The position numbers and the translations under genes were made by a program. The notes under the pieces are model-generated. The model worked only from the letters and a program-made list of their open reading frames with translations, made no database searches and had not been told where the DNA came from. Of a stretch of DNA of 64,000 bases, positions 1 through 64,000 are shown in pieces. Within the stretch, counting starts at the first letter, position 1. The number at the start of each line of letters is the position of its first letter. This DNA comes from Noviherbaspirillum sp. L7-7A. Lineage in GTDB: Bacteria; Pseudomonadota; Gammaproteobacteria; Burkholderiales; Burkholderiaceae_D. The stretch spans positions 3,348,001 to 3,412,000 of the forward strand of contig NZ_JAHQRJ010000001.1 in the NCBI RefSeq assembly GCF_019052805.1. The letters are read 5' to 3'.

Positions 1-1
1 A

Positions 2-1390
<1,389 letters not shown>

Positions 1391-1420
1391 TTTGAACGCG
1401 GCTAGAAGGAGCAAGGACTC

Positions 1421-2290
1421 ATGGCTGTAGGCAAAGAGATACGTGGCAAGATCAAGAGCGTAGAGAATACGAAGAAGATCACCAGGGCGATGGAAATGGT
1501 CGCCGCTTCCAAGATGCGAAAGGCGCAGGAGCGGATGCGGTCGGCCCGTCCCTATAGTGACAAGATTCGTAATATCGCCTCCAATCTTGCCGAGGCCAAT
1601 CCGGAGTACACCCATCCGTTCCTGGTCAAGCAGGATGCCTCGAAGACGGTCGGCATCATCGTGGTCACCACTGACAAGGGCCTGTGCGGCGGCATGAACA
1701 CCAATGCGTTGCGTGTTCTGACCAACAAGCTGCGCGAGCTCGAAGGCAAGGGCAACAAGGTCGAGGCCGTCGCCATTGGCAACAAGGGCTTCGGCTTTCT
1801 GAACCGCGTTGGCGCCCGGGTCGTGTCGCATGCAGTCCAGATCGGCGACACGCCGCATCTGGAAAAGCTGATCGGCCCGGTCAAGGTGCTGCTGGACGCT
1901 TACCAGGAAGGCCGGCTGGACGCGGTCTACATCGTCTACACCAAGTTCATCAACACGATGAGGCAGGAGCCGATGCTGGAGCAGTTGCTGCCGCTGTCGT
2001 CCGAGCGCATGACGGCTGACAAGCACGGCATGGACTGGGACTACATCTACGAGCCGGATGCCCAGACCGTGATCGACGAACTGCTGGTGCGCTATGTGGA
2101 AGCGCTGATTTACCAGGCGGTTGCCGAGAACCTGGCGTCCGAGCAGTCGGCGCGCATGGTGGCGATGAAGGCGGCGTCCGACAACGCCGGCAACGTCATC
2201 GGTGAACTGCGCCTGGTCTACAACAAGACCCGGCAGGCCGCGATTACCAAGGAACTCTCCGAGATCGTTGCCGGTGCGGCAGCGGTGTAA
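1421..2290 (+). CDS. atpG: F1Fo ATP synthase subunit gamma
   Basis: Central rotor stalk of F1 that couples proton flow to catalysis in the alpha/beta ring. The 289-residue product has normal family length. It begins with the conserved [20 protein letters not shown] helix, has the [11 protein letters not shown] motif near residues 85-95, and ends in the conserved C-terminal helix rich in [11 protein letters not shown]. The start follows a strong AAGGAG site. It lies between atpA and atpD as in all proteobacterial atp operons. Confidence 0.98.
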
Positions 2291-2318
2291 ACACGCAAAC
2301 GCGTGAAACAGAATTTAA

Positions 2319-3743
<1,425 letters not shown>

Positions 3744-3755
3744 TGGCCAACATGG

Positions 3756-3784
3756 GACGGCCGGCGTCGCGCCGGCCGTCTTTT
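3756..3784 (+). terminator. Intrinsic terminator-like hairpin between atpD and atpC
   Basis: A perfect 11-bp GC-rich stem (3756-3766 with 3770-3780) with a three-base TCG loop is followed at once by TTTT and then GTTG. It lies 12 bp after the atpD stop and 46 bp before atpC. The short U tract suggests partial rather than complete termination, since atpC must still be transcribed. An mRNA-protecting 3' structure is the alternative reading. Confidence 0.75.
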
Positions 3785-3829
3785 GTTGTCCGCACTGCAC
3801 CGAACAGCTCAGCTTGAGAAGGTTTTGAT

Positions 3830-4252
3830 ATGGCAAATACAATACACGTGGACGTCGTTTCCGCCGAAGAGCAGATCTTCTCCGGCGAAGCGGAATTCGT
3901 CGCGTTGCCGGGTGAAGCGGGCGAGCTGGGCATCTATCCCAAGCACACCCCGCTGATCACCCGCATCCGCCCGGGCGCGGTGCGCATCAAGGTGCCGGGC
4001 CAGTCCGAAGACGAGTTCGTCTTCGTCGCCGGCGGCATCCTGGAAGTGCAGCCTAATGCCGTGACCGTGCTGGCCGACACCGCCATCCGCGGTGGCGACC
4101 TCGACGAAGCCAAGGCGGCGGAAGCCAAGCGCCTGGCAGAGGAAAGCCTGGTCAATCGCGAATCGAAGATCGATTACGCAACTGCGCAGGCGGAACTGGC
4201 TGTGGCGATTGCCCAGCTGGCGGCGATCCAGAGACTGCGGCAAAAGCGCTGA
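3830..4252 (+). CDS. atpC: F1Fo ATP synthase subunit epsilon
   Basis: Small F1 subunit that binds gamma and restrains ATP hydrolysis. The 140 residues match family length: an N-terminal beta-sandwich beginning [20 protein letters not shown] with the conserved [14 protein letters not shown] segment, and a C-terminal helical hairpin rich in Ala, Glu and Arg. It is the last gene of the atp operon and is followed by a strong terminator. The hairpin upstream implies that it may be made at a lower level than beta, which fits the 1:3 stoichiometry. Confidence 0.97.
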
Positions 4253-4277
4253 TCTGGTAGTAGCGGCAGTAAAAATG

Positions 4278-4302
4278 AAGGCAGCTTTGGCTGCCTTTTT
4301 TT
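4278..4302 (+). terminator. Terminator of the atp operon
   Basis: A 7-bp stem AGGCAGC/GCTGCCT with a TTTG loop, followed by a run of seven T, 26 bp after the atpC stop. Classical rho-independent form on the plus strand. Confidence 0.9.
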
Positions 4303-4391
4303 ATTGCTGTAGCCAATTGCGGGCTGTGCGTTGTTTGAGTCAGCAATTGGTGGCAAAGCGCGTGTGCGCTATTCCACTGCAACGCTAATTC

Positions 4392-4563
4392 CTAAAGCTC
4401 CTGATTACGCATGTCAAAGTCGCAAATGGTAGTGGACTTATTTACTTCAGTAGCTGAAAACCACAGAATCTCTTTATTTCTCGAGTAATAGAGCATGTAA
4501 GGATTTTTCTCATCTAAGCTGGCGAATAAAAAGCCAGGCTCGTCAATATTGCGCATGATTAGT
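4392..4563 (-). pseudogene. 3' fragment of a small gene cut by the IS element
   Basis: On the minus strand an open frame leaves the IS left end and runs to a stop at 4392, encoding about 55 residues starting around MRNIDEPGFLFASLDEKNP and ending CDFDMRNQEL. I do not recognise the family. The sequence looks protein-like but is clearly more AT-rich than its neighbours. When the IS is removed, this frame joins without a shift to the lipoprotein fragment at 5608-5699, so both may be halves of one small lipoprotein gene. There is no start codon with a ribosome site of its own. Confidence 0.4.
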
Positions 4564-5607
4564 GGCTTTGTTGCGCAAATCGGGCAGCCAAGCGCATTGG
4601 CAGCAATTCGGGTAGGCTGGGTGCATGAAACCCGCTGCTCGGAAGTACCAAACGACGAACTGGAAAGCCTATAACGCGGCATTAAAGGCGCGTGGCTCTC
4701 TGCTGATCTGGCTCGATCCCACTATGAACTGGCACGGCCAGGCAAACGGTAAGCGTGGACGAAGTCCAACCTTTAGTGACGAAGCCATTCAGTTCTGTCT
4801 GAGTATCAAATGCCTGTTCAGCTTGCCGCTACGCCAGGCCATGGGCATGACGCAAAGCTTGCTGCAATTGACAGGCCTCGACTGGCCCGTCCCCGACTAC
4901 AGCACGATAAGCCGCCGGCAAAAGAAATTGCGCGTTGCCATCGAAGTCATGCCCACCACGACCGGCCTGCACCTGCTGGTCGATAGCACCGGCATCAAGA
5001 TGCTGGGCGAAGGCGAATGGAAGACCAGGAAGCATGGCGCTGATTACCGCCGCCAATGGCGCAAAGTCCATCTTGGCATTGATGCTTCCACACTCGAGAT
5101 TCGCGCGATGGAAGTGACGGACAACAGTATCGGCGATGCGCCTATGTTGCCCAACCTATTGGGTCAGATTCCTCCAGAAGAGCTGCTCGCCAGCGTCAGT
5201 GGTGATGGCGCTTACGATACGAAGGGCTGCCATGAAGCCATCGCACGACGTCAGGCCGATGCCATAATCCCGATCCGGAAAAATGCCAAGCTATGGAAGA
5301 TGAATCGCATTGGTGCCACGGCACGAAATGAGATTCTACGAGCGACACGCCGACTGGGCCGAACGATCTGGAAGAAATGGAGTGGCTATCACCGACGAAG
5401 TTTGGTCGAGACTAAGATGCGCTGCTTCAAGCTACTTGGCGAACGCATCATGGCCCGTGACTTTGATCGGCAAGTCGCTGAATTACAGGTCCGTGCCGCT
5501 GTGCTGAATCGCTTTACGCGCCTTGGCACGCCAATTACGGTCGCTATGCCATAAATCCATCTACAGCAAGGTTAACTCGTCCCTTACTTTATTTCTGCAA
5601 CAGAGCC
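4564..5607 (+). mobile_element. IS5-family (IS903-group) insertion sequence, 1044 bp
   Basis: Terminal inverted repeats are visible: GGCTTTGTTGCGCAAAT at the left (from 4564) and the inverse GGCTCTGTTGCAGAAAT at the right (ending 5607), matching at 14 of 17 positions. The left repeat closely resembles the 18-bp ends I know for IS903. The size and the single full-length transposase also fit that group. The flanking nine bases (left ATGATTAGT, right GTGCCGGGT) do not match, so the expected 9-bp target duplication is absent. This suggests a later adjacent deletion or recombination. Confidence 0.9.
4625..5554 (+). CDS. IS5-family transposase
   Basis: DDE transposase that cuts and rejoins the IS ends. 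The 309 residues appear intact. The catalytic residues can be placed: D120 in LLVDSTGIKM, D194 in SGDGAYDTKGCHEA, and E262 in YHRRSLVETKMRCFKLLG, the last being the Y-(2)-R-(3)-E-(6)-K signature. The N-terminal TNWKAYNAALKARGSL stretch is typical of IS903-like enzymes. With no frameshift and both ends present, the element may still be able to move. Confidence 0.95.
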   Translation: MKPAARKYQTTNWKAYNAALKARGSLLIWLDPTMNWHGQANGKRGRSPTFSDEAIQFCLSIKCLFSLPLRQAMGMTQSLLQLTGLDWPVPDYSTISRRQKKLRVAIEVMPTTTGLHLLVDSTGIKMLGEGEWKTRKHGADYRRQWRKVHLGIDASTLEIRAMEVTDNSIGDAPMLPNLLGQIPPEELLASVSGDGAYDTKGCHEAIARRQADAIIPIRKNAKLWKMNRIGATARNEILRATRRLGRTIWKKWSGYHRRSLVETKMRCFKLLGERIMARDFDRQVAELQVRAAVLNRFTRLGTPITVAMP

Positions 5608-5699
5608 GTGCCGGGTTGTGAATCCGCGAACCAATTGGGGTTGGTGCAAGCCGATAGCGAAAATGCGATTGCAATCAATAATGCGAGACGTGCTTTCAT
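5589..5699 (-). pseudogene. 5' fragment of a small lipoprotein gene truncated by the IS
   Basis: Starting at 5699 on the minus strand, after an AAGGAATCAA ribosome site, the frame encodes MKARLALLIAIAFSLSAC, a clear lipoprotein signal peptide with lipobox LSAC, then TNPNWFADSQPGT. The IS right end then supplies only five further codons (ALLQK) and a stop. The gene has therefore lost its body. The likely product would have been a membrane-anchored lipoprotein of under 100 residues of unknown function; the fragment at 4392-4563 is its best candidate 3' part. Confidence 0.6.
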
Positions 5700-5993
5700 T
5701 TGATTCCTTTCATTAAGCGAGGAGGGATTTTCAGATTGACGCGACTCCTGATTGGTGGCGTGCAGGGTATGCCACACCATGTGAAACCCCGAAAACGATG
5801 TGGCCAGCAATCTGGGCTGCATGAGTACCCATCTTTTCATGTCGGTTCCTTGTAACCTAACTCCTGTCTTTTCCGATTTTGTCTGCACCTATCTACGCTC
5901 AGATCCACATGCAGCGCACCGGATTTCACGCAAGCCCGCATGCAGGGACCCGCTTACAATAAACGCAACAAATTCCCTTTTCGAGGTTGACCA
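5700..5993. other. Intergenic region between divergent genes
   Basis: About 290 bp between the broken lipoprotein gene (minus) and the CoA-binding protein gene (plus). It must hold the promoters for both directions. I see no repeat, hairpin terminator or convincing small gene in it. Confidence 0.6.
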
Positions 5994-6434
5994 ATGTCCA
6001 AAGCCTTCGAGTCCATTCCGCAACTGCTGTCCACTGCACGAACGATTGCCGTAGTCGGCCTGTCCAGCAAGCCGGAACGCGCCAGCCACGAAGTCGCGCA
6101 TTACCTGCAGCAGCATGGCCACCGCATCATTCCGGTCAATCCGACCTATGCCGGACAATCCATCCTCGGGGAGCATTGCTATGCGACGCTGACGCAGGCG
6201 ACCCGGGAACATGGCGTGATCGACGTGGTCCAGTGCTTTCGCAAGCCGGAAGAGATCGTGCCGGTGGCCGAGGAAGCGGTGGCCATCGGCGCGCGTTGCC
6301 TGTGGATGCAGCTCGGCGTGGTCAACGAGGCGGCGGCGCAGATCGCGCGCAAGGCCGGCATGATGGTGGTGATGGACCGCTGCATGAAGATCGAGCATAT
6401 GGCCCTGGCATCGAATCCGGCGGGTAGGCCATGA
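5994..6434 (+). CDS. CoA-binding domain protein (YccU type)
   Basis: A 146-residue single-domain protein of the CoA_binding_2 family, a Rossmann fold related to succinyl-CoA synthetase alpha. Visible family features are TIAVVGLSSKPERASHEVAHYL at residues 17-38, HRIIPVNPTYAGQSILGE, and IDVVQCFRKPEEIVPVAEEA, ending with WMQLGV and MVVMDRCMKIEH. Its cellular role is not known; CoA or a related ligand is expected to bind. The stop overlaps the ATG of the next gene by four bases, so it is translationally coupled to the polyphosphate kinase. Confidence 0.9.
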   Translation: MSKAFESIPQLLSTARTIAVVGLSSKPERASHEVAHYLQQHGHRIIPVNPTYAGQSILGEHCYATLTQATREHGVIDVVQCFRKPEEIVPVAEEAVAIGARCLWMQLGVVNEAAAQIARKAGMMVVMDRCMKIEHMALASNPAGRP

Positions 6435-7237
6435 AGACGCAACAGCAGTTCCGGCCGGCCAAAAAATTCAAGGTGCGCGACGAGGATGCATCCGCCAAGC
6501 CGCTGTCCTCTGGCGACAAGGCGGTGGACAAGAGCGCTGTCGAGATCCTGGCGCGGGAAATCGCCGAGATGCAGGACATCTTCTATGCCGAGCATGGCCG
6601 CAAGCTGATGGTGATCCTGCAGGGGATGGATACTGCCGGCAAGGACGGCACGATACGCGGCGTGTTCGACGCCACCGATCCGCTGGGCATACGCACCATC
6701 GCCTTCAAGGCGCCCAGCACGGTGGAAAAGGAGCACGACTTCCTGTGGCGCATCCACCGCGAAGCGCCGGGGCAGGGCGAAATCGTGATCTTCAACCGCA
6801 GCCATTACGAGGATGTGCTGGTGCCGCGGGTGCATGGCTGGATCGATGAAAAGACCTGCAGGCAGCGTTACGCGCATATCCGCGACTTCGAACGCATGCT
6901 GGCCGAAACCGGCACCGTGATCGTCAAGTTCTTCCTGCACATATCCAAGGATGAGCAGAAAGCCAGGCTGCAGGCGCGGCTGGACGATCCGCAGAAGCAC
7001 TGGAAATTCGATCCGCAGGACCTGGAAGAGCGCAAGTTCTGGTCCGATTACCAGGCCGCCTATACCGAACTGCTGTCTGAAACCGACGCCGACCACGCGC
7101 CCTGGTATGTGATCCCGTCCGATTCCAAGACCCACCGCAACCTGGCGGTGGCGGCGATTTTCAAGGAAACGCTGGAAGGAATGAAGCTGGCTTACCCGGA
7201 GCCGCATGCCGATTACAGCAAGCTCAAGGTGGAGTAG
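6431..7237 (+). CDS. ppk2: Polyphosphate kinase 2 family (polyP:nucleotide phosphotransferase)
   Basis: Cytoplasmic enzyme that uses inorganic polyphosphate to phosphorylate nucleotides. The 268 residues hold one PPK2 domain: Walker A GMDTAGKDG at 65-73 and Walker B IFNRSHYEDV at 120-129, followed by the lid segment PRVHGWIDEKTCRQRY. The HDFLWRIHREAPGQGEI segment resembles class III enzymes, which act on AMP and ADP; this subclass call is inference. It overlaps the CoA-binding gene by ATGA and is followed after 10 bp by a hydrolase gene. Confidence 0.93.
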   Translation: MKTQQQFRPAKKFKVRDEDASAKPLSSGDKAVDKSAVEILAREIAEMQDIFYAEHGRKLMVILQGMDTAGKDGTIRGVFDATDPLGIRTIAFKAPSTVEKEHDFLWRIHREAPGQGEIVIFNRSHYEDVLVPRVHGWIDEKTCRQRYAHIRDFERMLAETGTVIVKFFLHISKDEQKARLQARLDDPQKHWKFDPQDLEERKFWSDYQAAYTELLSETDADHAPWYVIPSDSKTHRNLAVAAIFKETLEGMKLAYPEPHADYSKLKVE

Positions 7238-7247
7238 ACGACCGAGC

Positions 7248-7970
7248 ATGCGACGCTGGCTGCCCGAACTGGTCGCGCTGCCCCTGCTGCCGCTGCTGGC
7301 CGCACAGGGCCGTGGCGTGCGCCGGCGCACGCCACGATTGCCGCCAGCGGCGGGTGCGGATAACGGCCTGTGCGGCGACACGCTGGCCGGCGCGCCATTG
7401 CGCCTGCTGGCGGTTGGCGAATCGCCGGTGGCCGGCGTCGGCGTCGATCACCACGAGCAGGCCATTACCGCGGCGCTGGCGCGCGAACTGTCGCGCAGGC
7501 TGCACAGGCCGGTGCAATGGCGCGCCTGTGGCCTGAACGGCGTGACGGTGGCGCAGGCACGGCAGGCATTGCTGCCGCTGGTGCCGGCGCAGCGGGTCGA
7601 TGTGCTGCTGGTGGCTTTCGGCGTCAATGACAGTACCGCGTTTCGCTCCAGCGCCCGGTGGTTGAGCGACCTGTCGCTGCTGCTGGCCGGCCTGCGCGAG
7701 AAATGCGATCCGGCCGTGGTGCTGCTGGCCGGCGTGCCGCCGCTGGCACGGTTCCCGGCCTTGCCGCAGCCACTGCGCTGGGTGCTGGGCCTGAAGGCGG
7801 CGGAACTCGACCGGGTGGCGGCCGGCATGGCTGGCGTACGCCATGTGCCGATGCAGAGCCAGGCTGATCTGGCGGGGATGATGGCCATCGACAATTACCA
7901 TCCCTCGACGCTGGGCTGCGCCGCATGGGCACGCGACCTGGCGCAGGCAGTCGAACTGGCGCTGCCGTAA
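7248..7970 (+). CDS. SGNH/GDSL-type hydrolase
   Basis: Predicted esterase or lipase of the SGNH superfamily, 240 residues. The nucleophile block is AVGESP (Ser59, with GES in place of the usual GDS), the oxyanion Asn is in AFGVNDS, and the Asp/His pair is in IDNYHPSTLG near the C-terminus. The hydrophobic N-terminus (LVALPLLPLLAA) is short and may be a membrane anchor or signal. Start 7248 was chosen because upstream codons overlap ppk2; it lies 10 bp after the ppk2 stop, suggesting co-transcription. Substrate unknown. Confidence 0.85.
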   Translation: MRRWLPELVALPLLPLLAAQGRGVRRRTPRLPPAAGADNGLCGDTLAGAPLRLLAVGESPVAGVGVDHHEQAITAALARELSRRLHRPVQWRACGLNGVTVAQARQALLPLVPAQRVDVLLVAFGVNDSTAFRSSARWLSDLSLLLAGLREKCDPAVVLLAGVPPLARFPALPQPLRWVLGLKAAELDRVAAGMAGVRHVPMQSQADLAGMMAIDNYHPSTLGCAAWARDLAQAVELALP

Positions 7971-8083
7971 CGGCAGGGCCAGGAGCCTGTGCGGCAGAAG
8001 GTGGCGAAGTCAGACCACATCGTTCTCCCGCGCATTGCAGCCCACTATTCTTCCACCACGCCCGCTTCCAGGCGCGCGCGGCA

Positions 8084-9616
8084 TCAGGCGTGCTTGACTG
8101 CCTGCGTTACCGGCGTGGCGGCCAGCCAGCCCTCCAGCGTTGCCGCTGCCCCGGTCGGCAGCAGATGGCCCAGCCGGGTACGGCGCCACAGGATATCTTC
8201 GGCGGTCTGCGCCCACTCGTGGCGGATCAGGTAATGCAGTTCGGCCTCGAATAGTCCCGGCAATATTTCCCGACCGAGGTCATGCATGCCGGCGCAACCC
8301 TGCAGCAGCCGGTCGGTCCGGCTGCCATAGCTGTGTACATAGCGCTCGACCAGCTCCGGCGGCGCCCAGGCAAACGCCTGTTTCTTCATGCGCAGGTAGT
8401 CGCTAAAGCCGAGCACGCTTTGCGCAGTGGGCGCCATGCCGAAAAGCGTGCCGCCCGGCAGGCAGGCCTGCGCGGTCCAGGCGCCACCGCTCTGGCCCAG
8501 CAGCGGCGCCAGCTGGTCCACCGCTTCTTCCGCCACGCGCCGGAAACTTTCGGCGTCGCCGCCGAGCACGGACAGCAGCGGCGCGCCATCGCGGTCGAGC
8601 CGCAGGGCATGAGGCTGCGGCAGCGCCTGCGCGCTGCTGTCGCTGCCGTCGACGGCCAGGCGCAGGCCGGCGCTTGCCTGCGCCACATCGGCGGCGCTGG
8701 TGCGGGCGGTGAAGTAGCGGTTGAGCAGGCCGCACAAGCGTTCGATCTCGGCGTCGCTGACCTGCGGCGCGCCCGGCTCGCCGCCATGCGGCAAGCCATC
8801 CGCGATAACCAGTGTGGAATCGTTCTCGCACGGCAGTACCAGCACGCTGCGGCCATCGGCATCCCGCAGCAGGTAGCTGCACGGATGCGCCAGCTTCTTG
8901 CGCACCACCAGGCGGATGCATTTGACCAGCGGAATCGGCAGGTCGACATTGCTGGCCGAACGCAGGAAGCGGGTTGCCCACTGTCCGGTGGCGTTGACCA
9001 TGGCGCGCGAGCGCACCAGCGTGCCGGCGCCGCCGGGGCCGCGCAGCGTGGCCTGCCAGCTTTCGCCGCTGCGCTGGGCGGCATCGCAGACAGTGCGGGT
9101 CAGGATGGTGGCGCCGGCCTCGGCGGCATCCATCGCGTTGAGCACCGCCAGACGCGGGCCATCGACCTTGCAGCCGGACACCAGTTCTCCCTGGCTGAAC
9201 TGCGGTTTCAGGGGCAGGCCGGCCACATGATGCAGCAGGTCCAGGTGGCGCGACGCCGGCAGCAGCTGGCGCGGCGCCAGCCGGTCGGCCAGCAGCCGGC
9301 TGGCGCGCTCCCGCCATGGCTGCCGGTCGTCGTCACGCGGCACTACAAGCCGCAGCGGCGTGACGGCATGCGGCGCAATGCGCATCAGGGTTTCCCGTTC
9401 AGCCAGCGCTTTCCTGAGCGTGGAGAGTGCCTGCCTTTTCAGCGAAGGCACGGCGGTGTGCGAGGGGCCGCAGGCGGAAGCGACCGCGTAGGCGCCAAGG
9501 TCATCACGTTCGCACAGCACCACCGACATGCCGCGTCCGGCGGCGTCGCGGGCAATCGCCGTGCCATTCAGGCCGCCACCGACCACCAGCAGGTCGCAAT
9601 CTATCGTCGAGTTCAT
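8084..9616 (-). CDS. GlpD-like FAD-dependent oxidoreductase, diverged
   Basis: About 510 residues with the architecture of aerobic glycerol-3-phosphate dehydrogenase: an N-terminal FAD fold CDLLVVGGGLNGTAIARDAAGRG, the ALAERETLMRIAPH helix, and the C-terminal DAO_C-like domain with GSRTDRLL. However, motifs strongly conserved in true GlpD are changed: the KLIHGGLRYLE stretch reads SHTAVPSLKRQ and GGKLTTYR reads GGDAESFR. FAD binding seems kept but glycerol-3-phosphate oxidation is doubtful. The start at 9616 follows AAAGGA at good spacing. It is divergent from hemE. Confidence 0.75.
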   Translation of the reverse strand: MNSTIDCDLLVVGGGLNGTAIARDAAGRGMSVVLCERDDLGAYAVASACGPSHTAVPSLKRQALSTLRKALAERETLMRIAPHAVTPLRLVVPRDDDRQPWRERASRLLADRLAPRQLLPASRHLDLLHHVAGLPLKPQFSQGELVSGCKVDGPRLAVLNAMDAAEAGATILTRTVCDAAQRSGESWQATLRGPGGAGTLVRSRAMVNATGQWATRFLRSASNVDLPIPLVKCIRLVVRKKLAHPCSYLLRDADGRSVLVLPCENDSTLVIADGLPHGGEPGAPQVSDAEIERLCGLLNRYFTARTSAADVAQASAGLRLAVDGSDSSAQALPQPHALRLDRDGAPLLSVLGGDAESFRRVAEEAVDQLAPLLGQSGGAWTAQACLPGGTLFGMAPTAQSVLGFSDYLRMKKQAFAWAPPELVERYVHSYGSRTDRLLQGCAGMHDLGREILPGLFEAELHYLIRHEWAQTAEDILWRRTRLGHLLPTGAAATLEGWLAATPVTQAVKHA

Positions 9617-9859
9617 CAGCATCCTTTGCCTGCCCGGAATGGACAGGCTCCGGGCAAGACTACTTTCTGTCATGCAAGTCAAAGTAGCGCATTGCGGTAA
9701 AAGATGTTTCAACTCGTATCAAAAAGACATCGGGTTTGATGCAAAGGGGGTCAAATCGCGACCTGGCTTCCCCGCAGCACGCAACGGCCGAGCATCACAA
9801 GGCCGCGGGCAGTGTCTTTGGGCGATAATACCGGCTTCCCGAAATAGCCCCCCACGCCG

Positions 9860-10948
9860 ATGTCCACTACCTTCGCCGCACTCAAGAACGACACTTTCCT
9901 GCGCGCGCTGCTGCGCCAGCCAACCGACTACACGCCCCTGTGGCTGATGCGTCAGGCCGGGCGTTACCTGCCGGAGTACCGCGCCACGCGCGCCCGGGCC
10001 GGTTCCTTCCTGGGCCTGGCGAAGAATCCTTCCTATGCGACGGAAGTCACGCTGCAGCCACTGGACCGTTACCCGCTGGACGCGGCCATCCTGTTTTCCG
10101 ACATCCTCACCGTGCCGGACGCGATGGGCCTGGGCCTCTATTTTGCCGACGGCGAGGGGCCGAAGTTCGAGCGGCCGTTGCGGGACGAGGCGGCGGTGCA
10201 GGCACTGCGCGCGCCCGACCTGAATGAACTGCGTTATGTGTTCGACGCCGTGACCCAGATCCGCACCGAACTGCAGGGCAGGGTGCCGTTGATCGGCTTC
10301 TCCGGCAGCCCCTGGACCCTGGCCTGCTATATGGTCGAAGGCGGCGGCTCGGACGACTTCCGACGGGTCAAGACCATGCTGTACGACCGCCCGGACCTGA
10401 TGCACCATATCCTGCGTACCAATGCCGCCGCGGTGGCTGGCTATCTGAATGCGCAGATCGATGCGGGCGCCCAGGCGGTAATGATTTTCGACACCTGGGG
10501 GGGGGCGCTGGCCGACGGCGTCTACCAGGAATTTTCCCTAGCCTATATGCGCGAGGTGGTCAGCCGGTTGCAGACCGAGAAGGACGGCGTGCGCATTCCG
10601 AGCATTGTGTTCACCAAAGGCGGCGGCTTGTGGCTGGAGCAGATTGCCGACATCGGCGCGGATGCGGTCGGCCTGGACTGGACCGTGAACCTGGCTTCGG
10701 CGCGGGCAAGGGTAGGGCACAAGGTCGCGCTGCAGGGCAATCTTGACCCGTCGGTGCTGTTCGCCAAGCCGGAACAGATCGAGGCGGAAGTTGCCAAACT
10801 GCTGGCCTCCTATGGCACGCCGGCGGCAGGCCATGGCCATGTGTTCAACCTGGGACACGGCATTTCGCAATTCACGCCACCGGAATCCGTGACCGCCATG
10901 GTTGATGCAGTGCACCGTATCAGCCGCGCGCAGCGCGGACAGAAATAA
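9860..10948 (+). CDS. hemE: Uroporphyrinogen decarboxylase
   Basis: Haem pathway enzyme that decarboxylates the four acetate groups of uroporphyrinogen III to give coproporphyrinogen III in the cytoplasm. The 362 residues are full length. The N-terminal signature [16 protein letters not shown], the [18 protein letters not shown] segment, [20 protein letters not shown] and the C-terminal [14 protein letters not shown] are all present. No clear ribosome site precedes the ATG. Downstream lies a long non-coding region with DnaA boxes rather than another haem gene. Confidence 0.98.
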
Positions 10949-11731
10949 ACAGCGCTGGTACGCAGGCAAGAATTGTTAAAAACATTTTTTGCCTGTGCTT
11001 ATGCGACTTATGCACAAAATCATCCACCGCCGATTTGGCGCCATTCTCCTGGCCGTACAATGCGCAGGCGCATGATTTAATTGTCAAACCATTGATTTGT
11101 AAGCTGTTTTATAAAGAATGGCTGTTTTTATCCACAGGATTGACTAAAGCCGTTATGGCTGCTTCTGCAAGTTGCGCACATTTGTGCACAAAGTTATCCA
11201 CAGCCTGCGCACTGTCTGAATCTCCTTTGTAAACCGGGGCTTATGCGTGTTTGTTAATACGATGTTTCGTTGAACCCAAGAAACATGACAAAATTGCTGT
11301 TCCGTTGAGTTTATTGTGCCGCAGCAATTCTTTTTCACGCATGCCAATGTCGTTGTTCACCGATTTAACAGTGGAAATTTTGTGCTTGTGAGTAAGTCAC
11401 GACGAAATCGCCAAAAGCTGCGGCAGCGCAAGAGATGCGCTTGCTCAGCGCACAAAAAATAACGGCGGGAAAGCCCACTTATTCACAAAAACAGTATCGT
11501 GCACCGCAAAAAGAAAATATTTTTTGTCGCGTTTACGCAAATCTTAAGTGGTTGATTTTAATAGGGTCTTTTTTTGGCTCAGTTCGGTGCAGCGGCCGGA
11601 AAGCCGCATGGGATCTGGGTTTTGGCGTGTCAAGAGGGTTTTGTTCACAAAGTTATCCACAGGCGCGGTGCGTCGTTGAAAAACTGCTTAGTAAACCGTG
11701 AGTTAGCTCATTTTTTCAGGATTGGTCTCAG
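10949..11731. other. Non-coding AT-rich region with a DnaA-box cluster (candidate origin or DnaA-binding locus)
   Basis: A 783-bp gene-free stretch, far more AT-rich than its surroundings. Five plus-strand matches to the DnaA box consensus TTATNCACA are visible: TTATGCACA 11008-11016, TTATCCACA 11128-11136, 11194-11202 and 11653-11661, and TTATTCACA 11479-11487. Two of the perfect boxes are preceded three bases earlier by a near-box TTGTGCACA (11182) or TTGTTCACA (11641), making a duplicated composite unit. A/T-rich tracts at 11085-11130 and 11505-11580 could unwind. An origin, a DnaA-titration site or DnaA control of priA are possible roles. Confidence 0.6.
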
Positions 11732-13759
11732 GTGGCTCGTTTCAGGATACTCAAAGTAGCACTCGATACCCCTCTTGACTTCCTCTTCGACTATGGCTGG
11801 ACGGTGGAAGAGGGCATGCCGGAACCGCTGCCGGGCCAGTTCGCACTCGTGCCGTTCGGCCGGCGCGAAGTAATGGGGCTGATCGTCGATATTGCCGACA
11901 GCACCGAACTGCCGCCGGAAAAGCTCAAGACCGCTTTGGCCGTGCGCAGCCAGCTTGCGCCGCTGTCGGCGCAGTGGATGGATCTGTGCCGCTTCGCGGC
12001 GGCGTACTACCAGCGTCCCCTGGGCGAGGTCGCCGTGCCCGGCGTGCCCAAGAACCTGCGCGCGGAGAATCCGGTCTCGCTGAACCGGGCGCTGAAGAAG
12101 ATCGGCCAGCACAGGCCGGTGCCGGATGCAACGCCGGCCGGCGTGCCGGCCCTCAATGCTTCCCAGCGCGAAGCGGCCGACAGCATTGCGCAAGCCAGCG
12201 GCTTCGCGCCCGCCCTGCTGTATGGCGTCACTGGCAGCGGCAAGACCGAGGTGTACCTGCAGGCCGCTTCCCGCATCCTGGCCCGCGAGCCGGATGCGCA
12301 GGTGCTGATCATGATCCCGGAAATCAACCTGACGCCCCAGCTGGAAACCAATATCCGGGCACGCTTTCCCGGCCTGGTGGTGGCAACGCTGCATAGCGGG
12401 CTGGCCGAGGGCGAGCGCATGGTCAACTGGCTGACGGCGCACCTGGGCCATGCCAGCATCGTGCTCGGCACCCGGCTGGCGGTGCTGGCCTCGCTGCCGT
12501 TTCTCAAGCTCATCATCATCGACGAGGAGCACGATCCTTCCTACAAGCAGCAGGAAGGCCTGCGCTACTCGGCGCGCGACCTGGCGGTCTGGCGCGCGCA
12601 CCAGCTTGGCATTCCGGTGGTGCTGGGCTCGGCCACGCCGTCGCTGGAGAGCTGGCACCATGCCCAGTCCGGGCGCTACCGCCGGCTGGAACTGCGGGAG
12701 CGGGCAGTACAGGACGCGGTGCTGCCGGCGATACGCCTGATCGACATGGAGCGCGACAAGCCGGCCGAAGGCCTGACCTCCACTCTGGTGTCGGCAGTGA
12801 AGCGGCGCCTGGAGCGCGGCGAGCAGTCCCTGCTGTTCCTGAACCGGCGTGGGTATGCGCCGGTGCTCAATTGCGATGCCTGCGGCTGGGTCAGCAATTG
12901 CATCCGCTGCACCGCCTTCATGGTGCTGCACCGGCCGGAGCACCGGCTGCGCTGCCACCACTGCAGCCTGGAGCTGCGCATACCGCGTTCCTGCCCGACC
13001 TGCGGCAATGTCGACCTGCAGCCGCTGGGCCGCGGCACCCAGCGGGTGGAGGAAAACCTGCAACTGGTGTTCCCGACGGCCCGCATCCTGCGCATCGACG
13101 CCGACTCCACCCGCAGGAAAGGCAGCGCCCAGGCCGCGTTCGACAGCGTGCACAACGGCGAGGTCGACATCCTGATCGGTACCCAGATGGTGGCCAAGGG
13201 CCACGACTTCAAAAACCTGACGCTGGTGGGCATCCTGAACCCGGACACGGCGCTGTTCTCGCATGACTACCGGGCCAGCGAGCGGCTGTTCGCGCAGCTG
13301 ATGCAGGTATCCGGGCGCGCCGGCCGTGCCGCGCAGAAGGAGGGCGGCAGCGCCAGCGAAGTGCTGATCCAGACCCGTTATCCACAGCATCCGCTGTATG
13401 CCTCGCTGATGGCGCATGACTATGACCGCTTCGCCGACAGGCTGCTGGAAGAGCGGCAGATGGCCGGCCTGCCGCCCTTCCTGTTCCAGGCGCTGCTGCG
13501 GGCCGAGGCAAGGGAGCTGGAGATTGCGCTGGATTTCCTGCAGCAGGCGGCGACCTGCGTCGAGCATCCGGGCATCGTGATCAATGACCCGATACCGATG
13601 ACCATGACGCGGGTCGCCAATGTCGACCGGGCGCAGCTGCTGCTGGAATCGGGCTCGCGGCCGGCGCTGCAGGCGTTTCTGAAGGTGTGGATGGAGGCGC
13701 TGCGGGAGATAAAGACGCGGGCCAGGTGGTCGCTGGAAGTCGATCCGGTGGATATCTGA
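11732..13759 (+). CDS. priA: Primosomal protein N' (replication restart helicase PriA)
   Basis: Superfamily 2 helicase that recognises stalled forks and reloads the replisome. The 675-residue protein starts with GTG at 11732, giving the typical N-terminal DNA-binding part ILKVALDTPLDFLFDY. Walker A GVTGSGKTE is at residues 165-173, DEEH at 264-267, and an eight-cysteine zinc-binding region runs from about 381 to 430. The C-terminal helicase motifs (QMVAKGHDFKNLTLVG, RAGRA) are intact. The only ribosome site is a weak CAGG. It is preceded by the DnaA-box region, a fitting partner for a replication gene. Confidence 0.96.
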   Translation: MARFRILKVALDTPLDFLFDYGWTVEEGMPEPLPGQFALVPFGRREVMGLIVDIADSTELPPEKLKTALAVRSQLAPLSAQWMDLCRFAAAYYQRPLGEVAVPGVPKNLRAENPVSLNRALKKIGQHRPVPDATPAGVPALNASQREAADSIAQASGFAPALLYGVTGSGKTEVYLQAASRILAREPDAQVLIMIPEINLTPQLETNIRARFPGLVVATLHSGLAEGERMVNWLTAHLGHASIVLGTRLAVLASLPFLKLIIIDEEHDPSYKQQEGLRYSARDLAVWRAHQLGIPVVLGSATPSLESWHHAQSGRYRRLELRERAVQDAVLPAIRLIDMERDKPAEGLTSTLVSAVKRRLERGEQSLLFLNRRGYAPVLNCDACGWVSNCIRCTAFMVLHRPEHRLRCHHCSLELRIPRSCPTCGNVDLQPLGRGTQRVEENLQLVFPTARILRIDADSTRRKGSAQAAFDSVHNGEVDILIGTQMVAKGHDFKNLTLVGILNPDTALFSHDYRASERLFAQLMQVSGRAGRAAQKEGGSASEVLIQTRYPQHPLYASLMAHDYDRFADRLLEERQMAGLPPFLFQALLRAEARELEIALDFLQQAATCVEHPGIVINDPIPMTMTRVANVDRAQLLLESGSRPALQAFLKVWMEALREIKTRARWSLEVDPVDI

Positions 13760-13840
13760 ACTCAGGAACGGGAGCGGCCGGCGTGGCCCCCTCCCTTTGC
13801 GCCACTTGCATCCTGTTCCCGTGGCATGCCCTGGTGGCGC

Positions 13841-13993
13841 AGGGTGCAATACCCCGAAGGGGCATTGCACCAGACCGTCGATCAAGGGGAAGCGCGTTAG
13901 GTGATGCCTGTCGTTCCACCGCCGCCTTCCATTCTGGCGCCGCCTCACGTTCTGCCGCCGCATGGTGCAATGCCCTTCGGGTATTGCCCCCTA
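13841..13993. repeat. REP-like palindrome pair 1
   Basis: Two palindromes in inverted orientation: 13843-13871 (GGTGCAAT arm, CCGAAGG centre, ATTGCACC arm) and 13964-13990 (GGTGCAAT, CCCTTCGGG centre, ATTGCCCC). The right copy is the reverse complement of the left, with one worn base in its last arm. They lie in the 302-bp gap between priA and the convergent gene at 14062, and nothing else is recognisable there. They belong to a family seen at five further places in this window. Confidence 0.85.
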
Positions 13994-14061
13994 CTCATCC
14001 AGGCGGCGCTTCCAACGGCAATCCGACCTGGGCGGGAGATGCCGGTCAGGCTGGAAATGCG

Positions 14062-14685
14062 TCAGCGGTTGATGTCCGGCCCCGTGCCCGGCGCCGGTCC
14101 GGCGCCTTCCGCATGCGGCCGGTCGGCCGTGCGGGTCTGCTGGTCGATGAAGCGCGGCGGTGCGACCGGGTCGAAATCCTGCCAGTCGCCGGCGACGATA
14201 TTGCCTTCGCCGATCTCCAGGTCAGCCGCGCCGACTGCGCGCAGGGTATCGGCCGCCCGGTCCGTGGCGCCGGCAGCTTCCACCGCCACCAGCATGCCTG
14301 CCTGACGCACCGGGATGCGGTTTTCATCGGCGTCGCCGCCATCGTCCTTGGTCGCGCTCATCGCACCGACCAGCTGTCCCATGTGGCCGCCGACGAAGGC
14401 GCCGGTAATGGCGCCGATCGGGCCGGTCAGGGGCGCCGTGATCGCGCCCACCGCCGCGCCAATCGCGCCACCGGCGGCGATGCCGGCGGCATTGCCCTTG
14501 CCGGTGCCTTCGGCGCCCGGCGACTGGTCGCGGTCGCCGCCGATCGGCGTCTGGTCATGCTGGCCGGCCGAGCTTACATAGAACACGCTGATGCGGTCGG
14601 CCGGGAAGCCGGCGCGCGCCAGTTCTTCGGCGGCGCGCTGCGCATCGTCCTGCAATTCGAACCTGCCTGCGATAATCGTTGTCAT
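14062..14685 (-). CDS. Glycine-rich hydrophobic-segment protein, unknown function
   Basis: A 207-residue protein with three parts. Residues 1-35 (TTIIAGRFELQDDAQRAAEE onward) form a small alpha-beta module resembling the general stress protein 17M/YflT fold. The middle (about 65-110) is a Gly/Ala-rich hydrophobic stretch (GIAAGGAIGAAVGAI, then GAITGAFVGGHMGQLVG) like a glycine zipper that inserts in membranes. The C-terminus is polar and ends in a Pro/Gly-rich tail. The start at 14685 has a strong AAGGAG site. The role is unknown; membrane-associated stress protection is a guess. Confidence 0.75.
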   Translation of the reverse strand: MTTIIAGRFELQDDAQRAAEELARAGFPADRISVFYVSSAGQHDQTPIGGDRDQSPGAEGTGKGNAAGIAAGGAIGAAVGAITAPLTGPIGAITGAFVGGHMGQLVGAMSATKDDGGDADENRIPVRQAGMLVAVEAAGATDRAADTLRAVGAADLEIGEGNIVAGDWQDFDPVAPPRFIDQQTRTADRPHAEGAGPAPGTGPDINR

Positions 14686-14856
14686 AATGCCTCTCCTTAG
14701 GCTGGGTGCCGAGTGATGTCGCTCAGTCAAGTCAGAGCGCGGCAGCGGACAATAAGTTCTGCCCGAAAGTATGCGCAAACCGAAACCCGGTGCGCCGTAT
14801 ATCATTGGCAACCCATGAGCAACCCCGGCGCCGTGCGCCGTCCATCCAGAGAAACC

Positions 14857-16422
14857 ATGCAGAAAACAGCACGGAAACTGCGCATTGCCCTGCTTGCGGC
14901 CAGCCTGATGGCAGCCAGCGCCCTTGCCGCCGACCTGAAGATCGGCCTGGCGGCCGATGTCTCCTCGCTCGACCCGCATTACCTGAATATCGCGCCCAAC
15001 ATCAGCCTGTCCAGCCACCTGTTCGACACGCTGGTGCTGGGCGACGCCAATGGCAAACTGATCGCCGGCCTGGCGACTTCCTGGCGAGCGGTGGACGACA
15101 CCACCTGGGAATTCAAGCTGCGGCGCGGCGTGAAGTTCCATGACGGCAGCGAGATGACGGCCGACGATGTGCTGTTCTCGCTGGACCGGCCGGCCACGCT
15201 GACCGCCAGCCCGGGGCCGTTCACCAGCTATACCCGCCAGATCGTGGCCAAGAAGGCGCTCGATCCCTACACCGTGCAGTTAAAAACCGCCGCGCCCTAC
15301 GGACCCCTGCCGCTGGACATGAGCTCCATCTTCATCGTCTCCAAAAAGGCGGCGCAGAATGCCTCTACCGAAGACTTCAACAGCGGCCGCGCGCTGGTTG
15401 GCACCGGCCCCTTCAAGTTCGTCAGCTTCGCCCGCGGCGACCGGGTGGAGCTGGCCCGCAACGACCAGTACTGGGGAACCAAGCCGGCCTGGGACAAGGT
15501 CACCTTCCGCATCATCAGCGCCAGCGCGCCGCGGCTGGCGGCGCTGCTGGCGGGCGACGTCGACCTGATCGAGACCGTGCCCACGGCCGACCTGGCCAAG
15601 CTGAAGACCAATCCGAAATTCACGCTGGAGCAGAAAATCTCGTGGCGCACCATCTTCTGGCACCTGGACCAGCAGCAGCATGCCTCGCCCTTCGTCACCG
15701 ACCGCGCCGGCAAGCCGCTGGAGAAGAATCCGCTGGCCGATGTGCGGGTGCGCCAGGCCATCTCGAAGGCAATCGACCGCCGGGCGATGGCGGCGCGCAC
15801 CATGGAAGGCCTGGCGGTGCCGGCGTCGAACATCGTCGCGCCCGGCATCTTCGGCTACAACGCCGCGCTGCCGGTGGAAAACTACGATCCGGAAGGCGCG
15901 AGGAAGCTGCTGGCCGAGGCCGGTTATCCACAGGGCTTCGCCCTGACGCTGCACGGCCCCAACAACCGATACATCAATGACGAGCGGGTGGTGCAGACCG
16001 TGGCCCAGTTCCTGACCCGCATCGGCATCCAGGCCAAGGTGCAGACGCTGCCGCTGTCGGTGTATTTCAGCAAGGCGCGCGCCGGCGAATTCAGCATGGC
16101 GCTCCTGGGCTGGGGCACGCTGGCTGGCGATTTCGGCCTGCGCACCCTGGTTGGCACCCGCAATCCCGACACCGGCTGGGGCACCTGGAACTGGGGCCAT
16201 TACACCAATCCGAAGGTGGATGAGCTGGTGCGCTTGGCCTTGTCTTCAGTCGACGAGAGCAAGCGCGAAGCGTTCGCGAAGGACGCGGCGGCGCTCGCCC
16301 TGGGCGAGGCGGCGGTGATCCCGCTGCATCACCAGTACGCCAGCTGGGCGATGCGGCGCGGCCTGGTGTATCCGGGCCGGGTCGATGAATTCACCTTCGC
16401 GCACCAGGTCCGGCCGCTGTAA
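14857..16422 (+). CDS. Peptide ABC transporter, periplasmic substrate-binding protein
   Basis: Family 5 solute-binding protein (DppA/OppA type), 521 residues. A Sec signal peptide is visible (RKLRIALLAASLMAASALAA, cleavage near residue 27), followed by LKIGLAADVSSLDPHYLN, the family's opening strand, and WEFKLRRGVKFHDGSEMTADDVLFSLDR. It captures an oligopeptide or related ligand in the periplasm and hands it to the permeases encoded downstream. Start 14857 was chosen because the signal peptide begins there. It is the first gene of a five-gene operon; the exact ligand cannot be told from sequence. Confidence 0.93.
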   Translation: MQKTARKLRIALLAASLMAASALAADLKIGLAADVSSLDPHYLNIAPNISLSSHLFDTLVLGDANGKLIAGLATSWRAVDDTTWEFKLRRGVKFHDGSEMTADDVLFSLDRPATLTASPGPFTSYTRQIVAKKALDPYTVQLKTAAPYGPLPLDMSSIFIVSKKAAQNASTEDFNSGRALVGTGPFKFVSFARGDRVELARNDQYWGTKPAWDKVTFRIISASAPRLAALLAGDVDLIETVPTADLAKLKTNPKFTLEQKISWRTIFWHLDQQQHASPFVTDRAGKPLEKNPLADVRVRQAISKAIDRRAMAARTMEGLAVPASNIVAPGIFGYNAALPVENYDPEGARKLLAEAGYPQGFALTLHGPNNRYINDERVVQTVAQFLTRIGIQAKVQTLPLSVYFSKARAGEFSMALLGWGTLAGDFGLRTLVGTRNPDTGWGTWNWGHYTNPKVDELVRLALSSVDESKREAFAKDAAALALGEAAVIPLHHQYASWAMRRGLVYPGRVDEFTFAHQVRPL

Positions 16423-16425
16423 TCC

Positions 16426-17400
16426 ATGCTGATTTTCCTGATCCGCCGCCTGCTGCAAAGCGTGCTGGTGCTGCTGGTGATGTCGCTGCTGGTCTTCGCC
16501 GGCGTCTATGCCATTGGCAACCCGGTCGATATCCTGATCAGCCCCGACGCCAACCAGGCCGAGCGCGCCCGCATCATCGCCGCCTTCGGCCTGGACCAGC
16601 CGCTGTGGCGCCAGTACCTGCTGTTCCTGCAGAATGCCGCCGCCGGCAACCTGGGCCGCTCGTTCGCCTTTTCCACGCCGGCGCTGGCGCTGATCCTGGA
16701 ACGCTTCCCGGCCACCATGGAGCTGGCGGTGTCGGCCATGCTGCTGTCGGTGGGGCTGGGCATACCGCTGGGCCTGCTGGCTGGCCTCAAGCCCGGCAGC
16801 CTGGCCGGCAAGGCCATCATGACAATCTCGGTGCTGGGCTTTTCCCTGCCCACCTTCTGGGTCGGGCTGATGCTGATCATGGTGTTCGCGGTCAAGCTGG
16901 GCTGGCTGCCTTCCAGCGGCCGCGGCGAGACGGTCGACGTGTTCGGCGTGCCGCTGAGCTTCCTGACCCGGGACGGCCTGCAGCATTTGCTGCTGCCGGC
17001 ATTGAACCTGGCGCTGTTCAACATCGCGCTGGTGATCCGCCTGACCCGCGCCGGCGCGCAGGAGGCGCTGCAGCAGGACTATGTGCGCTTCGCCCGCGCC
17101 AAGGGCTTGTCGAATGGCCGCATCATCGGCGTGCATGTGCTGAAGAACATCCTGATCCCGATCGTCACCGTGCTGGCCCTGCAGTTCGGCTCGCTGATCG
17201 CGTTCGCCATCGTCACCGAAACCGTGTTCGCCTGGCCGGGCATGGGCAAGCTGATCATCGATTCGATCCGGGTGCTGGACCGGCCGGTGATCGTGGCCTA
17301 CCTGATGCTGATCGTGACGCTGTTCATCGTCATCAATCTGGTGGTGGACGTGCTGTACTCGCTGCTCGATCCGCGCGTGCGGCTGGGGGATGCGCGATGA
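16426..17400 (+). CDS. Peptide ABC transporter permease (DppB type)
   Basis: Inner-membrane permease of 324 residues with about six transmembrane helices. The N-terminal helix LIRRLLQSVLVLLVMSLLVF and the EAA loop ending in QDYVRFARAKGLSNGRIIGVHVLKN, where the ATPase docks, are typical of DppB/OppB. It starts three bases after the binding-protein stop and overlaps the next permease by ATGA, so the operon is translationally coupled. Confidence 0.95.
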   Translation: MLIFLIRRLLQSVLVLLVMSLLVFAGVYAIGNPVDILISPDANQAERARIIAAFGLDQPLWRQYLLFLQNAAAGNLGRSFAFSTPALALILERFPATMELAVSAMLLSVGLGIPLGLLAGLKPGSLAGKAIMTISVLGFSLPTFWVGLMLIMVFAVKLGWLPSSGRGETVDVFGVPLSFLTRDGLQHLLLPALNLALFNIALVIRLTRAGAQEALQQDYVRFARAKGLSNGRIIGVHVLKNILIPIVTVLALQFGSLIAFAIVTETVFAWPGMGKLIIDSIRVLDRPVIVAYLMLIVTLFIVINLVVDVLYSLLDPRVRLGDAR

Positions 17401-18299
17401 TGACCCGCATGGTGCGCCAGCCCGAAACGCCGCTGATGCGCTTCGCCCGCGCCTATTTCGCCAGCCGCATCGCCGCCGCGGCCAGCGCCGTGCTGCTGCT
17501 GATGATCCTGGCGGCGCTGTGCGCGCCGCTGCTGGCGCCGCAAAACCCCTATGACCTGATGACGCTGGACATCATGGACTCGCGCCTGGCGCCCGGTACC
17601 CGCTCCGGCGACGGCCGCCTGCATTACCTGATGGGCACCGACGAGCAGGGCCGCGACATGCTGTCGGCCATCCTGTATGGCCTGCGCATCTCGATTGCGG
17701 TCGGCTTCGCCAGCACCGCGGTGGCGCTGGTGATCGGCCTGGCGCTGGGCCTCCTGGCCGGTTACGCCGGCGGCCGCATCGACAGCCTGATCATGCGGGT
17801 GGCCGACATCCAGCTCTCCTTTCCGCCCATCCTGATCGCGCTGGTGCTGCTGGCCGTCTCCGGACCCGGCGTGGGCAAGATCATCATTGCGCTGATCGCG
17901 GTGCAATGGGCCTATTACGCCCGCACCGCGCGCAGCGCCGCGCTGGTCGAGCGCGGCAAGGAATACATGGAAGCCGCGGCCGGCCTCGGGTTGTCGCCGG
18001 CGCGCATCGTGCTGCGCCACCTGCTGCCCAACTGCCTGCCGCCGCTGATCGTGATCGCCGCGCTGCAAGTGGCTTCCGCGATTTCGCTGGAAGCCACGCT
18101 GTCCTTCCTCGGCCTGGGCCTGCCTGTCACCGAGCCGTCGCTGGGCCTGCTGATTTCCAACGGCTTCCAGTACCTGCTCTCGGGCACCTACTGGATCAGC
18201 TTCTATCCTGGCCTGGCGCTGCTGCTCACCGTGGCTGCCATCAACCTGGTGGCGGACCAGTTGCGCGACGTGCTCAATCCGCGGCTGCAGGGAGTATGA
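17397..18299 (+). CDS. Peptide ABC transporter permease (DppC type)
   Basis: Second permease, 300 residues. It has the DppC hallmarks: an N-terminal helix, then the periplasmic segment with HYLMGTDEQGRDMLSAILYGLRIS, several helices, and the EAA loop YMEAAAGLGLSPARIVLRHLLPN. Two adjacent ATG codons (17397 and 17400) could each be the start; the first overlaps the upstream stop by four bases. The stop overlaps the next ATG in the same way. Confidence 0.95.
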   Translation: MMTRMVRQPETPLMRFARAYFASRIAAAASAVLLLMILAALCAPLLAPQNPYDLMTLDIMDSRLAPGTRSGDGRLHYLMGTDEQGRDMLSAILYGLRISIAVGFASTAVALVIGLALGLLAGYAGGRIDSLIMRVADIQLSFPPILIALVLLAVSGPGVGKIIIALIAVQWAYYARTARSAALVERGKEYMEAAAGLGLSPARIVLRHLLPNCLPPLIVIAALQVASAISLEATLSFLGLGLPVTEPSLGLLISNGFQYLLSGTYWISFYPGLALLLTVAAINLVADQLRDVLNPRLQGV

Positions 18300-19279
18300 C
18301 GATGGAAGAACCCGTGCTGGCAGTGGAACACCTGCGCACCGAATTCAACACTGCGGCCGGCGTGGTCAGGGCGGTCGACGATGTGTCCTTCACCGTGGCG
18401 CGCGGCCAGATCATGGGACTGGTTGGCGAATCCGGTTCAGGCAAGTCGATGACGGGCTATTCCATCATGGCCCTGGTCGATCCGCCCGGCCGCGTGATGG
18501 CCGACAGCATCCGCCTCAATGGCCGCGAGCTGGCCGGGTTGCCGGCGCAGGACATGCGCAAGCTGCGCGGCGAGCGCATCGCGATGATCTTCCAGGACCC
18601 GATGATGACCCTGAATCCGGTGCTGCGCATCGACACCCAGATGATGGAAGCGGTGCTGGCGCACCATCCGGTGGGGAAGAAACGGGCGCGTGAGATGGCG
18701 CGCGACGGCCTGGCGCGGGTTGGCATCGCCGCGCCCGACGAGCGGCTGCTGGCCTATCCGCACCAGTTTTCCGGCGGCATGCGGCAGCGGGTGGCGATTG
18801 CGATTGCGCTCCTGAACAAGCCCGACCTGATCATCTGCGACGAGCCCACCACCGCGCTCGACGTCACTACCCAGAACCAGATCCTGTATGAAATGCAGAC
18901 CCTGTGCCGCGAGTCGGGCAGCGCGCTGGTCTGGATCACCCACGACCTGGCGGTGGTGGCCGGCCTGGCCGATACCGTGGCCGTGATGTATGCCGGCCAG
19001 CTGGTGGAGCAGGGCACGGTGCGCGAGGTGCTGGAGACGCCGCGCCATCCCTATACGCTGGCGCTGATCGCCTCGGCGCCGTCGCGCAATCCGCGCGGCC
19101 GGCCGCTGGCCCAGATCAACGGCATGGCGCCGTCGCCGCTGACGGCGCCGTCCGGCTGCCGCTTCCGCGACCGCTGCCCGCGGGCCACGGAAATCTGCGC
19201 CACGCCGCCGCCGCTGTACGAAGACGGCAGCCATGGCTGGCGCTGCTTTCACCCGGTCTTCGAGGAGCGGGGCCGATGA
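18296..19279 (+). CDS. Peptide ABC transporter ATP-binding protein (DppD type)
   Basis: ATPase subunit of 327 residues. Walker A GESGSGKSM, the signature SGGMRQRVAIAIAL, Walker B LIICDEPTTALDV and the switch His in WITHDLAVV are all intact. The C-terminal oligopeptide-transporter extension has CRFRDRCPRATEIC, the cysteine pattern that in DppD/OppD proteins holds an Fe-S cluster or metal. It works as a heterodimer with the next gene product. It overlaps both neighbours by four bases. Confidence 0.95.
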   Translation: MTMEEPVLAVEHLRTEFNTAAGVVRAVDDVSFTVARGQIMGLVGESGSGKSMTGYSIMALVDPPGRVMADSIRLNGRELAGLPAQDMRKLRGERIAMIFQDPMMTLNPVLRIDTQMMEAVLAHHPVGKKRAREMARDGLARVGIAAPDERLLAYPHQFSGGMRQRVAIAIALLNKPDLIICDEPTTALDVTTQNQILYEMQTLCRESGSALVWITHDLAVVAGLADTVAVMYAGQLVEQGTVREVLETPRHPYTLALIASAPSRNPRGRPLAQINGMAPSPLTAPSGCRFRDRCPRATEICATPPPLYEDGSHGWRCFHPVFEERGR

Positions 19280-20214
19280 CGCCGCCCGTCCACGCCGCGC
19301 CGCTGCTGGAACTGCGCGAGGTCAGCAAGCGCTTCGAGCGTTCGCCCGACCTGGCCGAGCGCCTGGCCCGCCTGCTGGGCGCGCCGGCGCGCGGCCATGT
19401 GACGCGGGCGGTCGACCAGGTCAGCCTGGCGGTGGCGCCGGGCGAAGTGCTGGGCCTGGTGGGCGAGTCCGGCTCCGGCAAGTCCACCCTCGGACGCATC
19501 GCCGCCGGCCTGCATGCGCCGTCGGCCGGCTCGCGCTGGTGGAAGGGCGCCGACATGGATGCGATGAACGCCGCCGACAAGCGGCGCGCCCGGCTGGCGA
19601 TCCAGATGATCTTCCAGGACCCGTATGCCTCGCTCAATCCGCGCATGCGGGTGGTGGACATCGTCGGCGAGGCACCGGTGGCGCACGGCCTGGTGGAGCG
19701 GCAGCTGCAGCGCGAGCATGTCGGCGCCCTGATGCGCCAGGTCGGGCTGGATGCGACCCTGATGCAGCGTTTCCCGCACCAGTTCTCGGGCGGGCAGCGG
19801 GCCCGCATCGGCATCGCGCGGGCGCTGGCGGTGCGGCCGGACATGCTGATCTGCGACGAGGCGGTGGCGGCGCTGGACGTGTCGATCCAGGCGCAGGTGC
19901 TGAACCTGTTCATGCGGCTGCGCCAGGAGTTGCAGCTGACCTCCATCTTCATCAGCCATGACCTGACCGTAGTGCGCCATGTGGCCGACCGGGTTGCCAT
20001 CATGCTGCGCGGGCGCATCGTCGAACTCGGGCCGACCGAGGCGGTATATGGCAATCCGCGCCATCCCTACACCCGGGCGCTGCTGGCGGCGGCGCCGAAG
20101 ATGGAAGTGGGCAAGATCACCTATGTGCCGGCGCTGGAGCCGGCCCGGTTTGACCGGGCCGACAATGTGTTGCGGGAAGTGGAACCCGGGCACTACTGCG
20201 CCGGTCTGCCCTGA
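19276..20214 (+). CDS. Peptide ABC transporter ATP-binding protein (DppF type)
   Basis: Second ATPase, 312 residues, partner of the DppD-like subunit. Walker A GESGSGKSTLG, the Q-loop in MIFQDPYASLNPRM, signature FSGGQRARIGIARAL, and the switch His in FISHDLTVV are present. Walker B reads LICDEAVAALDVS, with Ala-Val where most relatives have Pro-Thr/Val; the catalytic Glu is kept. The C-terminal Cys-rich segment of the family is reduced to a single Cys near the end. It closes the five-gene operon. Confidence 0.94.
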   Translation: MTPPVHAAPLLELREVSKRFERSPDLAERLARLLGAPARGHVTRAVDQVSLAVAPGEVLGLVGESGSGKSTLGRIAAGLHAPSAGSRWWKGADMDAMNAADKRRARLAIQMIFQDPYASLNPRMRVVDIVGEAPVAHGLVERQLQREHVGALMRQVGLDATLMQRFPHQFSGGQRARIGIARALAVRPDMLICDEAVAALDVSIQAQVLNLFMRLRQELQLTSIFISHDLTVVRHVADRVAIMLRGRIVELGPTEAVYGNPRHPYTRALLAAAPKMEVGKITYVPALEPARFDRADNVLREVEPGHYCAGLP

Positions 20215-20384
20215 GTGGCGCCGTGTCGGGCCGGCTTTCCCGGTGCGGCATTGGCCCGGTAAATGACCCGGTAATGCCCCCGGCGGCGCGCTGTACCGCC
20301 GATAAACCGCTTGCCTGCCGCCGCAACGGAGTAGACTACGCCCCTTGTTTTTTCACCGCGTCAAAGAAATCCGTGAGTTCCGCC

Positions 20385-22664
20385 ATGTCCGACACCTCCT
20401 TCCCGCTGTTTGCCGATCTGAATCTGGGCGAACCCCTGCTGCGCGTACTCAACGAACTCGGCTATGAGTCGCCGTCGCCGATCCAGGCCGCCACCATTCC
20501 GCTGCTCATGTCCAACCGCGACGTGCTGGGCCAGGCCCAGACCGGCACCGGCAAGACGGCCGCCTTCGCCCTGCCCATCCTCGGCCGCCTCGATGTGCGC
20601 CAGAGCGCGCCGCAGGCCCTGGTGCTGGCGCCGACGCGGGAACTGGCGATCCAGGTCGCCGAAGCCTTCCAGCGCTATGCGACCCACATTCCGGGCTTTC
20701 ACGTGATGCCGATCTACGGCGGCCAGGCCTACGGCCCGCAGCTCTCCGCGCTGCGCCGTGGCGTGCATGTGGTGGTGGGAACGCCGGGCAGGGTGATCGA
20801 CCACCTGGAAAAGGGCTCGCTGGACCTGTCGCAGCTGAAGACCCTGGTGCTGGACGAAGCCGATGAAATGCTGCGCATGGGCTTCATCGACGACGTCGAG
20901 ACCATCCTGCAGAAAACGCCCCAGAGCCGCCAGACCGCGCTGTTCTCGGCCACCATGCCCTCGGCCATCCGGCGCATCGCCCAGACCTATCTTCGCGAGC
21001 CGGCCGAAGTCACCATCGCCGCCAAGACCGGCACCGCTGAAAACATCCGCCAGCGCTACTGGCTCGTCAGCGGCATGCAGAAGCTCGACGCGCTGACCCG
21101 CATCCTGGAAGCCGAGACCTTCGACGGCATGATCATCTTCGCCCGCACCAAGCTGGGCACCGAGGAACTGGCCGGCAAGCTGGCCGCGCGCGGCTTCTCG
21201 GCTGCCGCCATCAATGGCGACATCAACCAGCAGCAGCGCGAGCGCACCATCCAGATGCTGAAAGACGGCAAGATCGACATCCTGGTCGCCACCGACGTCG
21301 CCGCCCGCGGCCTGGACGTGGAGCGCATCAGCCATGTGGTCAACTATGACGTGCCGCACGACCCGGAAAGCTATACCCACCGCATCGGCCGCACCGGCCG
21401 CGCCGGGCGCAGCGGCGAAGCGATCCTGTTCATCACGCCCCGCGAGAAGGGCCTGCTGCGGGTGATCGAGCGCGCCACGCGCCAGCCGGTGTCGCCGCTG
21501 ACGCTGCCGACGGTGGAGGCGGTCAACGATGTGCGCATCGCCCGCTTCAAGGACCAGATCGCCGATGCCCTGGCTGGTGGCGGACTGGAGATCTATCGCG
21601 ACCTGATCGAGCAGTACGAGAGCGAGAAGAATGTACCGGCGATCGAGATCGCCGCCGCGCTGGCCAGGATGGCGCGCGGCGATGTACCGCTGCTGCTGGA
21701 GAAGCCGCGGCGCGAGCCGGCGGCGGAACGGCCGGAGCGTGCCGAGCGTTTTGAACGTGCCGAGCGCCCTGAGCGCTCCGACCGATTCAGTCGCGACGAG
21801 CGCGAAGCCCCGCCGCGCCGGGAACGCGCGGAACGCGGCGAGCGCCCGGCTGAGGCCGGCATGGCACGCTTCCGGATCGAGGTCGGGCACATGCACGGCG
21901 TCAAGCCCGGCAATATCGTCGGCGCGATTGCCAACGAGGCCGGCATGGATGCGAAGAATATCGGCCGCATCGACATCGAGGACGACCACAGCCTGCTCGA
22001 CCTGCCCGACGGCCTGCCGGACGATGTGATCAACAAGCTGAAAGGCGTGCGCATCTCCGGCCGCCAGTTGCACCTCAGCCGCGTCGGCGAACAAGTGGAA
22101 AAGATTTTCACCCCGGCGCCCGCGCCGCGCCCGGCCAGCCGCGAGGCAGCCACGGCGCCGCGCGCCGAGCGCGCCTCAGCCGAGCGTGCTCCAGCCGAGC
22201 GTGCGCCGCGTGAACCGGCAGAAGAGCGCGCACCGCGCGAGCGGCCAGTGCGGGATGCGGGGGCTGAGAGCGTAACCGAGCGCGCGCCGAAGAAGGACCG
22301 CAAGGGCGATATCGGCATGGAGCGCTACCGCATCGAAGTCGGGAGCAGCCATGGCGTCAAGCCGGCCAACATCGTCGGCGCCATCGCCAATGAAGCCGGG
22401 CTGGAAGCGAAGTACATCGGCCACATCGACATCTTCGACGACCACAGCGTGGTGGACCTGCCCGAAGGCATGCCCAAGGAACTGCTGCAGCATCTCAAGA
22501 CCGTATGGGTGGCTGGCCAGCAGCTTCGCATCTCCCATGCAGACGGCCCGCCGGCAGCGCCCAGGGCGCCCGGCAAGCGTCCGCCGCTGACCGTGCCCAA
22601 GCGCGGCGCTGAACGTCGCGTGGACGAGAAGAAGACCCACCGCAAGGGCGGCAAGCCGAAGTAA
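20385..22664 (+). CDS. deaD: DEAD-box ATP-dependent RNA helicase (CsdA/DeaD type) with two RNA-binding modules
   Basis: RNA helicase of 759 residues, expected to act in ribosome assembly and mRNA turnover, often in the cold. Helicase motifs are intact: AQTGTGKT at 51-58, DEAD at 157-160, SAT, and HRIGRTGRAGR. The C-terminal half has two copies of the DbpA-type RNA-binding domain, starting near residues 493 (RFRIEVGHMHGVKPGNIVGA) and 645 (RYRIEVGSSHGVKPANIVGA), each preceded by an Arg/Glu-rich low-complexity linker. An upstream in-frame GTG at 20373 is a possible alternative start. Confidence 0.93.
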   Translation: MSDTSFPLFADLNLGEPLLRVLNELGYESPSPIQAATIPLLMSNRDVLGQAQTGTGKTAAFALPILGRLDVRQSAPQALVLAPTRELAIQVAEAFQRYATHIPGFHVMPIYGGQAYGPQLSALRRGVHVVVGTPGRVIDHLEKGSLDLSQLKTLVLDEADEMLRMGFIDDVETILQKTPQSRQTALFSATMPSAIRRIAQTYLREPAEVTIAAKTGTAENIRQRYWLVSGMQKLDALTRILEAETFDGMIIFARTKLGTEELAGKLAARGFSAAAINGDINQQQRERTIQMLKDGKIDILVATDVAARGLDVERISHVVNYDVPHDPESYTHRIGRTGRAGRSGEAILFITPREKGLLRVIERATRQPVSPLTLPTVEAVNDVRIARFKDQIADALAGGGLEIYRDLIEQYESEKNVPAIEIAAALARMARGDVPLLLEKPRREPAAERPERAERFERAERPERSDRFSRDEREAPPRRERAERGERPAEAGMARFRIEVGHMHGVKPGNIVGAIANEAGMDAKNIGRIDIEDDHSLLDLPDGLPDDVINKLKGVRISGRQLHLSRVGEQVEKIFTPAPAPRPASREAATAPRAERASAERAPAERAPREPAEERAPRERPVRDAGAESVTERAPKKDRKGDIGMERYRIEVGSSHGVKPANIVGAIANEAGLEAKYIGHIDIFDDHSVVDLPEGMPKELLQHLKTVWVAGQQLRISHADGPPAAPRAPGKRPPLTVPKRGAERRVDEKKTHRKGGKPK

Positions 22665-22682
22665 TTACGGCGCTGAGCGCAT

Positions 22683-22709
22683 GGCGCAATGCCGGGGCGG
22701 CATTGCGCC
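22683..22709. repeat. Palindrome after the helicase gene, related to the REP family
   Basis: A perfect inverted repeat with arms GGCGCAATGCC and GGCATTGCGCC around a GGGGC centre, 18 bp after the helicase stop. It has the outline of the REP-like palindromes in this window (arms of form GGNGCAAT/ATTGCNCC) with a T to C change compensated on the other arm. There is no T run, so it is not a standard terminator, but it may protect the mRNA end. Confidence 0.55.
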
Positions 22710-22872
22710 TGGCAAGGCCAACTTCTGCACCATCGTCTCTCGGTAAAAAGCGCCGCTGTTCGGGACTGCGGTCCCGCCAAGGGCACGCTTCTCAATCAAT
22801 TCCATTGCCAAGCCAGGCCCGCTGGCGGCCTGCGGCCGGCTGTTTGCGGCCTGGCCCCGGCGCCCGTCCCGG

Positions 22873-23340
22873 TCAGTCCAAAGCGCCGTTCTCGGCCAGT
22901 TCCCTGACCATGCGGATGGTATCGATGTCGGCCTCTTCATAGGCCGAGCGGCGGAATTCGTTGTAGAACGCCTCCGCCTGGTTTTCCTCGCCCTGATGAT
23001 CGTCATAGATGAAGCGCACATACAGCGCGCCCGGCTGCGGCTCCTCGATGGTCATCGTCAGGTCCGACATCGGGATGTCCTTCTGTTGCGGCACGTGGTA
23101 ATGCACCTGCATCTGCGGCAGATAGCTCACGCGGTCGCGGATCACGGTGTCGCCGTAGCGCAGTTCGCGCTCCACCAGGGCGGCGGATTTTTCCAGAATG
23201 TCGCAGGCATCGAGATGCGGCACGAACATTTTCGGCCGCTCGGCCCGCAACACCAGCCCGCGCCAGAGTTGCGCCCGCGACAGCGGCTCGATCAGCGGAT
23301 TGAGCGGATCGTTGATTTCGACGAGATGGGAAAATTTCAT
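22873..23340 (-). CDS. DUF1857-type SRPBCC-fold protein
   Basis: A 155-residue protein I assign to the DUF1857 (AtaL-like) group of the SRPBCC/START ligand-binding superfamily. It begins KFSHLVEINDPLNPLIEPLS, followed by QLWRGLVLRAERPKMFVPHL, and the acidic C-terminal helix follows GEENQAEAFYNEFRRSAYEE. A hydrophobic-ligand pocket is expected but no ligand is known. Start 23340 gives the family-typical N-terminus but lacks a ribosome site; an in-frame ATG at 23457 with GGGGGAAG upstream would add 39 residues. Convergent with the helicase gene. Confidence 0.8.
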   Translation of the reverse strand: MKFSHLVEINDPLNPLIEPLSRAQLWRGLVLRAERPKMFVPHLDACDILEKSAALVERELRYGDTVIRDRVSYLPQMQVHYHVPQQKDIPMSDLTMTIEEPQPGALYVRFIYDDHQGEENQAEAFYNEFRRSAYEEADIDTIRMVRELAENGALD

Positions 23341-23518
23341 GGCGGATACGCCGCGTGAGACGGCGGCGTAAGGGAAGAAATGGAAAAGGGCGACTTTATC
23401 ATGAGTGAGGTAGGGGCTGGGGACGAAGGGCGCCGTTGCAGTTGCGGTCGTTGTCATCAACTTCCCCCCGAGCGCGCCGTGAAGGCAATGCCTGCAGCGA
23501 ACAAGGCTCTGCTTTCTT

Positions 23519-23631
23519 AGGGTGCAATGCCCCGCAGGGGCATTGCACCATGGGTCGATCAAGAAAGTCGGCCGGCAATGCCATCCCGGTTTGCGAACAG
23601 CGGTGCAATGCCCTTCGGGTATTGCACCCTA
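23519..23631. repeat. REP-like palindrome pair 2
   Basis: Inverted pair: 23521-23549 (perfect 29-nt palindrome, GGTGCAATGCCCC/GGGGCATTGCACC around GCA) and 23602-23628 (GGTGCAATGCCC centre TTCGGG ATTGCACC). The outer ends carry the shared TAGGGTG / CACCCTA borders. It lies in the 433-bp gap between the DUF1857 gene (minus) and rep (plus); apart from the promoters these need, I see nothing else in the gap. Confidence 0.88.
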
Positions 23632-23785
23632 TGAAGGGGCTCACGTTTGCGGCCGCATTTGCAGTACGCGTCGCAACAGTTGCCGTTGCGCGTGAAGCCA
23701 ACGCCAGCTGCATTCATCGCCCCGACGGCGTCATCCTCATCACTCCGCTACAATACCCTGCTCCTTTCCGCCAATGATTGTCTGC

Positions 23786-25834
23786 ATGACCACCACCCCC
23801 CAGTTCGGCCTGAATGCCCCGCAGCGCGAGGCCGTGAAGTACATGGATGGCCCCTGCCTGGTGCTGGCCGGCGCCGGCTCCGGCAAGACCCGTGTCATTA
23901 CCCAGAAGATCGCGCACCTGATCGAGGAATGCGGCTACGATCCGCGCCACATCGCCGCGCTGACCTTCACCAACAAGGCCGCACTGGAAATGCAGGAGCG
24001 CATCGCCAAGCTGCTAAAGGATCCGCGCGGCGCCAAGCAGCTGACCGTATCGACCTTCCACTCGCTGGGCGTGCAGATCCTGCGCCGCGAGGCGCGCGAG
24101 CTGGGGCTGAAGGACCGCTTTTCCATCATGGACAGCGATGACTGCTTCTCGCTGGTGCAGGACATGGCCATGACCACCGACAAGCAGGTGATACGCCGCA
24201 TCCAGAACACCATTTCGCTGTGGAAGAACGGCCTGGTCGATCCGGACAACGCCATCAGGCAGGCCGTCACCGAGGATGAAGCCCAGGCCGCGCGCATCTA
24301 CCGCGACTACGTGGCTACGCTCGCGTCCTACCAGGCGGTGGACTTCGACGACCTGATCCGCCTGCCGGTGCAGCTGTTCCAGTCTAATGACACGGTGCGC
24401 GACAAGTGGCAGCGCAAGCTGCGCTATTTGCTGGTGGATGAATACCAGGACACCAACACCTGCCAGTACGAGCTGGTCAAGCTGCTGGTCACCGGCGTGG
24501 GCAAGAAGCCGATGTTTACCGCGGTGGGCGACGACGACCAGGCGATCTATGCCTGGCGCGGCGCCACCATCGAAAACCTGCGCGCGCTGCAGGTGGATTT
24601 TCCCGACCTGAAGGTAATCAAGCTGGAGCAGAACTACCGCTCCAGCACCCGCATCCTGCAAGCGGCCAACTCGGTCATCGCCAACAATCCCAAGCTGTTC
24701 GAGAAGGCGCTCTGGTCCGAGCATGGCCTGGGCGATCCGGTCAAGGTGCTCGCCATGCAGGACGACGAACATGAAGCCGACCAGGTCGCCATCATGCTGT
24801 CGGCCCACCGCTTCGAGCGGCGCGGCAAGTTCTCCGATTACGCCATCCTGTATCGCGGCAACCACCAGGCCCGCATCTTCGAACAGGCGCTGCGGCGCGA
24901 GCGCATTCCCTATGTCATGTCCGGCGGGCAGAGCTTCTTCGACCGCTCCGAGATCAAGGACATCATGAGCTACCTGCGCCTGGTGGCCAATGCCGACGAC
25001 GACCCGGCCTTCATCCGCGCCGTCACCACGCCCAAGCGTGGCGTCGGCAAGGCCACGCTGGAAGTGCTGGGCAGCTTCGCCGGCCAGTGGCAATGCTCGC
25101 TGTTCGAGGCGGTGTTCAAGGGCGGCATCGAGGCCAAGCTGACCGAGCGGCAGCTGGGCCCGCTGCGCGAGTTCTGCACCTTCATCAACCAGCTGGAAGC
25201 CCGGGCCCACCGGCCCGGCGAGACCGCCGGCGAAGTGCTGGACGACATGATGAAGGCCATCAATTACGAAGCCTATCTGTACGACGCCTTCGACGACCGC
25301 GGCGCCCAGGGCAAGTGGCAGAACGTGATCGACTTCACCAGCTGGTTGAAGGAAAAGGGCAGCGGCGGACGCGACGGCGCCGGCGAGGAAAAGAGCCTGC
25401 TCGACCTGACCCAGATGGTGGCGCTGATGACCATGCTGGAAGGGAAGGACGAAGAGCCGGACGCGGTGCGCCTGTCCACGCTGCATGCCTCCAAGGGACT
25501 GGAGTTCCCGCACGTGTTCCTGGTCGGCGTGGAGGAGGGCATCCTGCCGCACAAGGGCGACCCGGACGCGCCGATGGACACGCTGGGCGCGCGCATCGAG
25601 GAAGAGCGCCGCCTGATGTATGTCGGCATCACCCGCGCCCAGCGCACGCTGCACATCACCTGGTGCAAGAAGCGCAAGCGGGCGCGCGAAAGCGTCAACT
25701 GCGACATGTCGCGCTTCATCAAGGAAATGAAGCTCGACGAAGGCGACGCGGTGCCGAAGGAAGAGGAAGTGATCACGCCACAGAACCGGCTGGCCAACCT
25801 GAAAGCCCTGCTGCAAAAGCCGAGACCGACGTGA
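23786..25834 (+). CDS. rep: ATP-dependent DNA helicase Rep
   Basis: Superfamily 1A 3'-5' helicase that clears protein roadblocks ahead of the replication fork. About 682 residues, normal for Rep. Motifs: CLVLAGAGSGKTRVIT (Walker A), ALTFTNKAALEM, VDEYQDTN, VGDDDQAIYAWRGA, LEQNYRSS, STLHASKGLEFPHVFLVG and YVGITRAQ. The C-terminus ends LANLKALLQKP, as in E. coli Rep. An ATG at 23774 in frame could be the start; neither has a clear ribosome site. It overlaps the next small gene by GTGA, suggesting coupling. Confidence 0.96.
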   Translation: MTTTPQFGLNAPQREAVKYMDGPCLVLAGAGSGKTRVITQKIAHLIEECGYDPRHIAALTFTNKAALEMQERIAKLLKDPRGAKQLTVSTFHSLGVQILRREARELGLKDRFSIMDSDDCFSLVQDMAMTTDKQVIRRIQNTISLWKNGLVDPDNAIRQAVTEDEAQAARIYRDYVATLASYQAVDFDDLIRLPVQLFQSNDTVRDKWQRKLRYLLVDEYQDTNTCQYELVKLLVTGVGKKPMFTAVGDDDQAIYAWRGATIENLRALQVDFPDLKVIKLEQNYRSSTRILQAANSVIANNPKLFEKALWSEHGLGDPVKVLAMQDDEHEADQVAIMLSAHRFERRGKFSDYAILYRGNHQARIFEQALRRERIPYVMSGGQSFFDRSEIKDIMSYLRLVANADDDPAFIRAVTTPKRGVGKATLEVLGSFAGQWQCSLFEAVFKGGIEAKLTERQLGPLREFCTFINQLEARAHRPGETAGEVLDDMMKAINYEAYLYDAFDDRGAQGKWQNVIDFTSWLKEKGSGGRDGAGEEKSLLDLTQMVALMTMLEGKDEEPDAVRLSTLHASKGLEFPHVFLVGVEEGILPHKGDPDAPMDTLGARIEEERRLMYVGITRAQRTLHITWCKKRKRARESVNCDMSRFIKEMKLDEGDAVPKEEEVITPQNRLANLKALLQKPRPT

Positions 25835-26010
25835 AGCCGCAGAAGAAGCCGCTGCGCAATCCGCATAACCTGCCGGTGAAGGTATGCGAGGCCTGCGGCC
25901 GGCCCTATACCTGGCGCCGCAAGTGGGCACTGAACTGGGACGAGGTGCGCTACTGTTCCGACGCCTGCCGCGCCGCGCCGAAGAAAGCGAAAGGACAACA
26001 TGATGGATGA
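25831..26010 (+). CDS. DUF2256 small zinc-binding-type protein
   Basis: A 59-residue basic protein starting with GTG that overlaps the rep stop by four bases. Two cysteine pairs form a probable metal site: CEACGRPYTWRRKW and YCSDACR. The LPVKVCEACGRP, WDEVRYCS and CR pattern is the DUF2256 signature; function is unknown. The tail is Lys-rich. The last 11 bases overlap slyX. It is easily missed by gene finders because of its size and GTG start. Confidence 0.85.
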   Translation: MKPQKKPLRNPHNLPVKVCEACGRPYTWRRKWALNWDEVRYCSDACRAAPKKAKGQHDG

Positions 26011-26212
26011 AGAACGCCTGGTCGATATCGAGATCAAACTGGCGCGGCAGGAAGACCTGCTGGATGTGCTCAACAGCACAGTCTACCGGCAGCAGCGCCG
26101 CATCGACGAACTGGAAGCGCTGTGCGCCGCGCTGGCCAAGCGCGTCGCCGAGTCGCAGCAGGCCGACAGCGGCGGCCAGCAGGCCGCGCACGAGATTCCG
26201 CCGCATTATTGA
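26000..26212 (+). CDS. slyX: SlyX family protein
   Basis: A 70-residue coiled-coil protein. RLVDIEIKLARQEDLLDVLN and the following VYRQQRRIDELEALCAAL form the heptad-rich core, and the C-terminus ends IPPHY as in SlyX proteins. Biological role unknown despite its name. The ribosome site AAAGGAC lies inside the upstream DUF2256 gene, which it overlaps by 11 bases. Two ATG codons in a row at 26000 and 26003 are possible starts. Confidence 0.92.
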   Translation: MMDEERLVDIEIKLARQEDLLDVLNSTVYRQQRRIDELEALCAALAKRVAESQQADSGGQQAAHEIPPHY

Positions 26213-26229
26213 ACGATTTGAGAGACGCG

Positions 26230-26559
26230 ATGAACCATGAAAAGGATGACGAGCTGCGCCGCCGGCTCAACAGCGAAACCTCGAAGCTGCGCTGGACCGA
26301 ACTGCAGCGCCACTACGCCGGCGGCAACGTGGTCGCGGTGGACACGAGCCTGGACCTGATCGAGGTCGCGGTCGGCATCGCGCAGGACGACACCGAATCG
26401 GTGAAGAAATGGATGGCCGACGGCCGCCTGGCCAGGCTGGGCGACATCCAGGCCGCGGCCTGGCTGCAGGCCGATGTGGAACTGTGGGCAGTGGTGGTCA
26501 AGCCCTGGGTGCTGGTGCAGCGGGTGGACAGGTTGGAGGGGCGCCGCGGGCTGCATTGA
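26230..26559 (+). CDS. DUF2288 family protein
   Basis: A 109-residue cytoplasmic protein recognised as DUF2288 from LNSETSKLRWTELQRHYAGG, VVAVDTSLDLIEVAVGIAQDD, and AWLQADVELWAVVVKPWVLVQ. Function unknown. It follows slyX by 17 bp on the same strand, so rep, DUF2256, slyX and this gene probably share one transcript. A REP-like pair lies just downstream. Confidence 0.88.
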   Translation: MNHEKDDELRRRLNSETSKLRWTELQRHYAGGNVVAVDTSLDLIEVAVGIAQDDTESVKKWMADGRLARLGDIQAAAWLQADVELWAVVVKPWVLVQRVDRLEGRRGLH

Positions 26560-26582
26560 AAGCCACGATGTCAAGCCGCAGT

Positions 26583-26694
26583 AGGGTGGAATACCCCGAA
26601 GGGGCATTCCACCGTCGCCGCTCACGGCGAAGTATGACCTTCGCTCCTCGTGCAACCGCCCATGGTGGAATGCCCTGCGGGTATTCCACCCTAC
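26583..26694. repeat. REP-like palindrome pair 3 (covarying arms)
   Basis: Inverted pair at 26585-26613 and 26664-26690. The arms read GGTGGAAT and ATTCCACC instead of the GGTGCAAT/ATTGCACC of the other copies: the base change is compensated on the opposite arm in both members. Outer borders GTAGGG and CCCTAC are kept. It fills most of the 262-bp gap between the DUF2288 gene and dinB. Confidence 0.88.
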
Positions 26695-26821
26695 GAAAGC
26701 CGGGTCCAGGAATGGCGTGTGACGCGCATCTGCGCAACCTTTTGAGGAGCACCGGCAAGCATCCCTGTATGTGCTGCCGTTAAAATAGCGTCCGCCGATC
26801 AGGACTTTTCCGCCGCTTGCC

Positions 26822-27979
26822 ATGCCCGCCTCATCCCGCCGCATCGCCCACCTCGACATGGATGCCTTCTATGCATCGGTCGAGCTGCTGCGTTATCCGG
26901 AACTGCGCGGTCAGGCGGTGGTGATCGGCGGCGGGTCCGACCACCAGCCGCAGACCCTGCCGGACGGCAGCCGCCGCTTTACCACGCTGCGCAACTATGT
27001 CGGCCGCGGCGTGGTCACCACCTCCACCTATGAAGCCCGCGCGCTCGGCGTGTTCTCTGCCATGGGCATGATGAAGGCGGCCAGGCTGGCGCCGGACGCG
27101 GTGCTGCTGCCCACCGACTTCAAGGCCTATCGTCATTATTCGCAGCTCTTCAAGGCAGCGGTGATGGAGGTCGCGCCCGAAATGGAAGACCGCGGCATCG
27201 ATGAAATCTACCTGGACCTGAGCGGCCACGACGAGCCGACCGACGCGCTGGCGAAGCGCCTGAAGCAGGCGGTGCGCGACGCCACAGGGCTTTCCTGCTC
27301 GATCGGCGTGGCGCCCAACAAGCTGCTGGCCAAGATCTGTTCCGACCTCGACAAGCCCGACGGCATCACCATCCTGACGCCGGCCGACATCCAGACCCGG
27401 ATCTGGCCGCTGCATGTGAAGAAGGTCAACGGCATCGGCCCGAAGGCGGTGGAAAAGCTGGCCGGCCTGAACATCCACACCATCGCCGAGCTGGCGCAGG
27501 CCGACGCCGGCCTGCTGCAGACCCATTTCGGCCGCAGCACCGCGGCCTGGCTGCGCAGCGTGGCGCAGGGCGAGGACGACCGTCCGGTAGTGACCCGCTC
27601 CGAGCCCAAGTCCCTGAGCCGCGAAACCACCTTCGAGCGCGACCTGCATCCCCGGCATGACCGGGAAACGCTGTCGGCCATCTTCACCGGCCTGTGCGTG
27701 CGGGTATCCGAGGACCTGCAGCGCAAGGGTTATCTTGGGCGCACCATCGGCCTGAAGCTGCGCTACGACGACTTCCAGACCGTCACCCGCGATGTCACGC
27801 TGCCGGTCCCTACGGACGATGCCGCCGCGATACGTCGTGCCGCCGGCGAATGCCTGCGCCGGGTGCCGCTGGAAAAGCGGCTGCGGCTCCTGGGCGTGCG
27901 GGTCGGCACGCTGTCGCCGCGCGGGCAGGCCAGCAGCGCAGCCGCGCAGCCCAGCCAGGGTGAATTGTGGCTGGCGTGA
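26822..27979 (+). CDS. dinB: DNA polymerase IV (Y-family translesion polymerase)
   Basis: Error-prone polymerase that copies past damaged bases. The 385 residues include the catalytic acidic motifs HLDMDAFYASVE near the N-terminus and DRGIDEIYLDLSG around residue 125, the TTSTYEARALGVFSAMGM segment, GVAPNKLLAKICSDLDKPDG, and the helix-hairpin-helix NGIGPKAVEKLAGL. The C-terminus ends GELWLA and carries no obvious beta-clamp motif that I can be sure of. I see no SOS box in the short upstream region. Confidence 0.95.
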   Translation: MPASSRRIAHLDMDAFYASVELLRYPELRGQAVVIGGGSDHQPQTLPDGSRRFTTLRNYVGRGVVTTSTYEARALGVFSAMGMMKAARLAPDAVLLPTDFKAYRHYSQLFKAAVMEVAPEMEDRGIDEIYLDLSGHDEPTDALAKRLKQAVRDATGLSCSIGVAPNKLLAKICSDLDKPDGITILTPADIQTRIWPLHVKKVNGIGPKAVEKLAGLNIHTIAELAQADAGLLQTHFGRSTAAWLRSVAQGEDDRPVVTRSEPKSLSRETTFERDLHPRHDRETLSAIFTGLCVRVSEDLQRKGYLGRTIGLKLRYDDFQTVTRDVTLPVPTDDAAAIRRAAGECLRRVPLEKRLRLLGVRVGTLSPRGQASSAAAQPSQGELWLA

Positions 27980-28019
27980 AGCCGGCGCCGTAGCGACAGC
28001 GCCGCTGGCCAGCAGCCGG

Positions 28020-29036
28020 TCAGCCGCCGGCCGGGCCGGTCAGCCGCCCGAAGAAGGGATAGTTTGGATCGTTGTAGCCCGGGGTAGAAGCATGGCCGGG
28101 CCGCACCAGGGTGTCGATCATTGCTTCCTCGGCCGCGTCCAGCGTCACGTCCAGCGCGGCGTAATAGTCCTCCATCTGTTCCAGCGTGCGCGGCCCGGCG
28201 ATCACGGACGTGATGTGGCGGTTGGCCAGCACCCAGGCGGTGGCGAAATGCCCGAGCTTGATGCAGCGCCGGTCGCAATGCTCCTTCAGATGCTGGGCGA
28301 TCGCCAGCGACTCCTCGCGGAACTCGGTTTCCATCATGCGCTTGTCGGCGCGGCCGGCGCGGCTGCCTTCTGGCGGCTGCTGGCCGGGCAGGTATTTGCC
28401 GCTCAGTACGCCGCGCGCGATCGGGCTGTACGGCACCACGCCCAGGCCGTAATGGGCGCAGGCCGGCAGGATCTCGACTTCCGGCATCCGGTTCAGCAGG
28501 TTGTAGTAGGGCTGGCAGACCGCCGGCGGCGCGACGTTGGCACGCTCGCAGGCGCGCACCGTCTCGGCGATGCGCCAGCCGCGGAAATTCGACAGGCCGA
28601 AGTAGCGGATCTTCCCCTCGCGCATCAGGTCGCCCATGGCACGCACCGCTTCGTCCAGGTTTTCCTCGTGGAAGTCGCGGTGCAGGTAGAGGATGTCGAT
28701 ATAGTCGGTGCCGAGCCGGCGCAGGCTGTTCTCGGTCTCCTTCATGATCCACTTGCGCGAATAGTTTGACTGGTTGGGCTGGGTGCCCATTGTGTTGCCC
28801 AGCTTGGTGGCCAGCACCCAGTCGTCGCGCTGGCCGGCCAGCAGCCGCCCCACCATCAGCTCCGACGCGCCCTTGGTGTAGACATCGGCGGTGTCGATGA
28901 AGTTGACGCCGTGCTGCCGCGCCGAGGCGACGATGCGGCCAGCCTCGGCCTCGGCGGTCTGATCGCCGAACATCATGGTGCCCAGGCACAGGGCCGAGAC
29001 TTGCAGGTTGCTGTTGCCGAGACGTCGATATCGCAT
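28020..29036 (-). CDS. Aldo/keto reductase
   Basis: NADPH-dependent carbonyl reductase with a TIM-barrel fold, 338 residues. The catalytic tetrad can be placed: Asp48 and Tyr53 in [15 protein letters not shown], Lys78 in VLATKLG, and His119 in DILYLHRD. The nucleotide-binding C-terminal segment [20 protein letters not shown] is present. Start 29036 follows AGGAGA at ideal spacing. It is convergent with dinB and divergent from rdgC. The physiological substrate is unknown. Confidence 0.93.
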
Positions 29037-29202
29037 GCTGTTCTCCTGGTATTTTCTGATGGGATTGCGGCTCAAAAAGCGCGGATTGACCATAGCACAA
29101 CACTCCCGGCCCCTGCGCCGCCGCGACGCATTGCAAGGCTGGCAAGCTTGCCGAAAATCCTCGATTCGCCGTGTAGAATGGCCGCTTTTTGCGACGATTG
29201 CC

Positions 29203-30129
29203 ATGTGGTTCAAAAACCTCCAGATCTACCGTCTGCCCGCGCCGTGGGCAATGACTCCCGAACAACTGGAAGACAAGCTGGCGCCGCAGGCGTTCACGCC
29301 CTGCACCAGCCTTGAATTGCAGACCCAGGGCTGGCTGCCGCCGCGCCCCAGCGGCGGCCTGGTCCATAGCGTCAACCGCCAGATGCTGCTGCAGTTGTCC
29401 ACCGAGAAGAAGTTGCTGCCATCCTCCGTGATCAACCAGGTCGCCAAGGCCAAGGCGGCCGAGCTGGAAGAGCAGCAGGGCTTCAAGCCCGGCCGCAAGC
29501 AGATGAAGGAACTGAAGGAGCAGGTTGCCGACGACCTGCTGCCGCGCGCGTTTTCCATCCAGAGCAGCACCTGGGTCTGGATCGACCCGGTCAATGGCTG
29601 GCTGGTGATCGACAGCGCCAGCGCCGCCAAGGCCGAGGACGTGATCCGCCTGCTGTTGAAAGCCGTCGACAAGTTCCCGATGGACACCCTGCGCGTGGCG
29701 CAGTCGCCGGTGACGGCCATGACTGACTGGCTGCTGGCCGATGAGGCGCCGGGCGGCTTCACGGTCGACCAGGACACCGAACTGCGCGCCACCGGCGAAG
29801 GCAAGGCCACCGTGCGCTATGTGCGCCACACGCTGGAAGCGGCCGACGTGCGCCGCCATATCGAGTCGGGCAAGCAGTGCACGCGTCTTGCGCTGACCTG
29901 GGCCGACCGGGTGTCCTTCGTGCTGACCGAGTCGCTGGCCATCAAGCGCATAGCCCCGCTGGACGTGCTGAAGGAAAACAATGAAGGCGGCTCGCAGAAT
30001 GACGACGAACGCTTCGACACCGACATGGCGCTGATGACCGGCGAACTGGCGAAAATGATCGCCGACCTGGTCGCCGCGCTGGGCGGTGAAATGACCGAGC
30101 TGATGACGCCGGTGGCCAAGGCGGCCTGA
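29203..30129 (+). CDS. rdgC: Recombination-associated protein RdgC
   Basis: Ring-shaped DNA-binding protein that limits RecA activity, 308 residues, near the usual 300. It starts [20 protein letters not shown], a typical RdgC N-terminus, and contains [40 protein letters not shown] and [21 protein letters not shown] terminator follows 14 bp after the stop. It is divergent from the aldo/keto reductase gene. Confidence 0.95.
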
Positions 30130-30143
30130 GCGGGCACGGCACG

Positions 30144-30171
30144 CCGCCTGACTGTCCTGGTCAGGCGGTTT
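30144..30171 (+). terminator. Terminator after rdgC
   Basis: A 9-bp stem CCGCCTGAC/GTCAGGCGG with a 7-base loop followed by TTT. Shortly after it, at 30181-30192, is a perfect 12-base AT-rich palindrome TTAATGCATTAA of unknown purpose in the leader of the next gene. Confidence 0.75.
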
Positions 30172-30294
30172 CCGGATGAATTAATGCATTAAAGATCGGA
30201 ACAAGGTTTTCCTGGCGACCACTCAACGTGATTATCCGGGCAAGCTCTGACTGCCACAGGGGCGGTCTTTCCCGGAAAACGAGGAAAGCCGCGC

Positions 30295-33200
30295 ATGAAC
30301 CATAGCTACCGCCTGATCTGGAGTCGCCGGAACCATTGCTTTGTCGCCGTTGGCGAGCATGCCCGGCGCTGCGGCAAATCAGTCAGGGGCGCGGCCCTTG
30401 TCATTGCGGCCGCACTGGCGGCCGCAGTCCTTCCGGCTTCTCTCGTCAGCGCTGGGCCTACCGGCGGCACCATCATCAATGGCATTGCCGGGGATGCCAT
30501 TACGCGTCCGAACGCAACAACGACCGTCATCAACCAGGCCAGTCAGCGCCTGGCCATCAACTGGACCAGCTTTTCCTCCGCCGAAGCGGAAAAAATTCAG
30601 TTCGTGCAGCCGAACGCTTCGATGATTGCGCTTAACCGCGTCACCGGCAGCACCCCCAGTGAGTTGCTGGGCAATCTGACGGCCACAGGCCAGGTGTTCG
30701 TGATTAATCCGAACGGCGTGCTGTTCGGGGAGAAGGCATCGGTCAACGTGGGTGGCCTGTTGGCGTCAACCCTGAAAATGGAGAGCGACAGCTTTCTCAA
30801 GGATAGCCAGGTGCTGAATGTGGATGGCGGGGCTATCGGCGCCGTGGTCAACAAGGGCACGCTTACAGCCAACCCGGGCGGATACATCGTGCTGGCCGGG
30901 CCGCGCGTGCTCAACGATAGCGGCGCGACCAACGAAGGGACTATTAACGCGGTGCAGGGCACGGTGGTGATGGCAGCCGGCGACAAGGTCACCCTCACGC
31001 TAAAAGACGACAAAAAAAGCCTGGCGAGCTACACCATCGACCGTGGCAGCCTGAATGCACTGGTGCAGAACAGTGGACGCATCAGCGCCAACGGAGGCAA
31101 TGGCGAAGTCACTCTCACTGCCACCGCAGCAAACGACATTGGCCGCGCGGTCATCAATCACACGGGCATCATCGAAGCGAAGAGCTTGCAAGGTAAGCCT
31201 GGCAAAATCAGGTTGGTGGGAAAGGGAGAGTCCGACATGCTGGTAAACGGCATATTGGATGTTTCCGCGCCTGCGGGCCAAGGCGGGTTGGTAGGAACCC
31301 ACGCAGCGCGGGTGAATATCGGTGAGAAGGCTTTGATCAACGGTAAAACGCCCAATGAGAAAGTCCTTGAGGATACCTGGACCAACACGTCCACTGACTT
31401 CGTGATCGCAGAGGGGAAAGGGCCACAGACAAAGACGTCCATCGGCGCAACAACGCTCAGCGCACTGTTGTCCAACGATTCCCAGAACCCGGCTACCCCC
31501 GATATCTCGACTGGCGCGGGCGACCTGTATGTCAATGCTTCGGTAAAGTCGGAGTCGGGCAAAAACCTGACCTTGTCAGCGTCCGGAAATATCTATATCA
31601 ATGCAGACATCAATGCTGCTAAGGGTGTAAGCTTGTTGCTTGAGTATGGTCAGGGTAGCGGTACCAAGGGTGAAATTCCTATTTATTCAATAGGCAACGG
31701 TGCAAAAGTCTACTTGCCGAACGGCGATAACTTCAGCTTGCGCTTGGGCAAATTGGGCTTGATCAAGACTTACCGCGTCATCGGAGGGGTAGGGGAGACA
31801 GCGGTAACGGAGCTGCAGGGTATTTCCAATGCTGTCAATAACGGCCGCTACGTTCTCGGTGGTGACATCGATGCTTCGGCCACCAAAGATTGGAACAACG
31901 GCGCTGGTTTCATTCCACTTGGGAGTTTTGAAGGCATTCTGGATGGCTTGGGCCACACGATCGGCAACCTGCATATCAACAGCACGGAAAGTCTATGGGT
32001 CGGTTTGATAAGGGACCTGACACCGACTGGGCGCATCCAGAATTTGACAGTGGACAAGGCGAATATAACAAATAGAGGAACTTCTCCTACAACCGCAGTT
32101 GGCACAGTAGTAGGCAAGAATGACGGAACCCTTTTCAACGTGCATGCAACCACGACAAACGTGGTTACCACTTATAACAATGCCGGCGGCCTGGTAGGCG
32201 TCAACAACGGCGAAATCAGGAACAGTTCTGCAGTAGGGACAGTGACCTTCCTGGGGAATAATGATGCCGAGGCAACCGGCGGGCTCGTAGGCAGACAGGT
32301 AGGCATGGAAACGTCCGACAAAACCAAAAAGATCGGCGGCACCATCATCGACAGCTATGCGGCGGTTGGCGTAACTGGCAATCGTTCTGTCGGCGGCTTG
32401 GTCGGACTCATGGAGAAAAGTTCGACCGGCATCGCAAACCCTACGGTAACTGGCAGCTACGCCGGCGTAAGTGCAGATGGATACAAAGGATCTGTGTCAG
32501 GCAAGGAGAATGTAGGCGGCTTGGTCGGATACCTTGAACTTGGTGGTATCACCGACAGCTACGCAGCGGTACCAGTGAAGGGCACGGGCGGTAATGCAAT
32601 CGGCGGCCTGGTTGGCTTGTTGCAAGGGGTGGTGGCAGGTACGTATGCCACTGGCTCTGTAACCCCTGGAAGCGCTAATCCGGCAACTGTCGGCGGCCTG
32701 GTTGGTGTGAACGACAGCACAAATAAAAATGTTCTCAATAGTTTCTGGAACAGGGAAACAACAGGACAAGACTCAAGCCAGGGCAGCGATAACGCGAATG
32801 GGCTCACGACTGCCCAGATGAGAACCCTGTCCACCTTCAAGGGCTGGACCATCGATGCCGAAGGGGGCACCGGCAAGACCTGGCGCATCTACGATGGGCA
32901 AACCTCGCCGCTGCTGCGCAGCTTTCTCGTGACGAAAAGCGTCGAGGCCAAGTCCGTTACTTACAACAGCGAAACCCAGATCGGCTGCACCGGCACGCCC
33001 TGCGACAGCGCTTCGGGCAATACGACTTTTACGCCGGCTTCCGGGAAGAATGTCGGCACCTATAGCCCTTATGACTCGCAGCAGCGTTATGACATCCGGG
33101 GCGGCAAGCTGACGATCACGCCCTTTTTGCTGACACCGACGACAGACGCGCCTGAAAGGGAGTATGACGGAACGCGGCAGGTACCGGCGAGGCTGCTGCA

Positions 33201-35178
33201 GGTTACGTCGCTGCGCAAGGACGATGTCACAGCGAAATATGGATCGGCCGAGTATGACAGCAAGAATGCGGGTGATAACAAGACGGTCACTTTCTCTGGC
33301 GTTACGCTTGAAAACCGTGATGGCGCTAGCAATTATGAGATTCCAGGCACATTTAGTATTGGCAACGGAAGGATCACGCCGCGGGAGGTGTCGTTGTCGG
33401 GCACGACGGTTGACAATAAGGTTTATGACGGCGACCTTGCTGCCAAGGTCTTGGATGTGGGCACGCTGGGCAATAAGGTAAAGGATGATGTAGTCAGCGT
33501 GAGTGCGGGAATTGCGGCGTTTAACGACAAAAATGTGGGCGAGAAGAAGGACGTAACGGTAAGCGGCCTGACGCTTACGGGGAACGATGCGGGTAACTAC
33601 ACCCTTATGAACCCAAAGGTCACGGTCAATGCCGCCATCACGCCGCTGACCGTTTCATTGTTGGGCACGGTGGTTCCCAACAAGGTGTATGACGGCGGCA
33701 TGGATGCTGATGTCCTGGATGTAGGCACGTTGAACAAGATGGTGGCAGGTGATGTAGTCATCGTAAATGTGAGTGCTGCAAAGTTTATTGACAAAAATGT
33801 GGGCAAGAAGAAGGATGTGACGGTCAGCGGCCTGACGCTCGCCGGTAAAGATGCCCGTAACTACCTCCTTGACAAGACCACGGTCACGGTTAAGGCCGAC
33901 ATCACGCCGCTGACGCTGGCGTTGTCGGGCACCGAGGTTGCCGGCAAGGTATATGACGGCAAGACCACTGCCACGCTGACGAAAGCCGGCACCCTGGCAA
34001 AAGGCATAGGCAAAGACGACGTCACCCTGAATGCAACAGGCGCCTCGGCCGCGTTCGCTGACAAGACTGTCGGCGAGGACAAGGTAGTAACGGTCAGCGG
34101 CCTGGCCTTGCAGGGGGCTGATGCCGGCAACTACCGCATTGCTGATCCATCAGCCAAGGCCAGCATTACTGCCCGCGCCTTGTCCTTGTCCAAAACAGAG
34201 ATCGCCGACAAGGCGTATGACGGCAGCACGGTGGCCACGCTGACGAATGCCGGCACGCTCAACGAGGTGGTGGCCAATGATGACGTGAAGACGACGACGG
34301 CAAGCGTTACAGCCGCTTTCGCCGACAAGAATGCGGGTCAGGGCAAGGCTGTCACCGTCAGCAACCTGAGACTCACCGGCGCCGATGCCGCCAACTATGT
34401 ACTGGACAGCAGCGTAACTGCCACCGCCACCATCCGGCCGCGCCCGCTCGCGGTTCGTGCCCAGGGCGTGGACAAGGTCTACGACGGCAATGCCAATGCG
34501 ACCGTCACCCTCGGTGACAACCGCGTCGATGGCGACAAGCTCAATCTCCGCTATGCCAAAGCCAGCTTTGCCGACAGCAATGCCGGCAGCAACAAGGCCG
34601 TCACTGTTGCTGGCATCGCAGCCTCCGGCGCCGACGCCGGCAATTACGTGGCCGACACCAATGCCGTCACGACCGCCAGCGTCAGCAAGGCGCCGCTCAC
34701 CGTCACCGCCAATCCCGATAAAAAGGCATTCGACGGCAAAGCTTACCGCGGCGGCAATGGCGTCACCTATGCCGGCTTCGCCGCAGGTGAAAATGCGGCA
34801 GTGCTCAGTGGTCAGCCGAGTTATGGCGGGGATGCGCAAGGCGCGGTTAATTTAGGAACTTACCGTATTGCGCCTGCCGGCTATGCCAGTCAGAACTACG
34901 CCATCGTCTATGTGGACGGCAAACTGACGATTCAGCCGCCTCCCCTGGAACCGGTGTACCAGGCAGCCGGCACCGAGGTGGCCGCAACCGCTGCTGCGAT
35001 GAGCGATGCCGCAACCAATCCGGACAGAATGCACCTGCTGTCGCAGCAGACGACGCTACAGGTCGCCGAATGCGGCACCCGGCTTCCCAAGCAGCCGGTA
35101 GCTGTAATGGTCGAGTGCAAGGAGGGAGGGGCATCAACAAATACACCCGGTAGCGTAATGTCGGCTTTCGGGTTCTGA
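30295..35178 (+). CDS. Large filamentous-haemagglutinin-type exoprotein (two-partner secretion)
   Basis: A 1627-residue secreted adhesin-like protein. Residues 1-53 are an extended signal peptide (NHSYRLIWSRRNHCFVAVGE then a hydrophobic helix). Residues 55 to about 300 are the TPS domain, with QPNASMIALNRVTG and VFVINPNGVLFGEKA. About 630-835 holds six GLUG-type GGLVG repeats. About 950-1465 holds six YDG repeats (VYDG ... DKNVG ... VTVSGL ... DAGNY). About 1470-1545 is an MBG-like module, then a short Cys-containing tail. The middle is less GC-rich than the chromosome. No TpsB transporter gene is in the window. Confidence 0.9.
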   Translation: MNHSYRLIWSRRNHCFVAVGEHARRCGKSVRGAALVIAAALAAAVLPASLVSAGPTGGTIINGIAGDAITRPNATTTVINQASQRLAINWTSFSSAEAEKIQFVQPNASMIALNRVTGSTPSELLGNLTATGQVFVINPNGVLFGEKASVNVGGLLASTLKMESDSFLKDSQVLNVDGGAIGAVVNKGTLTANPGGYIVLAGPRVLNDSGATNEGTINAVQGTVVMAAGDKVTLTLKDDKKSLASYTIDRGSLNALVQNSGRISANGGNGEVTLTATAANDIGRAVINHTGIIEAKSLQGKPGKIRLVGKGESDMLVNGILDVSAPAGQGGLVGTHAARVNIGEKALINGKTPNEKVLEDTWTNTSTDFVIAEGKGPQTKTSIGATTLSALLSNDSQNPATPDISTGAGDLYVNASVKSESGKNLTLSASGNIYINADINAAKGVSLLLEYGQGSGTKGEIPIYSIGNGAKVYLPNGDNFSLRLGKLGLIKTYRVIGGVGETAVTELQGISNAVNNGRYVLGGDIDASATKDWNNGAGFIPLGSFEGILDGLGHTIGNLHINSTESLWVGLIRDLTPTGRIQNLTVDKANITNRGTSPTTAVGTVVGKNDGTLFNVHATTTNVVTTYNNAGGLVGVNNGEIRNSSAVGTVTFLGNNDAEATGGLVGRQVGMETSDKTKKIGGTIIDSYAAVGVTGNRSVGGLVGLMEKSSTGIANPTVTGSYAGVSADGYKGSVSGKENVGGLVGYLELGGITDSYAAVPVKGTGGNAIGGLVGLLQGVVAGTYATGSVTPGSANPATVGGLVGVNDSTNKNVLNSFWNRETTGQDSSQGSDNANGLTTAQMRTLSTFKGWTIDAEGGTGKTWRIYDGQTSPLLRSFLVTKSVEAKSVTYNSETQIGCTGTPCDSASGNTTFTPASGKNVGTYSPYDSQQRYDIRGGKLTITPFLLTPTTDAPEREYDGTRQVPARLLQVTSLRKDDVTAKYGSAEYDSKNAGDNKTVTFSGVTLENRDGASNYEIPGTFSIGNGRITPREVSLSGTTVDNKVYDGDLAAKVLDVGTLGNKVKDDVVSVSAGIAAFNDKNVGEKKDVTVSGLTLTGNDAGNYTLMNPKVTVNAAITPLTVSLLGTVVPNKVYDGGMDADVLDVGTLNKMVAGDVVIVNVSAAKFIDKNVGKKKDVTVSGLTLAGKDARNYLLDKTTVTVKADITPLTLALSGTEVAGKVYDGKTTATLTKAGTLAKGIGKDDVTLNATGASAAFADKTVGEDKVVTVSGLALQGADAGNYRIADPSAKASITARALSLSKTEIADKAYDGSTVATLTNAGTLNEVVANDDVKTTTASVTAAFADKNAGQGKAVTVSNLRLTGADAANYVLDSSVTATATIRPRPLAVRAQGVDKVYDGNANATVTLGDNRVDGDKLNLRYAKASFADSNAGSNKAVTVAGIAASGADAGNYVADTNAVTTASVSKAPLTVTANPDKKAFDGKAYRGGNGVTYAGFAAGENAAVLSGQPSYGGDAQGAVNLGTYRIAPAGYASQNYAIVYVDGKLTIQPPPLEPVYQAAGTEVAATAAAMSDAATNPDRMHLLSQQTTLQVAECGTRLPKQPVAVMVECKEGGASTNTPGSVMSAFGF

Positions 35179-35313
35179 TCATGCGCTTGCTGATAGGCGA
35201 AATAGCTGGCTCGGTTACCCGCTAAGGGCAGTACACAGGACCGTGCGCAGGCCCGCCTGTATGATGCTTTCAGAAAATTGTTTCACGGGAAACATACGCC
35301 ACATCCCGTCTGG

Positions 35314-35598
35314 CTGCGCTTGCAGGCACAGCCTTTCCCGCCCCGCCGAAAGCCGCGCAGGCGGCTTTACCCACTCCGGACGGCACAAATGCAAACGCCC
35401 GCTTGCGCGGGCGTTTGGTACGACTGGCGGAGTGGACGGGGCTCGCCCACGTGGCGCGGGCCGCTGCTGCGCCTGCAGGCGCAGCCCTTCTCGCCCCGCC
35501 GAAAGCCGCGCAGGCGGCTTTCTCCACCCCGGACGGCACAAATGCAAACGCCCGCTTGCGCGGGCGTTTGGTACGACTGGCGGAGTGGACGGGGCTCG
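35314..35598. repeat. Tandem repeat (153-bp period) including the 3' end of tRNA-Asp
   Basis: Two near-identical units of about 132 bp, 35314-35445 and 35467-35598. Each holds a CGAAAGCCGCGCAGGCGGCTT hairpin-like block interrupted at its ends, a perfect 10-bp hairpin (35393-35416 and 35546-35569) and the last 21 bases of tRNA-Asp (35425-35445 and 35578-35598). The right unit runs into the intact tRNA; the left ends in unrelated sequence. It may come from a lost second tRNA-Asp copy or an old integration event. The remainder of 35179-35577 shows no gene. Confidence 0.8.
35546..35569 (-). terminator. Hairpin terminator after tRNA-Asp
   Basis: A perfect stem AAACGCCCGC/GCGGGCGTTT with a four-base loop, 9 bp beyond the tRNA-Asp 3' end on the minus strand, followed by GCATTTG. 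A second identical copy lies at 35393-35416 in the left repeat unit. The U tract is interrupted, so efficiency is uncertain. Confidence 0.65.
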
Positions 35599-35654
35599 AA
35601 CCCGCGACCCCCGGCGTGACAGGCCGGTATTCTAACCAACTGAACTACCACTCC
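35578..35654 (-). tRNA. tRNA-Asp (GTC)
   Basis: A 77-nt cloverleaf on the minus strand with 5' GGAGTGG paired to 3' CCACTCC, anticodon loop CTGTCAC (anticodon GTC), T arm GGTTCGAGCC and encoded CCA end. It is 37 bp downstream of tRNA-Val in the same direction. Its last 21 bases are copied at 35425-35445. Confidence 0.95.
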
Positions 35655-35691
35655 TAAACTGCTGAAATCTTCGCATGCCGTCTGCTGAACC

Positions 35692-35767
35692 TGGTGGGTG
35701 CTGAGAGGCTCGAACTCCCGACCTACGCCTTGTAAGGGCGCCGCTCTACCAACTGAGCTAAGCACCC
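35692..35767 (-). tRNA. tRNA-Val (TAC)
   Basis: A 76-nt cloverleaf on the minus strand: acceptor GGGTGCT/AGCACCC, D arm TAGCTCAGTTGGTAGAGC, anticodon loop CTTACAA (TAC), T arm GAGTTCGAGCC and encoded ACCA end. Probably co-transcribed with tRNA-Asp. Confidence 0.95.
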
Positions 35768-35975
35768 CGGTGCTTGCATCCTGCATCGAATTCAGACGTG
35801 TTGCCTTGTGTCTGAAGCGGGGCGAAGTCTACAGGAAGTCTTTTTGAAAAACCAGTGCCCGGCGAAAATTTTTGAAAAAAATCGTTGATCGCTCAGTCTG
35901 CTGCTGCATCGCACAGGCGAATCAGCCAGAATGGACGCTGGCCGATCATCAATACAGGCCTGTGGAGACTTCATC

Positions 35976-36458
35976 ATGGCTATCCGATTTACCTTCCTGC
36001 TGGCCGCCGCCATGCTGGCCGGCTGCGGCCACAGTCCGCCCGCCGAGACAGCCGGCACGCTGCGCTATGGCGTCGAGCCGGTCGATACCACACGCGACGG
36101 CATGTCCACCGCCGCCACCATCGACAGCTACAAGGCCGACCTGGCGCAGCGGATCTATCAGGTCAATTCCACCCGCGTCTACACCACCCGGCCCCAGGCG
36201 CTGCTGCGCTCGGTGGTGGTGGTGAAATATACGGTCGATGCCGGCGGCAACCTGGTGCGCAGCGAGATTGCCCGCAGCAACCACGACCGGGCCACGGAAG
36301 CCACCGCGCTGGCGTCGCTGCGCAACAGCGCGCCGTTTCCCAAGCCGGCGCCGCATCTGCTGCGCAATGGCAGGGTGGAGATGCATGAATCCTGGCTGTT
36401 CAACAACGATGGCCGCTTCCAGTTGCGTTCGATCGCCCTGGTCCAGATGAACGAATGA
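35976..36458 (+). CDS. Lipoprotein with TonB C-terminal-like domain
   Basis: A 160-residue protein with a lipoprotein signal (TFLLAAAMLAGC, lipid Cys17). The rest resembles the TonB C-terminal fold: LLRSVVVVKYTVDAGGNLVR, then a helix with ATEATALASLRNSAPFPKP, then WLFNNDGRFQLRSIAL. Without a transmembrane anchor and Pro-rich spacer it is not a classical TonB; a periplasmic envelope role is inferred only. The stop overlaps the start of the next gene by four bases. Confidence 0.8.
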   Translation: MAIRFTFLLAAAMLAGCGHSPPAETAGTLRYGVEPVDTTRDGMSTAATIDSYKADLAQRIYQVNSTRVYTTRPQALLRSVVVVKYTVDAGGNLVRSEIARSNHDRATEATALASLRNSAPFPKPAPHLLRNGRVEMHESWLFNNDGRFQLRSIALVQMNE

Positions 36459-37246
36459 GCAGCGCCTGGCTGCTGGTCAACGCGGTCAGCGCATTGCTGC
36501 TGCCGCCGCTGAACCTCCTGCTGCTGTGCGCCGCGGGCGTGCTGCTGCGCCGGCGCTGGCCGCGGCTCGGAGGCGGCGTGGCGATGCTGTCGCTGGCCGT
36601 GCTGCTCGGCTTGTCGACCCATGCCGGCGTGCGCCTCCTGGCGCGGCCGCTGGAAAACCGCATTCCAGTGCTGGACATGGCGCAGGCCAGCAATGCCGAG
36701 GCCATTGTCGTGCTGGGCGGCGGACGCAGCCGCAATGCGCCGGAATATGGCGACCTCGACGTGCCGCGTCCCAATGTGCTGGCGCGCCTGCGCTATGCGG
36801 CCCGCCTGCAGCGCCAGACCGGCCTGCCCCTGCTGGTCAGCGGCGGCAAGCCGGAAGGCGCGGCACAATCCGAGGCCGCATTGATGGCACGGGTACTGCG
36901 CGAGGATTTCCGGATCAGCGTGCAATGGCTGGAAGAGGAATCGGACAACACCGCCCAGAACGCCGCTTTCGCGGCCGCGCTGTTGCGGCAGGCAGGGATT
37001 TCCCGGGTGCTCCTGGTGACCGATGCGCTGCATATGCCGCGTTCGCAAAGGATCTTCGAACAGACCGGCCTGGAAGTGATTGCTGCGCCCACCAGTTACA
37101 TCGGGCAGGGGGCGTTGCATCCGGCCGATTTTATCCCGAATGCCGGCGCGCTGCGGGACAGCCACTATGCGCTGCATGAATGGATAGGCCTGCTCTGGTA
37201 CCGGATCGCCTACCGCCCTCGACCGGTTTTGCCCTCGGCGTTGTAA
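36455..37246 (+). CDS. YdcF/SanA-family (DUF218) membrane protein
   Basis: A 263-residue protein with two N-terminal membrane helices (ALLLPPLNLLLLCAAGVLL and a second near residue 40-60), then a DUF218 domain: EAIVVLGGGRSRNAPEYG, PLLVSGGKPEGAAQSEA, SDNTAQNAAFAA and VLLVTDALHMPRSQRIFEQTG. This is the ElyC/SanA/YdcF group, linked to envelope integrity and peptidoglycan precursor lipids. It is coupled to the upstream lipoprotein by an ATGA overlap. Confidence 0.9.
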   Translation: MSSAWLLVNAVSALLLPPLNLLLLCAAGVLLRRRWPRLGGGVAMLSLAVLLGLSTHAGVRLLARPLENRIPVLDMAQASNAEAIVVLGGGRSRNAPEYGDLDVPRPNVLARLRYAARLQRQTGLPLLVSGGKPEGAAQSEAALMARVLREDFRISVQWLEEESDNTAQNAAFAAALLRQAGISRVLLVTDALHMPRSQRIFEQTGLEVIAAPTSYIGQGALHPADFIPNAGALRDSHYALHEWIGLLWYRIAYRPRPVLPSAL

Positions 37247-37332
37247 GTAATTCTCCAAAGAAACAATTTCTCTGGATAAATACAAACCTCTCTGGTTAAA
37301 TAGTCGTACCGTTGCGTTCTAGGAGAGCCGCC

Positions 37333-38463
37333 GTGCGATTGAAAGCCTGTTCATCCCTGTTGTTGGGTCTTGCCTTTGCACTGGCGTCACAGGCGCATGC
37401 CGATATCGTGGTGGCGCAGTCGGCGCCACTGACCGGCGAAGCCGGCGGCGCCGGGCGCGGCCTGGCGCTGGGTGCGAAGATCTATTTCGATCATGTCAAT
37501 GCCACTGAAGGCGGCGTCAATGGCCACAAGGTCGTCCATGTGGTGAAGGACGACGGCTACCAGATCGAAAGCACGGTGCGCAATGCCAAGGAATTCATCG
37601 CCGACCCGCGGGTGGTGGCGCTGACCGGCCTCTACGGCACCGACAATGTCACCGAACTGTTCAAGCAGGGCCTGTTCGACAACACGCCGCTGTCCATCGT
37701 CGGCGTGTCGACCGGCGCCAAGCTGCTGCGCGAGCCGCTGAACCCCAGCATCTTCCATCTGCGCGCCAGCTATATCGAGGAAGTCGATGCCATCGTGCGC
37801 CATGTCGCCGGACTCGGCACCAAGCGCATCGCCGTGGTGTATGAAGACAATCCCTTCGGCGAGGCCGGCCTGCGCGCCGCCGAAGACGCCGTCAAGAAAC
37901 GCAACCTGGCGCTGGTAGCACGGGCGACCTACCAGCAGCACACTACCGACGTGCGCGATGCGGTGAAGGACGTGGTGGAAAGCCAGCCCGACACCGTGAT
38001 CCTGGTGGCGATCACGCCGCCGGCCGCCGAATTCATCAAGCAGTTCCACGCCGCCGGCGGCCGCGCCTACCTGTTCGGCCTGTCCACGGCGAACGTGGAA
38101 GGTTTGTCCAAGGTGGTCAGCCCAACCGCATTGCAGGGCCTGGGCATTTCCCAGGTCGTGCCGTTTCCGTACAGCGCCACGCTGCCGCTGGTGGCCGATT
38201 ACCAGGCAGCGATGAAGACCTACGCCAAGGGCACGCCGTATTCCTATTCGACGATGGAAGGCTACATGAATGCGCGGGTGCTGGTGATGGCGCTGAAAAA
38301 AGCCGGCAATACGCCCACCCGCGCCTCGGTCCGGCAGGCGCTGGAAGGCCTGGGACAGATCAATCTGGGCGGCTATCCGCTCAACTTCTCGCCGACCAAT
38401 CATGTCGGCTCCCGTTTCGTGGACCTGACCGTCGTAAGCCGCACGGGTTCGCTGATGCGTTGA
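37333..38463 (+). CDS. ABC transporter substrate-binding protein, branched-chain amino acid type
   Basis: Periplasmic binding protein of the Peripla_BP_6/LivK family, 376 residues. The GTG start at 37333 follows AGGAG with 7-base spacing and gives a clean signal peptide (LKACSSLLLGLAFALASQAHA). The mature part begins DIVVAQSAPLTGEAGGAGRG and contains VVHVVKDDGYQIESTVRNAK and RIAVVYEDNPFGEAGLRAAE, typical of the family. No permease or ATPase genes are nearby, so it is an orphan that either shares a distant transporter or acts as a sensor component. Confidence 0.9.
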   Translation: MRLKACSSLLLGLAFALASQAHADIVVAQSAPLTGEAGGAGRGLALGAKIYFDHVNATEGGVNGHKVVHVVKDDGYQIESTVRNAKEFIADPRVVALTGLYGTDNVTELFKQGLFDNTPLSIVGVSTGAKLLREPLNPSIFHLRASYIEEVDAIVRHVAGLGTKRIAVVYEDNPFGEAGLRAAEDAVKKRNLALVARATYQQHTTDVRDAVKDVVESQPDTVILVAITPPAAEFIKQFHAAGGRAYLFGLSTANVEGLSKVVSPTALQGLGISQVVPFPYSATLPLVADYQAAMKTYAKGTPYSYSTMEGYMNARVLVMALKKAGNTPTRASVRQALEGLGQINLGGYPLNFSPTNHVGSRFVDLTVVSRTGSLMR

Positions 38464-38720
38464 TATGCCGATGTGCCTGCGTGGATTTCGCTTCGGACCC
38501 AGTGTTCGTTAGCGCACCGCTTTTTTCTGCAATCCACCTTATCCTTTGCCTGGAAGCGCCGGCTGCGCCATGCAGCAGCGCATCCGCAAGGCCTTGCAGA
38601 CTTGCAAAAATTGCCACTTTTTTGTAACCTGCAGCACGCCTTACGCAACGGCCGCCGGCCCGCGTTGAACCGCCGTCAGAGCCGCCTGCGCATACTTCAC
38701 CTAGCCTTGGGGGTACCACC

Positions 38721-39023
38721 ATGTTGGAAAACAATCTGAAGACAGTCAGGACGGATCTGCGCTCGCTGCTGCGCGATGCCCAGGACCTGTTCCGCGAGGC
38801 GACCTCGTCCACCGGCATGAAGGCCGACGACCTGCGCGAGCGGGGCCTGGAGCTGCTCGATACCGCGCTGGTCAAGGCGCAGGACCTGCAGTCGGTTGCG
38901 CTGGACACCAGCAAGGAAGTGGTCGACACCGCCGACAGCTACGTCAAGGACAACCCATGGCGCGCGGTGGCGATTTCGGCAGGAGTGGGCGTGCTGCTGG
39001 GGATGATGATCGGCCGGCGGTAA
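38721..39023 (+). CDS. DUF883 family protein (ElaB/YqjD type)
   Basis: A 100-residue protein: a long amphipathic helix beginning NNLKTVRTDLRSLLRDAQDL, then DSYVKDNPWRAVAISAGVGVLLG and a C-terminal membrane helix ending GRR. This matches the ElaB/YqjD family, inner-membrane tail-anchored proteins in E. coli that can bind ribosomes in stationary phase. The 257-bp gap upstream shows no feature beyond a likely promoter. A strong terminator follows. Confidence 0.9.
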   Translation: MLENNLKTVRTDLRSLLRDAQDLFREATSSTGMKADDLRERGLELLDTALVKAQDLQSVALDTSKEVVDTADSYVKDNPWRAVAISAGVGVLLGMMIGRR

Positions 39024-39046
39024 GAAGCCAGCCAGCCGGACATGCG

Positions 39047-39073
39047 AAGCGCCCTTCGGGGCGCTTTTCTTTT
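39047..39073 (+). terminator. Terminator after the DUF883 gene
   Basis: An 8-bp stem AAGCGCCC/GGGCGCTT with a stable TTCG loop followed by TTCTTTT, 24 bp after the stop. Confidence 0.9.
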
Positions 39074-39110
39074 AGTCTTAGAGAAAGAGCCCAACCTGGC
39101 AGGCAGTTGT

Positions 39111-39146
39111 AGGGTGCAATACCCCTTCGGGGTAGTGCACCCCTAC
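39111..39146. repeat. Single compact REP-like palindrome
   Basis: One palindrome at 39113-39141, arms GGTGCAATACCCC and GGGGTAGTGCACC around TTC, flanked by the family's outer borders on both sides (GTAGG, CCTAC). It looks like the two outer halves of a normal pair fused together. It lies in the 411-bp gap between DUF883 and pilA, which also holds two terminators and no convincing gene. Confidence 0.8.
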
Positions 39147-39353
39147 GGCTGTTGCCGCTTGGAGCGGCTGGTGATGTCCTGGATAAGAGGGTTGATGGCG
39201 GTGATGGTCGAGGATATGGGGCTGAAGCGCAAGCAGCATTTGGAACTTGATTCGGTCTAGCCTATTGTCGCCTATAGGTCAGAGGCTTGGTGAGGAGTTG
39301 ATCTAGATTGCTCAGATCAGATTATGCGATTGCTGCCAATGTTTGAGAATCTA

Positions 39354-39393
39354 AAAATAAAAGCCAGCCGGATTAACGGCTGGCTTTTATTTT
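39354..39393 (-). terminator. Bidirectional terminator after pilA
   Basis: A 17-bp perfect stem (39354-39370 with 39377-39393) whose core is AAGCCAGCCG/CGGCTGGCTT and whose outer part is A/T-rich on both sides, giving a U tract in either direction. It ends the minus-strand pilin gene 41 bp beyond its stop. Confidence 0.92.
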
Positions 39394-39434
39394 GATTACC
39401 CGCCAGTGTTATCTGGTGAGTCTAGAGAAACACA

Positions 39435-39872
39435 TTAGATTTTGCAGGCGTTGGCGGCGACGCAGGTGCCGCTGACTGGCATCGGAATCGAAGTTGCGCC
39501 GGCAGCTGGCAGAGCTGGAGTGATGATGTATGTATAAGCACCTGCTGCTGCAGTACCGGTCGCAGTAATAACTGCGGTGGTAGCCGTAATTGCGACGCTG
39601 GCCGGGTTGGTATCAGCGGTCGGGGCAGTCAAATTCAACTCCGCAAAGGTATCGCAAAGAGTCAGATCATTGTTGTTCTGAATGCACTCAGCCATCGCTG
39701 TCTTGATTGCATTGGTTGCGGAAATTACGTTGGCAAACTTGGCCTTCTTGACATAGTCCTGATACGCCGGAATAGCCACCGCCGCCAAAATACCGATAAT
39801 CGCAACCACGATCATCAGTTCGATAAGGGTGAAACCTTGCTGAGCCTGCTTTTTGTATTGAGCGAATTTCAT
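39435..39872 (-). CDS. pilA: Type IV major pilin PilA
   Basis: Structural subunit of type IV pili, 145 residues. The 13-residue basic leader [13 protein letters not shown] is cut by PilD before [20 protein letters not shown], the conserved N-methylated helix with Glu5. Mature pilin is about 132 residues, with paired cysteines in [14 protein letters not shown] and [12 protein letters not shown], the latter probably forming the C-terminal disulfide loop. A near-perfect sigma54 promoter lies upstream and a strong terminator downstream, so it is monocistronic. No other pil gene is in the window. Confidence 0.96.
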
Positions 39873-39940
39873 GATGTCCGTCCCGAGAAGTAGAGTAAAA
39901 AGTAAAACCACCGAAATCTGTTGAAGCTGCTTTCTCTAAA

Positions 39941-39955
39941 GCAACATACGTGCCA
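39941..39955 (-). promoter_or_regulatory. Sigma54 promoter of pilA
   Basis: On the minus strand TGGCAC (39955-39950), five bases, then TTGC (39944-39941) and T: a perfect -24/-12 match to the sigma54 consensus. Transcription would start near 39930, leaving a leader of about 57 bases before the pilA ATG. In related bacteria pilA is driven by sigma54 with the activator PilR; that PilR acts here is inference. Confidence 0.85.
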
Positions 39956-40032
39956 GCAACGTTTCTGCACAGAAATCATGGAAAACCCTGGTTTTTGCCC
40001 CCCTGCATGAAAAAATGGCGGGCAGAAACGCT

Positions 40033-40081
40033 GTGCCAGCCGGTCTGGCACCGCTGCGGGCCCTGCCAGCCACTGCTGGCA
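40033..40081. promoter_or_regulatory. Two adjacent inverted repeats upstream of pilA, candidate enhancer sites
   Basis: GTGCCAG at 40033-40039 pairs with CTGGCAC at 40045-40051, and TGCCAG at 40064-40069 pairs with CTGGCA at 40076-40081. The two related palindromes are about 31 bp apart, roughly three helical turns, and lie 100-150 bp upstream of the inferred pilA start, where sigma54 activators bind. They could also be read as leader of the divergent gene at 40129. Confidence 0.5.
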
Positions 40082-40128
40082 CCGGCCGTCTACCCGCCAG
40101 GATCTGGCGCCAGAGAGAAAGAAGCATC

Positions 40129-40602
40129 GTGGAACTGATCAGCCTTGCAGCAGCCATTACCCTGACTGAATGGAGCGAGCGCACCTTCTGGCGGCGCTTT
40201 GCCGATGGTTCGGTGAAGAAGGAAGTGGAGGGCGGCGGCAATGGCAAGTCCATGGTGCACCTGGATTCCATCAAGCCGTATATCGCCATGCCGCTGGACG
40301 CCGACGACTTCGCGCTGCTGAAGCTGGCCGACCGCGGCGATGCCGCCGCCCAGAACGACCTGGCGCTCATTTTCCTGGCCAACGGCAAGCCGCGCGGCGC
40401 GATCGCCTGGCTGGAAATGGCGGCGCGGCAGGATCATGCCGATGCCATGCACTGGCTGGCGCGCTGCTACCTGGAAGGCAATGGCGTGGCGCGCGACGAC
40501 AATCTCGGCATGATGTGGCTTTCCAAGGCCGCTGCCCACGGCCATCTGATTTCGGAAAACCAGCTCCGGCTGATGCGCGAGCGCTTCATCGCCGCTGGCT
40601 AG
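40129..40602 (+). CDS. Sel1-like repeat protein divergent from pilA
   Basis: A 157-residue protein starting with GTG at 40129 after an AAGAAG site. Residues 1-50 (ITLTEWSERTFWRRFADGSV) look like a small helix-turn-helix-like module, and residues 65-150 contain Sel1 repeats: GDAAAQNDLALIFLANGKPR, DHADAMHWLARCYLEGNGVA and the following MMWLSKAAAHGH. Sel1 proteins are adaptors for protein contacts. Being divergent from pilA across a shared control region suggests a link with pili, but this is unproven. GTG is the best start; upstream codons lie in the regulatory region. Confidence 0.75.
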   Translation: MELISLAAAITLTEWSERTFWRRFADGSVKKEVEGGGNGKSMVHLDSIKPYIAMPLDADDFALLKLADRGDAAAQNDLALIFLANGKPRGAIAWLEMAARQDHADAMHWLARCYLEGNGVARDDNLGMMWLSKAAAHGHLISENQLRLMRERFIAAG

Positions 40603-40632
40603 AACGGATCCGGCCGGCGGCGGCAAGCCAGG

Positions 40633-41568
40633 TCAGACTGAACCCGCTCTGACGGTATCCACGGTACGCGGCCGGCCGCCCAGCAGCACGCAGGCCAGCG
40701 CGGCGACGATCAGCGCAATGCCGGCCCACTGCCAGCCCGTCACGCTTTCCCCCAGCACCAGCATGCCGCTGGCAATGCCCACCACCGGCACGCCCAGGCT
40801 GAACGGCGCGATCCGGTTGGCGCCGTGGCGCTGGATCAGGCCGGTCCACATGCTGTAGGCGAAAATCGTCGCCACCCAGCCCAGGTAGGCCACCGCCACC
40901 CAGCCCTGCCAGGGCGCATTCGTCCACTGCCAGCGGCTGCCGGGCGCGTCGAACAGCAGCGACAGCCCGATGAAGGGCAGCACCGGCACCGCGCTGCACC
41001 AGACCAGGAAACTGAGCGGCGCAAAACCGGGCGCGGCCCGCTGCGCCAGGCGCACCACGATGTTGGAGGCGGCCCACATCGACGCGCCGCCCAGGCACAG
41101 CGCAAAGCCCAGCGCCGTGGTAGCGGTCGCCGCGCCGGCCGCCGGCAGCAGGTAATTCATCGCGAAGCAGCACAGGCCCAGCGCCGCCAGCGCCAGGCCG
41201 GCCAGCAGCGGCCGGCCGGGTTTTTCGGCCAGCACGAAAAAGCTCAGCAGGGCGGTAAAGAACAGCTGGGTCTGCAGCAGGACCGAGGCCAGCGCCGCCG
41301 TCATGCCGATCTTCAGCGACAGGAACACCAGGCCGAACTGGCCCACGCCCTGGCACAGGCCATACAGCAGCAGCCATTTCCAGTGCATCCGCGGCGCCGG
41401 CACCAGGAAGATCAGCGGCAGCACCGCCAGCAGGTAACGGGCCGCGCCAAGCTGGAAGGGCGTGAAGCTGCGCAGGCCGACCTTCATCGCGATGAAGTTG
41501 GTGCCCCAGATGACGACAATGCCGAGAGCGGCCAGCAGCTCGCGGCCGCTCAGTGAAGTGTTTTGCAT
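40633..41568 (-). CDS. EamA/DMT-family exporter (cysteine/O-acetylserine exporter-like)
   Basis: A 311-residue inner-membrane protein with ten predicted helices in two EamA repeats. LGIVVIWGTNFIAMKVGLRS and GQFGLVFLSLKIGMTAALAS closely resemble E. coli EamA, which exports O-acetylserine and cysteine. The second repeat has WAASNIVVRLAQRAAPG and PVVGIASGMLVLGESVTGWQ. The exported compound here is inferred only by resemblance. It is convergent with the Sel1 gene and separated by 30 bp. Confidence 0.88.
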   Translation of the reverse strand: MQNTSLSGRELLAALGIVVIWGTNFIAMKVGLRSFTPFQLGAARYLLAVLPLIFLVPAPRMHWKWLLLYGLCQGVGQFGLVFLSLKIGMTAALASVLLQTQLFFTALLSFFVLAEKPGRPLLAGLALAALGLCCFAMNYLLPAAGAATATTALGFALCLGGASMWAASNIVVRLAQRAAPGFAPLSFLVWCSAVPVLPFIGLSLLFDAPGSRWQWTNAPWQGWVAVAYLGWVATIFAYSMWTGLIQRHGANRIAPFSLGVPVVGIASGMLVLGESVTGWQWAGIALIVAALACVLLGGRPRTVDTVRAGSV

Positions 41569-41742
41569 GATGTCTTTCTGGAGCCTGTCATGGATTTCGT
41601 GGGGTGCCGGGGGACAGGCGTCGCCGGAACCGGCCACATGCAAGGTGCGCGACGAGGCAGCAGGCGCTTGCGTGGAGGAGCCGCAAGGCGGCAGGTGAGC
41701 CGATGGCGGCGTTCAGGCTTTCTTCCGGAGTCATGCCGCGCC

Positions 41743-44040
41743 CTATGCACCCGGCGCAGCCCGGCGCACGTCCCACCAGTCGGGCAGCAGCCGCCGCACC
41801 TCGCTCCTGGCGTAACGGTCGTCGATCAGGTACACCACGCCGGAATCGGCGCGGGTGCGGATCACCCGGCCGGCCGCCTGCACCACCTTCTGCAGGCCGG
41901 GATACAGATAGGTATAGTCGTAGCCGGCGCCGAACGCCTGCTGCATGCGCTCGCGCATCTGCTCGTTGACCGGGTTGATCTGCGGCAGGCCCAGGGTGGC
42001 GATGAAGGCGCCGATCAGCCGCCGGCCGGGCAGGTCGATGCCTTCGCCGAAGGCGCCGCCGAGCACCGCAAAGCCAACGCCCGCGCTGTCGGCGGTGAAG
42101 CGGGTCAGGAAGGCGGTGCGCGCGCTTTCCTCCATGCCGCGCGACTGCTCCCAGAACGGAATGCCGGGATGCCGTTCGGCCATCAGCGCTGCCACCTGCC
42201 GCAGGTAATCGAAGCTGCTGAAGAAGGCCAGGTAGTTGCCCGGCTGGCGCGCATACTGGGCCGCGATCAGGTCCGCGATCGGCGCCAGCGACTGTTCCCG
42301 CTGCCGGTAGCGGGTGGAGATGTGGCTCGCCACCCGCACCGCCAGCTGGCTCGCCTCGAAGGGCGATTCGACATCGATCCAGCTGGTCTCTTCCGCCAGG
42401 CCCAGCATGTCGGTATAAAAGGGCCGCGGATTGAGCGTGGCGGAAAACAGTACCGTGGCGCGCGCCAGCTTCAGGCGCGGCCGCAGGAAGGGCGCCGGCA
42501 CGATGTTGCGCAGGCAGAGGCGGGCGCCGGTTTTTTGTCCACGGCCTGCGTCAAGGGTTACGTCGAACAGCGAGTGCGGCCCGAACAGTTCGGCAATGCG
42601 GCCGAAGTGCAGCGCGTCGAAATAGAAGTTCTGCAGCGCGCCGTGGACTTCGGTCGGATGCTCGGCCAGGTAGTCGGTCATGGCGCTGGTGGCCTGCTGC
42701 AGCGCATTGACGAAGCCGTCCGGCAGGGTGTCGTGCACGACGTAGCTTTCCTCCTGGTCGCGCCACAGCGCGTTCCACTGGCGGTTGAGCTTGTCCAGCG
42801 GCTTCTTCAGCAGGGCCGGCGCGTCGCGGCGCAGGGCGGCGAAGCCGTGCTGGTCCAGTTCGGCGCTATACATCTTGCGCGAGCGTTCGACCATGTTGTG
42901 CGCCTCGTCCACCAGCACCGCCACGCGCCACTGGTTGGCCAGCGTCAGGCCATGCAGCATCGCCGACAGGTCGAAGTAATAGTTGTAGTCGCCAATCACC
43001 ACGTCGGCCCAGCGCGCCAGTTCCATGCCGAGGTAATAGGGGCAGACGTCGTGCGCCAGCGCCGCGGTGCGCAGGCGGTCCTGGTCCAGCGTGCCGGCGT
43101 CGAGCGCGGCGCTGCGGGCGGCCGGCAGGCGGTCGTAGAAGCCCTGCGCCAGCGGGCAGGAAGCGCCATGGCAGGCCTTGTCCGGATGCACGCAGGCCTT
43201 GTCGCGCGCCACCAGTTCCAGCGTGCGCAGCGGCCGGGCGGCAGGCGCGGCGCCTGCGATCTGTTCCAGCGCGTCCAGCGCCAGCGCCCGCCCCGAAGTC
43301 TTGGCGGCCAGGAAGAACACCTTGTCCAGCGCCTGGCCGGGACAGGCCTTGAGCAGCGGGAACAGCGTGCCCACTGTCTTGCCGATGCCGGTCGGCGCCT
43401 GCGCCATCAGGCAGCCGCCGTCGCGGGCGGTGCGGTAGACCGAGGTTGCCAGATGGCGCTGGCCAGGACGGAACTCGGCATGCGGAAAAGTCAGGGCAGA
43501 CAGCGCCGCGTCGCGCGCGGCGCGGTGCGCCAGTTCCTGTTCGGCCCAGGCATCGAAACGCCGGCAGTGGTCTTCGAAATGCGCGCGCAGCCAGGCGGCG
43601 TCGCGGGTTTCGGTCAGCACGGTCTCGCGCTGGCTGCCGATGTCGAAATACACCAGCGCCAGTTCGATGCTGTCCAGCGCCCGTTCCTGGCACAGCAGCC
43701 AGCCATAGATGCGCACCTGCGCCCAGTGCAGGTGCCGGTGGTTGTCCGGCATCGCCGCCAGGTCGCCGCGATAGGTCTTGACCTCGTCCACCCGGTTCGC
43801 CGCCGGGTCGTAGCCGTCGGCGCGGCCGCGCACCAGCAGCTGGCCGAACTGGCCCGACAGGCTGACCTCGGCTTCATAGGGGGCCGGCCGCCGCGACGCC
43901 ACCACCGCATGGCCGGCGATGCCTTCCAGCGCGGTGGGCGAGGGCGTAAAGCGCAGGTCGAGGTCGCCCGCCTTGGCGGTGAACTCGCACAGCGCGCGCA
44001 CGGCCACCGTGTAGCGGCGCGGTATCGGTTGATCGCTCAA
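41743..44040 (-). CDS. XPD/DinG-type Fe-S DNA helicase with N-terminal PD-(D/E)XK-like domain
   Basis: A 765-residue helicase. The N-terminal part has a nuclease-like pattern: Asp75 in GRADGYD and Glu86-x-Lys88 in DEVKTYRG, as in PD-(D/E)XK enzymes such as the Cas4/RecB group. The helicase core has QAPTGIGKT at 214-222, four cysteines suited to an Fe-S cluster (283, 290, 295, 333), DEAH at 378-381, LFSATLNP, FGEGIDLPGRRL and QAAGRVIRT. A role in DNA repair is likely. The following gene upstream on the same strand (44070) ends 29 bp before it. Confidence 0.9.
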   Translation of the reverse strand: MSDQPIPRRYTVAVRALCEFTAKAGDLDLRFTPSPTALEGIAGHAVVASRRPAPYEAEVSLSGQFGQLLVRGRADGYDPAANRVDEVKTYRGDLAAMPDNHRHLHWAQVRIYGWLLCQERALDSIELALVYFDIGSQRETVLTETRDAAWLRAHFEDHCRRFDAWAEQELAHRAARDAALSALTFPHAEFRPGQRHLATSVYRTARDGGCLMAQAPTGIGKTVGTLFPLLKACPGQALDKVFFLAAKTSGRALALDALEQIAGAAPAARPLRTLELVARDKACVHPDKACHGASCPLAQGFYDRLPAARSAALDAGTLDQDRLRTAALAHDVCPYYLGMELARWADVVIGDYNYYFDLSAMLHGLTLANQWRVAVLVDEAHNMVERSRKMYSAELDQHGFAALRRDAPALLKKPLDKLNRQWNALWRDQEESYVVHDTLPDGFVNALQQATSAMTDYLAEHPTEVHGALQNFYFDALHFGRIAELFGPHSLFDVTLDAGRGQKTGARLCLRNIVPAPFLRPRLKLARATVLFSATLNPRPFYTDMLGLAEETSWIDVESPFEASQLAVRVASHISTRYRQREQSLAPIADLIAAQYARQPGNYLAFFSSFDYLRQVAALMAERHPGIPFWEQSRGMEESARTAFLTRFTADSAGVGFAVLGGAFGEGIDLPGRRLIGAFIATLGLPQINPVNEQMRERMQQAFGAGYDYTYLYPGLQKVVQAAGRVIRTRADSGVVYLIDDRYARSEVRRLLPDWWDVRRAAPGA

Positions 44041-44069
44041 GGCAGGCGGGGAAGGGGCGACGGCGGAAC

Positions 44070-44570
44070 CTAGTTCGGCCGGCGGAAGCCGCCTTCGATC
44101 CAGGCGGCGGCGCTGGAGGGGCTGAGCTTGAAGTTGGGCGCCACCCGCACTTCGGCCAGCTGCTCGCCGTACTCATCGCGCGCCGACAGCAGCGCATACG
44201 GGTCGTCCTCGTCCGGCACGATATCGAGGATGACCTCGATGCGGCCGGCCTCGGCATTGACGAACAGGCTCTTGTGCAGCATCGCGTGCAGCTGCTGCTC
44301 GTGGCGGCGCAGCACCTCGGACGCGGTCTTGACCAGGGTGCTGAAGGCGGAGGCGTCGAGCGGCTTGGGGTTTTTCTTGTCGCGGCCCATGGTCCAGGGG
44401 CCGACCAGCGCCGGCTCGGCTTCGCCATCCTTGATCATGGCCACCGCCCAGCCGTCGTCATCCTCGTTCTTGATCACGCGCGCGGTCCAGCCGTTGTCGC
44501 GCCACAGGCGCGGCTCTTCAATCTTGGCGTCGTCGTCGGACGCGGGCAAATCGGGGGAAGTGTCAGTCAT
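44070..44570 (-). CDS. Conserved hypothetical protein, acidic N-terminus
   Basis: A 166-residue cytoplasmic protein that I do not recognise. Visible features: an acidic start (DTSPDLPASDDDAKIEEP), WRDNGWTARVIKNEDDDGWA, a central WTMGRDKKNPKPLD, a helix with EVLRRHEQQLHAMLHKSLFV, and a C-terminal VRVAPNFKLSPSSAAAWIEG. It has no signal peptide or cysteines. It lies 29 bp upstream of the DinG-type helicase on the same strand and is probably co-transcribed, so an accessory role is possible but not shown. Confidence 0.7.
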   Translation of the reverse strand: MTDTSPDLPASDDDAKIEEPRLWRDNGWTARVIKNEDDDGWAVAMIKDGEAEPALVGPWTMGRDKKNPKPLDASAFSTLVKTASEVLRRHEQQLHAMLHKSLFVNAEAGRIEVILDIVPDEDDPYALLSARDEYGEQLAEVRVAPNFKLSPSSAAAWIEGGFRRPN

Positions 44571-44660
44571 TGCGGAAATGCATGGAGGGGAAATTTCAAG
44601 CCGGTATATTAATCCAGATCGGCCGCGCTCACAGCGCGCCATTCACCTCACGGGATTCCC

Positions 44661-45182
44661 ATGTCAGACCAGCAACCCGACGCCGAGCGCCAGGCCCAAC
44701 TGCGGCAGCACCTGAAGGAAATGTTCGACTACGCCCGCTCCGGCGACGCCGCCACGCTGGCGCGCCTCCTGGCTTTGGGCGTGCCGGTCAATCTGCGCAA
44801 CGAGAAGGGCGACACCCTGCTGATGCTGGCCTGCTATCACGGCCATCTCGAGGCTGCCCGCGTGCTGCTGCAGCATGGCGCCGATACCGAGATCTACAAC
44901 GACAACGGCCAGTTGCCGCTGGCCGCGGCGGTTTTCAAGGATTACCGCGAGATCGCCGAGCTGCTGCTGGCCAGCGGCGCGAAGGTGGACGGCGCCTCGC
45001 CGGACGGCCGCACCGCGCTGATGATGGCGGCCATGTTCAACCGCACCGCGATGCTGGACCTGATGCTGGCCCACGGCGGCGATCCGCATGCGCGCAATGC
45101 CAAGGGTTTGAGCGCCAGAGACCTGGCGCTGACGATGGGCGCGCCGGAGACGGCCAGGCAGCTCGAGGCATTGGGCGCCTGA
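44661..45182 (+). CDS. Ankyrin-repeat protein
   Basis: A 173-residue protein made almost wholly of ankyrin repeats: GDTLLMLACYHGHLEAARVL, then GQLPLAAAVFKDYREIAELL, GRTALMMAAMFNRTAMLDLM and GLSARDLALTMGAPETARQL. Each has the TxL..A...GH pattern and beta-turn. No signal peptide, so cytoplasmic. Such proteins mediate protein-protein contacts; the partner is unknown. It is divergent from the hypothetical gene at 44570 across a 90-bp gap. Confidence 0.9.
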   Translation: MSDQQPDAERQAQLRQHLKEMFDYARSGDAATLARLLALGVPVNLRNEKGDTLLMLACYHGHLEAARVLLQHGADTEIYNDNGQLPLAAAVFKDYREIAELLLASGAKVDGASPDGRTALMMAAMFNRTAMLDLMLAHGGDPHARNAKGLSARDLALTMGAPETARQLEALGA

Positions 45183-45436
45183 ACCGGCAGCCCGGGCGTC
45201 AACCGGGCCGGTGCGGCTGGCGCCGACGCGCCGGCACGGACTCGTTTCCCGGCAGACGCAAACGGCAAAGGGTCGCCGGCATTGCCGCGCCGGCCTGCCG
45301 GATTCAACCAGCTCGCCTTGTCCGCTGCCGGATGCCTCCGGTGGCGCTGTGCGCATCCCTACGCCCGCCGCCCGGCCGTCCGGTCTGTTAACCGTTACAA
45401 TCCCGGCTCCCGACCCGGCAACCATTTCTCCATTTC

Positions 45437-46342
45437 ATGACCGCCAGACTCACTCCGTCCACCATTGTGATGCTGCTGCTTCCGCCGCTGCTCTGGGCCA
45501 GCAATGCGGTGGTCGGCCGCATGGTGCAGGGCATGGTGCCGCCGGTGATGATGAATTTCGCGCGCTGGCTGGTGGCCTTCCTCGTACTGCTGCCGCTGGC
45601 CGGCTGGGTGCTGCGGCGCGGCAGCGTGCTATGGCCGGCATGGCGCCGCTTCGCGCTGCTGGGCCTCCTGGGCGTAGGCCTGTACAACGCAATGCAGTAC
45701 CTGGCCCTGAAAAGCTCCACGCCGATCAATGTGACCCTGGTCGGCGCCAGCATGCCGGTCTGGATGCTGGCCATCGGCTGGCTGTTCTTCAAGGTGCGGG
45801 TGTCACCGCGCCAGATGGTGGGCGCGGTGCTGTCCATCCTGGGCGTGCTGGTGGTGCTGTCGCGCGGCGAATGGCAACTGCTGCTGGGCCTGCGGCTGGT
45901 GGCCGGCGACTTGCTGATGATCGTCGCCACGATTGTCTGGTCCTTCTACAGCTGGCTGCTGACGCTGCCCCTGCCTGGCGCGGCGCAGAAGCTGCGGCCG
46001 GACTGGGCGGCCTTCCTGATGGCGCAGGTCGTATTCGGCCTGGCCTGGTCCGGCCTCTTCGCCGGCGGCGAATGGCTGGTGTCGGATGCCCGCATACACT
46101 GGAGCTGGCCGCTGGCGGCGGCGCTGGTGTATGTCGGCATCGGCCCGGCGGTGATTGCGCTGCGCTGCTGGGGCACCGGCGTGCAGCGGGTCGGCCCCAG
46201 CATTGCCGCCTTTTTCAGCAATCTCACGCCGCTGTTCGCGGCGGTGCTGTCCCTGGCCTTCCTGGGCGAGCTGCCGCATCTCTATCATGCGGTGGCCTTC
46301 CTGCTGATCGTCGGCGGCATCGTGCTGTCCTCTCGGCGCTGA
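45437..46342 (+). CDS. EamA/DMT-family transporter
   Basis: A 301-residue inner-membrane protein with about ten helices in two EamA repeats. MLLLPPLLWASNAVVGRMVQ, NAMQYLALKSSTPINVTLVG and AVLSILGVLVVLSRGEWQLL are typical; the second repeat ends VGGIVLSSRR. The substrate, likely a small metabolite for export, is unknown. It is not closely similar to the EamA protein at 40633. The 254-bp gap upstream shows no gene. Confidence 0.9.
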   Translation: MTARLTPSTIVMLLLPPLLWASNAVVGRMVQGMVPPVMMNFARWLVAFLVLLPLAGWVLRRGSVLWPAWRRFALLGLLGVGLYNAMQYLALKSSTPINVTLVGASMPVWMLAIGWLFFKVRVSPRQMVGAVLSILGVLVVLSRGEWQLLLGLRLVAGDLLMIVATIVWSFYSWLLTLPLPGAAQKLRPDWAAFLMAQVVFGLAWSGLFAGGEWLVSDARIHWSWPLAAALVYVGIGPAVIALRCWGTGVQRVGPSIAAFFSNLTPLFAAVLSLAFLGELPHLYHAVAFLLIVGGIVLSSRR

Positions 46343-46409
46343 TTGCCTGCCGCGATGCCGGTACAATCCCGGCTGGCGCGCGTTGCGCCGCAACATCAAC
46401 CAGCACATC

Positions 46410-46853
46410 ATGGCACGCCTGACGCTCGATTTTCCTGAAGACCAGTATTACTACGCCACCCAGCTCACCGTGCGCGTGACCGACATCAACGGCGCCAACC
46501 ATCTCGGCAACGACTCGATGATCTCGATGATCTCCGAAGCCCGGGCCCGCTTCCTGTTCGACTTCGGCCTGGAAGGCACCCTGGACCAGGATGTCGGCAC
46601 CATCGTCACCGATCTTGCCACCACGTACCGCAATGAAGCCCATGCCCGCGACCAGCTGCTGTTCGAGGTCGGCGTGATGGACTTCAACACCTATGGCGGC
46701 GACATCACCTTCCGCATCACCCGTCCGCGCGACCAGGCGCTGGTGGCCATGGCGAAGTCGGGTTTCGTGTTCTTCAATTACAAGACCCGCAAGGTGGTGC
46801 CGATGCCCGACGCGTTTTCCGGCAAGTTCCAGCGGGTGAACTGGGTGTCCTGA
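46410..46853 (+). CDS. Hot-dog fold thioesterase family protein
   Basis: A 147-residue protein with the hot-dog thioesterase pattern: DQYYYATQLTVRVTDINGAN then HLGNDSMISMISEARARFLF, equivalent to the YxxH..N..Y..Ef..aR active-site helix of 4HBT enzymes, and YRNEAHARDQLLFEV. An acyl-CoA thioesterase activity is likely but the substrate is not known. It starts 67 bp after the EamA gene, with no clear ribosome site. Confidence 0.85.
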   Translation: MARLTLDFPEDQYYYATQLTVRVTDINGANHLGNDSMISMISEARARFLFDFGLEGTLDQDVGTIVTDLATTYRNEAHARDQLLFEVGVMDFNTYGGDITFRITRPRDQALVAMAKSGFVFFNYKTRKVVPMPDAFSGKFQRVNWVS

Positions 46854-46908
46854 TTCCCTGCCCGGTACGCCAGGGCTTTCGCCGAACAGTGGGAAAACAA
46901 CAAGTCTC

Positions 46909-47025
46909 GTAGGGTGCAATACCCCGCAGGGGCATTGCACGACTGGTCGCTCAGCCAGGGCGGCCGACATGGCAATCCCGGAATGCGACCAGTCGTGCAA
47001 TGCCCTTCGGGTATTTCACCCTACG
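46909..47025. repeat. REP-like palindrome pair 4 with extended inner arms
   Basis: Inverted pair: 46913-46941 (GGTGCAATACCCC/GGGGCATTGCACG) and 46995-47020 (GTGCAATGCCC centre, GGGTATTTCAC). Here pairing runs on inward: the bases CGACTGGTCGC after the first copy are complementary to GCGACCAGTCG before the second, so the whole unit can fold into one long hairpin with a loop of about 40 bases. Outer borders CGTAGGG and CCCTACG are present. Confidence 0.88.
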
Positions 47026-47159
47026 ATAATGAGCCAATGCCTGCGATGGCCCCAGCGGCATGAAATGCATTGCCGCCGGCTTGCGCTGTGCAATACCATG
47101 TCGCCGGCAGTTCCCGATCCACGCGTTGCCTTTTCCACAGCTTCCTGATGCAGGACCAC

Positions 47160-49937
47160 ATGCCCCATTTTCTCCAGGGTCCCGGCGAAGTCCGAGGCCT
47201 GTTGCGCCAGACGGACCGCCTGCCAGGCCTGGGCCAGCCGCATGACTGGCCGCAGGCGCTTGCCACCGCGCTGTCGCTGGCGCTCGATTCGGGCTTTGCC
47301 GCCTGCATCGCATGGGGACCGGAAGGCCTGCTGCTGTACAACGACGCCTATGCGCAACTGCTGGGCGACCGTCATCCGGCAGCCCTGGGCCGGCCGGTGG
47401 CCGAGGCCTGGCCGTGGGACTGGCAGCAGCTGCAGCCGCTGTTTGCCGGCGCCATGGCCGGCAACCCGGTGCATCGCCAGCGCCAGGCGCTGAGCCGCCT
47501 GTGCGGGGGCATTCGCGAAGTGGCCTGGCTCGACTATTCCCTGGCGCCGGTGCGCGATGCCTCCGGCGCGCCGGCCGGCGTTTGCTGCACCTGTGTCGAC
47601 GTCACCGCCAGCGCGCCGCGCGACGATACGCCGCCATACCGCAGCATTGCCGACCACGCAGAGATCATGATGTGGACCACCGAGGCGAGCGGCTACTGCA
47701 CCTATCTCAATCCCGCCTGGTATCAGTTCACCGGCCAGTCCAGGGACGAAGGCCTGGGCCTGGGATGGCTGGACACCACCCATCCTGAAGACCGGCCCGC
47801 CGCCGAGACCGCTTTCCTGACGGCCAACGAAGCCCAGTCCCACTTCCGTGCCGAATACCGCCTGCGCCGGCATGACGGCGTCTACCGCTGGGTCATCGAC
47901 GCGGCCGCGCCGCGCTTCGGCGAGGACGGCACTTACCTCGGCTATGTCGGCGCCGTGCTCGACATCCATGACCGCAAGCTGGCCGAAGCCGCCGTGGCGG
48001 CCAGCAATGCCCGCTTCCAGGCTGCCATCAGGGCCGTCGAGGGCGTGCTCTGGACCAATGACGCCACCGGCCGCATGCGCGGCGAGCAGCCCGGATGGGC
48101 CATGCTGACCGGCCAGAGCTACGAGCAGTACCAGGACTTTGGCTGGACCGCCGTGGTCCATCCGGATGACGTCCGGCAGAGCGTCGACGTCTGGAACCAG
48201 GCCGTGGCGGAGCGCCGCGCCTATCTGGCCGAGCACCGCCTGCGCCGTCGCGACGGCCAGTGGCGTCATTATTCGGTACGCGCCATTCCCACCATGGATG
48301 CCCGTGGCGACATCATCGAATGGGTCGGCGTGCATACCGACATCACCGAGCTGCGCCGCACCGAGGACGCGCTGCGCCAGCTCAATGCCGGCCTCGAAAT
48401 CGGCATCCGCCAGAGCACGCTAGAGCGCGACCGGCTGTGGGGCATGTCGCAGGACATCATGGCGATTGCCTCGCTGAATGGCTACTTCCTGAATGTGAAT
48501 CCGGCCTTCACCGCCATCCTCGGCTGGAGCCTGGAAGAGGCGGTATCGATGCCCTTCCTGGAAATGACCCATCCCGACCATCGTGCCGACCTCGTCGGCA
48601 AGGTGGAATTGCTGGCGCGCGGCGAGGCGCTGGTGCGCTACGAGGTGCGCGACCTGCACCGGGACGGCGGTTTCCGCTGGCTGTCCTGGACCATCGTGCC
48701 CGAGGGCGATGTGCTCTACGGCGTGGCGCGCGACATCACCGCGGAACGGCGCCAGGCCGAATTGCTGCACCAGACCGAGGAAGCGCTGCGCCAGGCCCAG
48801 AAGATGGAAGCCGTGGGCCAGCTGACCGGCGGCATTGCGCATGACTTCAACAACCTGCTGGCCGGCATGGTGGGCAACCTGGAACTGCTGAAGGTCAAGA
48901 TGCGCAGCGGCGGCGTCGGCCTGTCGCGCCATATCGACGACGCCATGGCGGTGGCCAACCGCGCCGCCGCGCTCACCCACCGGCTGCTGGCCTTTTCCCG
49001 CCGCCAGACCCTGATGCCCAAGCCGCTGGACCCGAACCGCCTGGTGGCGGCAATGACCGACCTGATCGGCCGCACCGTCGGTCCTTCGGTCCAGGTGGAA
49101 GCGAGGCTGGCGGCCGACGTCTGGCCGATCGAATGCGACCCCAACCAACTCGAAAGCGCGCTGCTTAATCTGGCCATCAATGCCCGCGACGCCATGTCCG
49201 GCGGCGGCCTGCTGACCATCGGAACCGCCAATACCGTGCTCGACGCGGACTACGCCGCCCGGCATGCCGAAGTGCAGCCCGGCGACTATGTGTCCATCCA
49301 GGTAGCCGACAACGGCACCGGCATGACGCCGGAGGTGGCCGCGCGCGCCTTCGATCCCTTCTTCACCACCAAGCCGCAGGGGCAGGGCACCGGCCTAGGG
49401 CTGTCGATGATCTATGGATTCGCCAAGCAGTCCGGCGGCCATATCGCCATCGATACCGCGTTGGGCGCCGGCACCGTGATCCGGCTGAAGCTGCCGCGCT
49501 ATCGCGGCGACGCACTGCCCGACAGCCACATGCCCGGGAGTGGCGCTGCGATACAGGCTGTCAGCCAGGCGACCCTGCTGCTGGTGGACGACGAAGGCCA
49601 TTTGCGCGAACTGCTGGCCGAGATGCTGGAAATGCTGAACTACCGGGTGGTACAGAGCGGCGACGCCGCCGCCGCGCTCGCCCTGATCGACGCCGGCCAG
49701 CATGCCGACCTGCTGATCACCGATGTCGGCCTGCCCGGCGGCATGAACGGGCGCCAGCTGGCCGAAGCGGCGCGGCAGCGTAGACCCGATCTGAACGTGC
49801 TGTTCATCACCGGCTACGCGGAAGACGCGCCGACCCGCAACGGCATGCTGGAGCCGGCGATGGAAGTGCTGACCAAGCCATTCAGCCTGGACACCTTTGC
49901 GCAGCGGGTGGCGGCGATGCTGAAGGCGCGCGGCTGA
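47160..49937 (+). CDS. Hybrid sensor histidine kinase with PAS domains and receiver
   Basis: Signal-sensing kinase of about 925 residues without membrane helices. Several PAS domains come first (e.g. SGYCTYLNPAWYQFTGQS, GRMRGEQPGWAMLTGQS, LNGYFLNVNPAFTAILGWS), then the phospho-acceptor His561 in GGIAHDFNN, an ATPase domain with NLAINARDAM, DNGTGM and GTGLGLSMIYG, and a C-terminal receiver with Asp855 in LLITDVGLPGGMNG and Lys in TKPFS. A soluble redox or light-type sensor is plausible but ligand is unknown. Start 47160 has CAGGA upstream; 47148 is an alternative. Confidence 0.92.
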   Translation: MPHFLQGPGEVRGLLRQTDRLPGLGQPHDWPQALATALSLALDSGFAACIAWGPEGLLLYNDAYAQLLGDRHPAALGRPVAEAWPWDWQQLQPLFAGAMAGNPVHRQRQALSRLCGGIREVAWLDYSLAPVRDASGAPAGVCCTCVDVTASAPRDDTPPYRSIADHAEIMMWTTEASGYCTYLNPAWYQFTGQSRDEGLGLGWLDTTHPEDRPAAETAFLTANEAQSHFRAEYRLRRHDGVYRWVIDAAAPRFGEDGTYLGYVGAVLDIHDRKLAEAAVAASNARFQAAIRAVEGVLWTNDATGRMRGEQPGWAMLTGQSYEQYQDFGWTAVVHPDDVRQSVDVWNQAVAERRAYLAEHRLRRRDGQWRHYSVRAIPTMDARGDIIEWVGVHTDITELRRTEDALRQLNAGLEIGIRQSTLERDRLWGMSQDIMAIASLNGYFLNVNPAFTAILGWSLEEAVSMPFLEMTHPDHRADLVGKVELLARGEALVRYEVRDLHRDGGFRWLSWTIVPEGDVLYGVARDITAERRQAELLHQTEEALRQAQKMEAVGQLTGGIAHDFNNLLAGMVGNLELLKVKMRSGGVGLSRHIDDAMAVANRAAALTHRLLAFSRRQTLMPKPLDPNRLVAAMTDLIGRTVGPSVQVEARLAADVWPIECDPNQLESALLNLAINARDAMSGGGLLTIGTANTVLDADYAARHAEVQPGDYVSIQVADNGTGMTPEVAARAFDPFFTTKPQGQGTGLGLSMIYGFAKQSGGHIAIDTALGAGTVIRLKLPRYRGDALPDSHMPGSGAAIQAVSQATLLLVDDEGHLRELLAEMLEMLNYRVVQSGDAAAALALIDAGQHADLLITDVGLPGGMNGRQLAEAARQRRPDLNVLFITGYAEDAPTRNGMLEPAMEVLTKPFSLDTFAQRVAAMLKARG

Positions 49938-49966
49938 GTCCGGAGCCTGATTCAAGGAGCCCATCG

Positions 49967-50518
49967 ATGGAGCAGGTGATTATCCAGACAGCACGACTGC
50001 GCCTGCGCCCCTGGCGCCCCGAAGACAGGGCGCCATTCCAGGCACTCAATGCCGATCCCCGAGTTATGGCGTTTTTTCCGTCCATTCTGTCGGCCGCAGA
50101 GAGTGATGCCCTGGCAGAGCGCTGCCAGGGCCTGATCGAGCAGCAGGGCTGGGGCTTTTGGGCGGTGGAGTGCAAAGCAACGCAGGCATTCATCGGCTTA
50201 CTCGGCCTGCATGCGCAACCGCAGGCGTTACCGTTTTCTCCCTGTGTCGAAATTGGCTGGCGGCTGGCCCATGACTGCTGGGGACGGGGGTATGCCAGCG
50301 AAGGCGCAACCGCGGCCTTGCGCTTTGGCTTCGACAGGCTGGGTCTGGGAGAAATCGTCGCTTTCACCGCTGTTGGCAACCTGCGCTCACGCGCGGTGAT
50401 GGCGCGCATCGGCATGCGCGAGGATAGCGCAGCAGGTTTTGGCCATCCATCCCTGCCGGCCGGCCATCCGCTGCATCGCCACTGCCTCTACCGCATCAGC
50501 GCAACAGCGCCAGCGTAG
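49967..50518 (+). CDS. GNAT-family N-acetyltransferase (RimJ/RimL type)
   Basis: A 183-residue acetyl-CoA-dependent transferase. It begins with the Rim-type LQTARLRLRPWRPED-like strand (IIQTARLRLRPWRPEDRAPF), and the acetyl-CoA loop is CWGRGYASEGATAALRFGF, followed by FTAVGNLRSRAVMARIGMRE. Substrate unknown; ribosomal protein or small-molecule amino groups are usual. A clear AAGGAG precedes the ATG. Its 3' end overlaps the convergent DUF1810 gene by 23 bp. Confidence 0.92.
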   Translation: MEQVIIQTARLRLRPWRPEDRAPFQALNADPRVMAFFPSILSAAESDALAERCQGLIEQQGWGFWAVECKATQAFIGLLGLHAQPQALPFSPCVEIGWRLAHDCWGRGYASEGATAALRFGFDRLGLGEIVAFTAVGNLRSRAVMARIGMREDSAAGFGHPSLPAGHPLHRHCLYRISATAPA

Positions 50519-50921
50519 CCTGGTCTTCCACGCCGGCGAAATACTTGCGCAGGCAGGCCGCGAATACCGGCTCGTCGGGGTCTGCCCGGCCAAACAGCGT
50601 CAGGCAGGACCTGAACTTCACGTCGTCCGGGTGTCCGAATATCTGGCAGGCGCTGCGGCCCCTGACTTCATGAATGATCTGGCAGGCTTCGCGCAGCCGC
50701 GGCCCGAGCACCGGATGGGCCAGGTAGGCGCGGGCTTCGTCGAGGGACGCAATGCCATAGCGATGCGCCATTTCGCTCCTGCCCAGGCCGCGCAGCTGCG
50801 GGAAGAAAAACCACATCCAGTGGCTGGACTTGCGGCCGGCGCGCATTTCAGCCTTGACGCGCTGCCGCAGTGGTTCCTGGGCATCGACGAAGCGTTGCAA
50901 CTCAAATGGGTCATGGTCCAT
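50496..50921 (-). CDS. DUF1810 family protein
   Basis: A 141-residue protein of the DUF1810 (calpastatin-like) family: PFELQRFVDAQEPLRQRVKA, HWMWFFFPQLRGLGRSEMAH, YLAHPVLGPRLREACQII, and SCLTLFGRADPDEPVFAACL. Function unknown. Start 50921 follows GGAGAGCC at good spacing. It is convergent with and overlaps the GNAT gene by 23 bp at the 3' ends. Confidence 0.9.
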   Translation of the reverse strand: MDHDPFELQRFVDAQEPLRQRVKAEMRAGRKSSHWMWFFFPQLRGLGRSEMAHRYGIASLDEARAYLAHPVLGPRLREACQIIHEVRGRSACQIFGHPDDVKFRSCLTLFGRADPDEPVFAACLRKYFAGVEDQATLALLR

Positions 50922-51102
50922 AGGCTCTCCAATGAAGGACCGCTGATGCCAGTCCCAATCCATCACGTCCCAAATGAAACCGATGGATTTTTTCGCCTGG
51001 CAAGGCGGGCGAGGAGTCAATAGCCCGGCTATTGACGACAATCCCAACGCAGCCAGGCGGAAAAAGACGTGGTTCCATGGGGCGTGATGGTTGGGACCGG
51101 CA

Positions 51103-51726
51103 TTAGTGCCGCAGCGCCGCCATCAGTGCCCCGAAGCCGACGAAAACCCCGCCGGTCACCCGGTTGAACAGGCGCAGCACCCTGGCACGGCGCAGGTAGA
51201 CCGCTATGCGCTGGCCGCCGGCCGCATAGGCCATGTACCAGCCGCCTTCGATCAGCGCAAACGTCAGCAGCAGGATCATGAACTGCGGCAGCCTGGGCGC
51301 CGACAGCGTGATGAATTGCGGCAGGAAGGCGGCCGCGAACAGGATGGCCTTGGGATTGCTGGCCGCCACCAGGAAGCCGCGCCGGAACAGGGCCGCGCCG
51401 CGCTCCGATGGCATGGCGGGCGCATCATCCGCCCTGGTCACCGCTGGCGCGCGCCAGCTTTTCACACCCAGGTAAACCAGATAGGCCGCGCCGATCCAGC
51501 GCAATGCATCGAACACGGCGGGCGAGGCCTGCAGCAGCGCGCCCAGGCCGGCTGCTGACAGGCCCATCATCAGCATCAGCGCCGTCATGCAGCCCGCCAT
51601 GACCGCCAGCGCCTGCCTGATGCCGTGGCGGGCGCTGCTGCTCATGACCAGCAGCATGTTGGGGCCGGGCGTGCCGGAAACGACAAAGCTCATCATCACG
51701 AACAGCCACCAGGTGTGCAACGTCAT
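51103..51726 (-). CDS. LysE/RhtB-family amino-acid exporter
   Basis: A 207-residue inner-membrane exporter with about six helices. FVVSGTPGPNMLLVMSSSAR near the N-terminus is the family signature, followed by LRWIGAAYLVYLGVKSWRAP and FLVAASNPKAILFAAAFLPQ. It would export an amino acid or homoserine-lactone-like metabolite; the ligand is unknown. Its ATG overlaps the stop of the upstream DUF3820 gene by four bases, so they are co-translated. Confidence 0.93.
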   Translation of the reverse strand: MTLHTWWLFVMMSFVVSGTPGPNMLLVMSSSARHGIRQALAVMAGCMTALMLMMGLSAAGLGALLQASPAVFDALRWIGAAYLVYLGVKSWRAPAVTRADDAPAMPSERGAALFRRGFLVAASNPKAILFAAAFLPQFITLSAPRLPQFMILLLTFALIEGGWYMAYAAGGQRIAVYLRRARVLRLFNRVTGGVFVGFGALMAALRH

Positions 51727-51950
51727 GACAGGGTCCTGGCAGGGTCGCGCAGCGGCGAGAGCAAATGGCGCAGCGCATTGTGGTCGAGCTCGTACATCAG
51801 CGCCAGCAGACTGCCCAATTCTCCCCTGGGGAAACCCTCGCGGGCAAACCAGGCCAGGTAGTGGCCCGGCAGATCGGCCAGCATCCGTCCCTTGTATTTG
51901 CCAAAGGGCATTTCACGGCTGACCAGCAGTTGCAGGGTATCGGGCGTCAT
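51723..51950 (-). CDS. DUF3820 family small protein
   Basis: A 75-residue protein with the DUF3820 pattern: MPFGKYKGRMLADLPGHYLA, WFAREGFPRGELGSLLALMY and ELDHNALRHLLSPLR. The family has been described as putative quorum-sensing-regulated virulence factors, but without a biochemical role. It is coupled to the LysE exporter by a four-base overlap. The start ATG at 51950 lacks a good ribosome site. It is divergent from the IMPACT gene. Confidence 0.85.
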   Translation of the reverse strand: MTPDTLQLLVSREMPFGKYKGRMLADLPGHYLAWFAREGFPRGELGSLLALMYELDHNALRHLLSPLRDPARTLS

Positions 51951-52032
51951 CGGGAAAAGGAAAGAAAGCGGTGGCCGATATAATAAGCGCTGTTCGGTCT
52001 GCCCAGCGCTGGTGGCCGTCAAAGGAAAAAAC

Positions 52033-52629
52033 ATGGCTGTCTACACACTGGTGCAGGCGGTGCACGCCGACATCGACATCCGCAAGAGCCGCTTCATCGC
52101 CATCGCCATGCCGGTCGACGGCCGCGACGCCGCCCAGCTGGCGATTGCCCGGCTGCGGGCCGGGCACCCGGCCGCTACGCATGTCTGCTGGGCCCTGCTG
52201 GCCGGCGGCCAGTCCGGCATGTCCGACGACGGCGAGCCTTCCGGCACGGCCGGGCGGCCCATCATGGAAGTGCTGCGTCATCACGAGCTGGACAATGTGC
52301 TGGGCGCGGTGGTGCGCTATTTCGGCGGCATCAAGCTGGGCGCCGGCGGCCTGGTGCGCGCCTACACCGACGCGATCGCCAGCGCGCTCAAGGACGCGCA
52401 GCGCATCGAGTACGTGGCCCAGGCCACACTGAGGGTGGAAATCGATTATCCCGAGGAAGCCAGGATCCGCCGCTGGATCGCCCGGCACGGCTACCTGCTG
52501 GAACACGGCAGCCACGGCGCGCAGGTGGAACTGGCGATACGCCTGCCGGCGGCCGAACTGCCGGCAGCGCGCCTGGCCCTGCGTGACCTTACCCAGGGCC
52601 AGGCGCGCATCACCGCGCCCGAAGGCTGA
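52033..52629 (+). CDS. YigZ/IMPACT family protein
   Basis: A 198-residue protein of the YigZ/IMPACT family, near the usual length. The conserved block is IRKSRFIAIAMPVDGRDAAQ, then GMSDDGEPSGTAGRPIMEVL and NVLGAVVRYFGGIKLGAGGL. The C-terminal EF-G domain-like part follows. The eukaryotic relative regulates translation; the bacterial role is unclear. AAAGGA precedes the ATG. It is convergent with nemA, only 10 bp away. Confidence 0.93.
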   Translation: MAVYTLVQAVHADIDIRKSRFIAIAMPVDGRDAAQLAIARLRAGHPAATHVCWALLAGGQSGMSDDGEPSGTAGRPIMEVLRHHELDNVLGAVVRYFGGIKLGAGGLVRAYTDAIASALKDAQRIEYVAQATLRVEIDYPEEARIRRWIARHGYLLEHGSHGAQVELAIRLPAAELPAARLALRDLTQGQARITAPEG

Positions 52630-52639
52630 CCGCCTCTGC

Positions 52640-53695
52640 TCAGGCCAGCGCCGGATAGTCGGTATAGCCTTCCGCGCCCGGGTGATAGAAGGTCTCCGGC
52701 TGCGGCTGGTTCAGCGGCGCATTGATCCTCAGCCGCTGCGGCAGGTCCGGGTTGGCGATGAAGAGCTGGCCAAAGGCCACCGCATCGGCTTCGCCCGAGG
52801 CAATCACCTGTTCGGCGCTGTCGCGGGTCATCTTTTCATTGGCGATATACACGCCGCCGAAAGCCTTCTTCAGCTGCGGGCCCAGCCGGTTCGGGCCGAG
52901 CGCCTCGCGTGCGCAGATGAAGGCAATGCCGCGCTTGCCCAGTTCGGTCGCCACATAGCCGAAGGTCTCGGCCGGATTGGTGTCGCCCATGTCATGCGCA
53001 TCGCCACGCGGCGCCAGGTGCATCCCCACCCGCGACGCGCCCCATACCGCGATGCAGGCATCAGTCACTTCCAGCAGCAGGCGCGCCCGGTTTTCCACCG
53101 AACCGCCATAGGCATCGGTGCGCTTGTTGGTCTTGTCCTGCAGGAACTGGTCCAGCAGATAGCCATTCGCGCCATGGATTTCCACGCCATCGAAACCGGC
53201 GCGCCTGGCATTCTCCGCGCCCTTGCGGAAAGCCGCGACGATGCCCGGAATCTCCTCCGTGTCCAGCGCGCGCGGCGTTACATAGGCGCGCTTGGGGCGG
53301 ACCAGGCTGACATGGCCTTGCGCCGCGATCGCACTCGGCGCCACCGGCAAGTCGCCGTCGAGGAAGACCGGGTCGGAAATCCGGCCCACATGCCACAGCT
53401 GCAGAAAGATCCGCCCGCCGGCCGCATGCACCGCATCCGTCACCATCTTCCAGCCCGCCACCTGCTCGTCGGACCAGATGCCCGGCGTATCGGCATAGCC
53501 CACGCCCTGCGGCGTGACCGCCGTGGCTTCGGACAGGATCAGGCCGGCCGAGGCGCGCTGCACATAGTATTGCGCCATCAGGGCATTCGGCACGCGGCCG
53601 CCGCCAATGGCGCGGGAGCGTGTCAGCGGCGCCATGATGACCCGGTTGGGCAGTTCAAGGTCGCCGACGCGGATGGGATCGAAGAGTTTGCTCAT
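52640..53695 (-). CDS. nemA: NemA-type N-ethylmaleimide reductase (Old Yellow Enzyme)
   Basis: FMN-dependent NADPH oxidoreductase that reduces alpha-beta unsaturated carbonyls, nitro compounds and maleimides. The 351 residues have the OYE pattern: FDPIRVGDLELPNRVIMAPL, LQLWHVGR, GFDGVEIHGANGYLLDQFLQ, KRTDAYGGSVENRARLLLEV, and FGQLFIANPDLPQRL. His and Asn of EIHGANGYL are the substrate-anion ligands of the family. AAGGA precedes the ATG. An ArsR-type regulator gene lies 96 bp upstream on the same strand. Confidence 0.94.
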   Translation of the reverse strand: MSKLFDPIRVGDLELPNRVIMAPLTRSRAIGGGRVPNALMAQYYVQRASAGLILSEATAVTPQGVGYADTPGIWSDEQVAGWKMVTDAVHAAGGRIFLQLWHVGRISDPVFLDGDLPVAPSAIAAQGHVSLVRPKRAYVTPRALDTEEIPGIVAAFRKGAENARRAGFDGVEIHGANGYLLDQFLQDKTNKRTDAYGGSVENRARLLLEVTDACIAVWGASRVGMHLAPRGDAHDMGDTNPAETFGYVATELGKRGIAFICAREALGPNRLGPQLKKAFGGVYIANEKMTRDSAEQVIASGEADAVAFGQLFIANPDLPQRLRINAPLNQPQPETFYHPGAEGYTDYPALA

Positions 53696-53791
53696 GAAAG
53701 ATTCCTTTTTTAAGACGGCATTCAGGCCGGGGATGGAAAAGCAGGGGTTGAATACATGGCAGGGAAGCGACGCCTGGAAAAGCGGCAAGCC

Positions 53792-54115
53792 TTACAGCGC
53801 CCCGTCAAGCTGCGCGATGAAGCGGCCGATCAGGTCTTCATTGCGCTTGAAGAAGATCCACTGGCCGACCTTGTGCGAAGTAATCAGGCCGGCGCGCTGC
53901 AGCGTGGCCAGATGGGCCGATACGGTGGATTGGGAAAGTCCCGCGCGCTGATCGATCAGGCCAGCGCAGACACCGAGTTCAAGCGGATATTCCTGCATTG
54001 AGAAATGCGCCGACGGGTCCTTCAGCCAGGCCAGGATCTGGCGGCGGGTAGGATTGGCCAGCGCCTTGTGTATCGCATCCACATCCATTTCCAGCGTTCC
54101 GTCGGCAGCAGTCAT
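53792..54115 (-). CDS. ArsR-type winged-helix transcriptional regulator
   Basis: A 107-residue dimeric DNA-binding repressor. The fold is read from DAIHKALANPTRRQILAWLK, the recognition helix in GLSQSTVSAHLATLQRAGLI, and the wing KVGQWIFFKRNEDL. No ArsR metal box is visible; a single Cys lies in LELGVCAGLID just before the recognition helix. It sits directly upstream of nemA on the same strand and probably controls it, which is inference. An in-frame ATG at 54157 would add 14 residues; neither start has a strong ribosome site. Confidence 0.88.
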   Translation of the reverse strand: MTAADGTLEMDVDAIHKALANPTRRQILAWLKDPSAHFSMQEYPLELGVCAGLIDQRAGLSQSTVSAHLATLQRAGLITSHKVGQWIFFKRNEDLIGRFIAQLDGAL

Positions 54116-54401
54116 TTCGCTTTTACCCAATGTATTTATCGAGATGTTTGAAACCATGTATCGGAATATGGCGATTTAAAAACCGTTTTCAAGTCTTTCT
54201 TTCTTCATTCCGCCGGGCAAGGATTGAACCGATTTTTGCAATAGTTCATTGCTTGGGATGCCATTTATTGCCGGGGCAGCGATCTGTAACATGCCTGTCA
54301 TCGATCAGCGCCGTTTGCGCGATCCAGCCAGGCCGATCGTGGCGACCCAGGCAAATGCCCGAACCGCCAGATCAGCAGCCTCTACTTATTGGAGAAAAAC
54401 C

Positions 54402-54704
54402 ATGAACATCAAGAACATCATCGTCGCTACCGCCATCCTCGCTGCCGCAGGTTCGTCCTTTGCCCAGCAAACCGAATTCGTCGCTCCGGACGCCGGCTTC
54501 AAGTCCAGCCTGACCCGCGCCCAGGTGCGCCAGGAACTGGCCCAGGCCTATGCGCAAGGCGACGTCGTCCAGCGCCAGCATGACGGCCAGGACACCCAGT
54601 TTGCCGGCAGCACCCAGACCCGCGAACAGGTAAGGAAGGAAGCAGCCCGCGCCGCCCAGACCCGTCATGCAGGCGACGTCAACGATCTGTATTTCGGCGC
54701 ATAA
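54402..54704 (+). CDS. DUF4148 exported protein
   Basis: A 100-residue secreted or periplasmic protein with signal peptide NIKNIIVATAILAAAGSSFA, cut before QQTEF. The mature part has SLTRAQVRQELAQAYAQGDV and TREQVRKEAARAAQTRHAGD, the DUF4148 repeat pattern common in Burkholderiales. Function is unknown. TTGGAGAAAAACC precedes the ATG. It is divergent from the ArsR gene and followed by a strong terminator 113 bp after the stop. Confidence 0.9.
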   Translation: MNIKNIIVATAILAAAGSSFAQQTEFVAPDAGFKSSLTRAQVRQELAQAYAQGDVVQRQHDGQDTQFAGSTQTREQVRKEAARAAQTRHAGDVNDLYFGA

Positions 54705-54817
54705 GCAGGCCAGCCCACTGCAGAGAGTCATAAAGAGAAGGACGTTGCCAGGCTTGATGCGATGAGCGCTGCCTTTTCCAAGGCGCGAACCATGTAAGTC
54801 CGTGGCAAATCCTTGAA

Positions 54818-54853
54818 GGCCCGGTCGACTTGATTGTCGACCGGGCCTTTTTT
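54818..54853 (+). terminator. Strong intrinsic terminator
   Basis: A perfect 12-bp stem GGCCCGGTCGAC/GTCGACCGGGCC with a six-base loop, then six T. It probably ends the DUF4148 transcript, which would then have a 113-base 3' tail before it; a small RNA from this tail is possible but not shown. Confidence 0.92.
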
Positions 54854-55324
54854 CGTTCAGGAGCCAGCCCTGTGTCACCCGGACACGACGCTGCTGGCGC
54901 AGCGTGGGCAAGCCCGGCAATGCGGCACCCGAGCGCCACCTGCCCATGTGGCCGTTACTCATGTATGGCTTGACGGATTCAGCCGTTACATGCGGACTAC
55001 TGCATCAGGAGTACGCCACGCAACCCGGTCGAACCCGTGAAGGCATCCCGTTTCCAGCCGAAAGAAGCTCATTGGCGTCATTCAGCGCATGAAGTCCCTG
55101 AATCATCTCCCATGCGCCTGCCGGTATCCAGCAACAACTTCATTCTTCGATAACGTTACTTTTAATTAAAAGGTGTTCATGAATGTTAGTGTTTTTTTGC
55201 AAAACAAAATAATCAACAAACATTTTTCGCACAAATATACTGTTTGATACACTAGAGAAGCTTTTTGATAACGACAACACATCGAGTGTCGTGCTGCCTA
55301 TCCATTTTGTGTTCAGGAGAATTC
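54854..55324. other. Long intergenic region upstream of gltI
   Basis: About 470 bp without a supported gene. The left half has normal base composition. From about 55130 it becomes very AT-rich and includes a perfect 14-base palindrome CTTTTAATTAAAAG (55159-55172) and A/T tracts before the gltI leader. It should contain the gltIJKL promoter; -10-like hexamers such as TATACT (about 55239) are seen but no clear -35 match. Confidence 0.6.
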
Positions 55325-56272
55325 ATGAAACTGCATGCCCTACTTACCGTGATGATCGGTGCCAGCCTGATCACGAGCGCCGTACACGCACAAGAGCTGA
55401 CCGGCACGCTGAAGAAAATCAAAGACACCGGCACCATCACCCTTGGTGTACGTGACTCGTCCATTCCTTTCTCCTATCTGGACGACAAGCAGTCCTATCA
55501 GGGCTATTCGATCGATCTATGCATGAAGATCGTGACGGCGGTCCAGAAGCAGCTTGGACTGACTTCCCTGAACGTCAAGATGAACCCGGTGACATCGGCC
55601 ACCCGGATTCCCCTGATGGCGAACGGCACGGTGGATCTGGAATGCGGCTCGACCACCAACAATCTCGAGCGCCAGAAGCAGGTCGCCTTTGCACCAACGA
55701 CATTCGTCACGGCAAACCGTCTGCTCGCCAAGAAAGCGTCCAACATCAATACCCTGGACGACATGAAAGGCAAGAGCCTGGTTTCCACATCCGGCACCTC
55801 GAACCTCAAGCAGGTAACGGCCCTGAATGGCGAGCGCAATCTCGGCATGAACATCATGGCCGCCAAGGACCACGCGGAGGCCTTCCTGATGGTGGAAACC
55901 GGCCGCGCCGTCGCCTTCGCCATGGATGACATCCTGCTGGCTTCCCTGGCCGCCAGCTCCAAGGCGCCTAACGATTACGCCATTACCAAGGAAGCGCTGT
56001 CGGTGGAGCCATACGGCATCATGCTGCGCCGCGAAGATCCGCAGTTCAAGAAGGCTGTCGACACGGCCATCGAGAACGTGATGAAGTCGGGCGAAATCAA
56101 CAAGATCTATGCGAAATGGTTCATGTCGCCGATCCCGCCCAAGAACATCAACCTCAATGTTCCGATGAGCGACCAGTTGAAGATGGTCATCGCCAAGCCG
56201 ACCGATTCCGGTGATCCTGCGGCCTACGCAGACGTGCCGGACGCGCAAAAGAACGGCGCAAAAAAGAAATAA
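55325..56272 (+). CDS. gltI: Glutamate/aspartate ABC transporter, periplasmic binding protein
   Basis: Periplasmic receptor for glutamate and aspartate, 315 residues. Signal peptide KLHALLTVMIGASLITSAVHA, cut before QELTG. The mature protein has the family's GTITLGVRDSSIPFSYLDDK, YSIDLCMKIVTAVQKQL, TSATRIPLMANGTVDLECGS with TTNN, and VETGRAVAFAMDDILLA segments. CAGGAG precedes the ATG. It is separated from gltJ by 175 bp that includes a terminator-like hairpin, a usual arrangement to make more binding protein than permease. Confidence 0.95.
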   Translation: MKLHALLTVMIGASLITSAVHAQELTGTLKKIKDTGTITLGVRDSSIPFSYLDDKQSYQGYSIDLCMKIVTAVQKQLGLTSLNVKMNPVTSATRIPLMANGTVDLECGSTTNNLERQKQVAFAPTTFVTANRLLAKKASNINTLDDMKGKSLVSTSGTSNLKQVTALNGERNLGMNIMAAKDHAEAFLMVETGRAVAFAMDDILLASLAASSKAPNDYAITKEALSVEPYGIMLRREDPQFKKAVDTAIENVMKSGEINKIYAKWFMSPIPPKNINLNVPMSDQLKMVIAKPTDSGDPAAYADVPDAQKNGAKKK

Positions 56273-56290
56273 TTCAGCACTGCTGAAAAG

Positions 56291-56317
56291 GACGGGAGGC
56301 TTTGGCCTCCCGTTTTT
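56291..56317 (+). terminator. Terminator/attenuator between gltI and gltJ
   Basis: A 9-bp stem ACGGGAGGC/GCCTCCCGT with a TTTG loop followed by TTTTATTT, 19 bp after gltI. It should end most transcripts after gltI, with readthrough or a second promoter serving gltJKL. Confidence 0.85.
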
Positions 56318-56447
56318 ATTTGGGGCATGAAAATTGCTCGCTTGAATCAACTATTTTGTTGTAAGCTGCGCGGTTTTCCGTCGCTGCCATCCTGCACCTG
56401 CAGACCAACTATAAAATCGGCTTCTCGACCCGGATGAGGAAACCCCT

Positions 56448-57197
56448 ATGAACTACAACTGGAACTGGCGCATCTTCTGGGAGCCCTCCCCGGACGGTGC
56501 CGGCACCTACATGGATACGCTATGGTCCGGCCTGATCTGGACCCTTGCCACCGCGCTGACCGCCTGGGTGATGGCGCTCCTGATTGGTGCCCTGATCGGC
56601 ACGATCCGCACCACGCCCAACAAGCTGGCGGTTCGCCTTGCCAATGCCTATGTCGAACTGTTCCGCAATGTGCCCCTGCTGGTCCAGATGTTCCTCTGGT
56701 ACTTCGTCATGCCCGAACTGGTGCCGCAAGGCCTGGGCAACTGGCTCAAAGCCCTGCCCAACGCGCCTTTCATCACCGCCGTGCTCTGCCTCGGTTTCTT
56801 CACCTCGTCACGGGTGGCAGTGCAGGTTTCCGCCGGCATCAACTCCCTGCCCCGCGGCCAGAAGCTGGCCGGCACCGCGCTCGGCCTGACCCTGCCGCAG
56901 ACCTACCGCTACATCCTGCTGCCCATGGCCTTCCGGATCATCGTGCCGCCGCTGACCAGTGAATTCCTGAACATCATCAAGAACAGCGCCGTGGCGCTGA
57001 CCATCGGCCTGATGGAGCTCACCGCGCGCGCCCGTTCCATGCAGGAGTTTTCATTCCAGGTCTTCGAGGCATTCACCGCCGCGACGCTGATCTACATCCT
57101 GGTCAACGTGGTCGTGGTGTTCCTGATGCGCTGGATAGAGCGCCGGGTTGCCGTGCCTGGCTTCATCAGCAGTTCCACCGGCGGCGGAGGTCACTGA
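56448..57197 (+). CDS. gltJ: Glutamate/aspartate ABC transporter permease GltJ
   Basis: Inner-membrane permease of 249 residues, His/Glu/Gln/Arg/opine family. It starts NYNWNWRIFWEPSPDGAGTY, characteristic of GltJ, has NAYVELFRNVPLLVQMFLWY, and the EAA loop with INSLPRGQKLAGTALGLTLP. About five helices. It precedes gltK, whose ribosome site GGAGGT lies in the last codons of gltJ, so translation is coupled. Confidence 0.95.
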   Translation: MNYNWNWRIFWEPSPDGAGTYMDTLWSGLIWTLATALTAWVMALLIGALIGTIRTTPNKLAVRLANAYVELFRNVPLLVQMFLWYFVMPELVPQGLGNWLKALPNAPFITAVLCLGFFTSSRVAVQVSAGINSLPRGQKLAGTALGLTLPQTYRYILLPMAFRIIVPPLTSEFLNIIKNSAVALTIGLMELTARARSMQEFSFQVFEAFTAATLIYILVNVVVVFLMRWIERRVAVPGFISSSTGGGGH

Positions 57198-57198
57198 C

Positions 57199-57891
57199 AT
57201 GTTTTCCAATTTCGACTTCGACGTCATCGAGCGTTCCTGGGTCTACCTGTTCAAGACCGGCATGGTCTTCACCCTGGAACTGACCGGCCTGGCGATGGTG
57301 GGCGGCATCATCATCGGCACGCTGCTGGCCATGATGCGGCTGTCCAAGTTCCGCACCCTGTCCATGGTGGCCACCGGCTATGTGAACCTGATCCGCTCCA
57401 TCCCCCTGGTGCTGGTGATCTTCTGGTTCTACTTCCTGGTGCCCTATATCGGCGCATGGATCATCGGCGCCAAGGAGCCGATCATGGTCGGCGCCTTTTC
57501 CTCGTCGCTGATCACCTTCATCCTGTTCGAAGCAGCTTACTACTGCGAGATCATGCGCGCCGGCATCCAGTCGATACCGCGCGGCCAGGTGTCGGCCGGC
57601 TATGCGCTGGGCATGAACTACTGGCAAACCATGGGCCACGTGGTACTGCCACAGGCATTCCGCAACATGATCCCGGTGCTGCTGACGCAGACGATCGTGC
57701 TGTTCCAGGACGTGTCGCTGGTCTATGTGCTGTCGATCACCGATTTCGTCGGTGCCGCATCCAAGGTGGCGCAGCGCGATGGCCGTCTGGTGGAAATGTA
57801 TCTGTTTGTCGCGCTTGTCTATTTCGTGCTTTGCTACGGCTTGTCCCTGCTGGTCAAGCGGCTGCAGCAACGGGTGGCGATCATACGCTGA
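57199..57891 (+). CDS. gltK: Glutamate/aspartate ABC transporter permease GltK
   Basis: Second permease, 230 residues, begins FSNFDFDVIERSWVYLFKTG as in GltK. It has NLIRSIPLVLVIFWFYFLVP and the EAA loop GIQSIPRGQVSAGYALGMNY. It pairs with GltJ to form the membrane channel. It starts one base after the gltJ stop. Confidence 0.95.
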   Translation: MFSNFDFDVIERSWVYLFKTGMVFTLELTGLAMVGGIIIGTLLAMMRLSKFRTLSMVATGYVNLIRSIPLVLVIFWFYFLVPYIGAWIIGAKEPIMVGAFSSSLITFILFEAAYYCEIMRAGIQSIPRGQVSAGYALGMNYWQTMGHVVLPQAFRNMIPVLLTQTIVLFQDVSLVYVLSITDFVGAASKVAQRDGRLVEMYLFVALVYFVLCYGLSLLVKRLQQRVAIIR

Positions 57892-57920
57892 CCTTGTGAA
57901 TTCAGAATCCAGGAGAAAAC

Positions 57921-58646
<726 letters not shown>

Positions 58647-58670
58647 GCCTTTTGTGCGATTGACCGCAAG

Positions 58671-58702
58671 CCGCTTCAGCGACAAACTGAGGCGGTTTTT
58701 TT
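58671..58702 (+). terminator. Terminator of the glt operon
   Basis: A 9-bp stem CCGCTTCAG/CTGAGGCGG (one G-T pair) with a 7-base loop followed by seven T, 24 bp after gltL. Confidence 0.88.
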
Positions 58703-58735
58703 CGCACATCGCCCGGTCTGCCAATAAGGAATTTC

Positions 58736-60007
58736 ATGGATTATCGAACACTCTTGATAGACAGCTTTCAAGCGGCAGTCGCTGCCGCCGATCCCTTGAA
58801 AATCATTGCCGCCCATCTCCCCCCGCCGCCCAAGGGACGCACCCTGGTCGTTGGCGCCGGCAAGGCCGCGGCCAGCATGGCGCGGGCGGTGGACCTGGCC
58901 TGGCCGCAGGATGCCGCACTGGACGGCATCGTGGTTACTCGCTACGCACATGCGATTCCGACCGAGCGCATCACCGTGGTGGAGGCCAGCCACCCGGTGC
59001 CGGACGATGAAGGCGAAAAGGCCGCTGCCGATATCCTGGCGCGGGTTGCTGCACTGGGACCGGATGACCGGCTGATCGCACTGGTATCCGGCGGCGGTTC
59101 CAGCCTGCTGTCGCTGCCCGTGGACAGCGTGCCGATGGCCGACCTGAAGTCGGTCACCAGGTCCCTGCTGAAATCGGGTGCGCCGATCACCGAAATGAAC
59201 ATCGTGCGCAAGCATTTGTCCCGGATACAGGGCGGCCGCCTGGCCGCTGCCTGCCGTGCTCCGGTCACCACACTGATCATCAGCGACGTCACCGGCGACG
59301 ATCCCAGCGCGATTGCATCCGGCCCGACCTGCCCGGACGCAAGCACCTATGCCGATGCCATCGCAATCCTGCAGCGCTACGGCGTCGAGGCGCCGGACAG
59401 CGTGCTGGCGCATCTGGAGCGCGGCGCGTCCGGCCAGATCGACGAAACGCCCAAGCCGGGCGACGCCTTGTTCGAACGGGTCGACAACCGGGTTATCGCC
59501 ACCGCGCGCCAGAGCCTGCAGGCAGGCGCCGAATTCTTTGCCGCGCAGGAGATCACGCCAGTCATCCTGGGCGACACCGTGACCGGCGAAGCGTCCGAAG
59601 TCGCCAAGGTCTATGCGGCAGTCGTACGTGAAATCCGGGCTTACCAGCAGCCGTTCAAGCCGCCCGTCGCGCTGATTTCGGGCGGCGAATGTACGGTCAC
59701 AGTGCGTGGCAATGGACGGGGAGGGCGCTGCGCCGAATTTCTGGCATCGCTGGCGGCCGAAATGGACGGCATGCCCGATGTGTATGCGATTGCCGCCGAT
59801 ACCGATGGCATCGATGGCACCGAGGACAATGCCGGCGCGGTGCTGCTCCCGGACAGCAAGGCGCGCGCCGACCAATTGGCTATCAGCGCGCGCAAGATGC
59901 TGGCCAATAACGACGGCTACAGCTACTTTTCGGCCTTGGGCGATCTGGTCATTACGGGGCCGACGCTGACCAACGTGAACGATTACCGGGTGATTCTCGT
60001 GCTGTAA
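58736..60007 (+). CDS. Glycerate 2-kinase (MOFRL family)
   Basis: A 423-residue enzyme of the GckA/TtuD group, now known mainly as glycerate 2-kinase, which feeds glycerate into glycolysis as 2-phosphoglycerate. Older names call it hydroxypyruvate reductase. Features: [70 protein letters not shown], and the C-terminal MOFRL part with [20 protein letters not shown] and [16 protein letters not shown]. It lies between glt and pyrC, 28 bp before the latter. Confidence 0.93.
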
Positions 60008-60035
60008 AATTGGCGCACTTTTCCTGGCGCCCATC

Positions 60036-61079
60036 ATGCAAACATCACCCAACAGCATCACCATTACTCGTCCCGACGACTGGCATCTTCACCTGCGCGA
60101 CGGCGCCACCATGGCCAGCGTGCTGCCGCATACCGCGCGGCAGTTCGCTCGCGCCATTGTGATGCCCAACCTGAAGCCGCCAGTCACGACCACCGCACAA
60201 GCCCTGGCTTACCGCGACCGTATCCTGGCGGCGCTGCCGTCAGGCATGGATTTCGAGCCCTTGATGACCTTGTACCTGACCGACAACACGGCGCCGGAAG
60301 AGATCCTGCGCGCCAAGGAAAGCGGTCTGATCCACGCCGTCAAGCTCTATCCCGCGGGCGCAACCACCAACTCGGACGCCGGCGTCACCGACCTGCGCAA
60401 ATGCTACGGCGCGCTGGAGGCCATGCAGAAGGTCGGCATGCCGCTGCTGGTGCATGGCGAGGTCACCGATCAGGAAATCGATATTTTCGACCGGGAAGCG
60501 GTCTTCATTGACCGCGTGATGACGCCTTTGCGCAGCGATATGCCTGAACTGAAGGTCGTGTTCGAGCACATCACCACGCAGGACGCGGCGCATTATGTTC
60601 AGGAAGCTGGACAACATACCGCCGCAACCATTACCGCCCACCACCTGCTTTACAACCGTAACGAGATATTCAAAGGCGGCATCCGCCCGCACTACTATTG
60701 CCTGCCTGTCCTGAAGCGTGAAACCCATCGCAAGGCCCTGGTGCAGGCGGCAACTTCCGGCAGCGGCAAGTTTTTCCTGGGTACGGACTCGGCGCCGCAT
60801 GCGCGCAATACCAAGGAGCATGCGTGTGGCTGCGCCGGTTGCTACACCGCACTGCATGCGATGGAGTTGTATGCCCAGGCATTCGATCGGGCCAACGCGC
60901 TCGACAAACTGGAAGGCTTCGCCAGCCTGCACGGCCCTGACTTCTACGGCCTGCCGCGCAATCACGGCACCATCACGCTGGTGCGTAAGTCCTGGACCCT
61001 GCCCAGCGAGTTGCCCATGGGAGAATCGACGGTCGTTCCGCTGAACGGCGGCGAAACCATGGACTGGGCAATGGCCTGA
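60036..61079 (+). CDS. pyrC: Dihydroorotase
   Basis: Zinc enzyme of pyrimidine synthesis that closes carbamoyl aspartate to dihydroorotate. The 347 residues are of the PyrC type. Metal and active-site residues: HLH in [15 protein letters not shown], the carbamylated Lys in [18 protein letters not shown], His in LLVHGEVTD, and the final Asp/His in [14 protein letters not shown] with CGCAGCYTA. Full length, no anomaly. It starts 28 bp after the glycerate kinase gene. Confidence 0.96.
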
Positions 61080-61114
61080 GCCGCAACGTCATCCAGCAAT
61101 GAAACAATGAAGCG

Positions 61115-61924
61115 ATGCCGGACGATTTCCTGAAACAAATCGACTGGCGTCGTCCTTGGCTTGCACCTCTGCAGCCGGTGGCGGAATTGGTCCTGCAGGC
61201 GCCAGCCTGGCGTGACGGACTGAATCAGCAGGCAACAATCCGCCATCTCAGAAATCATCTCTCGCTGCCGATCCAATTCGTGCCGCAGTCTGCCCTGCCG
61301 GAAGGCGTAGCCTATGAAAGCTTTATCAGCGCAACGGGATGCGTACCGACGCGGGATAACCTGCATGACTTCTTCAATGCGCTGGTCTGGCTGGCTTTTC
61401 CGCGTATCAAGGTGAGGCTGAATCAACTGCAGGCAGCCGAAATCGCCCGCCGCGCTTTGGTAGTCAAGCAAGCCCAGCAGGGACAACAGGTACGAGGCAG
61501 AGTCAGGGATGCGGCAACGATTTTCGACGAGAACGCCGTGCTGTTCCTGACATCAGATCCGTCCTTCTCTTCCTTTCTGCGTGCCCATCATTGGAAAGAG
61601 CTGTTCATTGAAAGCCGACAAGAGTTCGAAGAGCACTGCGCCGTGTATTTGTTTGGCCACGCACTGCTGGAGAAACTGGTCGATCCCTACAAGGCAATCA
61701 CGGGACATGCCTGGATCCTCGAAACCAGTGAAGACGTTCTTGCCTTGCCGGAGCCGGCAAGACGTGAATGGCTGGACCAGGAAGTAGCTGGCGAATTGAA
61801 GGAAGGATTGAGCACGTCGGACTTTTCTCATCTCCCTGTACTCGGGGTACCTGGCTGGTGGCCTGCGCAGGATGAGGCATTTTATGCCGACAGCAGCGTA
61901 TTTCGGCCAGCAAAGAAAAAGTAG
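61115..61924 (+). CDS. DUF3025 family protein
   Basis: A 269-residue cytoplasmic protein of the DUF3025 family. Conserved segments: DWRRPWLAPLQPVAELVLQA-like N-terminus, ESFISATGCVPTRDNLHDFF then NALVWLAFPRIKVRLNQLQA, and FGHALLEKLVDPYKAITGHA. Function is unknown. It starts 35 bp after pyrC and is probably co-transcribed with it. It is convergent with the porin gene. Confidence 0.88.
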   Translation: MPDDFLKQIDWRRPWLAPLQPVAELVLQAPAWRDGLNQQATIRHLRNHLSLPIQFVPQSALPEGVAYESFISATGCVPTRDNLHDFFNALVWLAFPRIKVRLNQLQAAEIARRALVVKQAQQGQQVRGRVRDAATIFDENAVLFLTSDPSFSSFLRAHHWKELFIESRQEFEEHCAVYLFGHALLEKLVDPYKAITGHAWILETSEDVLALPEPARREWLDQEVAGELKEGLSTSDFSHLPVLGVPGWWPAQDEAFYADSSVFRPAKKK

Positions 61925-62044
61925 TCTTCGACCCTCATGTGACCTCAGTCTACAGACTATGGAATCTGCAACAACGCCCTTTGCTCGAACGGGACGTGCT
62001 CATGTTAAAAAACAACGAGGTATAGGGCATCAAAACCGTTAGGC

Positions 62045-62073
62045 AAAAAAACAGGCCCACCGAAGTGAGCCTG
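62045..62073 (-). terminator. Terminator of the porin gene
   Basis: On the minus strand CAGGCTCAC, TTCG loop, GTGGGCCTG (one G-T and otherwise paired) followed by seven T. It lies about 86 bp after the porin stop. A second hairpin, TAGATTGAA/TTCAATCTA at 62112-62148, lies between them and may stabilise the mRNA end. Confidence 0.85.
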
Positions 62074-62158
62074 AAATTCTTGCATTCAACAGACCATTAA
62101 AGCAGCCTGCTTAGATTGAAACCACCACCGAAGTAGGGCTTCAATCTAGACTGTTTTA

Positions 62159-63244
62159 TTAGAACAGGTGGTTGATACCAACCGAAACGCCAACCATGCT
62201 GTCTTGGCCAGGAGCTGCGCGCAGCGAAGATTGACCGGTGATGGCGCTCGGACCGTTTTCCAGACCATCTTTGTACTTAGCGTAGTCTACGTCTGCGTAG
62301 AAGTTGGTACGCTTCGACAGAGCATAAGTGGCGCCGACGATGAACAGGCCACGCTTGCCGGCTGCAGTGTTGCCAACGCCGAGTGCACCAGCATCAACTT
62401 TGGTGTGGTAGTAAGCTGCGGTCAAGCCCAGAGCTGGGGTGATGTCGTAGCTGCCGCCGATCCAGGCATTCTTCTGGTCAGCTTCGCCACCGGTAGCACG
62501 ATCTTGGGTTTCGTTCTGGTAACCAGCAGCAATACGAGCCGGGCCAAAGGTGAACGCGCCGCCGACGGTCCAGTTCTTGTTGTCTTGCAGGTTAACAGCG
62601 GTCGCGGTGCCAACATTTGCTTTGCGAACGGTGTAAGCAGCGCCAAACGACAGTGGGCCGTTAGCGTAAGTACCGCCGACTGCTGCGTGATTGCTAACAC
62701 GGCCGCCGTTAGTGGCTTCAGCCAGTGCGTATTCAGCACGTGCAGTGATCGGGCCAAAAGTGCCGGTGTACTGGATGTCGTTGTCAACACGGGTACCAGC
62801 GGAAACGCTTGCGCCGGTCAGAGGGATGATGCCGGTGAATTTGTAGTTGAACGGGTCATACGCGCCAACGGTCTTAAATGCAACCGTGTACTGACGGCCC
62901 AGATCCAGGGAGCCCCACTGACCACCCAGACCAACGAATGCGGAACGCTGGAACAGACGGTTTTCGGTGTTGTTCAGAGCGCCGGTGCCGGAGTTGAAGC
63001 CGGATTCCAGGGTGAAGTGAGCATTCAGACCGCCGCCCAGATCTTCAACGCCTTTGAAGCCCAGACGGTTGGAGTTGTAGGTGCCGTTGGAGCTCATGGT
63101 GGTGCGGCTGTGGCCAGCTGCGTCAATGTCGCGCTGGTTGCGAACGCCTGCGTCAAACGAACCGTAAATCGTCACGCTGGTTTGTGCTTGTGCAACGCCT
63201 GCAAATGCACCCAGTACTGCCAGTGCGAGAAGCGATTTTTTCAT
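62159..63244 (-). CDS. Outer-membrane porin (Omp32/Gram_neg_porin type)
   Basis: A 361-residue trimeric beta-barrel porin. Signal peptide KKSLLALAVLGAFAGVAQA, cut before QTSVT. The mature part begins SVTIYGSFDAGVRNQRD, contains LGFKGVEDLGGGLNAHFTLE and RSAFVGLGGQWGSLDLGRQY, the family markers, and ends with GVSVGINHLF, with the C-terminal Phe needed for insertion by Bam. Start 63244 follows TGGAGA. Codon use and an unusually low GC content in the body are consistent with high expression. Confidence 0.95.
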   Translation of the reverse strand: MKKSLLALAVLGAFAGVAQAQTSVTIYGSFDAGVRNQRDIDAAGHSRTTMSSNGTYNSNRLGFKGVEDLGGGLNAHFTLESGFNSGTGALNNTENRLFQRSAFVGLGGQWGSLDLGRQYTVAFKTVGAYDPFNYKFTGIIPLTGASVSAGTRVDNDIQYTGTFGPITARAEYALAEATNGGRVSNHAAVGGTYANGPLSFGAAYTVRKANVGTATAVNLQDNKNWTVGGAFTFGPARIAAGYQNETQDRATGGEADQKNAWIGGSYDITPALGLTAAYYHTKVDAGALGVGNTAAGKRGLFIVGATYALSKRTNFYADVDYAKYKDGLENGPSAITGQSSLRAAPGQDSMVGVSVGINHLF

Positions 63245-63487
63245 TGAGTAATCTCCAGAAGTTGTAGTGCTAAAATTTTTCGCTGCATTCAGCAAGGCTA
63301 CCAGTAGGGAGCCCCCCTGCCGAGACTTCCAAACCAGTTGATCAAGAAGCTAGTAGTCATTTCATCAAAATACCGATGGCAGGGCAAAGAAATTTTGGCT
63401 TTTCTATGCAATCATCCTGCTTTATGTGGCATTGAAACAACGATTATTTGATTTAGTGGCAACGCCGCTAATGTAAAAAGGAAATTA

Positions 63488-64000
63488 ATGGACGGCTTGA
63501 TTATCGGGTTTGACCGGGCGTTAAGGGTTGTTGGCGGGGTGGCTTCGGCGTTCCGCGCAACGCCTGCTGCTGCTACGGCAGATACGGAACTGACTGAAAG
63601 CGAGCGCAAGCATAGTGCCGGCCTCATGCGGGTAAACCATGTCGGCGAGGTTTGCGCCCAGGCTTTGTACGAGGCCCAAGGCCGTTTTTCGCAGAGTCCT
63701 GATATCCGCACACAATTCGACAGCGCCGCGCGTGAAGAGGAGGATCATCTTGCATGGACGGCGCAGAGGCTGCAGGAGTTGAACTCCCATACCAGTGTAT
63801 TGAATCCGCTCTGGTATGCCGGCGCATATGCACTGGGCATGGTGGCAGCGCGTTTGGGCGATGCGCGCAGCCTCGGCTTTGTGGTGGAAACTGAGCGCCA
63901 GGTTGAGGCGCATCTGGCCAGTCATATGGAGAGGTTGCCGCAAAGCGACCACAAATCCCGGGCAATAGTGGAACAAATGAGACAGGATGAGATTGCGCAC
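63488..64000 (+). CDS. coq7: Ubiquinone biosynthesis hydroxylase Coq7, 3' end cut by window
   Basis: Di-iron monooxygenase of ubiquinone synthesis, hydroxylating the demethoxyquinone ring. The first 171 residues are visible; the frame runs open off the right edge. After a short N-terminal part come the iron-ligand helices: [60 protein letters not shown] and MRQDEIAH at the edge. AAAAGGAAATTA precedes the ATG. It is divergent from the porin gene across a 243-bp gap. Confidence 0.95.

Follow-up and report, generated by a model that had tools for sequence, protein, structure and literature searches.

The hemE-priA gap of a betaproteobacterium probably carries two tandem datA-type DnaA-inactivating sites

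Introduction

The closest described counterpart of the locus reported here is datA of Escherichia coli. Passages of one source (PMC5742627) give the minimal datA as 183 bp with the same-direction DnaA boxes 2, 3 and 7 and one IHF site, at optimised intervals and with HU no substitute for IHF, and a passage of another (PMC4585315) describes datA activity as absolutely dependent on boxes 2 and 3 and the IHF site. Transcription of glyVXY is described as displacing IHF at E. coli datA in a passage of PMC10950094. The DARS sites are a second group of relevance: DARS2 likewise uses IHF, as stated in passages of PMC4245941 and PMC10380432, the former describing DARS2 sites as conserved in gammaproteobacteria related to E. 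coli and the latter DARS-like sequences as conserved in many proteobacteria. DnaA-box clusters of Bacillus subtilis and Streptomyces coelicolor are called analogous to datA in passages of PMC10950094 and PMC5742627, in which datA itself is treated as an E. coli locus. Within the passages obtained from the open-licence literature on datA, DARS, oriC and DnaA boxes at priA, a datA homologue is nowhere described for betaproteobacteria.

Results

The window (the whole stretch of DNA that was analysed, 64 kb, C1:3,348,001-3,412,000, where C1 is a contig) belongs to a genome of 5.22 Mb in three contigs. Its nearest HemE sequences come from Noviherbaspirillum, Keguizhuia and Herbaspirillum (83-87%), a kinship that suggests an Oxalobacteraceae-like betaproteobacterium as host; in the taxonomy used here, the betaproteobacteria are an order within the class Gammaproteobacteria. 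The gap of 783 bp (located at C1:3,358,949) is bordered, as an earlier note on this DNA had proposed, by hemE (9860-10948, + strand; TIGR01464, E = 2.4e-123) upstream and by priA (11732-13759, + strand; TIGR00595, E = 4.7e-163) downstream, hemE being co-directional. Its AT-richness was likewise confirmed, with 49.5% GC in the 1-kb bin 11001-12000 and 63.0% and 68.7% in the neighbouring bins. A search of the gap against Rfam families gave zero matches up to E = 1, and the idea of an RNA gene, which had come from the conservation of the gap, was dropped for that reason. A sigma-70 promoter scan of the gap showed none, and terminator-like sites were no more numerous in it than in shuffles. Elsewhere in the window, an IS5-family transposase (4625-5554) separates the atp genes from a PPK2-type polyphosphate kinase.

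Both subunits of IHF, alpha and beta (ihfA, ihfB), are encoded in the genome, with scores above the curated cut-offs. The host DnaA is 51% identical to E. coli DnaA and retains, in the alignment, R334 and the key residue R285. The role of R334 was taken from a passage of PMC5742627.

All five + strand DnaA boxes claimed for the gap were found, at 11008 (TTATGCACA), at 11128, 11194 and 11653 (each TTATCCACA) and at 11479 (TTATTCACA), together with the duplicated composites at 11182-11202 and 11641-11661, in which TTGTGCACA or TTGTTCACA is followed by aag and then TTATCCACA. The five boxes are all forward, and an inverted box is absent from the gap. The motif TTWTNCACA would be expected 1.56 times in the 64-kb window but occurs 8 times, a count attained in 0 of 100 shuffles, and 5 of these 8 fall inside the gap. 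In the whole 5.22 Mb genome, TTATNCACA occurs 42 times, the five of the gap among them; at this frequency ~0.006 would be expected in 783 bp, so that five are far above chance. The motif also stands singly within genes, as had been pointed out, with TTATCCACA at 13378 (priA) and at 15924 (a solute-binding-protein gene), both outside any module.

Each half of the gap contains an IHF consensus site (11085-11097 and 11545-11557), overlooked in the earlier note, and with one such site per half the box cluster reads as two tandem modules. Their common layout is a DnaA box, 66-77 bp, an IHF site in one orientation, 96-97 bp, a weak box, 12 bp and a strong box. Module 1 (11008-11202, + strand) matches the datA-like pattern: the DnaA box TTATGCACA (11008-11016, + strand), the counterpart of datA box 2, lies 77 bp ahead of the start of the IHF site (11085-11097, - strand; CAAACCATTGATT on the + strand, WATCAANNNNTTR on the - strand). 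Counted from the IHF start, the weak box TTGTGCACA (11182-11190, + strand) stands at +97 and the strong box TTATCCACA (11194-11202, + strand) at +109; these places correspond to datA boxes 3 and 4, respectively. An additional perfect DnaA box, TTATCCACA (11128-11136, + strand), lies within module 1, and none of the other hemE-priA gaps compared has a box at this place. Module 1 ends ~530 bp ahead of priA. Module 2 (11479-11661, + strand) has a geometry of 66/96/108 bp, with TTATTCACA (11479-11487, + strand) as the counterpart of datA box 2, an IHF site (11545-11557, - strand; TAAGTGGTTGATT on the + strand) that adjoins the AT tracts flagged in the earlier note, the weak box TTGTTCACA (11641-11649, + strand) corresponding to datA box 3, and the strong box TTATCCACA (11653-11661, + strand), the end of which lies 70 bp ahead of the priA start codon.

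For comparison, the E. coli MG1655 sequence was read directly at five regions (priA, datA, DARS2, DARS1 and oriC), and a relaxed version of the module fits only one of them, the datA region. There, the boxes that we take by their positions to be 2, 3 and 4 lie at L215:2745 (TTATCCACA), at 2907 (TTATTCACA, +97 from the IHF start) and, inverted, at 2919 (+109), with the IHF site TAACCTATTGATA at 2810 (+65 from box 2). In datA as in both modules of the window, same-direction DnaA boxes flank one IHF site, the IHF site has the same orientation, a further box position follows 12 bp on, and the upstream gene is transcribed toward the site (glyVXY in E. coli, hemE here). The spacings, 65/97/109 in datA against 77/97/109 and 66/96/108 in the window, agree within about one helical turn; the likeness was judged on boxes 2, 3 and 4 and the IHF site, datA having in addition a third essential box, the low-affinity box 7. 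Unlike datA, the window has two tandem copies. The right-hand boxes are swapped, weak at +96/97 and strong at +108/109 in the window with the reverse order of strength in E. coli, and both members of this pair point forward in the window, whereas datA box 4 is inverted. The site in the window lies between hemE and priA, ~37 kb from an oriC candidate, whereas datA lies between glyVXY and queG, ~467 kb from oriC.

The earlier note had made its proposal depend on conservation of the boxes in relatives, and they are conserved. From 80 named hemE loci, 10 of which had no priA found after hemE, 70 named gaps were obtained, making 71 with the window. These 71 gaps hold 204 boxes against 6.3 expected from dinucleotide shuffles (largest 12), and 104 IHF consensus sites in either orientation against 2.5 expected (largest 6); boxes are far sparser in the remaining parts of these loci, where 0 to 4 occur. 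One orientation is shared by 82 of the 104 IHF sites, and in 71 of these 82 a forward box follows at +96 to +98 or +107 to +112. The full module is present in 47 of the 70 named gaps, an IHF site with a right-hand box in 59, and at least two such units in 9; the 11 remaining named gaps, in which no IHF consensus precedes a consensus box at the proper spacing, comprise 4 with a one-mismatch site and 7 with none. A Roseateles gap (L048) has three units of an IHF site and box pair and a Hydrogenophaga gap (L064) a doubled layout, so that tandem copies are not confined to Oxalobacteraceae.

Distances from the upstream box to the IHF site cluster at 56-57, 66-69 and 75-79 bp. The best period of 57 such distances is 10.4 bp (resultant 0.79 at 10.5 bp), and steps of ~10.5 bp would follow from a need for the proteins to lie opposite one another across a bend. 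The degenerate box 12 bp before the strong box matches on average 7.26 of 9 letters in 70 modules of hemE-priA gaps and 7.31 of 9 in 29 modules, 28 from outside the order and one from an order genome (L212); the match is 4.3 of 9 or less at all the other offsets between -30 and +19. Taken alone, the 29-module set has a best period of 11.4 bp, not 10.5, and its genomes, like those of the priA-neighbourhood set below, were picked by pattern match, so that the spacing range is partly preset. Since the genomes share ancestry, the counts and the periodicity are not independent trials, and kinship inflates p values.

The strict pattern (box-N44..72-IHF-N88..102-box) was found in 96 of 399 genomes of the order, the other 303 not matching, and in 46 of 281 genomes of the class, 43 of them outside the order. 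A backwards control pattern gave 0 matches in every row printed for the order and class sets, and flipping the IHF site gave 0 of 281 in the same class genomes. When the pattern was widened to the E. coli spacing, it matched 28 of 299 genomes drawn from the phylum, with 0 among the 178 genomes outside the class. As a positive control, genome G803 matched between queG and orn, the protein genes that flank datA in E. coli. The genome under study has only two copies, both in the hemE-priA gap; some genomes carry 2-4 copies, and three (G592, G464 and G871) have three or four modules at several places. Sites of the same build recur across beta- and gammaproteobacteria.

The neighbourhood of priA was analysed in 80 of the 138 pattern-bearing relatives (43 outside the order, and 37 of the 95 inside), of which G475 was left out for having no priA row, leaving 79 in which priA was listed. 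In 45 of these (25 of 37 inside the order, 20 of 42 outside), the module precedes the helicase part of priA by at most 3 kb on the same strand, and 17 further order genomes, outside that 79, have it between hemE and priA; 34 of the 79 have no copy at priA. In gaps that have a box, the last one ends a median of 97 bp (range 38-481) ahead of the inferred priA start. Copies away from priA adjoin pyrG and a TatD-like gene, proS, parE, a PcrA-like helicase gene, queG-orn and, by eye, aroE. In two genomes of the same family, at L148 (G056) and L234 (G354), the module is upstream of a UvrD/PcrA-like helicase instead of priA, a call made by family match in L234 and by eye in L148. Distances to mnmG were taken in 28 genomes with mnmG located, contigs being treated as circular: the module is at most 31 kb away in 8 (G000, G007, G142, G064, G102, G225, G076 and G031) and in the other 20 the distance ranges from roughly 140 kb to over 1.4 Mb. 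With 45 of 79 at priA against 8 of 28 near mnmG, linkage of the module to priA is more frequent than its linkage to the origin.

The earlier note had proposed checking whether the GC-skew minimum falls at the gap. It lies elsewhere, at C1:3,247 kb of the 452 kb covered, in a skew noisy enough to make this weak evidence, and KOPS-like sites and a relative were therefore used as well. Forward and reverse KOPS-like sites number 3 and 22 at 3,100-3,260 kb, 13 and 1 at 3,260-3,360 kb, and 18 and 9 beyond. If the gap (3,359 kb) were the origin, the reverse sense would be expected to its left, where 13 are forward and 1 reverse; the gap is thus not at a switch. The GC-skew minimum and the KOPS switch are ~40 kb left of dnaA (3,247 vs 3,289 kb), perhaps through a rearrangement. 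The dnaA gene, which the earlier note had wanted placed, is at C1:3,288.7-3,290.1 kb on the minus strand, separate from the site and within 71 kb of it; mnmG (C1:3,340 kb) and a ParB-like gene (3,344 kb; nucleoid-occlusion family match below cut-off) are within 20 kb of the gap. In the relative G007, with two contig ends treated as joined and 27 kb at a contig end outside the sample, the modules have negative GC skew to either side, and its lowest sampled point is at ~C1:30 kb; the KOPS counts of G007 turn to forward nowhere in the sample and hence give no help.

A CTA repeat is a mark of the DnaA-trio. The only box-plus-CTACTA repeat in 452 kb is at C1:3,322,374, where TTATCCACA is followed after 21 bp by CTACTACTA, and this is the best candidate for oriC; no DnaA-trio-like (CTA) repeat was seen in the gap. 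Of 200 order genomes, 6 have the box-plus-CTA-repeat pattern, against 2 of 200 for the backwards control. In 4 of the 6, with mnmG located (G000, G007, G056 and G178), it lies 10-18 kb from mnmG; G007 has 43 kb between it and the modules. The probable oriC, outside the window, spans C1:3,322,218-3,323,490 (L011:14218-15490), with inverted boxes, an IHF-like site and TTATCCACA with CTA repeats flanking a methylthioadenosine nucleosidase gene on both sides, 18 kb before mnmG. An assignment of C1:3,322 kb as the mnmG promoter was rejected, the next long gene being choline-dehydrogenase-like and mnmG 18 kb further.

Discussion

The hemE-priA gap of this betaproteobacterium is best read, as we judge it from the sequence, as probably two tandem datA-type DnaA-inactivating (DDAH) sites. 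The module architecture is well supported; its geometry, IHF orientation, phasing and conservation, and the IHF and DnaA of the host, are all read from sequence, and from these we infer the DDAH activity. IHF would bind the module and bend the DNA, and the bend would bring the DnaA bound at the far box up to the DnaA bound at the weak/strong pair, head-to-tail. This head-to-tail contact would trigger hydrolysis of DnaA-bound ATP and so may restrain re-initiation at oriC, probably ~37 kb away. Replication of the site would follow closely on that of oriC, and we propose that extra copies of it would therefore accumulate at the very time when DnaA has to be switched off. By analogy with glyVXY at datA, read-through from the co-directional hemE could displace IHF.

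The position of the modules could also point to a DnaA/IHF operator of priA, in which IHF would loop DnaA on the far box to promoter-proximal DnaA and repress or activate priA, tying the level of the restart helicase to that of DnaA-ATP. The same-strand location just before priA in 45 of the 79 genomes, the 17 further order genomes with the module between hemE and priA, and the short distance from the last box to the inferred priA start (70 bp in the window) are in line with this; however, a priA-only operator, an early leading idea, was dropped once 34 of the 79 genomes proved to lack a copy at that gene, and copies at other genes, two to four copies in some genomes, and the ~530 bp between module 1 and priA also argue against it. 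Moreover, E. coli datA is not at priA, no DnaA box was found in 4.5 kb around E. coli priA, and the gap showed no sigma-70-like promoter. We therefore regard an operator in place of a datA-type site as unlikely, although the datA role and priA control could both hold. Less probable still is that the gap serves to regenerate DnaA-ATP, as a DARS-type site, or does no more than titrate DnaA. The gap resembles DARS1 and DARS2 in being a non-coding DnaA-box cluster outside oriC, its IHF sites recall DARS2, which uses IHF (passages of PMC4245941 and PMC10380432), and in the gaps of 12 relatives (L024, L025, L029, L031, L032, L033, L036, L037, L040, L041, L045 and L047) a strong box is followed by an inverted box 14 bp on, the spacing of the E. 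coli bioD-uvrB (DARS1) pair. No such pair is present in the window; the E. coli bioD-uvrB pair is inverted (L217:3108/3122), in line with the general core layout of DARS sites, whereas the five boxes of the window are all forward. As for titration, the conserved phasing and IHF orientation exceed what it would need.

The earlier note had offered the gap as a replication origin or a DnaA regulatory locus, and only the second half of this stands, on the datA geometry; with no strand switch at the gap, it is probably not a replication origin. The gap does share DnaA boxes, an IHF site and AT-richness with oriC, its boxes are dense, dnaA is within 71 kb, and mnmG and the ParB-like gene are within 20 kb; for Burkholderia cenocepacia, a passage of PMC4948915 calls the exact position of oriC unclear and mentions a second DnaA cluster. 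Against these points stand the absence of a KOPS-like switch at the gap in its own genome and of a GC-skew switch at the modules in G007, the absence from the gap of a DnaA-trio-like repeat, the sole box-plus-CTACTA repeat in 452 kb being that at C1:3,322,374, and the module lying more than 1 Mb from mnmG in several genomes. In Cupriavidus metallidurans, the skew switch is placed beside three perfect boxes ~90 kb from dnaA in a passage of PMC2864759. That the gap is the chromosomal origin or a second origin is accordingly the least likely of the readings, and we consider it very improbable.

A site of the datA kind is already known; what looks new, within the open-licence literature, is its tandem form with swapped boxes and a link to priA, together with its spread through the class. 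We tentatively suggest that datA may be an ancient control site shared by the beta/gammaproteobacterial class as a whole and not an enterobacterial peculiarity, a possibility we rate somewhat below even: it would mostly lie directly upstream of priA, the E. coli site at queG would be a relocated copy, one IHF loop at priA may both inactivate DnaA and set the level of the restart helicase, and some lineages, including this one, would have doubled the site in tandem.

The modules provide a portable signature, box - IHF - weak box - 12 bp - box, with one IHF orientation and helical phasing, which would let DDAH be sought throughout the whole class and would help explain the origin-like DnaA clusters of betaproteobacteria. 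The finding also raises the question of why the site prefers priA, and makes the generality of DnaA-ATP hydrolysis by a chromosomal site directly testable.
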